Assembly (NCBI GenBank): GCA_020161015.1
Contig: JAIUOT010000058.1
Span: 1-64,000 of the forward strand
Direction of reading: 5' to 3'
Source of the DNA: Actinomycetota bacterium
GTDB taxonomy: Bacteria > Actinomycetota > Actinomycetes > Propionibacteriales > Propionibacteriaceae
DNA length: 64,000 nt
Within the stretch, counting starts at the first letter, position 1, and the number at the start of each line of letters is the position of its first letter. The notes beneath the pieces are model-generated. The model was not told the DNA's origin. It was given only the letters and a program-made list of their open reading frames with translations, and did no database searches. The translations under genes and the position numbers were made by a program. This document shows, piece after piece, positions 1 through 64,000 of the stretch.

Positions 1-1
1 C

Positions 2-1462
2 ACCAACGACGGCGTGACCGTCGCGAAGGAGGTCGAGCTCTCCGACCCGTTCGAGAACCTCGGCGCGCAGCTCGCCAAGGAGGTCGCCACCAAGACCAAC
101 GACGTGGCCGGTGACGGCACCACCACCGCCACCGTCCTCGCTCAGGCGCTCGTCCACGAAGGCCTGCGGGCGGTCGCGTCCGGCGCCAACCCGATCGCGC
201 TCAAGCGCGGGATCGACGCCGCCGTCGTGGCGGTCGAGGACGAGCTTCGCCGGCTCGCCCGCGATGTCGAGACCACCGACGACATGGCCCACGTCGCCAC
301 CATCTCCGCCCGTGACGAGCAGATCGGCGCCCTGATCGCCGACGCGTTCGACAAGGTCGGCAAGGACGGCGTGATCACCGTCGACGAGTCGAACACCTTC
401 GGCACCGAGCTCGAGTTCACCGAGGGCATGCAGTTCGACAAGGGCTACCTCTCCCCGTACTTCGTGAGCGATCCGGAGCGCATGGAGGCCGTCCTCGAGG
501 ATCCCTACATCCTGATCAACCAGGGCAAGATCTCCTCGATGAACGACCTGCTCCCCGTGCTGGAGAAGGTCATCGGCGCCGGGGGCACCCTGTTCATCGT
601 TGCCGAGGACGTGGACGGCGAGGCGCTGTCCACCCTCGTGGTCAACAAGATCAAGGGCACCTTCACCTCGGTCGCGGTCAAGGCCCCGGCCTTCGGTGAC
701 CGTCGCAAGGCCATGCTCGAGGACATCGCGATCCTCACCGGCGGCAAGGTCGTGGCTCCCGAGGTCGGGCTCAAGCTCGACCAGGTCGGCCTGGACGTGC
801 TCGGCCGCGCCCGTCGCATCGTGGTGACGAAGGACAACACCACGATCGTCGAGGGTGCCGGGCACGCGGCGGAGGTCACCGGTCGCGTCGCGCAGCTGCG
901 CGCCGAGATCGAGCGCACCGACTCCGACTGGGACCGCGAGAAGCTCCAGGAGCGGGTGGCCAAGCTGGCCGGCGGCGTCTGCGTGATCAAGGTCGGCGCC
1001 GCCACCGAGGTGGAGCTCAAGGAGACCAAGCACCGCATCGAGGACGCGGTCTCCGCGACCCGCGCGGCCATCGAGGAGGGCATCGTCGCCGGTGGCGGCT
1101 CCGCCCTCGTCCACGCCTCGCGCGTGCTGGCCGACGGCCTCGGGCTGACCGGTGACGAGAAGGCCGGCGTCTCGATCGTCGCCAAGGCGGTCGGCGAGCC
1201 GCTGCGGTGGATCGCAGAGAACGGCGGCGAGCCGGGCCTGGTGATCGTGCACAAGGTGGCCGAGATGGAGCCGGGCAGCGGCTACAACGCGGCGACCGGC
1301 GAGTACGGCGACCTCGTCGCCCAGGGCGTCATCGACCCGGTCAAGGTGACCCGCTCCGCGCTGGCGAACGCCGCGTCGATCGCGTCCCTGCTGCTCACCA
1401 CCGAGACTTCGGTGGTCGAGAAGCCGGCCGAGGAGGACGACGACCACGGTCACAGCCACTGA
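2..1462 (+). CDS. groEL: Chaperonin GroEL (60 kDa), 5' end cut off by the window edge
   Basis: ATP-driven cytosolic folding chamber that works with GroES. The reading frame is open from base 2 ([10 protein letters not shown]) and corresponds to roughly residue 55 onward of a chaperonin of about 540 residues, so the start lies outside the window. The nucleotide-binding signature [17 protein letters not shown], the apical domain and the late equatorial motif [10 protein letters not shown] are intact. The C-terminus is acidic and then His-rich ([10 protein letters not shown]) rather than the Gly-Gly-Met tail of the housekeeping type. In mycobacteria and relatives a His tail marks GroEL1, the non-essential, specialised chaperonin. 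Whether a second groEL exists elsewhere cannot be seen. A near-perfect terminator follows ten bases after the stop. Confidence 0.97.
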
Positions 1463-1471
1463 GCTGACACC

Positions 1472-1505
1472 CGAAGGCCCCCACCCGATCGGGTGGGGGC
1501 CTTCG
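1472..1505 (+). terminator. Terminator after groEL
   Basis: Perfect 15-bp inverted repeat (arms 1472–1486 and 1491–1505) around a GATC loop. There is no clear T tract, as is common in GC-rich actinobacteria. Confidence 0.85.
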
Positions 1506-1667
1506 TGCACCCGGACGGTGGAGGCCCTGCACCCTCCCACCGCGAGGAAGCTGGACGTTTGCTGGAGGCGACTGGCGGTTTGCTGCCGAGGCCGGCGGAT
1601 CGCTGGCCGGGGCCGCCGGGCCGTTGCGACGATGGCAGCGCAGGTCCCCCACGAAAAGGAGCACGAC

Positions 1668-2255
1668 ATGAACAGGACCCTCCGTACCGGGCTGGCCACC
1701 CTGGCCTCGCTCGGCGCCGGCCTCGGCCTGGTGCTGGTGAACAGCCCGGCGGCCTCCGCGGACGAGACGCCCGCGCCCACCCCGGTGTACCGGTGCGACG
1801 GCATCGTCGCGACGATCGTCGGCACCGACGGCGCCGACACCCTCACCGGCACGCCCGCACGGGACGTGATCGTCGGCCTCGGCGGCAACGACACCATCAC
1901 CGGCATGGGTGGCAACGACCTGATCTGCGCGGGGGCGGGCGACGACGTCGTCACCACCGGTGCCGGCTCCGACCGCGTCTTCGGCGGCTCCGGGCGTGAC
2001 GTGATCCGGGGCGGCGGGGGACGCGACAAGCTCTTCGGCGGCTCCGGCAACGACCACCTCGTCGGCGGTGCCGGGCGCGACCGGATCTTCGGCGAGTCGG
2101 GCCGGGACCTGATCGAGGGCGGCGCGAACCTCGACCGGCTGTTCGGCGGAAGTGGCGGGGACATCGTCCGCCAGACCGCGGCCTCTGCCACCGTCCGGGC
2201 GGCCTGGTACGCGGCGTTCGGGCCGGTGCCGGTCACCCCGCCGACGGCAGGCTGA
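1668..2255 (+). CDS. Secreted RTX-type calcium-binding repeat protein
   Basis: A 195-residue exported protein. The ATG at 1668 is chosen over the longer frame because AAAAGGAG lies 6–8 bases upstream and it gives a clean signal peptide (hydrophobic core about residues 10–28, cleavage near SASA). The mature part opens with a short Cys-containing segment (YRCDGIVATIVG). About eleven consecutive glycine-aspartate nonapeptides of the GGxGxDxxx type follow (for example GLGGNDTIT, GSGRDVIRG). In hemolysin-type proteins these bind calcium in a parallel beta-roll. No enzymatic domain is present, so it is probably a small calcium-stabilised surface or secreted protein. It stands alone between the groEL terminator and a convergent membrane gene. 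Confidence 0.85.
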   Translation: MNRTLRTGLATLASLGAGLGLVLVNSPAASADETPAPTPVYRCDGIVATIVGTDGADTLTGTPARDVIVGLGGNDTITGMGGNDLICAGAGDDVVTTGAGSDRVFGGSGRDVIRGGGGRDKLFGGSGNDHLVGGAGRDRIFGESGRDLIEGGANLDRLFGGSGGDIVRQTAASATVRAAWYAAFGPVPVTPPTAG

Positions 2256-2272
2256 CGCCGGACGGCGGACCG

Positions 2273-2605
2273 CTACAGCACGGCACGCAGCAGGGCGCGC
2301 CAGCCGATCAGGAACAGCGCGAGGACGGCCGCGGTCACCAGCACGAAGGTGGGCTCGGCCGTTCCGCCGCTGACGAGGCGGAGCACCACCCCGCCGATCG
2401 TGGTGATCAGCCACACGGTGATCCCCTGCACCCACCACGCGCCACGTCGCCAGCTCGCCACGAGCGAGCCGACCGTGGTGGCCATCACGAACGGCCACGC
2501 CGTCGCCCCCAGCTGCGAGAGGTCCTCACCGTGGCTCAACCGCCCGATGGCGGTGAACACGAACACCAGCACGATGTCGTAGGTGAGCGCGCGCAGGATC
2601 CGCAT
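2273..2605 (-). CDS. DUF3054 family small membrane protein
   Basis: A 110-residue protein with four predicted membrane helices and the family-typical N-terminal stretch DIVLVFVFTAIGRLSHGE. Function is unknown in the family. The start at 2605 is supported by a −10 box TAAGGT (2612–2617) lying six bases upstream of ATG with no ribosome binding site, the leaderless pattern found repeatedly in this window. It is transcribed divergently from the ABC transporter at 2698 and convergently with the RTX gene. Confidence 0.8.
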   Translation of the reverse strand: MRILRALTYDIVLVFVFTAIGRLSHGEDLSQLGATAWPFVMATTVGSLVASWRRGAWWVQGITVWLITTIGGVVLRLVSGGTAEPTFVLVTAAVLALFLIGWRALLRAVL

Positions 2606-2697
2606 GCGCCGACCTTAGCGAGAATCGTCCGCAAGGAGGATCCGATCCGCCGCGGAGGATGACGTGCCGCCGGGGCCGCGGGCCCTACCGTGGCACC

Positions 2698-3663
2698 ATG
2701 AGCGACACCCCTCCCGCCGTCGCCGGACCCCCGGCGTCCCCCGGCGAACCCCCGGTGCCGGGGATCGAGGCCATCGGGCTGAAGCGCGCGTTCGGCGCGG
2801 TGAAGGCGGTGGACGGGATGACTTTCACCGCCCCCGCCGGTGCGGTGACGGCACTGATCGGCCCCAACGGCTCGGGGAAGACGACGCTCCTCCTGCTGCT
2901 CGCCGGGCTGCTGCGTGCCGACGCCGGACGGGCCAACGTCGCGGGCTACGACCTCACCACGAACAACCTGGACGCCCGGGCACGGATCGGCTGGATGCCC
3001 GACGTCTTCGGCACCTGGGACGCGCTGACCTGCACCGAGATCCTGCGCACCTTCGCCCACGCCTACGGCATCGACCGGAGAACCAGTGGCGACCGCGTGG
3101 CGGCCATTCTCGCCAGGGTGCACCTGTCGGAGTTCGCCGAGCGCCCGGCCCGCGTGCTCAGCCGTGGCCAGAAGCAGCGGCTGGGGCTGGCCAGGGCACT
3201 CGTGCACGACCCGGAGGTGCTGCTGCTGGACGAGCCGGCCTCGGGCCTCGATCCCCGCTCGCGGATCGAGCTGAGGGACCTGCTGCGCGGGCTGGCCGCC
3301 GACGGCAAGACCGTCCTGGTCTCCTCGCACGTGCTCTCCGAGCTGGAGGAGGTGTACGACCACGCGGTCTTCGTCTCCCGAGGACGGACGGTCGACACCG
3401 CGGGACCCGCTGCCGAGCCGGTGAAGCGCGGCTGGCGCCTGGACGCCCTCGACCCGGTCGGGCTGCGGACGTTCCTGGACAACGCCGGCATCCCCTGGTC
3501 GGGGCAGGCCGGCGGCGACGTGGTCGTCCAGCTCGGTGGGTACGAGTCGGCGCGCGAGCTGATCCGTGCGGCCGTCGCCGCCGACGTCCCGCTGCACACG
3601 GTGAGCCCGGTGTCCGGACGCCTCGAGGAGACCTACCTGTCGCTGGACGAGGAGCGGATATGA
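2698..3663 (+). CDS. ABC transporter ATP-binding protein (ABC-2 exporter type)
   Basis: A 321-residue cytoplasmic ATPase. It shows Walker A (GPNGSGKTT), an ABC signature of LSRGQKQRLGLAR, Walker B with catalytic Glu (VLLLDEPASGLDP) and the switch His (VSSHVLSELEE). The C-terminal extension of about 90 residues is typical of drug- or lipid-exporter ATPases of the CcmA class. The ATG at 2698 is preferred because TACCGT (2686–2691) ends six bases before it, so translation is probably leaderless. Its stop overlaps the start of the permease by four bases (ATGA), so the two are co-translated. Substrate unknown. Confidence 0.93.
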   Translation: MSDTPPAVAGPPASPGEPPVPGIEAIGLKRAFGAVKAVDGMTFTAPAGAVTALIGPNGSGKTTLLLLLAGLLRADAGRANVAGYDLTTNNLDARARIGWMPDVFGTWDALTCTEILRTFAHAYGIDRRTSGDRVAAILARVHLSEFAERPARVLSRGQKQRLGLARALVHDPEVLLLDEPASGLDPRSRIELRDLLRGLAADGKTVLVSSHVLSELEEVYDHAVFVSRGRTVDTAGPAAEPVKRGWRLDALDPVGLRTFLDNAGIPWSGQAGGDVVVQLGGYESARELIRAAVAADVPLHTVSPVSGRLEETYLSLDEERI

Positions 3664-4883
3664 CCGGCTGGACCCTGAGCTGGAACGGGCTGCGCACCGT
3701 CGTCGAGCTCGAACTGAAGCAACGCGTGCGGTCGCGGCGCTGGATCTGGGCGCTCGTGGGCTGGTTCGTCGTGATCGGCCTCATCTCCTGGCTGATCGTC
3801 GCGGCGACCGACCAGGTGCGCGGTGGGGGAGCGAGCGACTACTCCGCCGGGGCGATGGCCTTCGGCATGATCACCTACTTCGTGCTCGGCATGGGCCTGC
3901 TGATCGCGCCGGCGTTCACCGCCACGTCCATCAACGGCGACCGCAGCGCCGGCACGCTGGCCACCCTCCAGGCCACGCGGCTGAGCGCGCTCGAACTGGC
4001 CACCGGCAAGCTCGTCGCCGCCTGGCTGGCGGCCGCGGTCTTTCTGGTCGTGGCGCTGCCGTTCATCGCCTGGTCGATGCTGCTGGGCAACATCTCGTTC
4101 TGGCAGGTGCTGGTCACCTTCGCCGTCGTCTTCGCCGAGGTCGCCGTGGTCTGCGCGATCGGCCTGGGCTGGTCGGCGCTGGTGTCACGACCGGCCGGGT
4201 CGACGTTCCTCACCTACTTCAGCGTGGTGGTGCTCACCGCGATCACGGTGATCGTGGTCGGCATGCTCGCGCTGCTGGTGACGCGGCCCGAGCCGGTGCG
4301 GGTGTGGGGCCTCAATCCGGCCGACGACGCCGCCTACCAGCTCGAGGTCGAGCGGTACTGGCAGGAGCACCCCGAGGGCGGGGACGAGCCGCCACCCCCG
4401 GTGACCAAGTGCACCTGGTACAACGACACCGAGTCGGTGAGCCACCTCGACCAGATCTGGTGGATCCTCGCCGCGAACCCGTTCGTCGTGGTCGCGGACG
4501 CTGCCCCGCTGCCCCCGGGCAGCGCGGCGAACCTGTCCGACTACCGGCAGCTGAACTCCGACCCGCTGGCCCTGCTGCGGTGGGGCGTGCGCCGGATGGC
4601 GATCCCGCCCGCCCTCGAACGGGACCGTTGCACCCCGCTGTACGACTCGCTGCCCGGCTACACCGTCGAGTGGGACAGCGGCGGCACCCCGCGCGTCTAC
4701 ACCTCCGGAGGGACGCTGGTGAACGTGTCCCCGGTGCAGGTGCAGCCGGTCAACGTGGAGAACCCGATCTGGCCGTGGGGGCTCGGTGCGAACGTGCTCC
4801 TCGGGGCGGTGTTCTTCTGGGTCGCGGTACGCCGGCTCTCCGTGCCGTACGGCACGCTGCCCAGCGGGACCCGGGTGGCCTAG
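3660..4883 (+). CDS. ABC-2 type transporter permease
   Basis: A 407-residue integral membrane partner of the preceding ATPase. A first transmembrane helix near residues 28–48 is followed by an extracytoplasmic segment, then four closely spaced helices (about residues 70–205). A long hydrophilic region of about 150 residues with two Cys follows, then a last helix near the C-terminus (ANVLLGAVFFWVAV). This half-exporter layout fits ABC-2 systems. It ends four bases inside the stop region of the convergent response regulator gene, so a bidirectional terminator is unlikely there. The adjacent two-component system may sense the exported compound (inference). Confidence 0.9.
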   Translation: MTGWTLSWNGLRTVVELELKQRVRSRRWIWALVGWFVVIGLISWLIVAATDQVRGGGASDYSAGAMAFGMITYFVLGMGLLIAPAFTATSINGDRSAGTLATLQATRLSALELATGKLVAAWLAAAVFLVVALPFIAWSMLLGNISFWQVLVTFAVVFAEVAVVCAIGLGWSALVSRPAGSTFLTYFSVVVLTAITVIVVGMLALLVTRPEPVRVWGLNPADDAAYQLEVERYWQEHPEGGDEPPPPVTKCTWYNDTESVSHLDQIWWILAANPFVVVADAAPLPPGSAANLSDYRQLNSDPLALLRWGVRRMAIPPALERDRCTPLYDSLPGYTVEWDSGGTPRVYTSGGTLVNVSPVQVQPVNVENPIWPWGLGANVLLGAVFFWVAVRRLSVPYGTLPSGTRVA

Positions 4884-5569
4884 GCTCCTCCGCGGGCCAG
4901 GCCCGACTCGTAGGCGACCACCACGGCCTGCACCCGGTCGCGGACGCCGAGCTTGGCCAGCACCCGCCGGACGTGGGTCTTCACGGTCGTCTCGGACAGG
5001 TAGAGGGTGGAGGAGATCTCCGCGTTCGACAGGCCGCGGGCGATCAGTTCGAGCACCTCCCGCTCGCGGTCGGTCAGCGTGGCCAGGCGCGGGTCCACCG
5101 GGTCCGGCCCCGGCGCGGACGGGTTGGCGGCGACGTGGGCGAGCAGGCGTCGGGTGGCCGACGGCGCGATCACCGCGTCGCCGGTGTGGACGGTCCGGAT
5201 GGCGGCCAGCAGGTCGGCCGGCGGCGCGTTCTTCAGCAGGAACCCGGAGGCCCCCGCCGTGATCGCCGACAGCAGGTACTCGTCGAGGTCGTAGGTGGTC
5301 AGCATCACCAGCCGGGGCGGGGACGCGGCGCCGCCGGCGTCCGCGGCCTCGAGGATCCGCCGCGTCGCCTCCAGCCCGTCCATGCCGGGCATCCGCACGT
5401 CCATCAGCACGATGTCGCACGGCGTGGCCGCGACCAGCGCGATCGCCTCGGCGCCGCTGCCGGCCTGGCCGGCCACCGTCATGTCCGGCTGGGCGTCGAT
5501 CACCATGGCCAGCCCGGCCCGGACGAGCTGCTGGTCGTCGACCAGGACGACGCGGATCGGCTCAGGCAT
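4880..5569 (-). CDS. NarL/LuxR-family response regulator
   Basis: A 229-residue two-component regulator. The receiver domain (residues about 5–120) carries the acidic pair DD at 11–12, phosphoacceptor D57 in DIVLMDVRMPG, and the conserved Thr and Lys (LTTYD, LLKNA). A LuxR helix-turn-helix (about 163–220, LTDREREVLELIARGLSNAE) binds DNA. It lies downstream of its kinase with an 8-bp overlap, so the two are translationally coupled. It converges on the ABC exporter, a frequent target of such pairs. Confidence 0.95.
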   Translation of the reverse strand: MPEPIRVVLVDDQQLVRAGLAMVIDAQPDMTVAGQAGSGAEAIALVAATPCDIVLMDVRMPGMDGLEATRRILEAADAGGAASPPRLVMLTTYDLDEYLLSAITAGASGFLLKNAPPADLLAAIRTVHTGDAVIAPSATRRLLAHVAANPSAPGPDPVDPRLATLTDREREVLELIARGLSNAEISSTLYLSETTVKTHVRRVLAKLGVRDRVQAVVVAYESGLARGGA

Positions 5570-6383
5570 CGATCGCCACCTCCTCGGGGACGGCCACCAG
5601 GGGGATCCGGGCCCGCACCCGGAAGCCGTCCTCGCCGGGTCCGGCCTCCAGCGTGCCGCCGACGAGCTCGACCCGCTCGCGCATGCCGATGAGGCCGAGG
5701 CCGAGGCCGTCCAGCGGCTCCTCGGTGCCCGGCTCCGGAGGCGTGGCGCCCCGGCCGCCGCGGTCGGTCACGGTGAGGGTGACCTCGTCGTCGGTCCAGC
5801 TGACGGCCACGATCACCTGCGCACCGTCGCCGGCGTGCTTCATCACGTTGGTCAGCGCCTCCTGGCACACGCGGTACAGCGCCAGCCGGGAGCCGGACGG
5901 CAGCGCGCTCGGCTCGCCCACCCTGATCAGCGACACCTGGAGCCCGGCCTGCCGCGCCTGCTCGACGAGCTCGTCCAGCGGTGCCTGGTCCGGCACCGGC
6001 GACAGTTCCGGGCCGGAGCCGCCGCGGAGCATGCCGAGGATGCGGCGGGTGTCGGCCAGGGCGGCGCGTCCGGTCTCTGCGATGGTGAGGAACGCGCGGC
6101 GTGACGCCGCGTCGTCCGCGACGACGTAGCTGCCGCCGTCGGCCTGGGCGATCATGATCGCCAGCGAGTGGGCGAGGACGTCGTGCATCTCGCGGACGAT
6201 CCGGATGCGCTCGGCCGAGACCGCCAGTTCGGCGGCGTGCTGCTGGGCGTGCAGGGCACGGACGCGCGCCGCGCGCGCCTGGGACAGCTCCCGGCGGGAA
6301 CGGCGGTGGGCCAGCGTGAGGCCCACGGCGACGGACGCCAGCACCGCGGCGACGGCCGCGAGGCAGAGTTCGAGCGGGTTCAC
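5562..6383 (-). CDS. Sensor histidine kinase, DesK/NarX-like (HisKA_3), short membrane part
   Basis: A 273-residue kinase with a GTG start. A single hydrophobic segment (residues about 5–25) replaces the usual 4–6-helix sensor. A HisKA_3 dimerisation domain follows with phosphoacceptor H67 in REMHDVLAHSLA, then a HATPase_c domain with N box (ALTNVMKHAGD), DRGGRG and GLGLIGMRERV. The sensor part looks reduced: only ten bases separate this start from the stop of guaB3, so there is no room for an N-terminal extension unless it overlaps guaB3. It is the partner of the regulator at 4880–5569. Confidence 0.92.
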   Translation of the reverse strand: MNPLELCLAAVAAVLASVAVGLTLAHRRSRRELSQARAARVRALHAQQHAAELAVSAERIRIVREMHDVLAHSLAIMIAQADGGSYVVADDAASRRAFLTIAETGRAALADTRRILGMLRGGSGPELSPVPDQAPLDELVEQARQAGLQVSLIRVGEPSALPSGSRLALYRVCQEALTNVMKHAGDGAQVIVAVSWTDDEVTLTVTDRGGRGATPPEPGTEEPLDGLGLGLIGMRERVELVGGTLEAGPGEDGFRVRARIPLVAVPEEVAIDA

Positions 6384-6393
6384 CCGGGCTTCC

Positions 6394-7500
6394 TCAGGAG
6401 TGGACGACGACCTCGACCCGCTGGAACTCCTTCACGTCGGAGTACCCGGTGGTCGCCAGGGCGCGGCGCAGGGCGCCGACGAGGTTCATCGTGCCGTCGG
6501 CGATGTGGGACGGCCCGAGGAGGATCTCCTCCAGCGTCCCGATGGCGCCGAACTTGACCCGCTCGCCGCGCGGGAGCGTGGCGTGCCAGGCCTCGGGGCC
6601 CCAGTGGTAGCCGTGGCCGGGGGCCTCGGTGGCCCGCGCCAGCGGGGAGCCGACCATCACCGCGTCCGCCCCGCAGGCGATCGCCTTGGCGATGTCGCCG
6701 GAACGGCCGAGCGCGCCGTCGGCGATCACGTGCACGTACCGGCCGCCGGACTCGTCCAGGTAGTCGCGCCGCGCCTCGGCCACGTCCGCCAGTGCCGAGG
6801 CCATCGGCACCTCGACGCCCAGCACGTTGCGGGTGCGCTTGGTCGCACCGCCGCCGAAGCCGACGAGCACGCCGGCCGCGCCGGTGCGCATCAGGTGCAG
6901 CGAGGACTGGTAGGTGGCGCAGCCGCCGACGATCACCGGCACGTCGAGCTCGTAGATGAACTTCTTCAGGTTCAACGGCTCGGCGACCGCGGAGACGTGC
7001 TCGGCCGACACGGTCGTGCCGCGGATCACGAAGAAGTCCACGCCCGCCTTCTCCACGACGCCGGCGAACTCCGCGCAGGTCTGCGGCGAGAGGGAGCCGG
7101 CCACCGGCACCCCGGCCTCGCGGATCTGGTGCATGCGCTCGGTGATCAGCTCGGCCTTGATCGGATCGGCGTACACCTCCTGCATGCGCCGCGTGGCCGC
7201 GACCGGGTCGTCGATCGAGGCGAGCTGCTCCAGCAGGGGCTCCGGGTCCGCGTAGCGCGTCCACAGCCCTTCGAGGTTCAGCACGCCGAGGCCGCCCAGC
7301 CGGCCCATCGCGATCGCGGTGGCCGGGGACATCACGGAGTCCATCGGCGCGGCGACGATCGGGAAGTCGAAGGTGAGCGCGTCGATCTTCCAGGCGAGGT
7401 TCACCTCCTCGATGCCACGGGTGCGCCGCGTGGGCACGATGGCGATGTCGTCGAACCCGTACACGGGCAGGGCGCGCTTGGAGCGGCCGATCTCGATCAT
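6394..7500 (-). CDS. guaB3: GuaB3 family IMP dehydrogenase-like protein
   Basis: A 368-residue TIM-barrel protein of the IMPDH/GMP reductase superfamily, lacking the CBS pair. It begins MIEIGRSKRALPVYGFDDI, the standard start of the actinobacterial GuaB3 group. At the position where true IMPDH has the active-site Cys loop (GSICTT in the neighbouring gene) it reads GFGGGATKRTRN, without cysteine. Classical IMP oxidation is therefore doubtful, and the cellular role of this group is not settled to my knowledge. The gene lies 18 bp downstream of guaB in the same orientation, and the pair is conserved in actinobacteria. Confidence 0.9.
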   Translation of the reverse strand: MIEIGRSKRALPVYGFDDIAIVPTRRTRGIEEVNLAWKIDALTFDFPIVAAPMDSVMSPATAIAMGRLGGLGVLNLEGLWTRYADPEPLLEQLASIDDPVAATRRMQEVYADPIKAELITERMHQIREAGVPVAGSLSPQTCAEFAGVVEKAGVDFFVIRGTTVSAEHVSAVAEPLNLKKFIYELDVPVIVGGCATYQSSLHLMRTGAAGVLVGFGGGATKRTRNVLGVEVPMASALADVAEARRDYLDESGGRYVHVIADGALGRSGDIAKAIACGADAVMVGSPLARATEAPGHGYHWGPEAWHATLPRGERVKFGAIGTLEEILLGPSHIADGTMNLVGALRRALATTGYSDVKEFQRVEVVVHS

Positions 7501-7518
7501 GGTGGTGAGCTCCCTTGC

Positions 7519-9096
<1,578 letters not shown>

Positions 9097-9171
9097 TCAG
9101 TGTATCGCCGGAGGGGGAGGCTCCCGGCCGGGACCAGACCGCGGGTGCGGGCGGCGGGCCGGTGCCCCGGC

Positions 9172-10050
9172 TCACCCCAGAGCGGACAGCGCCTGGGCCA
9201 GCCGGGGGTGCTCGAAGGTGAAGCCGGCGGCCAGCAGGCGGGCCGGGTGCGCCCGCTGGCTGGCCAGCAGGGCCTCGTTCACGAACTCGCGACCGAACAG
9301 CAGTGACACCGCGGTCAGCGGGACGGGCAGCGGCGTCGGCCGGCGCAGGAGCCGGCCGTAGGCCCTGGTGAACTCGAGGTTGCTCACCGGGTTCGGCGAG
9401 GTGAGGTTCACCGGGCCGGTGAGGTCGGAGCCGAGCAGGAACCGGGTGGCGCGGACGTGGTCGGTGAGGCTGATCCAGGAAAGGAACTGCCGCCCGTTGC
9501 CGATGCGCCCGCCCAGCCCGAGGGCGAACAGCGGGCGCTGGAGGCCAAGGAAGCCGCCGTCGTGGGACAGCACCTGCCCGGTGCGCAGCACGGCGGTGGG
9601 GACGGGGGAGTGGGCGGCCGCGGCCTCCCAGTCGCTGACCACCTCGGCGAGGAACCCGCGGCCGGCCGGCATGGTCTCGTCGACGATCTCTGTGCCGGTG
9701 TTGCCGTAGTAGCCGATCGCGGAGCCGTTCAGCAGGCGCTGGCAGCGTCCCTCGGGGGTGAGGCTGGTGACGATCGTGAGGGTGGACGTCACGCGCGAGC
9801 GCAGGATCTCCGCCTTGCGTTCCCGCGTCCACCGGGCGCCGGCGATGGGCGCACCGGCGAAGTTCACCACGGCGTCGACGTCCTCAAGGCCCGGGCCGGC
9901 GATCCGGCCCGCGTCGGGATCCCAGTGCCGCTGGTCGGAGGAGGTCACCCGGCCGCGCACCAGGCGCACCACCTCATGGCCGTCCCGCACCAGCGCCCGC
10001 CCCAGGGCGGTGCCGATCAGTCCGGTGCTGCCGCCGATCGCTACCCGCAT
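9172..10050 (-). CDS. TIGR01777 family epimerase (SDR superfamily)
   Basis: A 292-residue NAD(P)-binding protein. The Rossmann motif GGSTGLIGTALGRAL is at residues 5–19, and there is a characteristic central YYGNTGTEIVDE. The C-terminal domain is of the DUF1731 type (ALLASQRAHPARLLAAGF). Family members are annotated as nucleoside-diphosphate-sugar epimerases but the substrate is unproven. The start at 10050 is chosen because the −10-like CAGGAT (10058–10063) ends seven bases before ATG and the longer frame adds only nine non-conserved residues. It is read toward guaB from a position between guaB and the mannosyltransferase. Confidence 0.88.
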   Translation of the reverse strand: MRVAIGGSTGLIGTALGRALVRDGHEVVRLVRGRVTSSDQRHWDPDAGRIAGPGLEDVDAVVNFAGAPIAGARWTRERKAEILRSRVTSTLTIVTSLTPEGRCQRLLNGSAIGYYGNTGTEIVDETMPAGRGFLAEVVSDWEAAAAHSPVPTAVLRTGQVLSHDGGFLGLQRPLFALGLGGRIGNGRQFLSWISLTDHVRATRFLLGSDLTGPVNLTSPNPVSNLEFTRAYGRLLRRPTPLPVPLTAVSLLFGREFVNEALLASQRAHPARLLAAGFTFEHPRLAQALSALG

Positions 10051-10090
10051 GCGTCCGATCCTGCCACTGCCGGCCAACCCTCCGCCGGGA

Positions 10091-11452
10091 TCAGTTCAGG
10101 CCGTGCCAGATCGCCGTCTGGATGGCGTTCCACACGCCGAAGGTGATGGCGAAGCCGAAGACCCACCACCGTTGCCGCCGGGTGAGCGGGACGAGGCCGA
10201 GCAGGGCGAGGCTCCACGGCAGGTACCACGGGTGCAGCGCCTGGCCGAGGACGGCGATCACCAGCGACCCCCAGGCCACGAGGCTGAGCGGACGGTCGGC
10301 GAAGCGGACGCCGATCCAGGCGAGCACGGCCAGCAGCACCAGCGTCCCCACCCGGCCGGCGAGGATCAGGTAGCCGGTGTAGGAGCCCCCGGCGGACGAC
10401 CACAGCAGCGCGCCGCCCTTGGCCAGCAGTGCCAGCGGCGCGGGGGTGTTCGCCAGCCCCATCAGGTCGAGCCACTCCACCCAGCCGAAGCCCAGGCCGG
10501 AGGCGAGGCTCACGGCGGCGAAGGACGCGAGGGCGACGAGGGTGGCGAGGACCGTGCGCCGTCCGAGCAGCCACAGCCGGCGCCCCAGCGGCAGGGCCGC
10601 GAGCGCCGCGGCGACCGGCAGCCCGGCGACGGCGACCACGGCCAGGCCACCCTGCTGCTTGAACGCCATGGCCACCCCGACGAGCACCGGCCCGGCGAGG
10701 AACGCCGTCCACGGGCCCGGGCGGCGGAGCACCACCCAGATCGCCGCGAGGGTGGTGGCCACCATCGGGGCGTCGTTGTGCGCCGCACCGATGAAGTGCA
10801 GCACGAGCAGGGGGTTCAGGACGCCCAGCCACACCGCGCTGCGTCGGGGCATCCCGAGCAGGGACGCGATCCGGGGCACAAGGAAGAGCATCGCCGCCAC
10901 CGCCAGCAGGGCCGGCACCCGCATGGCCACCACCGACCAGTACGGGTGCGCGCCGGTGGCGGCCACCACGAGCTGGTTGAGCCGCAGCGTCAGCGGGGGG
11001 TACGCGACGCCGCTGCCCGCCCACAGCGGGTCCACCTGGTGCGCGAACGGGCCGCCCGAGGTGGCCAGGCCGACGTCGTAGGGGTTGGCGCCGGTGGAGA
11101 GCGTCCAGCCGAGGTCGGCGTAGAGGACCGCGTCCGGGCTGAGCACGGGCGGCACGAGGAGCAGGGGCAGCGACCACAGCGCGAGAGTGGTGCCGGCGTG
11201 GACCGGCGCCCGGTCGCGGGTCGGGCGGACGTGCCACCACGCCCAGGTGAGGAGCACGGTCCCGGCGATGAGCACGACCCGGTTCCACGGCAGCGGCGCG
11301 GCCAGCCCGACGGCGTTGACGGCATCCGACGGCCAGCCGTCCGGGGCGAAGGCGAACTCGGGATGGCAACTGCCCCACGCGACCAGGAGCGACCCCACGA
11401 CGCCGAGCCAGACCCCGCGTGAGCGCAGGGCCGCGGCCGGTCGGACGGTCAT
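10091..11452 (-). CDS. Polyprenol-phosphate-mannose-dependent mannosyltransferase, MptA/MptB-like
   Basis: A 453-residue polytopic GT-C glycosyltransferase with about 12–13 membrane helices. The motif DAVLYADLGWTLSTGANPYD and the later HPWYLPW are characteristic of the MptA/MptB group, which extends alpha-1,6-mannan of lipomannan or lipoglycans outside the membrane. AGGAG five bases before the ATG at 11452 sets the start. A −10 box TACACT lies about 35 bases upstream on the minus strand. The gene is divergent from the MATE exporter. It suggests that the organism makes a mannosylated cell-envelope lipoglycan. Confidence 0.82.
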   Translation of the reverse strand: MTVRPAAALRSRGVWLGVVGSLLVAWGSCHPEFAFAPDGWPSDAVNAVGLAAPLPWNRVVLIAGTVLLTWAWWHVRPTRDRAPVHAGTTLALWSLPLLLVPPVLSPDAVLYADLGWTLSTGANPYDVGLATSGGPFAHQVDPLWAGSGVAYPPLTLRLNQLVVAATGAHPYWSVVAMRVPALLAVAAMLFLVPRIASLLGMPRRSAVWLGVLNPLLVLHFIGAAHNDAPMVATTLAAIWVVLRRPGPWTAFLAGPVLVGVAMAFKQQGGLAVVAVAGLPVAAALAALPLGRRLWLLGRRTVLATLVALASFAAVSLASGLGFGWVEWLDLMGLANTPAPLALLAKGGALLWSSAGGSYTGYLILAGRVGTLVLLAVLAWIGVRFADRPLSLVAWGSLVIAVLGQALHPWYLPWSLALLGLVPLTRRQRWWVFGFAITFGVWNAIQTAIWHGLN

Positions 11453-11560
11453 GGTGGCTCCTGCGCGAGGGATGGGACGCGCCACCAGTGTAGGGCGGGT
11501 GCCCCGTCCGCCCGCCGGTGGCCCGGACCCGCGCTGCCGTCCACGCCCTACCGTGGGCGC

Positions 11561-12901
11561 GTGGACAAGGGAGATCGGCAGGCGCGCCAGATCCTCGCGC
11601 TCGCCGTGCCCGCCTTCCTGGCGCTGGTCGCCGAGCCGCTGTTCCTGCTGGCCGACACCGCCATCGTCGGCCACCTCGGCACGCCGCAGCTGGCCGGCCT
11701 CGGCGTGGCCGGCGCGATCCTGGTCACCGCCGCGGGGCTGTTCGTGTTCCTCGCCTACGGCACCACCTCGATCGTCGCGCGGCAGGTCGGTGCGGGGCAC
11801 CAGCGGGCGGCTCTCGCCTCCGGGCTGGACGGGGTGTGGCTGGCGCTCCTCCTGGGCGTCCCGACCGCTGCCGGCGTCGCGCTCGCCGCCGAGCCGCTGT
11901 GCGCGGTGTTCGGGGCGTCGGCCGACGTGCTCGCGCACGCGGTCACCTACCTGCGCATCTCGTCGGCGGGCGTTCCCGGGATGCTCGTCGCGCTGGCCGC
12001 CACCGGTGCGCTGCGCGGTCTCCAGGACACCCGGACGCCGCTGGTCGCCTCCATCGGGGGGTTCGGCGGCAACGTGGTGCTCAACCTGTGGTTCGTCCTC
12101 GGCCTCGGTTGGGGGATCGCCGGCTCGGCCTGGGGGACGGTGGCCGCCCAGACCGCCATGGCCGCCGGGCTCGTGGTGGTCGTGGTGCGTCGCGCCGTGG
12201 GCCTGCGGGCGCCGCTGCGGCCCGAGCCCGGCCGCGTGCTGCGGGCCGCGGTCACCGGCGTGCCGCTCCTGGTACGGACGGTGGCGCTGCGCGCCATCCT
12301 GCTCGTCACCACCTGGGTGGCCGCGGGCCTGGGGGACGTCCCGCTGGCCGCGCACCAGGTGGCGAGCACGATCTGGACGTTCCAGGCGTTCGCGCTCGAC
12401 GCGCTCGCGATCGCCGCCCAGGCGCTCACCGGCAAGGCCCTGGGAGCCGGCGACGTGGCCGGCGCCCGGTCGGCGACGGCCACCATGGTGCGCTGGGGTG
12501 GGTGGTCGGGCCTGGTGCTCGGCGTGCTCCTGGCGTCCCTGCACCGGGTGCTGCCGGTGCTGTTCACCACCGACCCCGCCGTCCGGGACGCCCTCGGCGT
12601 CGCGCTGCTGGTCGTCGGGGCGACCGGCTGGCTCTCCGGCCTGGTGTTCGTGGTGGACGGGGTGCTCATCGGCGCCGGCGACGGTCGCTGGCTGGCCGGG
12701 GCGATGGCGGCGACGTTCGCGCTCTACCTGCCGCTGGTGCTGCTGGTGCACGCAGGCACGGCACGCCTGGAGTCGCTCGGCGACCCGCTCGCCGTGGGCG
12801 TGCTGTGGGTCGTGTTCATGGCGTTCATGGCGATCCGCTGGGGCTTCCTCCGCCACCGCGTCCGCGGCGACGCCTGGCTGGTGACCGGCGCCGGCCGGTG
12901 A
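11561..12901 (+). CDS. MATE family efflux transporter (DinF-like)
   Basis: A 446-residue cation-coupled exporter with twelve predicted helices arranged as two homologous halves (VPAFLALVAEPLFLLADTAI; later QVASTIWTFQAFALDALAI). The second fits DinF-type MATE proteins. The GTG at 11561 has no ribosome binding site, but TACCGT (11549–11554) ends six bases before it, so a leaderless mRNA is likely. It converges with chorismate mutase with a ten-base gap. Substrate not predictable. Confidence 0.92.
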   Translation: MDKGDRQARQILALAVPAFLALVAEPLFLLADTAIVGHLGTPQLAGLGVAGAILVTAAGLFVFLAYGTTSIVARQVGAGHQRAALASGLDGVWLALLLGVPTAAGVALAAEPLCAVFGASADVLAHAVTYLRISSAGVPGMLVALAATGALRGLQDTRTPLVASIGGFGGNVVLNLWFVLGLGWGIAGSAWGTVAAQTAMAAGLVVVVVRRAVGLRAPLRPEPGRVLRAAVTGVPLLVRTVALRAILLVTTWVAAGLGDVPLAAHQVASTIWTFQAFALDALAIAAQALTGKALGAGDVAGARSATATMVRWGGWSGLVLGVLLASLHRVLPVLFTTDPAVRDALGVALLVVGATGWLSGLVFVVDGVLIGAGDGRWLAGAMAATFALYLPLVLLVHAGTARLESLGDPLAVGVLWVVFMAFMAIRWGFLRHRVRGDAWLVTGAGR

Positions 12902-12911
12902 GGAACGCCTG

Positions 12912-13196
12912 CTACTCGGCCGCGATCGCCTCGTGGTGGCGGACCACTTCCGCGACCACGAAGTTCAGCCACTTCTCGGCGAATTCCGGGTCGAGGTTGG
13001 CGCCGTGCGCCAGTTCGCGCAGCCGGGCGATCTGCTGCACCTCGCGCTCGGGGTCGGCGGCCGCCAGCCCGCGCTCGCGCTTGAGGAGGCCGACCCGCTG
13101 GGTGATCTTGAACCGCTCGGCGAGCAGGCAGATGATCGCCGCGTCGAGGTTGTCGATGGAGCCGCGGAGCCGCTCGAGTTCGGGGTCGCTCTGCAC
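12912..13196 (-). CDS. Chorismate mutase, AroQ class
   Basis: A 94-residue all-helical enzyme converting chorismate to prephenate. Family-typical residues are visible: LRGSIDNLDAAIICLLAERF, then the Lys-containing stretch KITQRVGLLKRERGL and DPEREVQQIARL. The GTG start at 13196 is supported by the −10 box TAGGCT (13203–13208) six bases upstream. That box contains the stop codon of the upstream 96-residue gene, so the promoter is embedded in the neighbour's end. No other aromatic-pathway gene is nearby. Confidence 0.93.
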   Translation of the reverse strand: MQSDPELERLRGSIDNLDAAIICLLAERFKITQRVGLLKRERGLAAADPEREVQQIARLRELAHGANLDPEFAEKWLNFVVAEVVRHHEAIAAE

Positions 13197-13205
13197 GCGT
13201 TCAGC

Positions 13206-13496
13206 CTAGCGGGGGCCGAGCACGCCCTGCGGCAGCAACCCGAGCCTCGCCAGCGCGTAGGACAGCGCGGCGCCGACGACGAGCCCGAGCCCCAGGCGCG
13301 CGATCGTCCGCGGTTGCCACGACGTCGCAGGGATGAACCAGAACGCTCCGGCCACCACGATGCCGGCCACGCCGGCGATGATCGCGTAGAGCGGTTCCAC
13401 CAGCCCGGCGATGAGCCCGATCGCCAGCCCTGCCATGGTCAAGGTGGCGGCGGCGCCGCCGACCGTGGTCTTCGGGTCGTAGGAGAGTGGGCTCAT
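13206..13496 (-). CDS. Small membrane protein of unknown function
   Basis: A 96-residue protein with about four hydrophobic helices (residues 12–32, 34–55 and 65–85 are clearest) and a short cytoplasmic N-terminus (MSPLSYDPKTTVGGAAAT). I do not recognise a family. The start is supported by TAGAGT (13503–13508) six bases upstream of ATG, a leaderless arrangement. It lies between cysE (20 bases away) and chorismate mutase, all on the minus strand but probably each with its own promoter. Confidence 0.75.
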   Translation of the reverse strand: MSPLSYDPKTTVGGAAATLTMAGLAIGLIAGLVEPLYAIIAGVAGIVVAGAFWFIPATSWQPRTIARLGLGLVVGAALSYALARLGLLPQGVLGPR

Positions 13497-13515
13497 GGCA
13501 GCACTCTAGGACCGC

Positions 13516-14070
13516 TCAGGCGATGACGTCGCCCGGGGTCGTGTTCGCGGGAATGCCGGTCACCACGGAGTTCGGCGGCACGTCCTTCACCACGAGGGCG
13601 TTGGCGCCGATCTTGGTGCCGTCGCCGATCGTGATCGGCCCGATGATCTTGGCGCCGGCTCCCAGCAGCACGTTGTTGCCGATCGTCGGGTGGCGCTTGA
13701 ACCTGCCCCGGCTGCGCCCGCCGAGGGTGACCTGGTGGTACATCAGCACGTCGTCGCCGATCTGCGCGGTCTCGCCGATCACGACGCCCATCCCGTGGTC
13801 GATGAAGAAGCGTCGCCCGATGACCGCGCCCGGGTGGATCTCGATGCCGGTGAGCCCCCTGGACCACTGCGAGAGCAGTCGGGCCAGGGGGCGCAGCGCC
13901 GGGGTGGTCGTCCACAGCCGGTGGCACAACCGGTGGATCCACACCGCGTGGATCCCGGGGTAGGTCAGCGCGACCAGCACCTTCGAGGTGGCGGCCGGGT
14001 CCTCCCGCATCGCGGTGTCGAGGTCCTCCTGGATGCGCGCCCACGCGCGTCGGGGCAGGGTCAGGTGCAC
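13516..14070 (-). CDS. cysE: Serine O-acetyltransferase
   Basis: A 184-residue enzyme making O-acetylserine for cysteine synthesis. The left-handed beta-helix of hexapeptide repeats spans residues 80–165. It carries the active-site region [20 protein letters not shown] followed by [21 protein letters not shown]. The N-terminal helical part is short, as in many Gram-positive and actinobacterial CysE proteins. The GTG start shares one base with the cysK stop (TAGTG), so it is translated by coupling after cysK. It is the last gene of the metY–cysK–cysE operon. Confidence 0.95.
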
Positions 14071-15002
14071 TAGTCCAGTAGATCCGCGTACAGCACGGTG
14101 GACAAGTACCTCTCTCCGAAGGATGGGACGACGACCACGATGGTCTTGCCCGCGTTCTCCTCCCTGGCGGCGAGCTCGCCGGCCGCGGCGAGCGCAGCAC
14201 CGGAGGAGATGCCGACCAGCAGGCCCTCCTCACGGGCGGCCCTGCGGGCCCACTCCACCGCGGTCTCGCTGGACTGCGGCAGCACCTCGTCGATCACCGA
14301 CCGGTCGAGGATGTCGGGCACGAAGTTCGCCCCGATGCCCTGGATCTTGTGCGGGCCGGGCTGGCCGCCGGACAGCAGCGGGGACTCGGCCGGTTCGACG
14401 GCGACGATCCGGACCTCCGGCTTGCGCTCCTTCAGCACCTGGCCCACACCGGTGATCGTGCCGCCGGTGCCGACGCCGGCCACCACGTAGTCGACGGTGC
14501 CGTCGGTGTCGGCCCAGATCTCCTCCGCCGTGGTGCGCCGGTGGATGTCGGGGTTGGCCGGGTTGGCGAACTGGCGGGCCAGCACCGCTCCGGGGGTCTC
14601 TGCCGCGATCTGCTCCGCGCGGGCGACCGCGCCCTTCATGCCCTCCGGGCCCGGGGTGAGCACCAGCTCCGCGCCGAAGGCCCGCAGCAGCTCCCGCCGC
14701 TCCTTCGACATCGTCTCGGGCATCGTCAGGATGACCTTGTAGCCGCGCGCCGCGCCCACGAACGCGAGCGCGATCCCGGTGTTGCCCGAGGTGCCCTCCA
14801 CGATCGTGCCGCCCGGCTGGAGTTCACCGGACGCCTCGGCGGCGTCGATGATCGCCACGCCGATGCGGTCCTTCACCGAGTTCGCGGGGTTGTAGAACTC
14901 CAGCTTCGCCAGCACCAGCGCGGTGCTGTCGCCGTAGAGCCGGTTGATCTTCACCAGCGGGGTGCGCCCGATGAGCCGGGTCGCGTCCTCGAAGTACGCC
15001 AT
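14070..15002 (-). CDS. cysK: Cysteine synthase (O-acetylserine sulfhydrylase A)
   Basis: A 310-residue PLP enzyme forming cysteine from O-acetylserine and sulfide. The PLP lysine is in [11 protein letters not shown] (about residue 44). The substrate loop [13 protein letters not shown] and the phosphate-binding [10 protein letters not shown] are intact. The C-terminus is the short bacterial form. AAAGGCGG lies about seven bases before ATG. It is 46 bases downstream of metY and overlaps cysE by one base, so expression should follow the metY leader. Confidence 0.97.
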
Positions 15003-15048
15003 GGTCGTCAGTCCGCCTTTTCTTTGTCGTGTCGTCGGTTGTTGTCGG

Positions 15049-16332
15049 TCAGATCCGGGCCAGCGCCTGGTCGAGGTCGGCGATCAGGTCGTCGACGTGC
15101 TCGATGCCGAGGCTGAGGCGCACCATCTCCGGGGCCACGCCGGCCGCGACCAGTTCGTCCTCGGTCAGCTGGGAGTGGGTCGTCGTCGCGTTGTGGATCG
15201 CGAGCGACTTCGCGTCCCCGATGTTCGCCAGGTGCGAGAACAGCTCCAGCGACTCGATGAAGGTCGAGCCGGCCTCGCGTCCGGCCTTCAGCCCGAAGGC
15301 CAGGATGCCGCCGTAGCCGCGCCCGGTGAAGACCCGGTCGGCCACGGCCTTGTACGGGGAGGAGTCGAGGCCCGGGTAGTTCACCCAGGCCACCTTCTCG
15401 TGGCCCTCGAGGTAGGTCGCCACGGCGAGGGCGTTGGCCGAGTGGCGCTCGAGGCGGAGGTGGAGGGTCTCCAGCCCCTGGAGGAACAGCCAGGAGTTGA
15501 ACGGGGAGACCGCCGCGCCGGTGTTGCGCAGCAGCACGGTGCGCGCCCGGATGATGTAGGCGGCCGGGCCGGCGGCGTCGGTCCACACCACGCCGTGGTA
15601 GGCCGGGTCCGGCGCGGTGAGGCCGGGGAAGCGGTCGGCGTGGGCGGCCCAGTCGAAGTTCCCCGAGTCGACGATGATGCCGCCGACCGACGTCCCGTGG
15701 CCGCCGATGTACTTGGTCGCGGAGTGGACGGCGACGTCGACGCCGTGCTCGAACACCTTCGCCAGGATCGGGGTGGTGACGGTGGCGTCCACGATGAACG
15801 GCAGCCCGAGGGCGTGCGCGGCCTCGCTCCAGGCGTCGAGGTCGATCACGTTGATGGCCGGGTTGCCGATCGTCTCGCCGAACACCAGGCGGGTCCGGTC
15901 GTCGACCGCCGCCGCGAGGTCCCCGGGCTTGTTCGGGTCGACGAAGCGCACGGTCACCCCGTACTGGGGCAGGGTGTGGGCGAACAGCGCGTAGGTGCCG
16001 CCGTAGAGCGTCGACAGCGCGACGATGTTGTCACCGGCGTAGGTCAGGTTCAGCACCGCGTAGGTGATGGCCGCGGCGCCGGAGGCGGTGGCCAGGGCTC
16101 CGACGCCCCCCTCGAGCGCGGTGAGCCGGGTCTCGAACACGCTCTGGGTCGGGTTCATGATCCGGGTGTAGATGTTGCCCGGCACCCGCAGGGCGAACAG
16201 GTCGGCGGCGTGCTCGGTGTCGTCGAACACGTACGAGGTGGTCTGGTAGATCGGCACCGCGCGGGCGTTGGTGGCCGGGTCGGCCTCCTCCTGTCCGGCG
16301 TGGACGCTCAGGGTGTCGGGATGGTAGGACAT
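15049..16332 (-). CDS. metY: O-acetylhomoserine sulfhydrylase (Cys/Met metabolism PLP enzyme)
   Basis: A 427-residue PLP enzyme of the gamma-family that joins O-acetylhomoserine with sulfide to give homocysteine. The PLP lysine lies in [20 protein letters not shown] (about residue 210). The N-terminal [20 protein letters not shown] and length above 420 favour the O-acetylhomoserine sulfhydrylase branch over cystathionine gamma-synthase. AGGAG (16337–16341) precedes the ATG by four bases. The gene is first in an operon with cysK and cysE. Its 190-base leader contains a cysteine-rich small ORF, which suggests control by cysteine supply. Confidence 0.95.
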
Positions 16333-16449
16333 GTCGCTCCTGGTTGTGCTGCGTTTGCTGGACGGCCTTCGTGGCCGCCCGAGGGCATGGGTGAGGGGTC
16401 CCGCGTGGGGATCCGATGGTGGTGTCGTCGGTGTTTCGGGCGCGGCTGG
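16333..16449 (-). promoter_or_regulatory. metY 5' leader downstream of the Cys uORF
   Basis: The untranslated stretch between the uORF stop and metY. It holds a hairpin (GGCGGCC at 16373–16379 with GGCCGTC, five-base loop) and, just before the ribosome binding site, the sequence GCACAAC (16343–16349) followed by C and AGG of AGGAG. These are complementary to the two Cys-codon runs of the uORF. A switch is inferred, not shown. Confidence 0.45.
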
Positions 16450-16521
16450 TCAGCGCATTCGACAACAGGCCATCGACGGCGCACAACAGCAACACATGGT
16501 TGCGGGGCTCGTCGAGGTCAT
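16450..16521 (-). CDS. Cysteine-rich leader peptide (putative cysteine-sensing uORF) for metY–cysK–cysE
   Basis: A 23-codon ORF ending in TGA, too short for routine gene calling. Residues 10–13 are four consecutive Cys and residues 19–20 two more. Met lies at 9, 17 and 22, so nine of 23 residues are sulfur amino acids. There is no ribosome binding site, but a −10 box TACCCT (16528–16533) ends six bases before the ATG and a −35 box TTGACC (16552–16557) sits 18 bases further up, so the transcript should begin at the start codon. It lies 117 bases upstream of metY on the same strand. Cys-rich leaderless uORFs that respond to cysteine are described in mycobacteria. The function here is inferred from position and composition. 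Confidence 0.75.
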
Positions 16522-16527
16522 GGCTGG

Positions 16528-16557
16528 AGGGTAGCGGCGCGTCCGTTGAACGGTCAA
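16528..16557 (-). promoter_or_regulatory. Promoter of the metY leader transcript
   Basis: Minus-strand −35 TTGACC (16552–16557) and −10 TACCCT (16528–16533) with an 18-base spacer. The predicted start of transcription coincides with the first base of the leader-peptide ATG (16521). Confidence 0.7.
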
Positions 16558-16625
16558 CCGTGTCTTGCCATCCGAGAGCGGGCAGGCGTCCGGCGCCCCG
16601 GTGCCGCGGCCCTAGACTTCCCGCC

Positions 16626-18179
16626 ATGAGCGCAGATCACGATCTGGTGCTGGTCGTCGACTACGGCGCCCAGTACGCCCAACTCATCGCCCGGCGGGTC
16701 CGTGAGGCGAGGGTCTACTCCGAGATCGTCCCGCACACGATGCCGGTCGCGGAGGTGCTGGCCCGCGGGCCGAAGGCGGTCATCCTCTCCGGCGGGCCCA
16801 GTTCGGTGTACGAGCCCGGCGCCCCGCAGCTGGACGCGTCCCTGCTCGCTGCCGGCGTGCCGGTCTTCGGCATCTGCTACGGCTTCATGGCGATGGCGCA
16901 GGCGCTCGGCGGGACCGTCGCCCGTACCGGCCAGCGCGAGTACGGCCGCACCCGCGTCGAGGTGCTCGCCCCGGGACGACTGCTGGAGGGCCTGCCGTCC
17001 GAGCTCACCTCCTGGATGTCCCACGGCGACGAGGTCACCGCCGCCCCGGCTGGCTTCACCGTCACCGCCCGCTCACCGCGCGCGACCGTCGCCGCCTTCG
17101 AGGACGCGGACCGCCGCCTGGCGGGCGTCCAGTGGCACCCGGAGGTGCTGCACTCCGAGCACGGCCAGCGCGTGCTGGAGCACTTCCTCTACGACCTCGC
17201 CGGCTGCCGTCCCACCTGGACGTCGGCCAACATCGCCGACGAGCAGGTCGCCCGCGTCCGGGCCGAGGTCGGGGATGCGCGCGTGCTCTGCGCCCTGTCC
17301 GGCGGCGTCGACTCCGCGGTGGCGGCGGCGATCGTCCAGCGGGCGATCGGCGACCAGCTCACGTGCGTGTTCGTCGACCACGGCCTGCTGCGTGAGGGCG
17401 AGGCCGAGCGCGTGGAGCAGGACTTCGTCGCCTCCACCGGGGTGCACCTCGTCGTCGCGAACGAGCAGGAACGGTTCCTGGGCGCGCTCGCCGGGGTGAG
17501 CGACCCGGAGGCCAAGCGCAAGATCATCGGGCGGGAGTTCATCCGGACCTTCGAGGACGCGGCGCGCCGGGTCAACGCCGAAGGGCCGATCGACTACCTC
17601 GTGCAGGGCACCCTCTACCCCGACGTGGTCGAGTCCGGGGGCGGCGAGGGCGCGGCCAACATCAAGAGCCACCACAACGTGGGCGGCCTTCCCGACGACC
17701 TCCAGTTCCGGCTCATCGAGCCGCTGCGCACCCTGTTCAAGGACGAGGTGCGCGAGGTCGGTCGCCAGCTGGGCCTCCCCGAGCACATCGTTGGCCGGCA
17801 CCCGTTCCCCGGGCCCGGCCTGGGCATCCGCATCGTGGGGGCCGTGGACGCGGAGCGGCTGCGCATCCTGCGGGCCGCCGACGCGATCGTGCGGGCCGAG
17901 ACCACCGCCGCCGGGCTCGACGGCGCGATCTGGCAGTTCCCCGTCGTGCTTCTGGCCGACGTCCGCTCCGTCGGCGTCCAGGGCGACGGGCGCACCTACG
18001 GGCACCCGATCGTGCTGCGCCCGGTCTCCAGCGAGGACGCGATGACCGCCGACTGGAGCCGCCTGCCCTACGACCTGCTCGAGCGGATCAGCACCCGCAT
18101 CACGAACGAGGTCCCCGAGGTGAACCGGGTGGTGCTGGACGTCACCAGCAAGCCCCCGGGCACCATCGAGTGGGAGTAG
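16626..18179 (+). CDS. guaA: GMP synthase (glutamine-hydrolysing)
   Basis: A 517-residue enzyme converting XMP to GMP. The N-terminal class I glutamine amidotransferase domain has nucleophile Cys in [12 protein letters not shown] and its His/Glu partner in GVQWHPEV. The ATP pyrophosphatase P-loop reads [13 protein letters not shown]. The C-terminal dimerisation domain has [16 protein letters not shown] at the very end. The ATG at 16626 is set by TAGACT (16613–16618) seven bases upstream, so it is probably leaderless. The longer in-frame extension would overlap the divergent metY leader. It completes the GMP branch with guaB/guaB3. Confidence 0.97.
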
Positions 18180-18195
18180 GGCTCACCGGACAGCA

Positions 18196-18240
18196 CACGA
18201 GCGGTGAGGGACGGTGGTGTCACCGCCCTCACCGCTCGTG
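18196..18240 (+). terminator. Bidirectional terminator between guaA and the PspC gene
   Basis: Perfect 15-bp arms (18196–18210 and 18226–18240), with a further 5-bp inner stem (CGGTG/CACCG). It serves two converging genes. Confidence 0.85.
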
Positions 18241-18250
18241 CTGGTGTGGG

Positions 18251-18520
18251 TCAGCGGAAGTCGCTGTTCCCGCTGTTGGTGTTGCCGGAGTTGCCGCCGA
18301 ACATCTTCTTCAGCTCGTCGAAGCCGGTCGGGCCGCCCTCCTCCAGGGGCAGGACGAGCCAGAGGGCGACGTAGATCGCGATCACGACGCCGAAGAACAG
18401 CGACAGCACGACCGTGAGGATCCGGACCAGGCCGGAGTCGATGCCCAGCGAGCGGGCCACGCCGCCGCAGACGCCGGCGATGAACTTGTCGCTCGAGGAG
18501 CGGGTGAGGGGTTGCTTCAT
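18251..18520 (-). CDS. PspC-domain membrane protein
   Basis: An 89-residue protein that is almost entirely one PspC domain: the motif FIAGVCGGVARSLGIDSGLVRI at residues 13–34, a long hydrophobic segment, and VALWLVLPLEEG. PspC proteins are inner-membrane stress-response components. The tail is Asn/Gly-rich (MFGGNSGNTNSGN). GAAAGG lies about ten bases before the ATG. It ends the three-gene minus-strand run with the 57-residue protein and the large PspC protein. Confidence 0.9.
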   Translation of the reverse strand: MKQPLTRSSSDKFIAGVCGGVARSLGIDSGLVRILTVVLSLFFGVVIAIYVALWLVLPLEEGGPTGFDELKKMFGGNSGNTNSGNSDFR

Positions 18521-18557
18521 GGTGGTTGTTTCCTTTCGTGAAATCTCTTGTGGGTGA

Positions 18558-18731
18558 TCAGTGGGGCCGTCGGGAGAGGACGAGGATGCCGATCCCCGCG
18601 ACGACCATCACGACGGGGGCGAGCATTCCGGCCAGCTGCCAGTCGACCCGTCCGTAGGCGGACCACAGGCCCAGGCCCGCCAGAACGAGGGCCAGCAGCC
18701 CGAAGGCGAAGGCGGCGCGGTCGCGGCTCAT
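18558..18731 (-). CDS. Small two-helix membrane protein in the PspC operon
   Basis: A 57-residue ORF below usual length cut-offs. It starts MSRDRAAFAFGLLAL and has two hydrophobic helices (about residues 7–24 and 33–52) separated by YGRVDWQLAG, ending in basic RRPH. Its ATG overlaps the TGA of the upstream PspC gene by four bases (ATGA), which strongly supports translation by coupling. It is followed after 37 bases by the 89-residue PspC gene. No family recognised beyond its short membrane character. Confidence 0.75.
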   Translation of the reverse strand: MSRDRAAFAFGLLALVLAGLGLWSAYGRVDWQLAGMLAPVVMVVAGIGILVLSRRPH

Positions 18732-19963
18732 CGCGTCACGTCCAGTTCGCCGAGGTCGACGCTGGCCCTGACGTGCAGGACGGGTGCGTCAGGGTCCGCC
18801 GCCGCGTAGGTGGTGGCCCCGGAGAGGTCGAGCCCGTCACGGCTCTCGGTCCGCGTCCCGTCCGTGGTGTGCGCCTCGCCGGCCTTGACCGTCCAGTCGA
18901 CGACCACCGTGACATCACTGGGCACCTGGAGGGTGAGCTGTCCTGCGCCGACGTGGACGTCCAGCGACTGGTCCCCGGCCAGCGCGAGGCCGGTCAGGTC
19001 GACGGTCAGGTCGCCGGCCGTGAGGTCGAGTTGCCTCGGCATCTGGGCACCCGAGGCGAACCGGTGCACCTGCTCGCCGACCGACGGCGGCTGCAGCCCG
19101 TGGGAGGCGACCAGGAGGTTCGCGGTGGCCACGGCCGCAACGATCGTGGCCGGCAGCAGGAGGGGAGGGCGCCCCGGGCGGGTGGACGCGAGCAGGGTGA
19201 GCCCCAGGCCCGCCAGGACGGCGGAGGCGTAGGCGAGAGGGGTGGCGGGGAACCCGGCGAGCCCGAGGAGGGTGACCGCCAGCACCGCGCCCCCGACCAG
19301 AACCAGCGCGAGCCACCACAGCCGCCAGCTGCGTCGCATCCGCGGGACGGGCACCGGCGCAGGGAGGTCGTCGTCGCGGACGGCGAGGTCGGAAGCCGGG
19401 TCGGTGTAGGGCTGCTCCCACCGCTGCGTCTGCGGCGCGGCGAGCGCCGTCGACTCGTACCCCGGCGTCTGCTGCTCGACGAGCCGCACGCGCCAGTTCT
19501 CCGCCGCGCGCTCGAACGGCGTGGGCTCGGGCGGAGGAGCGGGGACCCGCGAGCCGCGTCCGCGGAACCCGAAGAACCAGACGAGGAAGATCACCACGAC
19601 AGGGCCGAGGCCGATGCCGTTGAAGCCGCCGATCGCCAGCACCACGACCGCCGTCGCGATGGTGGCGGCGACGACCGCACCGGTCGACCAGTTCCGGGTG
19701 AACGGGAGGATCCGCCGCACCGGCATCTCCGCCTGCCCGTCGCGCGGCATCAGCAGGAGGCCGGAGCCGTACGCGACGAGGCCGAGCCCGCCGAACACGC
19801 TCAGCACGACCAGCGCGATGCGCAGGAGGTTGGGGTCGAGTTGCCAGCGGCGGGCGAGGCCCGCGCACACGCCGCCCAGCATCGCGCCGTCACGGGGACG
19901 GCTGATCACGGGCAGGTTCTCTGGCACGTCTCCATTCAACGCAACCAGGGCCGCGCCGACCAT
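18728..19963 (-). CDS. PspC-domain membrane protein with C-terminal adhesin-like beta domain
   Basis: About 411 residues. An N-terminal PspC domain (LGGVCAGLARRWQLDPNLLRI) is followed by a second pair of helices, a Pro-rich cytoplasmic linker, four more helices, and a C-terminal soluble region of about 150 residues rich in beta-strand (DLTAGDLTVDLTGLALAGDQ). That region resembles the cell-wall-active-antibiotics-response/DUF2154-like domains often attached to PspC. The start is uncertain: ATG at 19963 or GTG at 19927. It is the first gene of a coupled minus-strand operon. Its probable sensor partner, the PspC kinase, is 4.6 kb away beyond a sugar-uptake operon. Confidence 0.85.
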   Translation of the reverse strand: MVGAALVALNGDVPENLPVISRPRDGAMLGGVCAGLARRWQLDPNLLRIALVVLSVFGGLGLVAYGSGLLLMPRDGQAEMPVRRILPFTRNWSTGAVVAATIATAVVVLAIGGFNGIGLGPVVVIFLVWFFGFRGRGSRVPAPPPEPTPFERAAENWRVRLVEQQTPGYESTALAAPQTQRWEQPYTDPASDLAVRDDDLPAPVPVPRMRRSWRLWWLALVLVGGAVLAVTLLGLAGFPATPLAYASAVLAGLGLTLLASTRPGRPPLLLPATIVAAVATANLLVASHGLQPPSVGEQVHRFASGAQMPRQLDLTAGDLTVDLTGLALAGDQSLDVHVGAGQLTLQVPSDVTVVVDWTVKAGEAHTTDGTRTESRDGLDLSGATTYAAADPDAPVLHVRASVDLGELDVTR

Positions 19964-20067
19964 GGGGGATGACCCTGAAGCCTCCCCGCATCCTCGCCCG
20001 GGGTTGCGCGGGACGCGGTGACCGCGTGCACGAAACGTTCTGTTTGATAACGATCCGGAAACGTCGC

Positions 20068-20123
20068 TTGACGGTGAGAGCGTTTGCAGTATTGACTTGC
20101 GGAGATCCCTCAGAGCGCTCTCA
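20068..20123 (+). promoter_or_regulatory. Promoter and LacI/CebR-type operators of the sugar ABC operon
   Basis: Candidate −35 TTGACG (20068–20073) and −10 TATTGA (20090–20095). Between them is TGAGAGCGTTT (20075–20085). Downstream is a ten-base palindrome AGAGCGCTCT (20112–20121). Both resemble the TGGGAGCGCTCCCA-type sites bound by CebR-like LacI repressors. A further AACGTT-centred repeat lies at 20032–20040. The likely repressor is encoded at 23602. Binding is inferred. Confidence 0.6.
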
Positions 20124-20195
20124 TTTCTTTGCGGGCGTGGGGTCCCAGTTGATGGCATTACCGCGGGTCCATCCCGCCGCAGACGAAGGAGTCCA

Positions 20196-21494
20196 ATGCG
20201 CTCATCCCTGATTCGGGGGGCCGCCACGGCTGCAGGTTTCGCCCTGTTGCTCGCCGGTTGCACCTCCGCCGCCCCTGCCCCGTCGGCCACGTCGGCGGCG
20301 CCCAGTGACCAGAAGGTCAGCCTGACCGTCGCGACGTTCAACGAGTTCGGCTACGACGACCTGTACGCGGAGTACATGAAGGATCACCCGAATGTGACGA
20401 TCGTCCCGAAGAAGGCCGCGACCTCGAACGAGGCCCGTGAGAACTACTTCAGCAAGCTCGCTGCGGGTTCGGGCCTGAGCGACATCGAGGCGATCGAGGT
20501 CGACTGGATGCCGGATGTGATGCAGACCGCCGACAAGCTGATGGATCTGAGTGGTGATGACGTGGCCGGGCGTTGGCTGGACTGGAAGACCAAGGCGGCC
20601 ACCACCACCGACGGCAAGCTGGTGGCTTTCGGCACCGACATCGGCCCGGAGGCGGTGTGCTACCGCTCGGACCTGTTCAAGAAGGCCGGCCTGCCGACCG
20701 ACCGCGAAGAGGTCGCCAAGGCCCTGGGCACCACCTGGGAGGACTACTTCAACCTGGGCAAGCAGTTCGTCGCCAAGTCCGGCGGCGTGGCCTGGTTCGA
20801 CTCGGCCGACGCGATCATGCAGGGCCAGATCAACCAGCTGCCGAACGCCTTCTCCTCCTCCGACACCGAAGAGGTGCTGATCCCGCTGGGGGAGAACCAG
20901 CCGGTCAAGGACATGTACACCTCGATCCTGAAGGCGTCGGTCGATGACAAGCTGTCCGCGAACCTGCAGCAGTGGCAGCCGGACTGGGTGAACGCCTTCC
21001 AGAAGGGCAAGTTCGCGACCATGCTGTGCCCGGGCTGGATGCTGGGTGTGATCGAGGGCAACGCCAAGGGTGTGGAGGGTTGGGACATCGCCAACACCTT
21101 CCCCGGTGGCGGCGGCAACTGGGGTGGCTCCTACCTGACCGTCCCGGCGCAGGGCGCGAACCAGGCTGCGGCTCGTGAGCTGGCTGCGTGGCTGACCGCT
21201 CCGGAGCAGCAGATCAAGGCGTTCAAGGCCAAGGGCACCTTCCCGAGCCAGGTCGAGGCGCTGAGCAGCCCTGACCTGCTGGGTGTGAAGAACGCGTTCT
21301 TCAACGACGCGCCGACCGGGCAGATCCTGGCCGACCGCGCCAAGGCCGTCACCGTGGTGCCGTTCAAGGGCCCGCAGTACTTCGCGGTTCGTCAGGTCGT
21401 CTCCGACGCCATCAACCGGGTCGACGTGACCAAGAAGCAGTCCGCGACCGACTCGTGGGCGCAGGCCATCAAGGAGTTCGAAGCCCTCGGCTGA
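20196..21494 (+). CDS. Sugar ABC transporter substrate-binding lipoprotein (CebE-like)
   Basis: A 432-residue family-1 solute-binding protein. GAAGGAG seven bases before the ATG fixes the start. It has a lipoprotein signal (RGAATAAGFALLLAGCTS) with lipidated Cys at about residue 23. The mature protein shows the two-lobed pattern of carbohydrate binders (LTVATFNEFGYDDLYAEYMK near the start; FATMLCPGWMLGVIEGN in the middle). Permease sequences downstream resemble cellobiose/cello-oligosaccharide systems of Streptomyces. It is first in an operon of binding protein and two permeases with no ATPase, so a shared MsiK-type ATPase from elsewhere is expected. Substrate assignment is moderate. Confidence 0.9.
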   Translation: MRSSLIRGAATAAGFALLLAGCTSAAPAPSATSAAPSDQKVSLTVATFNEFGYDDLYAEYMKDHPNVTIVPKKAATSNEARENYFSKLAAGSGLSDIEAIEVDWMPDVMQTADKLMDLSGDDVAGRWLDWKTKAATTTDGKLVAFGTDIGPEAVCYRSDLFKKAGLPTDREEVAKALGTTWEDYFNLGKQFVAKSGGVAWFDSADAIMQGQINQLPNAFSSSDTEEVLIPLGENQPVKDMYTSILKASVDDKLSANLQQWQPDWVNAFQKGKFATMLCPGWMLGVIEGNAKGVEGWDIANTFPGGGGNWGGSYLTVPAQGANQAAARELAAWLTAPEQQIKAFKAKGTFPSQVEALSSPDLLGVKNAFFNDAPTGQILADRAKAVTVVPFKGPQYFAVRQVVSDAINRVDVTKKQSATDSWAQAIKEFEALG

Positions 21495-21516
21495 CCGGTC
21501 GAGCACCAACTCCGAC

Positions 21517-21552
21517 GGTGGGGTGGGGTGCACCTGTGCACCCCACCCCACC
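21517..21552 (+). terminator. Strong hairpin between binding-protein and permease genes
   Basis: Perfect 16-bp stem (21517–21532 with 21537–21552) with a CCTG loop. In such operons this placement usually stabilises or terminates the first message, so that the binding protein is made in excess. Confidence 0.8.
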
Positions 21553-21579
21553 GCCTGACCCCCGCGAAAGGTGTCAACG

Positions 21580-22515
21580 ATGACCTGGCGTCAACGACTC
21601 GGCCGATGGGACGTCAAGAGCGCTCCCTACCTCTACATCGCACCGTTCTTCATCCTGTTCGCCCTCGTGGGCATGTTCCCGCTGCTGTACACCGGCTGGG
21701 TCGCCCTCAACAAGTGGAGCCTGATCACGGGCAACCAGGGTTTCATCGGGTTCGGCAACTTCCAGTACGTGCTGGCCCAGCCGCGGTTCTGGGACGCGGT
21801 GGTGAACACCTTCAGCATCTTCCTGCTCTCCTCGGTCCCGCAGATGATTTTGGCCATCGGGATCGCGAGCGTGCTCGACGCCAACCTGCGCGCAAAGACC
21901 TTCTGGCGGATGGGCGTCCTGGTCCCCTACGTGGTGGCGCCGGTGGCGGTGTCGCTGGTGTTCGGCCAGTTGTTCGCCGACGAGTCCGGCGTGATCAACG
22001 CCGTGTTGACCAACATCGGGCTGGACCCGATCGGTTGGCATTCGGACCGGTTGTGGTCACACGTGGCGATCGCCACGATGGTGAACTTCCGCTGGACCGG
22101 CTACAACACCTTGATCTTCCTGGCCGCGATGCAGGCGATCCCGCGGGATGTGATCGAGGCGGCTATCGTCGACGGCGCCAGCCGGTGGCAGACCTTCCTC
22201 AACGTGACCGTGCCGATGCTGCGTCCCACGATCATCTTCGTGGTGATCACCTCCACGATCGGCGGCCTGCAGATCTTCGACGAGCCGCGGATGTACGACA
22301 ACTTCGGCCTCGGCGGGCCCGACCGGGAGTGGATGACGGTCACCATGTACCTCTACGAGCTGGGCTGGAACAGCCAGCGCAACCTCGGCCGATCCGCAGC
22401 GGTCGCCTGGCTGCTGTTCCTCATCATCGTCGCGTTCGCCCTGATCAACTACGCGATCACGCGCCGGATCTCCAGCGGTGACGTCCGCCCGATGCGAAAG
22501 GCGCTGGTGAAATGA
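21580..22515 (+). CDS. Sugar ABC transporter permease, MalF/CebF type
   Basis: A 311-residue inner-membrane subunit with six predicted helices. It carries the cytoplasmic EAA loop (EAAIVDGASRWQTFLNVTVPML) that docks the ATPase. Near the end, ELGWNSQRNLGRSAAVAWLL is typical of the cellobiose-type CebF group. The ATG at 21580 has GAAAGG eight bases upstream; the GTG at 21571 is an alternative. The stop overlaps the next permease start (ATGA). Confidence 0.93.
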   Translation: MTWRQRLGRWDVKSAPYLYIAPFFILFALVGMFPLLYTGWVALNKWSLITGNQGFIGFGNFQYVLAQPRFWDAVVNTFSIFLLSSVPQMILAIGIASVLDANLRAKTFWRMGVLVPYVVAPVAVSLVFGQLFADESGVINAVLTNIGLDPIGWHSDRLWSHVAIATMVNFRWTGYNTLIFLAAMQAIPRDVIEAAIVDGASRWQTFLNVTVPMLRPTIIFVVITSTIGGLQIFDEPRMYDNFGLGGPDREWMTVTMYLYELGWNSQRNLGRSAAVAWLLFLIIVAFALINYAITRRISSGDVRPMRKALVK

Positions 22516-23420
22516 CCTCCGTTGCCACCACCCACCAGCTGGCCGGCAAGGGTGCCGCCCGCGCCGCGGCGCGTCGTCGCGACCGGATGGAGGGCGGCCT
22601 GCGCCGTCCCGGCTGGGTCACCTACACGCTGCTCTCGCTGGTCGTGCTGATCTCCGCGCTGCCGTTGTACTACGCGTTCCTGCTGTCCACGTCGACGGCC
22701 GGCGACATCGCCCGCAACCCGATCCCGTCGCTGGTTCCGCAGGGTCACTTCTTCGAGAACGTGAACCGGGTGCTGACCGCCGGAATCGGGTTCTGGCAGG
22801 CCATGGCCAACAGCGTGATCGTCAGTGTGGTCACGGCGGTCGCGGTGGTGTTCTTCTCCACCCTGGCCGGCTACGCGTTCGCCAAGCTGAGGTTCCGTGG
22901 CCGCAACGGGCTGCTCGCCTTCGTCATCGGGACGATGGCCGTGCCCACCCAGCTCGGTGTCATCCCGCTGTTCATCGTGATGTCGAAGCTGGGCTGGACC
23001 GGGAAGCTGATCGCGGTCATCGTGCCGGCGATGGTGACCGCGTTCGGGGTGTTCTGGATGACCCAGTACCTGTCCGAGGCGCTGCCGTACGAGCTGATCG
23101 AGGCCGCCCGCGTGGACGGCTGCTCGATGATCCGCACGTTCTGGCACGTCGCCCTGCCCGCAGCCCGCCCGGCGGCGGCGATGCTCGCCCTGTTCACTTT
23201 CGTGGGCAGCTGGACGAACTTCTTCTGGCCGTTCATCGTGCTGGGATCCTCCAACCCGACCCTGCCAGTGGCCCTCCAGCTCCTCCAGGCGTCCTACTTC
23301 AAGGACATGTCGCTGATCATGGCCGGTGTCGTCCTCGCCACCCTGCCGCTGCTGGCACTGTTCGCCGTCGCCGGACGCCACCTCGTCTCCGGCATCATGG
23401 CCGGCGCCGTCAAGGGGTGA
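22512..23420 (+). CDS. Sugar ABC transporter permease, MalG/CebG type
   Basis: A 302-residue second membrane subunit with six helices. Its EAA loop is EAARVDGCSMIRTFWHVALP, and it ends with the family's usual GIMAGAVKG. A four-base overlap couples it to the upstream permease. It is followed by an imperfect hairpin and then by the LacI regulator with its own promoter. No glycosidase gene accompanies the operon. Confidence 0.93.
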   Translation: MTSVATTHQLAGKGAARAAARRRDRMEGGLRRPGWVTYTLLSLVVLISALPLYYAFLLSTSTAGDIARNPIPSLVPQGHFFENVNRVLTAGIGFWQAMANSVIVSVVTAVAVVFFSTLAGYAFAKLRFRGRNGLLAFVIGTMAVPTQLGVIPLFIVMSKLGWTGKLIAVIVPAMVTAFGVFWMTQYLSEALPYELIEAARVDGCSMIRTFWHVALPAARPAAAMLALFTFVGSWTNFFWPFIVLGSSNPTLPVALQLLQASYFKDMSLIMAGVVLATLPLLALFAVAGRHLVSGIMAGAVKG

Positions 23421-23426
23421 GGGGAC

Positions 23427-23453
23427 GGGCCGTCCGCCCTGGGCAGGCGGCCC
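23427..23453 (+). terminator. Possible terminator after the sugar permease operon
   Basis: GC-rich imperfect hairpin (CCGCC 23434–23438 with GGCGG 23446–23450, or GGGCCG 23427–23432 with CGGCCC 23448–23453). Confidence 0.4.
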
Positions 23454-23512
23454 GGGGGCGGAGGTTCGAAAGGGCGCTCCGCCCGTGGGGGCGCTTCGGT
23501 ATCCTTCGCTCG

Positions 23513-23590
23513 ATGAGCAGCCCCACCGGCTGCCCGGGGCCAGTGCAGGCTGGTTTCAGTGAGGACCACGGGCCCGAGCGGTTCAGGTGA
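23513..23590 (+). CDS. Possible leaderless small ORF upstream of the LacI regulator
   Basis: A 25-codon ORF opening MSSPTGCPGP. A −10-like TATCCT (23500–23505) ends seven bases before its ATG, matching the leaderless spacing seen elsewhere in the window. Its TGA (23588–23590) overlaps a GTG (23587) in the LacI frame and abuts that gene's AAGGAGG. It could therefore couple ribosomes to lacI. No sequence family; translation is unproven. Confidence 0.4.
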   Translation: MSSPTGCPGPVQAGFSEDHGPERFR

Positions 23591-23601
23591 AGGAGGCATC
23601 G

Positions 23602-24618
23602 GTGAGCAGGATGCTGAAGGTGGGCCACGTGGCGCCGACCCTTGAGGATGTGGCGCGGGTGGCCGGGGTGTCGCGGGCCACGGTGTCCCGGGTGGTCAAT
23701 GGTGGCGAGTTGGTGGCGGAGAAGACCTCGGAGACGGTGAACCGGGTGATCGCCCAGCTGGGGTATCACCCGAATCGTGCGGCGAGGGCGCTGGTCACGC
23801 GGCGGACCGGGGCGATCGCGGTGATCGTGCCGGAGGCCGACGAGCGGGTGTTCACCGACCCGTTCTTCCCGCAGGCCTACCACGGTGCGCTGCAGGCGTT
23901 CACCGATTCCGACGTGCAGGTGGTGCTGGCCATGGCCCAGCCCGGCGACAACGCGTCCCGGATGGTGCGCTACCTGGAGTCGGGCCATGTGGACGGGGCG
24001 ATCATCGTGTCCCACCACGGCCCCGGCCTGGCCCGGGCGCTGGCCCGCACGAACCAGCCGGTGGTGTTCGTCGGCGACCCGGAGACGCCCGGTCTCAGCT
24101 ACGTCGACGTCGACCAGGAGACCGCGGCCCGGACCGCGACCGAGTACCTGCTGGCCCGCGGCGCACGCCGGTTGGCGATGATCACCGGCCCGATGGACAT
24201 GGCCGCCGCCCGGCAGCGTGCCCGCGGCTACGAGCTGGCCATGGGCGCGGCCGGGCTCGACTCCTCGCTGCGGGCCGGCGGGGACTTCTCCACCAACGGC
24301 GGCGCCCAGGCGGCCGAGCGGCTGCTCGCCCAGGGGCGCGACTTCGACGGCCTGTTCGTCGCCAACGACCTGATGGCCGTCGGTGCGATCCGGGTGCTCA
24401 CCGAGGCCGGACGGCGCGTCCCCGACGACATCCGCGTGGTCGGCTTCGACAACTCCATCGCCGCCCTCCAGACCAACCCCGGCCTGACCACCATGACCAA
24501 CCCCGCCTCCGACCTGGCCAGAATGGCCGCCGAGATGCTCATCGGACTCCTCGCCGGCCAGCGACCCGACTCGCCGGTGATCCTGTCCAGCGAACTGGTG
24601 GTCCGCGGCTCGGCATGA
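23602..24618 (+). CDS. LacI-family transcriptional regulator (CebR-like)
   Basis: A 338-residue repressor. The N-terminal helix-turn-helix reads TLEDVARVAGVSRATVSRVV with the hinge helix (YHPNRAARALVTRRT) after it, followed by a periplasmic-binding-protein-like sugar sensor domain (FVANDLMAVGAIRVL, VVGFDN). GGAGG five bases upstream supports the GTG at 23602; the GTG at 23587 is an alternative coupled to a small ORF. It lies directly after the sugar operon, so control of that operon through the AGAGCGCTCT sites is the natural inference. Its stop overlaps the following kinase gene by four bases. Confidence 0.92.
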   Translation: MSRMLKVGHVAPTLEDVARVAGVSRATVSRVVNGGELVAEKTSETVNRVIAQLGYHPNRAARALVTRRTGAIAVIVPEADERVFTDPFFPQAYHGALQAFTDSDVQVVLAMAQPGDNASRMVRYLESGHVDGAIIVSHHGPGLARALARTNQPVVFVGDPETPGLSYVDVDQETAARTATEYLLARGARRLAMITGPMDMAAARQRARGYELAMGAAGLDSSLRAGGDFSTNGGAQAAERLLAQGRDFDGLFVANDLMAVGAIRVLTEAGRRVPDDIRVVGFDNSIAALQTNPGLTTMTNPASDLARMAAEMLIGLLAGQRPDSPVILSSELVVRGSA

Positions 24619-25931
24619 GCGCAGGCGAAGACCGGCCCGGCCCGGTCCAGGTCCCTCCCGACGTGGCGGCAGCCGCGCCGGCGCTCCCCGCGGAGTCGTC
24701 CGTGCAGCCCCGGTCGACCCGTCCCCTCGGTGAGGCCTGGATCGGCGGGGTGTGCGCAGGACTGGCCGAGCACCTGGGCTGGTCGGTGCTGGTGGTGCGA
24801 GTGATCTTCGTCATCGCGGCGGCCCTCGGGCTCGCCGGCGTCGCGCTCTACCTCGCGTTGTGGCTCGTCATGCCCCAGCAGGCGGGCCAGCGGTCGGCGC
24901 CGGGCCTGGAGGCGGGGGCCCGCACGGGCCTGCGTCCGGGCGCCGCGGCCACGCTGACCCCGGTGGACTACGGGGTGGCCAGTGCCCTCGTGCTGCTGGG
25001 TGGGGGCCTGTTCTGGCTGCTCCAGTCGTCGGCCTGGGCGCTCCCGGCGGCGCCGCTGCTGGCGGGCGCCCTGGCCGCAGCCGGGCTGGGGATGATCTGG
25101 TGGCAGGCCGACCGCGCGTCCACCCGCGAGCTGCGCCGCGGCTCGGGCTGGCGGCGGGTGATCGCCCCGCTCCTCGTCCACTGGACGACGGTCGTGGCGG
25201 TGGTCCTCGGGCTCGCCGCACTGGCCGCTGCGGTGACGGTGGTGGTGACGACGGTGGACGGGATCGGCGAGCTCCCGCGCATGCTGCTGCTCCTCGCGCT
25301 CGCGGTCGCCGCGCTCGCGCTGGCGGCGCTGCCGTGGTTCCTGCGGGTACGAAGGGCCCTGGCGAGGGCGAGGGACGACGCGCTGGTGGCCGACGCGCGG
25401 GCCGACATGGCGGCCCACCTGCACGACTCGGTGCTCCAGACGCTGGCCCTGATCCAGCGGCAGGCGTCAGACCCGAAGGCGGTGACGGCCCTCGCGCGTC
25501 GCCAGGAGCGCGAGCTGCGCCAGTGGCTGTACGGGGAGAGCCTCGGCTCGGCAACCCTCGCCGAGGCGCTGTCCGGCGAGATCATCGACGTGGAGGACCG
25601 GCACGGCGTGGACGTCGAGCTCGTCAGCGTCGGCGACTGCGAGTTGACGCCGGAGGTGACCGCACTGGTGCGCGCGGCGCGCGAGGCGATGGTGAACGCG
25701 GCCAAGCACTCCGGCGCCGACCGGATCGACGTGTACGCGGAGGTCGATCCCGAGCTGGTGTCGGTGTACGTGCGTGACCGCGGCAACGGGTTCGACCTCG
25801 CCGCGGTGGAGGAGGACCGGATGGGCGTGCGCGGCTCGATCGTCGAGCGGGTGAAGCGCGCGGGCGGACGGGCGATAATCAGGACGGCGCCCGGCGAGGG
25901 CACCGAGGTGAGACTGGAGTTGCCACGATGA
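24615..25931 (+). CDS. PspC-domain sensor histidine kinase
   Basis: A 438-residue membrane kinase. A disordered N-terminus is followed by a PspC domain (about residues 36–95, AWIGGVCAGLAEHLGWSVLV). Then come four further helices, a DHp segment with phosphoacceptor His in MAAHLHDSVLQTLALIQRQ (about residue 275), and a HATPase_c domain (EAMVNAAKHSG, DRGNGFDL, GVRGSIVERV). PspC kinases of this type pair with the adjacent LuxR regulator to sense envelope stress. Its ATG overlaps the lacI stop (ATGA), an unusual coupling of a sugar repressor with an envelope-stress kinase. Confidence 0.93.
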   Translation: MSAGEDRPGPVQVPPDVAAAAPALPAESSVQPRSTRPLGEAWIGGVCAGLAEHLGWSVLVVRVIFVIAAALGLAGVALYLALWLVMPQQAGQRSAPGLEAGARTGLRPGAAATLTPVDYGVASALVLLGGGLFWLLQSSAWALPAAPLLAGALAAAGLGMIWWQADRASTRELRRGSGWRRVIAPLLVHWTTVVAVVLGLAALAAAVTVVVTTVDGIGELPRMLLLLALAVAALALAALPWFLRVRRALARARDDALVADARADMAAHLHDSVLQTLALIQRQASDPKAVTALARRQERELRQWLYGESLGSATLAEALSGEIIDVEDRHGVDVELVSVGDCELTPEVTALVRAAREAMVNAAKHSGADRIDVYAEVDPELVSVYVRDRGNGFDLAAVEEDRMGVRGSIVERVKRAGGRAIIRTAPGEGTEVRLELPR

Positions 25932-26599
25932 GCGAGACCGAGACCGAGCGTGCCACCCCCGCGGCCTGGCGGGTGGTGGTGGTGGACGACCACGCGATGT
26001 TCCGCAGCGGGGTGAAGCACGACATCGGCGGGCGGGTGCAGCTGGTCGGCGAGGGCGAGGACGTGCCGACGGCCGTGGCGGCGATCCTCGCCGCCGTCCC
26101 CGACGTGGTGCTCCTCGACGTCCATCTCCCCGGCGGCGGCGGGATGGAGGTCATCAAGCAGGTCGGCGCGCTCGAGCCGGGCGTGAAGTTCCTCGCGCTG
26201 TCGGTGTCGGACGCTGCCGAGGACGTCATCGGCGTGATCCGCGCGGGCGCCCGCGGCTACGTGACCAAGTCGATCTCGGCCGACGAGCTCGTCGAGGCCA
26301 TCGGCAGGGTGGCGACCGGGGACGCCGTCTTCTCCCCGCGCCTGGCGGGGTTCGTGCTCGACGCGTTCTCCGGCGCGATCGACGTGGCGAGCATCGACGA
26401 GGACCTGGACCGGCTCAGCGTCCGCGAGCGCGAGGTGCTGCGGCTGATCGCGCGCGGCTACGCCTACAAGGAGGTGGCCCGGGAGCTGTTCATCTCGATC
26501 AAGACCGTCGAGACCCATGTCAGCAGCGTCCTGCGCAAGCTCCAGCTGTCGAACCGCCACCAGCTCACCCGGTGGGCCACCGACCGCAAGCTCGTCTAG
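25928..26599 (+). CDS. LuxR-family response regulator, partner of the PspC kinase
   Basis: A 223-residue regulator. In the receiver domain the acidic pair is at residues 20–21, phosphoacceptor D64 lies in VVLLDVHLPGGGG, and the switch Lys is in GYVTKSIS. The LuxR HTH is at about 155–215 (LSVREREVLRLIARGYAYKE). It overlaps the kinase gene by four bases. Probable targets are the PspC genes at 18.2–20 kb (inference). A strong terminator follows. Confidence 0.95.
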   Translation: MSETETERATPAAWRVVVVDDHAMFRSGVKHDIGGRVQLVGEGEDVPTAVAAILAAVPDVVLLDVHLPGGGGMEVIKQVGALEPGVKFLALSVSDAAEDVIGVIRAGARGYVTKSISADELVEAIGRVATGDAVFSPRLAGFVLDAFSGAIDVASIDEDLDRLSVREREVLRLIARGYAYKEVARELFISIKTVETHVSSVLRKLQLSNRHQLTRWATDRKLV

Positions 26600-26623
26600 T
26601 CGTCCTGCCGCGCCGCGGGCAGC

Positions 26624-26663
26624 AGGAGGGGACGGCCCCGGCGCGCCGGAACCGTCCCCTCCT
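26624..26663 (+). terminator. Bidirectional terminator after the PspC two-component pair
   Basis: Perfect 12-bp arms (26624–26635 and 26652–26663), with the run CCTTT at the 3' side. It lies between converging genes. Confidence 0.85.
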
Positions 26664-26669
26664 TTCGCG

Positions 26670-26921
26670 CTACTTCCGCCTGGTGATCAGGGAGTAGACC
26701 CACAGGACGAGGACCGAGCCGCCGATGGCCAGCAGCCAGGACCACAGCGAGAAGAAGCCGGTGACGCCGCGGTCGAAGAGTGCGCTCCCGATCCAGCCGC
26801 CGACGACACCACCGATGAGACCGGTGACCAGGCTGGACAGCCAGCCGCCCCGTTCCTTCATGATCGACTTGGCGATGGCGCCCGCGATCAGGCCCATCAG
26901 AATCCATGCAATGAAACCCAT
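26670..26921 (-). CDS. GlsB/YeaQ/YmgE family membrane protein (copy 1)
   Basis: An 83-residue protein of the transglycosylase-associated family with three helices and the Gly-rich motif GLIAGAIAKSIMKERGGWLS; the family motif GGVVGGWIG follows. Function is unproven; members are linked to stress. The ATG at 26921 is preferred over a start 36 bases upstream because TACGGT (26928–26933) ends six bases before it. It is a tandem paralog of the next gene. Confidence 0.87.
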   Translation of the reverse strand: MGFIAWILMGLIAGAIAKSIMKERGGWLSSLVTGLIGGVVGGWIGSALFDRGVTGFFSLWSWLLAIGGSVLVLWVYSLITRRK

Positions 26922-26987
26922 GGGGACACCGTAGGGGCCGCCGGGTGCCGGTCCCATCGGGTGGCACCCTGAATCGTCCCGAGGTGG

Positions 26988-27239
26988 TCAGCGGCGCGCG
27001 ATGACCCGGCCGTAGATCCACAGCACGATGACCGAGCCGAGCACGGCGAAGGCCCACGAACTGAGGGAGAAGAAGGGCAGGTCGCCGCTCCCGCTGAGCA
27101 CCAGCCCGATACCGCCGCCGACCATGGTGCCCGCGAGCGCGAGCAGCGTGGTGGCGAGCCAGCCGCCCTCGACGCCCATGATCGACTTCGCGATGACCGC
27201 CGCGATCAGCCCGAGGATCAGCAACGGGAGGAAGGTCAT
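26988..27239 (-). CDS. GlsB/YeaQ/YmgE family membrane protein (copy 2)
   Basis: Also 83 residues and aligning over its full length with the neighbour (AVIAKSIMGVEGGWLATTLL; IVLWIYGRVIARR). The −10 box TAGGGT (27246–27251) lies six bases before ATG, so each copy has its own leaderless promoter rather than forming an operon. Divergent from pcrA. Confidence 0.88.
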   Translation of the reverse strand: MTFLPLLILGLIAAVIAKSIMGVEGGWLATTLLALAGTMVGGGIGLVLSGSGDLPFFSLSSWAFAVLGSVIVLWIYGRVIARR

Positions 27240-27296
27240 GCCGCCACCCTAGCCATGGCGATCAAGGTCGGTGGCAGCGCTTAGGCTTGTGCAGCC

Positions 27297-39433: not shown

Positions 39434-39732
39434 CCGCGCCGGCGGACGAGCGTCCCCCCAAGAGCTTCTTCCAGCAGGTGCTGGGGCAGTGGCCGCTGGC
39501 CTCGGTGCTCGCCGGCGTCACCGCCGGGCTGGTGATCGTGGCGATGAGCCACTGGCGTGCCGGCAGCACCCTGATCGGCCTGTCGATCACCGCGGGTGGG
39601 CTGCTGCGGCTGATGCCCCAGCGGCGGGTCGGGCTGCTCGCGGTGCGCAACCGTGCGCTGGACGCCGTCGTGCTGCTCGGCATCGGCATCGGCATCACCG
39701 TGCTGGCCTGGTGGGTCCCGCCCAGCCGCTGA
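39430..39732 (+). CDS. DUF3017 family small membrane protein
   Basis: A 100-residue protein with three helices (about residues 23–42, 46–62, 75–97). Its coupling to folD by ATGA is conserved in actinobacteria. Function unknown. In Streptomyces the next gene is mdh; here a terminator and about 12 kb of other genes intervene. Confidence 0.85.
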
Positions 39733-39747
39733 CGTCCGGCGGTCCTC

Positions 39748-39781
39748 GCGCCCGGCAGAACCGGCTGCCGCCGCCGGGCGC
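39748..39781 (+). terminator. Terminator after the purN–purH–folD–DUF3017 operon
   Basis: Perfect nine-base arms GCGCCCGGC (39748–39756) and GCCGGGCGC (39773–39781), with an inner GGCAG/CTGCC extension. Confidence 0.7.
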
Positions 39782-39874
39782 CCGGCGCTAGGATCGGACT
39801 GGCTCGCGTCGCCAGGCCGGTCGCGGCCCCGATCACACGACACCCGGTGCCAGGCCGACCGGTTCGGGGATCCC

Positions 39875-41263
39875 ATGACCACGCCCACCACAGCCCGTCC
39901 CATCGACCGCGCGCGCATCGCCGAGCTCACCGAGGCCGAGCAGGCCCGCCTCGACCAGCGCACCAGCGCCTCCCGCGACCTCTACGCCCGCGCCCGCGCC
40001 CACCTGTCCGGCGGCGTCGCGTCGTCCTACCAGGGACGCGACCCGTGGCCCATCTACATCGACCGCGGCGAGGGCCCGCGCATCTGGGACATCGACGGCA
40101 CCGAGTACTTCGACTTCCACAACGGCTTCGGCTCGATGGTGCAGGGCCACGCCCACCCGGCGATCGGCGCGGCCATCGCCGCCCGCTACCCGCAGGGCAC
40201 CCACTTCGGCTGCGCGACGCCGGACAGCATCGCCGTGGCCGCGGAGCTCTCCCGGCGCTGGGGGCTGCCGCAGTGGCGGTTCACCAACTCCGGCTCGGAG
40301 TCCACGATGGACGCCATCCGCATCGCCCGCGCCTACACGGGCCGGGACACGGTGATGAAGATCTTCGGCTCCTACCACGGCCACCACGACACGGTGATGG
40401 TGTCGATCGGCGTCGCCTACGACACCATCGGCGACCGCGAGAACCTGGCGTCGCTGCCGTACGGTGCCGGCATCCCGCAGTCGGTGGTCGACATGACCGT
40501 GGCCGTGCCGTTCAACGACGCCCCGGCCATGGAGCGGCGCATCCAGCGGCTCGCGGACGAGGGGCGCCTGCCCGCCTGCGTGATCATGGAGGCGGCCATG
40601 ATGAACCTGGGCGTGGTGCTGCCCGACCCCGGCTACCTCGAGGCCGTCCGCGAGATCACCCGCCGCTACGGCATCGTGCTGATCTTCGACGAGGTCAAGA
40701 CCGGCCTGTGCGTGGCGCCGGGCGGCGCCACCGAGCGGTTCGGCGTCGTCCCCGACCTGGTCACGCTGGCCAAGGCGCTGGGCGGCGGGCTGCCGTCCGG
40801 TGCCATCGGCGGCACGGCAGAGGTGATGGCGGTCGTCGAGGACGGCTCGGTCTACCAGGTGGGCACCTACAACGGGAACCCGCTGTCGATGGCGGCCGCG
40901 CGGGCCTCGCTGGAGGAGGTGCTGACGCCGGCGGCGTATGCCCACCTCGCCCGCCTCAACGACCGCATCCTCGCCGGCACCCGCGACGTGATCGCCCGCT
41001 ACGACCTGCCGGGCTACGCGGTCGGCATCGGCTCCAAGGGCTGCGTGACCTTCTCGTCGTCCCCGGTGCGCGACTACGAGACGTTCAAGGCCAACCAGGA
41101 CGTCGACCTGACCACGCTGACCTGGCTGTGGAACATGAACCGCGGCATCTTCGCGACGCCCGGCCGCGAGGAGGAGTGGACGCTGTCGGTGACCCACACC
41201 GACGAGGCGATCGACCACTACGTGGCCGTCTTCGACGAATTGGCGGCCGCGCTCCGCGCCTGA
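39875..41263 (+). CDS. Class III aminotransferase (glutamate-1-semialdehyde mutase-like)
   Basis: A 462-residue fold-type I PLP enzyme. The PLP lysine is in TLAKALGGGLPSGAIGG and the cofactor Asp in LIFDEVKTG; the substrate/cofactor motif NSGSESTMDAIRIARAYTG is also seen. The closest look is to the HemL-like branch of aminotransferases, but no heme genes are nearby and residues before the core differ, so another amino-group acceptor is likely. A −10 TAGGAT (39789–39794) implies a leader of about 75 bases. Stands alone between two terminators. Confidence 0.9.
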   Translation: MTTPTTARPIDRARIAELTEAEQARLDQRTSASRDLYARARAHLSGGVASSYQGRDPWPIYIDRGEGPRIWDIDGTEYFDFHNGFGSMVQGHAHPAIGAAIAARYPQGTHFGCATPDSIAVAAELSRRWGLPQWRFTNSGSESTMDAIRIARAYTGRDTVMKIFGSYHGHHDTVMVSIGVAYDTIGDRENLASLPYGAGIPQSVVDMTVAVPFNDAPAMERRIQRLADEGRLPACVIMEAAMMNLGVVLPDPGYLEAVREITRRYGIVLIFDEVKTGLCVAPGGATERFGVVPDLVTLAKALGGGLPSGAIGGTAEVMAVVEDGSVYQVGTYNGNPLSMAAARASLEEVLTPAAYAHLARLNDRILAGTRDVIARYDLPGYAVGIGSKGCVTFSSSPVRDYETFKANQDVDLTTLTWLWNMNRGIFATPGREEEWTLSVTHTDEAIDHYVAVFDELAAALRA

Positions 41264-41274
41264 CCCCTGGCCTC

Positions 41275-41304
41275 CGGCCGGGTCACCTCCGGGTGGCCCG
41301 GCCG
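41275..41304 (+). terminator. Terminator after the aminotransferase gene
   Basis: Twelve-base arms 41275–41286 and 41293–41304 with one G·U pair and a six-base loop. Confidence 0.75.
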
Positions 41305-41312
41305 TCGTCGTC

Positions 41313-41358
41313 TTGCGCTCAGGATCGCGTGTCGCTATCATGCAAGTAAGTACTTGCA
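41313..41358 (+). promoter_or_regulatory. Promoter with overlapping TetR-type operator
   Basis: −35 TTGCGC (41313–41318), 17-base spacer, −10 TATCAT (41336–41341). The inverted repeat TGCAAGTA-AG-TACTTGCA (41341–41358, perfect eight-base arms) overlaps the −10 and the transcription start, so a bound TetR dimer would block its own promoter. Confidence 0.75.
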
Positions 41359-41371
41359 CACAGGAGTGGAG

Positions 41372-41971
41372 ATGGTGACAGGAGCAGCCTCGAAGGTGCT
41401 CGACGCGGCGTCCCGGCTGTTCGCCGAGCGCGGCTACCAGGCGACGACGACCCGGGCGATCGCGGACGCGGCCGGGGTGAACGAGGTGACGGTGTTCCGC
41501 GCGTTCGGCAACAAGCAGGGCATCCTGCGGGCGATCGGGGAACGGCTGGCCGCGGCGCAGGCCGGACACGTCGCGCGCGACCTCGGTGGCGCCGACGTGC
41601 GCGCCACGCTGCGCGAACTGGCCCGCCAGGAGGTGGCGAACGGCCTGGCCGAGGGCGCCCTGGTGACCCGCCTCGCCTTCGAGGCGGGCTCGGTGGCCGA
41701 GGTGGCGGAGGTGTTCGCGGACGGCCCGAGCTCGAACCTCGACGGGCTGGCGGGCTACCTCGCCGAGGCGCAGGCCGCCGGGCGGCTGCGGGACGACGTC
41801 CCCGCCCGGACCATCGCGGAGGCCTTCTTCGCCCTGACCTCCAGCTTCGTGATCACCCGGACGGTGCTCGGCGGTGCCGTCGAGGACCCGGAGGTGCTGG
41901 ACGCGACCGTGGGCGACCTGTTCGAGCTGTTCTGGAGCGGCGCTGCGCCGCGGAGCGAGGGGGAGAAGTGA
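41372..41971 (+). CDS. TetR-family transcriptional regulator, probably autoregulated
   Basis: A 199-residue repressor. The N-terminal helix-turn-helix reads FAERGYQATTTRAIADAAGV with NEVTVFRAFGNKQGILRAI after it; the C-terminal ligand domain is variable. AGGAG five bases before the ATG supports this start. A perfect palindrome covers its promoter. Its stop overlaps the membrane-protein gene (GTGA), so the two are co-expressed and the partner is the likeliest regulated function. Ligand unknown. Confidence 0.93.
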   Translation: MVTGAASKVLDAASRLFAERGYQATTTRAIADAAGVNEVTVFRAFGNKQGILRAIGERLAAAQAGHVARDLGGADVRATLRELARQEVANGLAEGALVTRLAFEAGSVAEVAEVFADGPSSNLDGLAGYLAEAQAAGRLRDDVPARTIAEAFFALTSSFVITRTVLGGAVEDPEVLDATVGDLFELFWSGAAPRSEGEK

Positions 41972-42879
41972 GCACCGCGCACGTCCGGCTGCTGGCCGGC
42001 TACAGCGTCCTCGTGGCCCTGCTCGCCGGAACGGCCGCGGCGATCGGCATCACCCAGCGGGGCAGCGGAGCGACGGCAGAGGCGACCAGCATCCTCGGCG
42101 AGCGGTACAGCTACGCCATCGACGGCGTCTACGCGCACAACGCCGTCCGGGTCGTCGCCGAGGGCGTCGGCTGGGACGCGGTGACGCTGTTCCTCGCCGT
42201 CCCGGCCCTTCTGGTGGCAGCCGTCTTCGTGGCCCGCGGGTCGCTGCGCGCACGCCTGGCAGCGCTCGGCCTGTTCGGCTACCTGGCCTACCAGTACCTG
42301 ATGTACGCGATGTTCTGGGCGGTCGGGCCGCTCTTCCCGCTGTTCGTGGTGCTCTACCCGGCCGCGCTCCTGGGCATCGCCTGGATCGTCGGGACGCTCG
42401 ACACCCGGGCGCTGGCCGCGGCGGTGCGCCCGGGCTTCCCGCGGCGGACGCTCGCGGTGTTCGCCGCGGTGATGTCGGCGATGCTCGTGGTGATGTGGGT
42501 GCCCCGGATCGCCGCCGGGATCGCCGGGGACCCGGTCGGGGCCAACCTGCTGGGCACGCCGACGCTCACCGTCCAGGCCCTCGACCTGGGGCTGGTGGTG
42601 CCGCTCTCCCTCGCCACCGCCGTGCTCGTGTGGCGCCGTCACCGGGCCGGCTACGTGCTGGGTGCGCTGTTCACCGTGAAGGCGGTGACGATGGCCGGCG
42701 CGATCGTCGCCATGCTGGTCTCCGCCTGGATGGTCGAGGGGACCCTCGAGGTCGTCCCGTTCGCGATCTTCGGTGCCGTCACGGCCTTCGCCGGCGTCCT
42801 CGCTGCCCGGGTTCTGCTCGCCGTCCCCGACCGCCTCGCCGCCGTGCTGCCCGTCCCTGAGCCGGTCAGCGGCCGGTGA
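41968..42879 (+). CDS. Polytopic membrane protein of unknown function, coupled to TetR
   Basis: A 303-residue protein with about eight helices. A first helix (about 8–28) is followed by an extracytoplasmic loop of about 45 residues (RYSYAIDGVYAHNAVRVVAE). Then come closely spaced helices, with an aromatic motif FGYLAYQYLMYAMFW. I do not recognise the family. The GTG start lies within the TetR stop. Tail-to-tail with the acyl-CoA ligase, 18 bases apart. Confidence 0.8.
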   Translation: MSTAHVRLLAGYSVLVALLAGTAAAIGITQRGSGATAEATSILGERYSYAIDGVYAHNAVRVVAEGVGWDAVTLFLAVPALLVAAVFVARGSLRARLAALGLFGYLAYQYLMYAMFWAVGPLFPLFVVLYPAALLGIAWIVGTLDTRALAAAVRPGFPRRTLAVFAAVMSAMLVVMWVPRIAAGIAGDPVGANLLGTPTLTVQALDLGLVVPLSLATAVLVWRRHRAGYVLGALFTVKAVTMAGAIVAMLVSAWMVEGTLEVVPFAIFGAVTAFAGVLAARVLLAVPDRLAAVLPVPEPVSGR

Positions 42880-42897
42880 GCCGCGAGGCGGAGCGGG

Positions 42898-44625
42898 TCA
42901 GCGGAAGTCGCGCTCGTGGAACTGGCCCTCGGACGCGTCCCCGGCCACCCGGTGGGCCTCGCGCTCGCGCAGCTCGACCCGGCGGATCTTGCCCGAGATG
43001 GTCTTGGGCAGCTCGTTGACGAACTCGACGATCCGCACCCGCTGGTAGGCCGACAGGCGCTCGCGGGCGTGGGCGAAGATCTCCGCGGCCGCGTCCTGCG
43101 GACGGGCCGCGATGTCCTGCACCAGGCAGATGAACGCCTTGGGGACCGCGGCGCGCAGCGGGTCGGGGCTGGGCACGATCGCGACCTCGGTCACGTAGGG
43201 GTGCTCCAGCAGGATGGACTCCAGCTCGAAGGGGGAGATCTTGTAGTCGGAGGCCTTGAACACGTCGTCCGCCCGCCCGACGTAGGTGAGGTAGCCCTCG
43301 TCATCGGCCGAGGCGATGTCGCCGGTGTGGTAGAAGCCGTTGCGGCAGGCGTCCGCGGTCATCTCCGCGTCGTTGTGGTACCCCGCCATCAGCCCGAGGA
43401 TCGGCCGGGACAGGTCGAGGCAGATCTCGCCCTCGTCCGTCCGCTGCTCCCCGGTCACCGGGTCGAGCAGGACCACCGGGTACCCGGGCATCGGGCGTCC
43501 CATCGAGCCGTCCTTGACCACCTGGCCGGGGGAGTTGCCCACGCAGCAGGTCATCTCGGTCTGGCCGAAGCCGTCGCGGATCGTCGCCCCCCAGGCGCGG
43601 CGGACCTGCGTGATCACCTCAGGGTTCAGCGGCTCGCCGGCGCCGAGGAGTTCCCGCGGCGGCGTGCCGAGCTGGGTGAGGTCGGCCTGGATGAGCATCC
43701 GCCACACGGTCGGCGGGGCGCAGAAGGTGGTGACGTCGTGGGTGTCCATCACGCGCATCAGCGCGCCGGCGTCGAAGCGCTCGTAGTTGAAGACGAACAC
43801 GGTCGCCTGCGCGAGGAAGGGGGAGAAGAAGTTGCTCCAGGCGTGCTTGCCCCAGCCGGGGGAGGAGATGTTCAGGTGGACGTCTCCGGGACGGACGCCC
43901 AGCCACCACATCGTCGACAGGTGGCCCACGGGGTAGGAGACGTGGGTGTGCGCCACGAGCTTGGGGCGTGACGTGGTGCCGGAGGTGAAGTACAGCAGGC
44001 TGAGGTCGGACGCCTTCGTCGGTGCGCTCGGCGTGTACGCGGTGGGCGCCTTCTCCGACTCCGCCATCGAGACCCAGCCGGACGGGGTGCCGTCGCCGAC
44101 GCCGATGCGGAGCACCTGGCGAGGCAGCCCGGCCAGGCGCGACTTCAGCGCTGTGGGCGCCACCACGACGGACGCGCCGCCGTGCTCGACGCGGTAGCCG
44201 AGGTCGGCCGACGACAGCAGGGTCGAGGTGGGGATCGCGACGGCCCGGATCTTCAGCAGCGCCAGCAGCAGCTCCCACAGCTCGATGGTGTTGTTGAGCA
44301 TCACGATCACCCGGTCGCCGGCCCCCACGCCGAGGCTGCGCAGCCAGCGGGCGACCTGGTCGGAGCGCCGGGAGAGGTCGGCGTAGGTCCACGACCGGGC
44401 GGTGAGGTCCGCGGAGACGATCGTCACCGCGGGACGGTCGGGGTGCTCGCCGGCGACCACGTCGAACCACTCGGTGGCGAAGTTGAACTCGGTCAGCTCC
44501 GGCCAGCGGAAGCCGTCGACCGCGCCGCGGTAATCGGTGGCGTGGGCGAGCAGGAAGTCGCGCGCCTCACGAACGGTCTGGGTGGCGGCGGTGGCCGGGC
44601 GTCCGACGGGTGGCATGTGGATCAC
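42898..44625 (-). CDS. Acyl-CoA synthetase / AMP-dependent ligase (medium-chain type)
   Basis: A 575-residue adenylate-forming enzyme that activates a carboxylic acid to acyl-CoA. A10-type motifs are present: LYFTSGTTSRPKLVAHTH (phosphate loop), RDGFGQTEM, HTGDIASADDEGYLTYVGRA, and the catalytic lysine in PKTISGKIRR. Substrate is probably acetate, a short- or medium-chain fatty acid, or an aromatic acid. Start GTG 44625 or ATG 44616. −10 TAGGCT (44654–44659) on the minus strand and a palindrome at 44670–44687 lie upstream. Confidence 0.9.
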   Translation of the reverse strand: MIHMPPVGRPATAATQTVREARDFLLAHATDYRGAVDGFRWPELTEFNFATEWFDVVAGEHPDRPAVTIVSADLTARSWTYADLSRRSDQVARWLRSLGVGAGDRVIVMLNNTIELWELLLALLKIRAVAIPTSTLLSSADLGYRVEHGGASVVVAPTALKSRLAGLPRQVLRIGVGDGTPSGWVSMAESEKAPTAYTPSAPTKASDLSLLYFTSGTTSRPKLVAHTHVSYPVGHLSTMWWLGVRPGDVHLNISSPGWGKHAWSNFFSPFLAQATVFVFNYERFDAGALMRVMDTHDVTTFCAPPTVWRMLIQADLTQLGTPPRELLGAGEPLNPEVITQVRRAWGATIRDGFGQTEMTCCVGNSPGQVVKDGSMGRPMPGYPVVLLDPVTGEQRTDEGEICLDLSRPILGLMAGYHNDAEMTADACRNGFYHTGDIASADDEGYLTYVGRADDVFKASDYKISPFELESILLEHPYVTEVAIVPSPDPLRAAVPKAFICLVQDIAARPQDAAAEIFAHARERLSAYQRVRIVEFVNELPKTISGKIRRVELREREAHRVAGDASEGQFHERDFR

Positions 44626-44669
44626 ATCGCTTCTGCTGGAGAGGTCGCTCCCAAGCCTAAACTGCGCCT

Positions 44670-44687
44670 ACGTAACCGTAAGTACGT
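44670..44687 (-). promoter_or_regulatory. Palindromic site at the acyl-CoA ligase promoter
   Basis: ACGTA…TACGT arms around ACCGTAAG, overlapping the expected −35 of the minus-strand promoter (−10 at 44654–44659). It shares GTAAGTAC with the TetR operator at 41341–41358. A regulatory role is inferred. Confidence 0.45.
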
Positions 44688-44808
44688 TTCCACGGCCGAA
44701 CGAGGGCGTACGGGCTTTCCGGTTCTGCCACGGGCGAGCGTGCGGGCCGATAGTGTCCGGACGGTTTGCCCACAGGCCCGCCCCCGCGGGCCCAGCCGAG
44801 GAGTAGAA

Positions 44809-47800
44809 GTGAAGCGGTCGTTGTCGCGTCGGATGTGCGTCGTCCTGGCATTGGCGGTGACTTTCCCCGGCTTCGCGCCAACGGTCGCCCGTGCTGCCGA
44901 GGACGTGTTGCGCACGCCCCTCGCCGTGTCCCCTGTGAAGACCGGCGTTCTCGCGGCGTCCGGACAGAGCCTCCTCGCCTACGCGACGTCGGCCCAGCTC
45001 AGCACGGACCGTGGGAAGACCTGGGAGCCGGCGGCCTTCGAGGACCGTGATGACCTCTGGCTCGACTCCGTCCACTCCACCAAGGCGGTGCTCACTGACT
45101 ACGGCCAGCTGGTCGACGTGTTCGACCTGGCCACCAACCGGAACGTCGAGTACTCCGTTCCGGAGGAGGTGGGCGAGGTGTTCGGCGCCAGCGCAACGGT
45201 CGCCCTCACCGGCCTCTGGGACGACGGCATCAATGGCTACTGGTACTCGGCGATCGACCTCGCCACCGGCGAGGTGACCGAACTCCTCGACGACTGGTTC
45301 GACGACTGGCCGTCGGGCTACGACAGCAACGACCAGTCCCTGATCTACGGCATCGTGGGCGAACACGGTGCTGTCCTGCAGACCAACTACATCTACGACA
45401 ACGTGCAGGTCGCCACGGACATCGACCCGCTGCTCCTCGACGGAGGGATGGGCGGGGACATCTTCAGGGTGAAGGGCTACGTCCCCTACGTCGGCATCGT
45501 GGGCGATCGCGTGGAGTACGTGAAGCGGGTCGACAAGGCGGTGTCGGTCTGCTCGCGCCCCCTCGACGGGATCGGGGAGACGTGCGCTCTGGTCGCCACG
45601 CTGGGTAGTGCGTCGCACAGCGTCATGGCCGACCGGTCCGGTGCTGCGATCCGCCTGGAGCTCAACGGCGTCGAGTACCTCTGGGAGAACTCCCAGCTGA
45701 CGCGCGTGTCCTACGTCGGTTCCTCCGCCGTCTGGACGGGGATCGGCAACCCGGACCGGCCGCTGTTGCGCGTGTCCGCCACCTCCTCGGGGAGCATTCA
45801 GGAGGTCGCCGCCGACGGGGCGTCCACCAAGCTGTTCGACGACTTCGGCGACCCGATCTCGCCGGATTACCTCGACCTCGCAGCCGACCGGGTAGCCGGC
45901 GTCGACAAGCGACTGAACGCCTGGAGCCGTTCGCTGTCGGCCGAGGCGATCGGCCCTGAGTCGGTCTTCGGGGCCCACACCTCGAACGTGGTGCTCACTT
46001 CCGGTCGCACCGTCGTGAAGGGCGAGACCGGGCTGACCTTCTACGACCGCGGCGCCAAGAAGTCGTCGTTCGCGACCACGGGCGCCCTCGTCGACGCCAG
46101 CGGCCCGTACGCGTTGGTGAACGTGGCTGGCAAGGGCTCCATCCGCACCTCCTCGGGCGCCGTTGCCGCCACGAATCCGGTCGGCATCTTCGGCACCCGG
46201 TACGTCAGCAAGGTCGACGCCAGCCACTTCAGTGTTCTGGATGTGGCAGACCCGCAGTTCTCGGTCGGCCCCATCGAGTTGACCGCTGGCATGGGGACGT
46301 GGACTCCGTTCCAGACTCGAATGTGGGGCGATTGGGTCAGCGTCGACATGGAGCTGGGCGACGCGATCAACACCCGCGTCTACAACGTCGCGCACAACGA
46401 ATGGGGCGGCTCCTACGAGAACGGCTTGGTGATCTCGCTCGGCGACGGTGTAGCTGTCGTCCGGGACCGCACCGCGGAGAAGCTCGTGTTGTGGAACTAC
46501 GTCACCGACGAACGGGTCGACATCGAAGGTGACATCGCGGCGCTCGACGATGGCAACCACCTCGTCTATGCCGACGACGACGAGCTGATCGTCACCACCG
46601 TTCCGGGTGCCGGTGCTTCGGCGCCGCGCATCCTCGGCATGGTTGCGCCGTCCACGAGCTTCAACCCCAACGCGGGACCGTGGAAGGTGGACTTCGACGC
46701 CACCAAGCCGCTGGCCGAGTCCGTGCTGGAGATCAGCCACGGCACCGGCGAGGACAAGGTGATCGACAAGGTGATCACCGTCCCGGCGTCCACCGACGGC
46801 TCCCTCCGCGGCGTGAGCTGGGACGGCCGCAACGGCGACGGCGAGTGGATGGCCGACGGTGACTACGCCTGGACGCTGCGCACCGCTGTGGTCAGCGACG
46901 AGTCCCCGGCGCTGGTTGCGATCGACGGCACCTCGCCGGTCACCGGCATCGTGACGGTGAAGGCGGCGAACCTGGGCACGGCGACGGGCCCGACGCCGAA
47001 GATCTCCGACACGACCCCGACGGTCGCCCAGACCCTGACCGCGACCCCGGGTGCCTGGACGCCGGCGAACGTGCAGCTGGCCTACCAGTGGTACCGCGGC
47101 ACGACCGCGATCCCGGGGGCGACCGCGCCGACCTACGCCGTGCAGCCGGCCGACGCCGGGCAGGCACTCAAGGTGAAGGTCACCGGCAGCTGCCCGGGGA
47201 CGGAGTCGTTCTGCCGGGGGTACGCGACGGCGTCGAAGACCTCTGCTGCCACCTCGACGGTGGCGAAGGCGACCATCACCCCGGCGCCGGTGCCGACCCT
47301 GGACGCCACCTCCGCGGTGGTCGACACCCCGATCACGGCGACCACCGGGGTCTGGGGGCCCGATCCGGTCACCCTGTCCTTCCAGTGGTACAAGGTGAAC
47401 TCGAAGGGCACGTCCTCGGCGATCAAGGGCGCCACGTCGGCCACCTTCACCCCCACCGGAGCCGAGGTCGGCTACAAGCTGAAGCTCAAGGTCACGGGCA
47501 CCAGGCCGGGCTACACCACCAAGGGGGTGTACTCGGCGTTGACCGGCAAGGTGGCCACGGCGAGCTTCACCTCGGTGGCGGACCCGACGGTGACCGGCTC
47601 GGTCAAGGTCGGCATGCCGCTGGCCGCCGTTCCTGGCGCCTCCGACCCGGCCGCGAGCTACTCCTACCAGTGGTACCGCGGGACGAGCACCATCAGTGGC
47701 GCGACCGCGGCCACGTACCGCACGACGGCGACCGACCTCGGCAAGCAGATCCGGGTTCGGGTCACGTACAAGCGCTCCGGCTACGTCAGCGTCTCCCGCT

Positions 47801-48384
47801 ACTCGGCCTTCACCGGCGCGATCGAGCCGGGGATCATCGCGGTCACGCCGAAGCTGGATGACACGACTCCGGTGGTGGGCCAGGTGCTGAGGATCACCGA
47901 CGCGACCTCGATCGGGTCCTGGAATCCGTCCGATGCCACGGCGGCCTACCAGTGGTACCGCGACACCACCGCGATCCCGGGTGCGACCGAGGCGACCTAC
48001 GAGGTGCAGTCCGCGGACGTCGGCAAGGCGATCAAGGTGAAGGTGACCGGGTCGAAGGACGGGTACGCCTCGGTGGCCAAGACCTCGGCGGCGTCCAGCG
48101 ACGTGGCCAAGGGCACGTTCACCACGAAGCCGGTGCCGACGATCGAGGGCGAGCTGACGGTCGGCTCCACGCTGACCGCGGTGCACGGCGACTGGTCACC
48201 GGCGCCGACCTCGTTCACCTACGCCTGGTACCGGTCCGGTACCGCGATCACCGGCCAGGCCGCCAGCACCTACACGGTGGTGGCTGCCGACGCCGGCAGG
48301 ACGATCACGGTGAAGGTGACCGCCGTCCGCAGCGGCTTCACGTCGGCGAGCGCGACCTCGGCAGGCGTGCTGATCCCGGCCTGA
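44809..48384 (+). CDS. Secreted Asp-box/Ig-repeat paralog A (five C-terminal Ig-like repeats)
   Basis: A 1191-residue exported protein of no known function. GAGGAG four bases before GTG 44809 sets the start, and a −10 TAGTGT lies at 44751–44756. Signal peptide 1–30, then an Asp-box (STDRGKTW, 65–72) and a beta-rich region to about 600 containing C248 and C259. Family motifs in that region are FYDRG, GPYALV and MWGDW. A FlgD-like Ig module (about 610–710, STDGSLRGVSWDGRNGDGEW) follows, then five Ig-like repeats of about 90 residues marked by YQWYR (about 725–1191). The other four paralogs have only two repeats. It ends six bases from the stop of a lipoprotein gene on the other strand. Confidence 0.85.
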   Translation: MKRSLSRRMCVVLALAVTFPGFAPTVARAAEDVLRTPLAVSPVKTGVLAASGQSLLAYATSAQLSTDRGKTWEPAAFEDRDDLWLDSVHSTKAVLTDYGQLVDVFDLATNRNVEYSVPEEVGEVFGASATVALTGLWDDGINGYWYSAIDLATGEVTELLDDWFDDWPSGYDSNDQSLIYGIVGEHGAVLQTNYIYDNVQVATDIDPLLLDGGMGGDIFRVKGYVPYVGIVGDRVEYVKRVDKAVSVCSRPLDGIGETCALVATLGSASHSVMADRSGAAIRLELNGVEYLWENSQLTRVSYVGSSAVWTGIGNPDRPLLRVSATSSGSIQEVAADGASTKLFDDFGDPISPDYLDLAADRVAGVDKRLNAWSRSLSAEAIGPESVFGAHTSNVVLTSGRTVVKGETGLTFYDRGAKKSSFATTGALVDASGPYALVNVAGKGSIRTSSGAVAATNPVGIFGTRYVSKVDASHFSVLDVADPQFSVGPIELTAGMGTWTPFQTRMWGDWVSVDMELGDAINTRVYNVAHNEWGGSYENGLVISLGDGVAVVRDRTAEKLVLWNYVTDERVDIEGDIAALDDGNHLVYADDDELIVTTVPGAGASAPRILGMVAPSTSFNPNAGPWKVDFDATKPLAESVLEISHGTGEDKVIDKVITVPASTDGSLRGVSWDGRNGDGEWMADGDYAWTLRTAVVSDESPALVAIDGTSPVTGIVTVKAANLGTATGPTPKISDTTPTVAQTLTATPGAWTPANVQLAYQWYRGTTAIPGATAPTYAVQPADAGQALKVKVTGSCPGTESFCRGYATASKTSAATSTVAKATITPAPVPTLDATSAVVDTPITATTGVWGPDPVTLSFQWYKVNSKGTSSAIKGATSATFTPTGAEVGYKLKLKVTGTRPGYTTKGVYSALTGKVATASFTSVADPTVTGSVKVGMPLAAVPGASDPAASYSYQWYRGTSTISGATAATYRTTATDLGKQIRVRVTYKRSGYVSVSRYSAFTGAIEPGIIAVTPKLDDTTPVVGQVLRITDATSIGSWNPSDATAAYQWYRDTTAIPGATEATYEVQSADVGKAIKVKVTGSKDGYASVAKTSAASSDVAKGTFTTKPVPTIEGELTVGSTLTAVHGDWSPAPTSFTYAWYRSGTAITGQAASTYTVVAADAGRTITVKVTAVRSGFTSASATSAGVLIPA

Positions 48385-48390
48385 TCCGGG

Positions 48391-56318: not shown

Positions 56319-59135
56319 ATGGCACTGGAGCGTGCAGTCAGGCAGCATTCACGAACTCACGGCCGCAGGGTGGCCGCGGCGATGGGCGCGTTTGCGCTCG
56401 CCGTGGCCGGGCTCGCGGTCTCCGCGGCGCCGGCCCGGGCCGAGGACCCGACGAAGGTCCCGCTGACGACCCACTCCGTCCCGGCCGCCCTGATGGGGCT
56501 GGTCGACGGGGTGCTGGTGACCGCGAGCGATGAGGGCGGGACGCACGTCCGTGCCCCGGGGGGCGGCTGGGACACCACCGACCTCGACCGCTCGCTGCGC
56601 CCTGCGGACGTCACTTACCTCGACCACGGGACGCTCGTGGCGCTGGCCGGCGACACCGTCGAGGTGCTCGACACGGCGAACAACCTGGTGAACCCGGTCG
56701 AGGTGGGCGAGGGGCTGTGGACGGCCAACGCCACCACCGCCGTCCGGGTCGCCGGCTGGGAGAACGGGAACGTCGAGGCGTGGGGAGTGGATTTGGCCAC
56801 GTGGGACGCACGGGCGCTCGACTGGCCGCTGAACGGCGGCCTCCCGACCGGCGCCCTCGAGGACACCAGCGGCCTCGGCCAGGGCTGGATCTCCCACGAC
56901 GCCTGGGTCGCCCCGATGATCTACCTGACCGCCGCCAACAAGCTCGTCGCGACGGACCTGGACGTGATCCCGCTGGTCGAGGGCCTGGACGCCTACTCCG
57001 TGCGGCTCACCGGGGCCACGGTGCTGTGGGCGGACCAGACGGCCGGGCAGCCGCTGCGCTACGTCGCGCTCGCGGGCACCACCCTGCGCTCGTGCACGGT
57101 GGCCACGGCCACGGCGACGCCGTCCTGCGTGACCATGAAGACGAAGGTGAAGACGCGTCCGTCCGTGCACGCCTTCGGCGGCGTTCTGGGCCTCACGATC
57201 GGCTCGACGTCCTACCTGTGGCAGGCGGGCAAGCTGGTCACGGTGACCGGGATCCCCCGCGGGACCACGGCGGCGTTCACCGGCGGCGGCGTCGGCGACG
57301 CCACGCTGCGCCCGATGCTGGCGGCCCGCGGCTCCAAGCCCGGCTTCTACACCGTGAGCACGAAGGGCAAGGCCACCCGGACGGTGACCGCCGTCGTCGA
57401 GGCCGTCACAGAGCGCAGCCTCGACCTCGGTGCCGGCTGGCTGGTGGGCACGGACAACGCGGGCAGCGAACGGGCGTGGATGCGCTCGCTGGCCGACGGC
57501 ACGATCGGCACCGAGAAGGTGCTGACCACCAAGGGCAGGCAGGTGCGCACCAGCGGCGACCGCGTGGCGGTCAACGGCAAGGACGGGCTGTGGTTCTACC
57601 GCGGTGGCACCCGGACGGCGACGTTCAAGGCCGTGCCGGCCCTGCTCTCGCTGAGCGGCCCGTACGCCCTGATCAGGGAGAAGAACGGCACGGCGACGCT
57701 GCGCACCGAGTCGCGGGTCGTCGCCACCGGCATCATCGGGGCGATCGCGCAGTTCGGCAGCTACGTCGCCCAGCTCGACGAGGCCGCCGGGACGGTCACC
57801 GTGCGTGACTGGGCCGGTGGCACCGGCGTCCCGGTCGGGGACCCGCGACCCTTCGAGCCCGCGTACGGCGACCTGGTGGCCGCCGGGCTGTGGGGGGACT
57901 GGCTGATGCTGGGCTACGAGGACTACGACCTCGACACCGACACCACCACGCCCCGGGTCGTGGTCTCTAGCGTCCTCCAGCCAGACGTCAGCTACGGGCC
58001 GAGGAACTACTACGCGCCGGTCCTGGGCGACAACGTGGTCGCGGCCGTCGACGAGACCGGTCACGGCGTGGTCTGGGACTTCCGGTTCGGTGGCACGTCG
58101 CCGTCGTTCGCCCCGATCGGCGGCCCGGCGATCAGCTCGTCGGGCTTCCTCTCCTACACCACCGAGTACGACGAGCTCTGGGTCACCTCCCTCGGCGGCT
58201 CCGCCGGCGGACTGGGCCAGGCCCGGGCGCTGGCGGTGAGCGCCGGTCCGGCCTCCGGCGCGGCCAGCTTCCGCGCCTACGACGGGTGGCGCGTCCCGTG
58301 GAAGGTCTCGGTCGAGGCGACGAAGGCCCTCGACGCCGGCACCCTCCGGATCCGCCTCAACGGCACGGTGATCGCCGAGCGTCCCACCGTGGCCTCGGCC
58401 ACCGGCACCATCACCGGCACCTGGGACGGGATCGATGACACCCAGGGCAGGCCCGCCGACACCTCTGCTCCCGACCTTGCCTACACCTGGGAGCTGGACG
58501 TCGACGCCACCGACCAGACCGGCCCGCTGACGTCGATCAGCGGCGACGCGATCGGTGGGGACCTCACGGTGGAGAACGACACGATGCCCTACCCCCTGGC
58601 GACGCCGAAGATCACCGACACGACGCCCGTCGTGGGGCAGGAACTGGGGATCGTTGCGGTGCCGCACGCGCCGGATGCGGTGTTCGGCTACACGTGGCGG
58701 CGCGGGAGCACCGTCGTCGGGCACGACGCCACCTACGTCGTCACCCCGGCCGACCTGGGCAAGAAGCTCAGCGTTCGGGTGGTCGCGATCGGCGACATCT
58801 ACACCGAGGTCGTCAAGACCTCCGCGTCGACCTCGGCCGTCGGCAAGGGCACGTTCACGCCCGCGACCGTGGCGTTCAGCCGCGAGACCCCGGTGGCGGG
58901 CGTCCCCGTGACAGCCAGCGGCACGGGCTGGGTGCCGAGCCCGGCGACGCCGGCCTACACCTGGTACCGGCTGGGACCCCGCAACACGTCCACGAAGGTC
59001 GGTACCGGCGACACCTACACGCCGAAGGTCTCCGACATCGGGCACCTGCTGAAGGTGGTCGTCACCGCGAAGGCGCCCGGCTACAAGGACAGGTCGGTGA
59101 GCGGGGTCACCGCGAACCCCGTCTCGATCGGGTAG
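56319..59135 (+). CDS. Secreted Asp-box/Ig-repeat paralog D
   Basis: A 938-residue exported protein. Signal AAMGAFALAVAGLAVSAAP, cleavage near ARA-EDP. The Asp-box position is degenerate (RAPGGGWDTT). The Cys pair is in SCTVATATATPSC. Motifs LWFYRGG, SGPYALI and GLWGDW are seen. The FlgD-like module is the most divergent (GTITGTWDGIDDTQGR). Two Ig-like repeats follow (YTWRRGSTV, YTWYRLGPR). GGGGGGA lies eight bases before ATG; −10 TACCTT at 56262–56267. Confidence 0.83.
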   Translation: MALERAVRQHSRTHGRRVAAAMGAFALAVAGLAVSAAPARAEDPTKVPLTTHSVPAALMGLVDGVLVTASDEGGTHVRAPGGGWDTTDLDRSLRPADVTYLDHGTLVALAGDTVEVLDTANNLVNPVEVGEGLWTANATTAVRVAGWENGNVEAWGVDLATWDARALDWPLNGGLPTGALEDTSGLGQGWISHDAWVAPMIYLTAANKLVATDLDVIPLVEGLDAYSVRLTGATVLWADQTAGQPLRYVALAGTTLRSCTVATATATPSCVTMKTKVKTRPSVHAFGGVLGLTIGSTSYLWQAGKLVTVTGIPRGTTAAFTGGGVGDATLRPMLAARGSKPGFYTVSTKGKATRTVTAVVEAVTERSLDLGAGWLVGTDNAGSERAWMRSLADGTIGTEKVLTTKGRQVRTSGDRVAVNGKDGLWFYRGGTRTATFKAVPALLSLSGPYALIREKNGTATLRTESRVVATGIIGAIAQFGSYVAQLDEAAGTVTVRDWAGGTGVPVGDPRPFEPAYGDLVAAGLWGDWLMLGYEDYDLDTDTTTPRVVVSSVLQPDVSYGPRNYYAPVLGDNVVAAVDETGHGVVWDFRFGGTSPSFAPIGGPAISSSGFLSYTTEYDELWVTSLGGSAGGLGQARALAVSAGPASGAASFRAYDGWRVPWKVSVEATKALDAGTLRIRLNGTVIAERPTVASATGTITGTWDGIDDTQGRPADTSAPDLAYTWELDVDATDQTGPLTSISGDAIGGDLTVENDTMPYPLATPKITDTTPVVGQELGIVAVPHAPDAVFGYTWRRGSTVVGHDATYVVTPADLGKKLSVRVVAIGDIYTEVVKTSASTSAVGKGTFTPATVAFSRETPVAGVPVTASGTGWVPSPATPAYTWYRLGPRNTSTKVGTGDTYTPKVSDIGHLLKVVVTAKAPGYKDRSVSGVTANPVSIG

Positions 59136-59244
59136 CCCATCCGGGGACTGCCCAACCGAAACCCTCCCCCGTAGCCTTGTTGACTGGGGGAACCGCTCGT
59201 CGCAGCACACCGACCGGCCTGGCGGGGTCGAGAAGGGAGCGACG

Positions 59245-62067
59245 ATGCGGTCTTCGGCGTACCGGCGAACGGGTGCCGCCCTGGCGGCGTCCGTGCTGGT
59301 TGTGAGCCTGCTGCCGTCCGCGTCCGTGCAGGCCGAAGAGGTTTCGGAGTGGCGCACCCCGCTGACGCGGGTCCCTCAGCCCACCCAGGTGGTGGCCGCC
59401 TCCGGTGATTCCGTCCTGGCCTGGGTGCACCACGCCTACCGGCTCTCCACCGACGGCGGCGCGTCCTGGCGCGAGGTCGATCCCGGGCTGGACCCCTGGT
59501 TCGCCGGCACAGCGGACTTCGTCGAGGATGGCCACGCCGCGGTGGCCACGGACGAGGGCGTGACCGTCGTCGACCTGGCCACCGGGACGGGCACCACCGC
59601 GAGCCTCGCGCCCCTGGCGCTCGCCCCCGCCGCACAGCCGGTTGCCGCCACGTCCGACCGTGACGCGCTGCTGCGCGACGGCGACCGGGTCGTGGTCAGC
59701 CACCTCGAGGGCGGGTCGTTCGGACCTCCCGCCGCCGTCGGCTCACAGGACCTCCCCACCCCGTCCGCGTCGGCCTCGCAGGAGGTCGGCTGGTCGATCG
59801 ACCACCACTTCGGGTACCGCACCGTGATCCACCGGACGCGCGGCGCGAAGGTCACCGCCACCGATATCGACCCGTTCGCCCTCGGCGGCGGGGCGGGCCC
59901 GTCGGCGTTCCGGGTGACCGGCGCCCTGCTCCACCTGCGCGCGCTGGACGGGACGCGGCTCGAGTACGTCACCCGCAGCGGTACCGCCGTGTCGCGCTGC
60001 GTTCGCGACGTCGCCCGCGGGGCGAACTCCTGCCGCGTTCTGCGGCGCGTGCCCACCTCGCACGCTCCCGTGATCGTGCAGAAGCAGGGGACGGTGCTCC
60101 TGCTCCAGGACCGCAAGGCCTGGTACGCCTGCGACACGGCGTCCGGGGGCTGCACGCTGAAGTCCATCCCGCTGAAGGGGAAGGTGCTCAACACCCAGTA
60201 CGACGCGGTCGGCGACCCGAGCCGGCCGCTGGTGAGCGTGGCGGCCGGAGGGCTCGACCCGTTCTACGCGGTCGCCCCCGGGCCGGTGCTCGTCAAGCGG
60301 TTCGACCCGCTGGTCGCGAAGGCGTCCGTGGTCGGGCTGAGCATGGGCGTGAACCGGCTGGTCGGCTGGGACGACCGCCTCGGCGGCGCGGTCTGGCAAC
60401 GTCCGCTCGGGGACGGCATCGGGGCGGAGAAGCGCCTCGCCGACCGGGCGGAGGCCGCGCTCGCGTCCGCCGGACGGACCGCGGTGGCCACCGCCTCGGG
60501 GGTCGCCTTCTACGACCGCTCGACCGCCGTCTCCCGCGGCTTGGCGGTGAACGCCCTGCTCGGGTTCAGCGGGCCGTACGCCCTGCTCGACCGGGGCTCC
60601 GGCTGGTTCGACCTCAGCGGCTACGCCGGCGTCCCCATGGGCAGCTACGTGCGCACTCCCGGGTACGTGCGGGCGATCTTCGGCACGCGCGTGCTCGGCG
60701 GCACCGACTGCCTCCAGGGCTCCGCGATGTGCACCGGCAGCGGGGACGGGGAGACCACCCTCGTCGTCACCGACCTGCTCGATGCCACCTATCGCCGCCC
60801 GATCCCGCTCCCCGACGGCGTCGACGCCCGCACCAGCCACGTGCAGGCGGCGTTCCTGTGGGGCGACCGCGTCGCGGCGAGCTTCACCTCCGCCGATCCC
60901 GGCACCGGCGAGACCACCGTGCGGTCGGCGGTGTACGACCTGGTCGTCGGCACCTGGGGAGACCTCCAGGACGCGCGGCTGCTCGGCCTCGGCGACGGCT
61001 ACGCCGTGCGGGAGGACGGCGACGGGCTGAGCGCCTGGGACTACGTCACCGGCGAGACCTACCGGCTCTCCGACACCGACGGCGGCACGACCGTGACTGC
61101 CGGCTCCGACACCCTCGCCTACGCCAACGACGACGAGATCGTGGTGCGGCGGATCCCCGGTGCAGGGACGTCCGCACCGCGGGTGCTCGGAGTCGTGGCC
61201 CCGGCGGGCTGCAACGCGTGGGACTGCGCGTGGGCGCCCCAGTTCGACCTCACGAAGGCGCTCGACGCGGGGCAGGTCGTGATCCGCGACCCCCAGGGCG
61301 AGGTGGTCCGGACGCTGCGCACGGCCGCGACCACGGACGGGTCCGTCCGCGGCGTCACCTGGGACGGCCGGTCCGACACCGGCGCGTTCGTGGTCGCCGG
61401 AGACTACCGGTGGCAGCTGGTCGTGGCGGCGGCGGACGGCAGCGGCACCGCCACCGGTGTCGACGGCACCTCCGTGCCGGGCGGCACGATCGCGGTCACC
61501 CGGACCCACCTCGGCACGGTGGCACTCAGCAAGGTCGCCGTCTCCGACACGACGCCCGCCGTCGACCAGGAACTGATCGCCGACGTGGTCCTGCGTCCCG
61601 CCGACGCCGACCTCACCTACACGTGGTACTCCGGCTCGGCGGTGGTCAGCACGGGGGCGGGCGAGGCCTACGCGTCCTACCGCGTGCAGCCGACCGACCT
61701 GGGCCGCCGCCTGAAGGTCGTGGTGTCGGCCGAGCGGGAGGGCACGTACCCCGCCACCCGGGGGTCGGCGAGGACGAAACCGGTCGCGGCAGCGCGGTTC
61801 GCCGACGTGGCCGCGCCGGTGCTCGCCGTCGACGGCAACAGCGTGCGTGCCACCGTCCCGGACTGGGCACCGGCGGCCACCCTCGCGCTGCAGTGGTACC
61901 GCCTCGTCCCGGGCAGGGCGTCGGTGAAGATCGGCACCGGGCCGGACTACACCCTTCTCGCCGCCGACAACGGGGCACGACTGAAGCTGGTGGTCACGGG
62001 CAGCCGTCCCGGCTACCGGACGGCGACCGCGTCCGCGACGACCGAGGCCGTGTCCTTCGTGCCGTAG
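59245..62067 (+). CDS. Secreted Asp-box/Ig-repeat paralog E
   Basis: A 940-residue exported protein. Signal GAALAASVLVVSLLPSASVQ, cleavage near VQA-EEV. Clear Asp-box STDGGASW (about residue 69). Cys pair C252/C263. Motifs AVGDPSRPLV, VAFYDRS, SGPYALL, FLWGDR and GTSAPRVLGVVAP are present. The FlgD-like module contains TTDGSVRGVTWDGRSDTG; two Ig-like repeats follow (YTWYSGSAV, LQWYRLVPG). AAGGGAGC before ATG; −10 TAGCCT at 59172–59177. Tail-to-tail with lipoprotein L2. Confidence 0.84.
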   Translation: MRSSAYRRTGAALAASVLVVSLLPSASVQAEEVSEWRTPLTRVPQPTQVVAASGDSVLAWVHHAYRLSTDGGASWREVDPGLDPWFAGTADFVEDGHAAVATDEGVTVVDLATGTGTTASLAPLALAPAAQPVAATSDRDALLRDGDRVVVSHLEGGSFGPPAAVGSQDLPTPSASASQEVGWSIDHHFGYRTVIHRTRGAKVTATDIDPFALGGGAGPSAFRVTGALLHLRALDGTRLEYVTRSGTAVSRCVRDVARGANSCRVLRRVPTSHAPVIVQKQGTVLLLQDRKAWYACDTASGGCTLKSIPLKGKVLNTQYDAVGDPSRPLVSVAAGGLDPFYAVAPGPVLVKRFDPLVAKASVVGLSMGVNRLVGWDDRLGGAVWQRPLGDGIGAEKRLADRAEAALASAGRTAVATASGVAFYDRSTAVSRGLAVNALLGFSGPYALLDRGSGWFDLSGYAGVPMGSYVRTPGYVRAIFGTRVLGGTDCLQGSAMCTGSGDGETTLVVTDLLDATYRRPIPLPDGVDARTSHVQAAFLWGDRVAASFTSADPGTGETTVRSAVYDLVVGTWGDLQDARLLGLGDGYAVREDGDGLSAWDYVTGETYRLSDTDGGTTVTAGSDTLAYANDDEIVVRRIPGAGTSAPRVLGVVAPAGCNAWDCAWAPQFDLTKALDAGQVVIRDPQGEVVRTLRTAATTDGSVRGVTWDGRSDTGAFVVAGDYRWQLVVAAADGSGTATGVDGTSVPGGTIAVTRTHLGTVALSKVAVSDTTPAVDQELIADVVLRPADADLTYTWYSGSAVVSTGAGEAYASYRVQPTDLGRRLKVVVSAEREGTYPATRGSARTKPVAAARFADVAAPVLAVDGNSVRATVPDWAPAATLALQWYRLVPGRASVKIGTGPDYTLLAADNGARLKLVVTGSRPGYRTATASATTEAVSFVP

Positions 62068-62080
62068 TCGTCCCGGGACG

Positions 62081-62752
62081 TCACCCCTCGGCGCAGGCCA
62101 GGATCGCGCCGCCGGAGAGCGTGTCGGGACGGGTCGCGCCGGCCGGTCCCGACCAGGACAGGTGGCGGCGGGTCAGCGTCACCGTCCGCCGCCCGTCCGC
62201 GGTGTCGGTCTCCACGTCGGGCAGGCGCTCCAGGGTGGCGAAGGCCGGACGCCAGGCCAGACCGTCGGCCAGCCGCACGCCTTCGGGGATCCGGGCGAGG
62301 TCGACCGTCCAGCCCACCACCACCGCTGCGCCGCCGCTGCTGCCGTAGCGCACGGTGAGCCCGGGCCAGGAGTGGTCCACGACGGCCAGCTGGCTGCGAT
62401 CGTCCGCGGACTCGCACAGCTGGGGGTCGGCCACCTTGGCCCTGCCCAGCTTCGCGACCAGCATCGGGTTCACCTCCGCCACCCCGGCCCGTCGGAGCTG
62501 CCGGCCGCCGATGGAGGTGCCGCTGAGCACGATCGGGCCCTGCGAGGTGGCGCCACCCGAGGGTGACGGCGACCCTGTGGCTGCCGTCGGGGAAGACGTC
62601 GTGGGCGTGGCGGTGGCAGCAGGGGCAGTGGTGCCCGCGGGCGCCGTCCCCGTCCCCACCGTGGCACCGGGCGCGGGCGTCGGAGCCGGCGTCGTGCAGC
62701 CGGCCAGCGTCCACGCCGCGGCCAGGGCCAGGGCGACGATCCGGTTCCTCAT
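62081..62752 (-). CDS. Lipoprotein L2, paralog of the one at 48391–48996
   Basis: A 223-residue lipoprotein: signal RIVALALAAAWTLAGC with lipidated Cys at about residue 19. A Thr/Ala/Pro linker follows, then a globular domain of about 150 residues with a Cys in PQLCES and another near the end (LSGGAILACAEG). It shares with L1 the WRP motif (GLAWRPAF), a VTL strand and the terminal Cys. GGAGG three bases before ATG. It lies 13 bases tail-to-tail from paralog E, as L1 does from paralog A. Confidence 0.78.
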   Translation of the reverse strand: MRNRIVALALAAAWTLAGCTTPAPTPAPGATVGTGTAPAGTTAPAATATPTTSSPTAATGSPSPSGGATSQGPIVLSGTSIGGRQLRRAGVAEVNPMLVAKLGRAKVADPQLCESADDRSQLAVVDHSWPGLTVRYGSSGGAAVVVGWTVDLARIPEGVRLADGLAWRPAFATLERLPDVETDTADGRRTVTLTRRHLSWSGPAGATRPDTLSGGAILACAEG

Positions 62753-62975
62753 GGTCCTCCACGGTGCGTCCCGGCGCTGCGGTCGCCGGTGCCGCCCACC
62801 GTAGCCGGTGCATCGCAACGTTCGGGCGCATTCGTGGGCGGGTCGTGCAGGGCAGGGCGGGCGGCGCAGGGGTTCGCTGTGGCGCGAGTCCGGGTGGCCG
62901 CGTCGATGCCGGGCCAAGTGACCGTCGCGGGATCGGCGGACGGGGTGCGCCGGCGGCCGGGCTAGTCTGGCCGAC

Positions 62976-63629
62976 ATGCGCCTGATCCTCGTCCGCCACG
63001 GCCGCACGGCCTCCAACGTCGACTTCCTCCTGGACACCGCCGAGCCCGGCGCCGACCTCGACGAGGGCGGGCTGGCCCAGGCCGCGGCCCTGGTAGAGCG
63101 CCTGTCGCACCACGAGATCGAGGCGGTCTTCGCCTCCACCCTGGTGCGCACGCAGCAGACCGCCCGGCCAGTGGCCGCGGCGCGCGGGCTCGAGCTCGAG
63201 GTGCTGCCCGGACTGCGTGAGATCTCGGCCGGTGACGACGAGCTGTCCGCCGACGCGACCCGCTACATCACCACGCTGATCGCGTGGGGCAAGGGCGACC
63301 CGGACGCCCGCATTCCCGGCGGGGAGAACGCACACGAGTTCTTCGCCCGCTTCGATGACGCCATCGGCCGGATCGCCGACGCGGGCCGCGAGGTGGTGAT
63401 GGTCGTCAGCCACGGCGCAGCCCTGCGCGTGTGGTCGATGGCCCGCGTGGCGGGCTTCGCCGAGGCCCTCGGACGCGCTCATCTGGACAACACCGGCGTG
63501 ATCGTCGTCGACGGGTCCCCCGAGGACGGCTGGCAGCTGGCCGAGCTGATCGGCGTCCGGCACTTCGAGGACCCGGCGACCGGAGAGGTCGTCGAACTCA
63601 CGGCCGAGAGGATCGACCCCGTCGAGTGA
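62976..63629 (+). CDS. Histidine phosphatase family protein (phosphoglycerate mutase-like)
   Basis: A 217-residue enzyme with the catalytic RHG motif at the N-terminus (MRLILVRHGRTASNVDF). The second Arg is in STLVRTQQTARPVA, and the later His is in MVVSHGAALRVW. Substrate unknown; 2,3-bisphosphoglycerate-independent phosphatase activity on small phosphates is usual. TAGTCT (62963–62968) ends seven bases before the ATG, so leaderless. Confidence 0.93.
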   Translation: MRLILVRHGRTASNVDFLLDTAEPGADLDEGGLAQAAALVERLSHHEIEAVFASTLVRTQQTARPVAAARGLELEVLPGLREISAGDDELSADATRYITTLIAWGKGDPDARIPGGENAHEFFARFDDAIGRIADAGREVVMVVSHGAALRVWSMARVAGFAEALGRAHLDNTGVIVVDGSPEDGWQLAELIGVRHFEDPATGEVVELTAERIDPVE

Positions 63630-63665
63630 GGCGGGCCACTGCCGTGGCCTTCGTCGCGGCGGCGG

Positions 63666-64000
63666 TCAGCTGAAGATGACCGTGCGGCCGCCGTCCAGCA
63701 GGACGCGGTGCTCGGCGAACAGCTTCACGGCCTCGGTGAGCGTCCGGCTCTCCTGCTCCTGGCCCATGGCCACGAGCTCCGGCACCTCCATCGTGTGGTC
63801 CACGCGTCGCACGTTCTGCTCGATGATCGGGCCCTCGTCCAGGTCGGACGTGACGAAGTGCGCGGTCGCGCCGATCAGCTTCACGCCCCGGGAGTGCGCC
63901 TGCCGGTAGGGGTTCGCGCCCTTGAAGCCGGGCAGGAACGAGTGGTGGATGTTGATCGCGCGGCCCTCGAGCGCTTCGCACAGTTCCGGGGAGAGGATCT
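63666..64000 (-). CDS. purU: Formyltetrahydrofolate deformylase, C-terminal part (cut by window edge)
   Basis: Hydrolyses 10-formyl-THF to formate and THF. Only the last 111 codons or so are visible; the N-terminus lies beyond 64000. The formyltransferase core is clear: INIHHSFLPGFKGANPYRQA with catalytic His, then GVKLIGATAHFVTSDLDEGP and VRRVDHTMEVPELVAMG, which distinguish PurU from PurN. It converges with the phosphatase gene. Confidence 0.93.
   Translation of the reverse strand, partial: ILSPELCEALEGRAINIHHSFLPGFKGANPYRQAHSRGVKLIGATAHFVTSDLDEGPIIEQNVRRVDHTMEVPELVAMGQEQESRTLTEAVKLFAEHRVLLDGGRTVIFS

Follow-up and report, generated by a model that had tools for sequence, protein, structure and literature searches.

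A leaderless upstream reading frame ahead of metY-cysK-cysE in Propionicimonas, a likely cysteine attenuator

Is the cysteine operon metY-cysK-cysE of a bacterium of the family Propionibacteriaceae governed by translation of a short, cysteine-rich reading frame that lies ahead of it? The locus belongs to a stretch of 64,000 nucleotides, analysed here as a whole and called the window, and the first-pass annotation read the frame as a leaderless upstream ORF (uORF) acting as a cysteine-sensing attenuator. Its account of the layout proved accurate. The uORF runs on the minus strand for 23 codons, from an ATG at 16521 to a stop codon ending at 16450, and carries cysteines at codons 10-13 and 19-20 (four and two contiguous Cys codons) and methionines, besides the start, at codons 9, 17 and 22. 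The promoter, TTGACC (16557-16552) and TACCCT (16533-16528) separated by 18 nt, ends 6 nt before the ATG, and on inspection no Shine-Dalgarno sequence was seen in front of this ATG. Judging from the position of the promoter, transcription would start with the first letter of the uORF start codon. The uORF stop is separated by 117 nt from the metY ATG at 16332, and the uORF is the first ORF ahead of the cysteine/sulfur operon, whose genes (metY, cysK, cysE) are borne out by NCBIfam models scoring above cut-off. The features of the locus are the following:

16552..16557, minus strand: -35 hexamer TTGACC, identical and separated from the -10 by 18-19 nt in 16 of 19 Propionicimonas leaders
16528..16533, minus strand: -10 hexamer TACCCT, 6 nt before the uORF ATG, from the sequence
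16450..16521, minus strand: leaderless uORF, 23 codons and stop, read from the sequence, with orthologues in relatives
16483..16494, minus strand: first Cys run, codons 10-13 (TGT TGC TGT TGT), the proposed sensing site, from the codon table of 16 genomes and the modelled position effect
16481..16487, minus strand: GUUGUGC, overlapping the Cys run and continuing past it; one minimum-energy fold pairs it with the GCACAAC that precedes the metY Shine-Dalgarno
16456..16467, minus strand: terminal box TGTTGTCGAATG (Cys-Cys-Arg-Met), codons 19-22, from its recurrence in family genomes
16333..16449, minus strand: spacer from the uORF stop to metY, 117 nt, from sequence composition and a terminator scan
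16343..16349, minus strand: GCACAAC, predicted pairing partner of the Cys run, from the minimum-energy fold
16337..16341, minus strand: AGGAG, presumed metY Shine-Dalgarno, by eye
15049..16332, minus strand: metY, O-acetylhomoserine sulfhydrylase, NCBIfam TIGR01326 above cut-off
14070..15002, minus strand: cysK, cysteine synthase A, NCBIfam TIGR01139 above cut-off
13516..14070, minus strand: cysE, serine O-acetyltransferase, NCBIfam TIGR01172 above cut-off

We scanned both strands of the 64-kb window for leaderless ORFs, defined by TANNNT 5-8 nt before ATG or GTG, a length of 8-45 codons and at least three consecutive Cys codons. The scan returned a single ORF in the window and none in 100 dinucleotide shuffles. 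TANNNT lies 6-7 nt upstream of the ATG in all 19 leaders checked for a promoter, which were picked partly by this very -10. The promoters of the window (16546-16557) and of the leaders L138, L139, L140, L142 and L143 also hold TTGA-N4-TCAA overlapping the -35, which is possibly an operator or mere kinship.

The nearest named contigs by MetY are Propionicimonas MAGs with 91% identity, one of which matches G066, a genome placed in the window's genus by genome search. Our genus sample comprised 30 genomes. In 24 of them metY is close and nearly complete, in two it is partial (L153, L154), and the remaining four contain distant relatives only. L144 starts only from residue 18 and L154 is an internal fragment, so no leader is visible in either; that of L153 can be seen, which leaves 24 readable leaders; L031-L034, from the named collection, duplicate leaders already in the set and were excluded from the counts. 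The 23-codon frame is kept without indels in 17 of the 24. Three others have a diverged leaderless ORF with at least two Cys (L148, L149, L152), one has a leaderless ORF with a single Cys (L147), and three carry no leaderless Cys ORF (L141, L151, L023). Across the 16 genus leaders measured, spacer length ranges between 112 and 150 nt, while uORF length is constant (the metY start of L138 was set 15 nt too far downstream in the codon-table and spacer sets, which touches only spacer length and composition figures). The first-pass annotation had named absence of the Cys run from close relatives as grounds for refuting the idea; the run is kept, and the idea survives this test. Short ORFs are common, and the three leaders that lack one would sit well with a chance ORF behind a promoter serving metY directly, but this explanation is barely credible in view of the empty shuffles, the frame shared by 17 leaders and the similar leaders found before other genes.

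Codon usage was tabulated for 16 genus uORFs, L153 being omitted as near-identical to L002. The Cys codons interchange between TGT and TGC, and in several genomes Cys gives way to Arg or Gly at codons 10, 12, 13, 19 or 20. Codons 16-17 read TCG-ATG in all 16 uORFs, codon 20 is TGT in 15 and codon 21 is CGA in 14. The pN/pS ratio is 0.70 for the uORF frame and 0.56 and 1.00 for the two alternative frames, which indicates that the frame is held, selection at the level of the peptide not being clear. A uORF peptide working in trans, for example by binding metal or thiols, with the cysteines mattering as protein, would explain the abundance of Cys and the constant length in 17 leaders. Yet it is highly improbable that such a peptide is what the leader provides, as pN/pS lends a functional peptide no clear support and its cysteines are replaced by Arg or Gly at several codons.

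The methionines had been given a share in the sensing by the first-pass annotation, and this part of the proposal is not supported. Codon 9 is ATG in 12 of the 16 genomes and CTG or TTG in the other four, and codon 22 is ATG in 14. Codon 17 is ATG in all 16, inside the invariant or nearly invariant TCG-ATG, which looks like a nucleotide-level constraint. A leader that senses methionine, or cysteine and methionine together, would make use of the three internal Met codons of the window uORF and would suit the homocysteine made by metY; we consider it very unlikely and rejected it on the conservation of codons 9 and 22. Nor does the locus hold a SAM riboswitch or another Rfam family: the scan of 13000-17500, with matches up to E 1, gave no riboswitch or T-box, its sole hit being a snoRNA model within metY that scored under the gathering threshold, and control by a riboswitch was rejected accordingly. 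The metY genes of the window and of 15 relatives (16 of 16) contain no Cys codon at all, which would suit an enzyme required under cysteine shortage.

The reading we prefer, and regard as probably correct, is a cis-acting, cysteine-responsive attenuator of metY-cysK-cysE that works through the leaderless uORF. On a transcript beginning, as the promoter suggests, with the A of the ATG, a 70S ribosome would start without a Shine-Dalgarno sequence. When Cys-tRNA is ample, the ribosome would clear the first Cys run, the run would pair upstream of the metY Shine-Dalgarno, and metY initiation would drop; the untranslated C-rich spacer may then also attract Rho. When Cys-tRNA is scarce, the ribosome would stall at codons 10-13 and mask the run, so that the metY initiation region stays open. 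The products of metY-cysK-cysE would then make homocysteine and cysteine, and the uORF peptide itself would be a by-product. That the stalling is caused by a shortage of charged tRNA-Cys is what we infer.

We modelled the two states in the 16 leaders by placing a ribosome either on the Cys run or at the uORF stop and computing the cost of opening the metY region from -35 to +5, relative to shuffled spacers. Opening was cheaper with the stall on the Cys run than with the stop-bound ribosome in 15 of 16 leaders, with a mean z of 3.16, although kinship among the leaders (L006 and L146, for example) means that the z values are not independent. The difference was matched by at most 2 of 100 shuffles in eight of the 16 leaders, including the window with 1 of 100. 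For the region from -20 to +13, the window gave 5.8 kcal/mol with 0 of 40 shuffles as large; over the leaders the mean z was only 1.08, and L002 and L143 were reversed. The mean effect depended on the site of the stall: it reached 4.4-5.0 kcal/mol at codons 9-15, stood at 2.0 at codon 7 and 2.9 at codon 17, fell to 0.6-0.7 at codons 19-20, and was below zero at codons 3-5 (-1.9 at codon 3). The second Cys station was rejected as the switch: with a ribosome placed at codon 19, only one of 16 leaders (L004) had an effect equalled by no more than 1 of 40 shuffles, and in the window 3 of 40 equalled it.

Compared with ribosome-free RNA, the effect of the stall was reached by at most 1 of 40 shuffles in 10 of the 16 leaders, including L013, where it is a trivial 0.1 kcal/mol; the window gave 0 of 40, and L150 was reversed. 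When the terminating ribosome was given a smaller footprint, with the stall at codon 11, the effect in the window dropped to 0.7 kcal/mol (17 of 40 shuffles), and eight of the 16 leaders were still at 1 of 40 or better. In L143, L145, L139 and L005 the modelled effect is small or nil. The model thus suggests that a stalled ribosome would free the metY initiation region, strongly in about half of the 16 leaders and, in the window, depending on the footprint assumed. As a case for translational attenuation in the genus, the RNA modelling is good but not conclusive. The leaderless cysteine-sensing attenuator of the first-pass annotation is supported by conservation and, less firmly, by modelling, and loses its methionine component.

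The predicted structures fold the Cys run against the RNA immediately ahead of the metY Shine-Dalgarno; in L002 and L006 the helices so formed are long. The duplex energy between the Cys run and the ribosome-binding region is unexceptional in the window (z -0.83, p 0.205); over the 16 leaders it averages a z of -1.35, with p below 0.05 in six, a signal too weak for duplex energy to be retained as proof of the pairing. Leaders with swapped pairing partners differ weakly (p 0.037, 15 leaders). When six leaders were aligned, compensatory changes were not consistent at any pair. A single pair in the long-range helix is altered on both sides in one leader and broken in four of the six, and the exact GUUGUGC/GCACAAC register is only partly kept. 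The stability of the whole-leader fold does not exceed that of shuffles (z -1.14). A GC-rich hairpin without a U tract is also present at 16360-16380 of the window, some 30 nt before metY.

Outside the genus, the scan took in 65 metY loci, of which 61 are distinct and two have less than 140 nt of upstream DNA; a leaderless Cys ORF was found at four: L014, L022, L066 and L021. A stretch resembling GGGCAGTGGGTGCAAAGC directly follows the uORF stop in three metY leaders, L014, L022 and L152. Among 18 other metY loci scanned with Rfam, the sole match was a SAM riboswitch before metY in an Actinomycetota MAG (L069, 3767-3891), and metY leaders therefore vary between lineages.

The composition of the spacer brings in Rho. 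Over its first 105 nt the window spacer has a C fraction of 0.47 and a G fraction of 0.24. The 16 genus leaders have a skew, (C-G)/(C+G), of 0.21-0.42, and in 14 of them it exceeds the 99th percentile of 110-nt segments of the 64-kb window. For comparison, 49 metY loci from other genera that lack a leaderless Cys uORF average 0.01 over this region, against 0.32 in the genus, and one of the 49 reaches at least 0.30 (Mann-Whitney p 3.9e-9, a value that is too small since the genomes are related). A spacer so rich in C and poor in G makes Rho a serious rival or partner. As a rival, Rho-dependent transcription attenuation would be the main output of the leader: a ribosome leaving at the stop would expose the C-rich spacer, and a stalled ribosome would alter folding or loading and thereby block Rho. 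The leader offers no intrinsic terminator with a U tract, the mark of a classical transcription attenuator (no terminator-like site in 16200-16700), as this scheme would have it, and Seliverstov 2005 (PMC1262725) put Rho forward for cys leaders in Mycobacterium and P. acnes. Composition, however, is no proof of Rho use, and the leaders with a Cys uORF in other genera are divided, L022 and L066 being as skewed and L014 (93rd percentile) and L021 (48th percentile) not. Composition alone also leaves the peak of the modelled effect at the Cys run unexplained. In the usual Rho scheme an early ribosome stall exposes downstream untranslated RNA, so that a ribosome stalled early in this uORF should expose the spacer, not hide it. 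We hold Rho to be rather unlikely as the main output; sequestration of the metY ribosome-binding site and Rho could act jointly.

The preferred attenuator has candidate counterparts before other genes. The window's own genome contains two more leaderless Cys uORFs, L230 (G000:C62) and L231 (G000:C55), each ahead of an SBP_bac_3 ABC transporter operon; their peptides, MQLATNVHARVIRFSRPAMCPCCVVTRACI and MQFSTNAHARAIRFSRPAMCLCCVVTRACI, each followed by a stop, are alike, and for both leaders the model of the ribosome-binding site gives no effect. In L214 (G102), a leaderless uORF encoding MQLTHLARCLAVHNCRTRSALCRMR and a stop precedes what by eye is a rhodanese-like gene, an arrangement reminiscent of the mycobacterial cysA2 uORF. 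The comparison of stop with stall gave no effect in the 14 leaders scored from other genera or ahead of other genes, a test of low power because the Cys codons of most of them lie near the stop and the footprints overlap; compared with ribosome-free RNA, only L162 and L222 of the 14 beat all 40 shuffles.

The least expected feature is the recurrence of the terminal box TGT-TGT-CGA-ATG, whose rare codons stay fixed ahead of several genes. The 12-mer has 39 matches in 31 of 117 family genomes and its reversed control none, a count that overstates the box because some matches are coding (by eye, a histidine kinase in L167 and a short-chain dehydrogenase in L175). Ten of the 30 matches read end leaderless ORFs by the TANNNT rule, and four more (L174, L176, L177, L182) look like leaders by eye without that -10, while the remaining 16 include coding matches; the frame of L176 (G024), lacking TANNNT at the -10, ends in MCCCRMIAAA and a stop ahead of an OsmC-like gene. 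The ten box leaders are followed by metY (L178, L181, L185), by thioredoxin-like genes (L160, L162, L163; Pfam on L162 only), by ABC transporter binding proteins (L183, L186, by eye) and, in L159 and L161, by a gene without assignment. A relaxed pattern (TGT or TGC, any CGN, then a CGY or TGY codon and TGA) has 11 matches in the 117 genomes. Eight of these are leaderless uORFs, all reading TGTTGTCGAATG(C/T)GCTGA, which form about four peptide groups and so are not independent; the other three are not such uORFs.

The codons of the box can be compared with background usage: across the long, GC-rich open frames in L001-L030, TGT accounts for 40 of 162 Cys codons and CGA for 130 of 1603 CGN codons. 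Within the genus, TGYCGNATGYGYTGA has 30 matches in 17 genomes, 16 at metY-type uORFs and one before the rhodanese-like gene of L214. All 17 of these uORF matches are TGTCGAATG, and the other 13, none of which is a leaderless uORF, mostly use other codons. An 18-mer version of the box occurs in three of 196 order genomes, one of them as a coding match (L220), and in two of 396 phylum genomes, the window's own and L222. The latter, from another family, has a leaderless uORF ending in MTNARSSLLAVTYVTTALGCRLPFARVLCCCRMR and a stop, ahead of a gene with a helix-turn-helix; Pfam, run on a 200-residue piece of that gene, gave only helix-turn-helix models. We take the gene to be a ROK gene (PF00480).

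It is possible, though we put this forward tentatively, that the terminal box is a portable, nucleotide-fixed decoding module common to the cysteine leaders of several sulfur-related operons, in which rare synonyms set the pause, and that the metY leader of Propionicimonas added an upstream Cys station for switching at the ribosome-binding site. TGT is decoded by wobble and CGA by inosine; slow decoding as the reason for the fixed rare codons is our guess. A local hairpin would account for them only in the window's close kin. Among the open-licence papers listed for the box and its peptide, no title deals with leaders, and the DNA string appears in one of them, on a human cancer gene.

Taken together, the results indicate that Propionicimonas probably has a cysteine attenuator built on a leaderless uORF, at the branch between homocysteine and cysteine. 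One genome now offers three candidate cysteine leaders, and the recurring terminal box provides a short exact sequence for locating others. It also raises the question of why rare codons are fixed where the peptide appears free to drift.

Leaderless polycysteine short ORFs are reported to attenuate mycobacterial sulfur genes through the speed of the ribosome at Cys codons. For mycobacteria, leaderless cysteine leaders were published as early as 2015 (Shell 2015, PMC4633059, as excerpted), and the polycysteine attenuators of Canestrari 2020 are described here as they appear in excerpts of citing papers (PMC9031893, PMC9094748, PMC13236596). As far as these sources go, the metY leader shares with them a leaderless short ORF, contiguous Cys codons, a place ahead of cysteine/sulfur genes and, presumably, attenuation; our genus-level RNA model would agree with stalling that opens the initiation region further down. 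It differs from them in its family, in its operon (metY-cysK-cysE), in the two separate Cys stations of its uORF and perhaps in its terminal TGT-TGT-CGA-ATG box.

A leader preceding cbs of Bifidobacterium longum or the cys operons of Mycobacterium and Propionibacterium acnes is described in the accessible part of Seliverstov 2005 (PMC1262725) among the cysteine leaders of Actinobacteria, with Cys runs near the stop, no terminator, and Rho as the proposed factor. The metY leader likewise combines a short ORF with Cys runs, lacks a terminator and has Rho as a candidate; beyond what that part of the source covers, it brings a leaderless start, metY, Propionicimonas and the predicted pairing at the ribosome-binding site. 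Lyubetsky 2014, to judge by its title, ties leaders before PF00480 or PF14340 genes to sulfur metabolism, and the CCRM leaders found here are similar in that they precede a thioredoxin-like gene and, in L222, the gene taken for ROK. The uORFC-8-2 motif before cysS of Rhodobacterales (PMC8632094, in excerpt) shares the uORF with tandem Cys codons and ribosome-mediated attenuation, and differs by ending in an intrinsic terminator, of which the metY leader has none, and by belonging to unrelated bacteria. Among the open-licence papers listed, none deals by its title with this leader, and the term 'ribulon' was not found in the open-licence literature searched. Cysteine leaders of Actinobacteria are thus already known, and the metY leader of Propionicimonas adds one to them.
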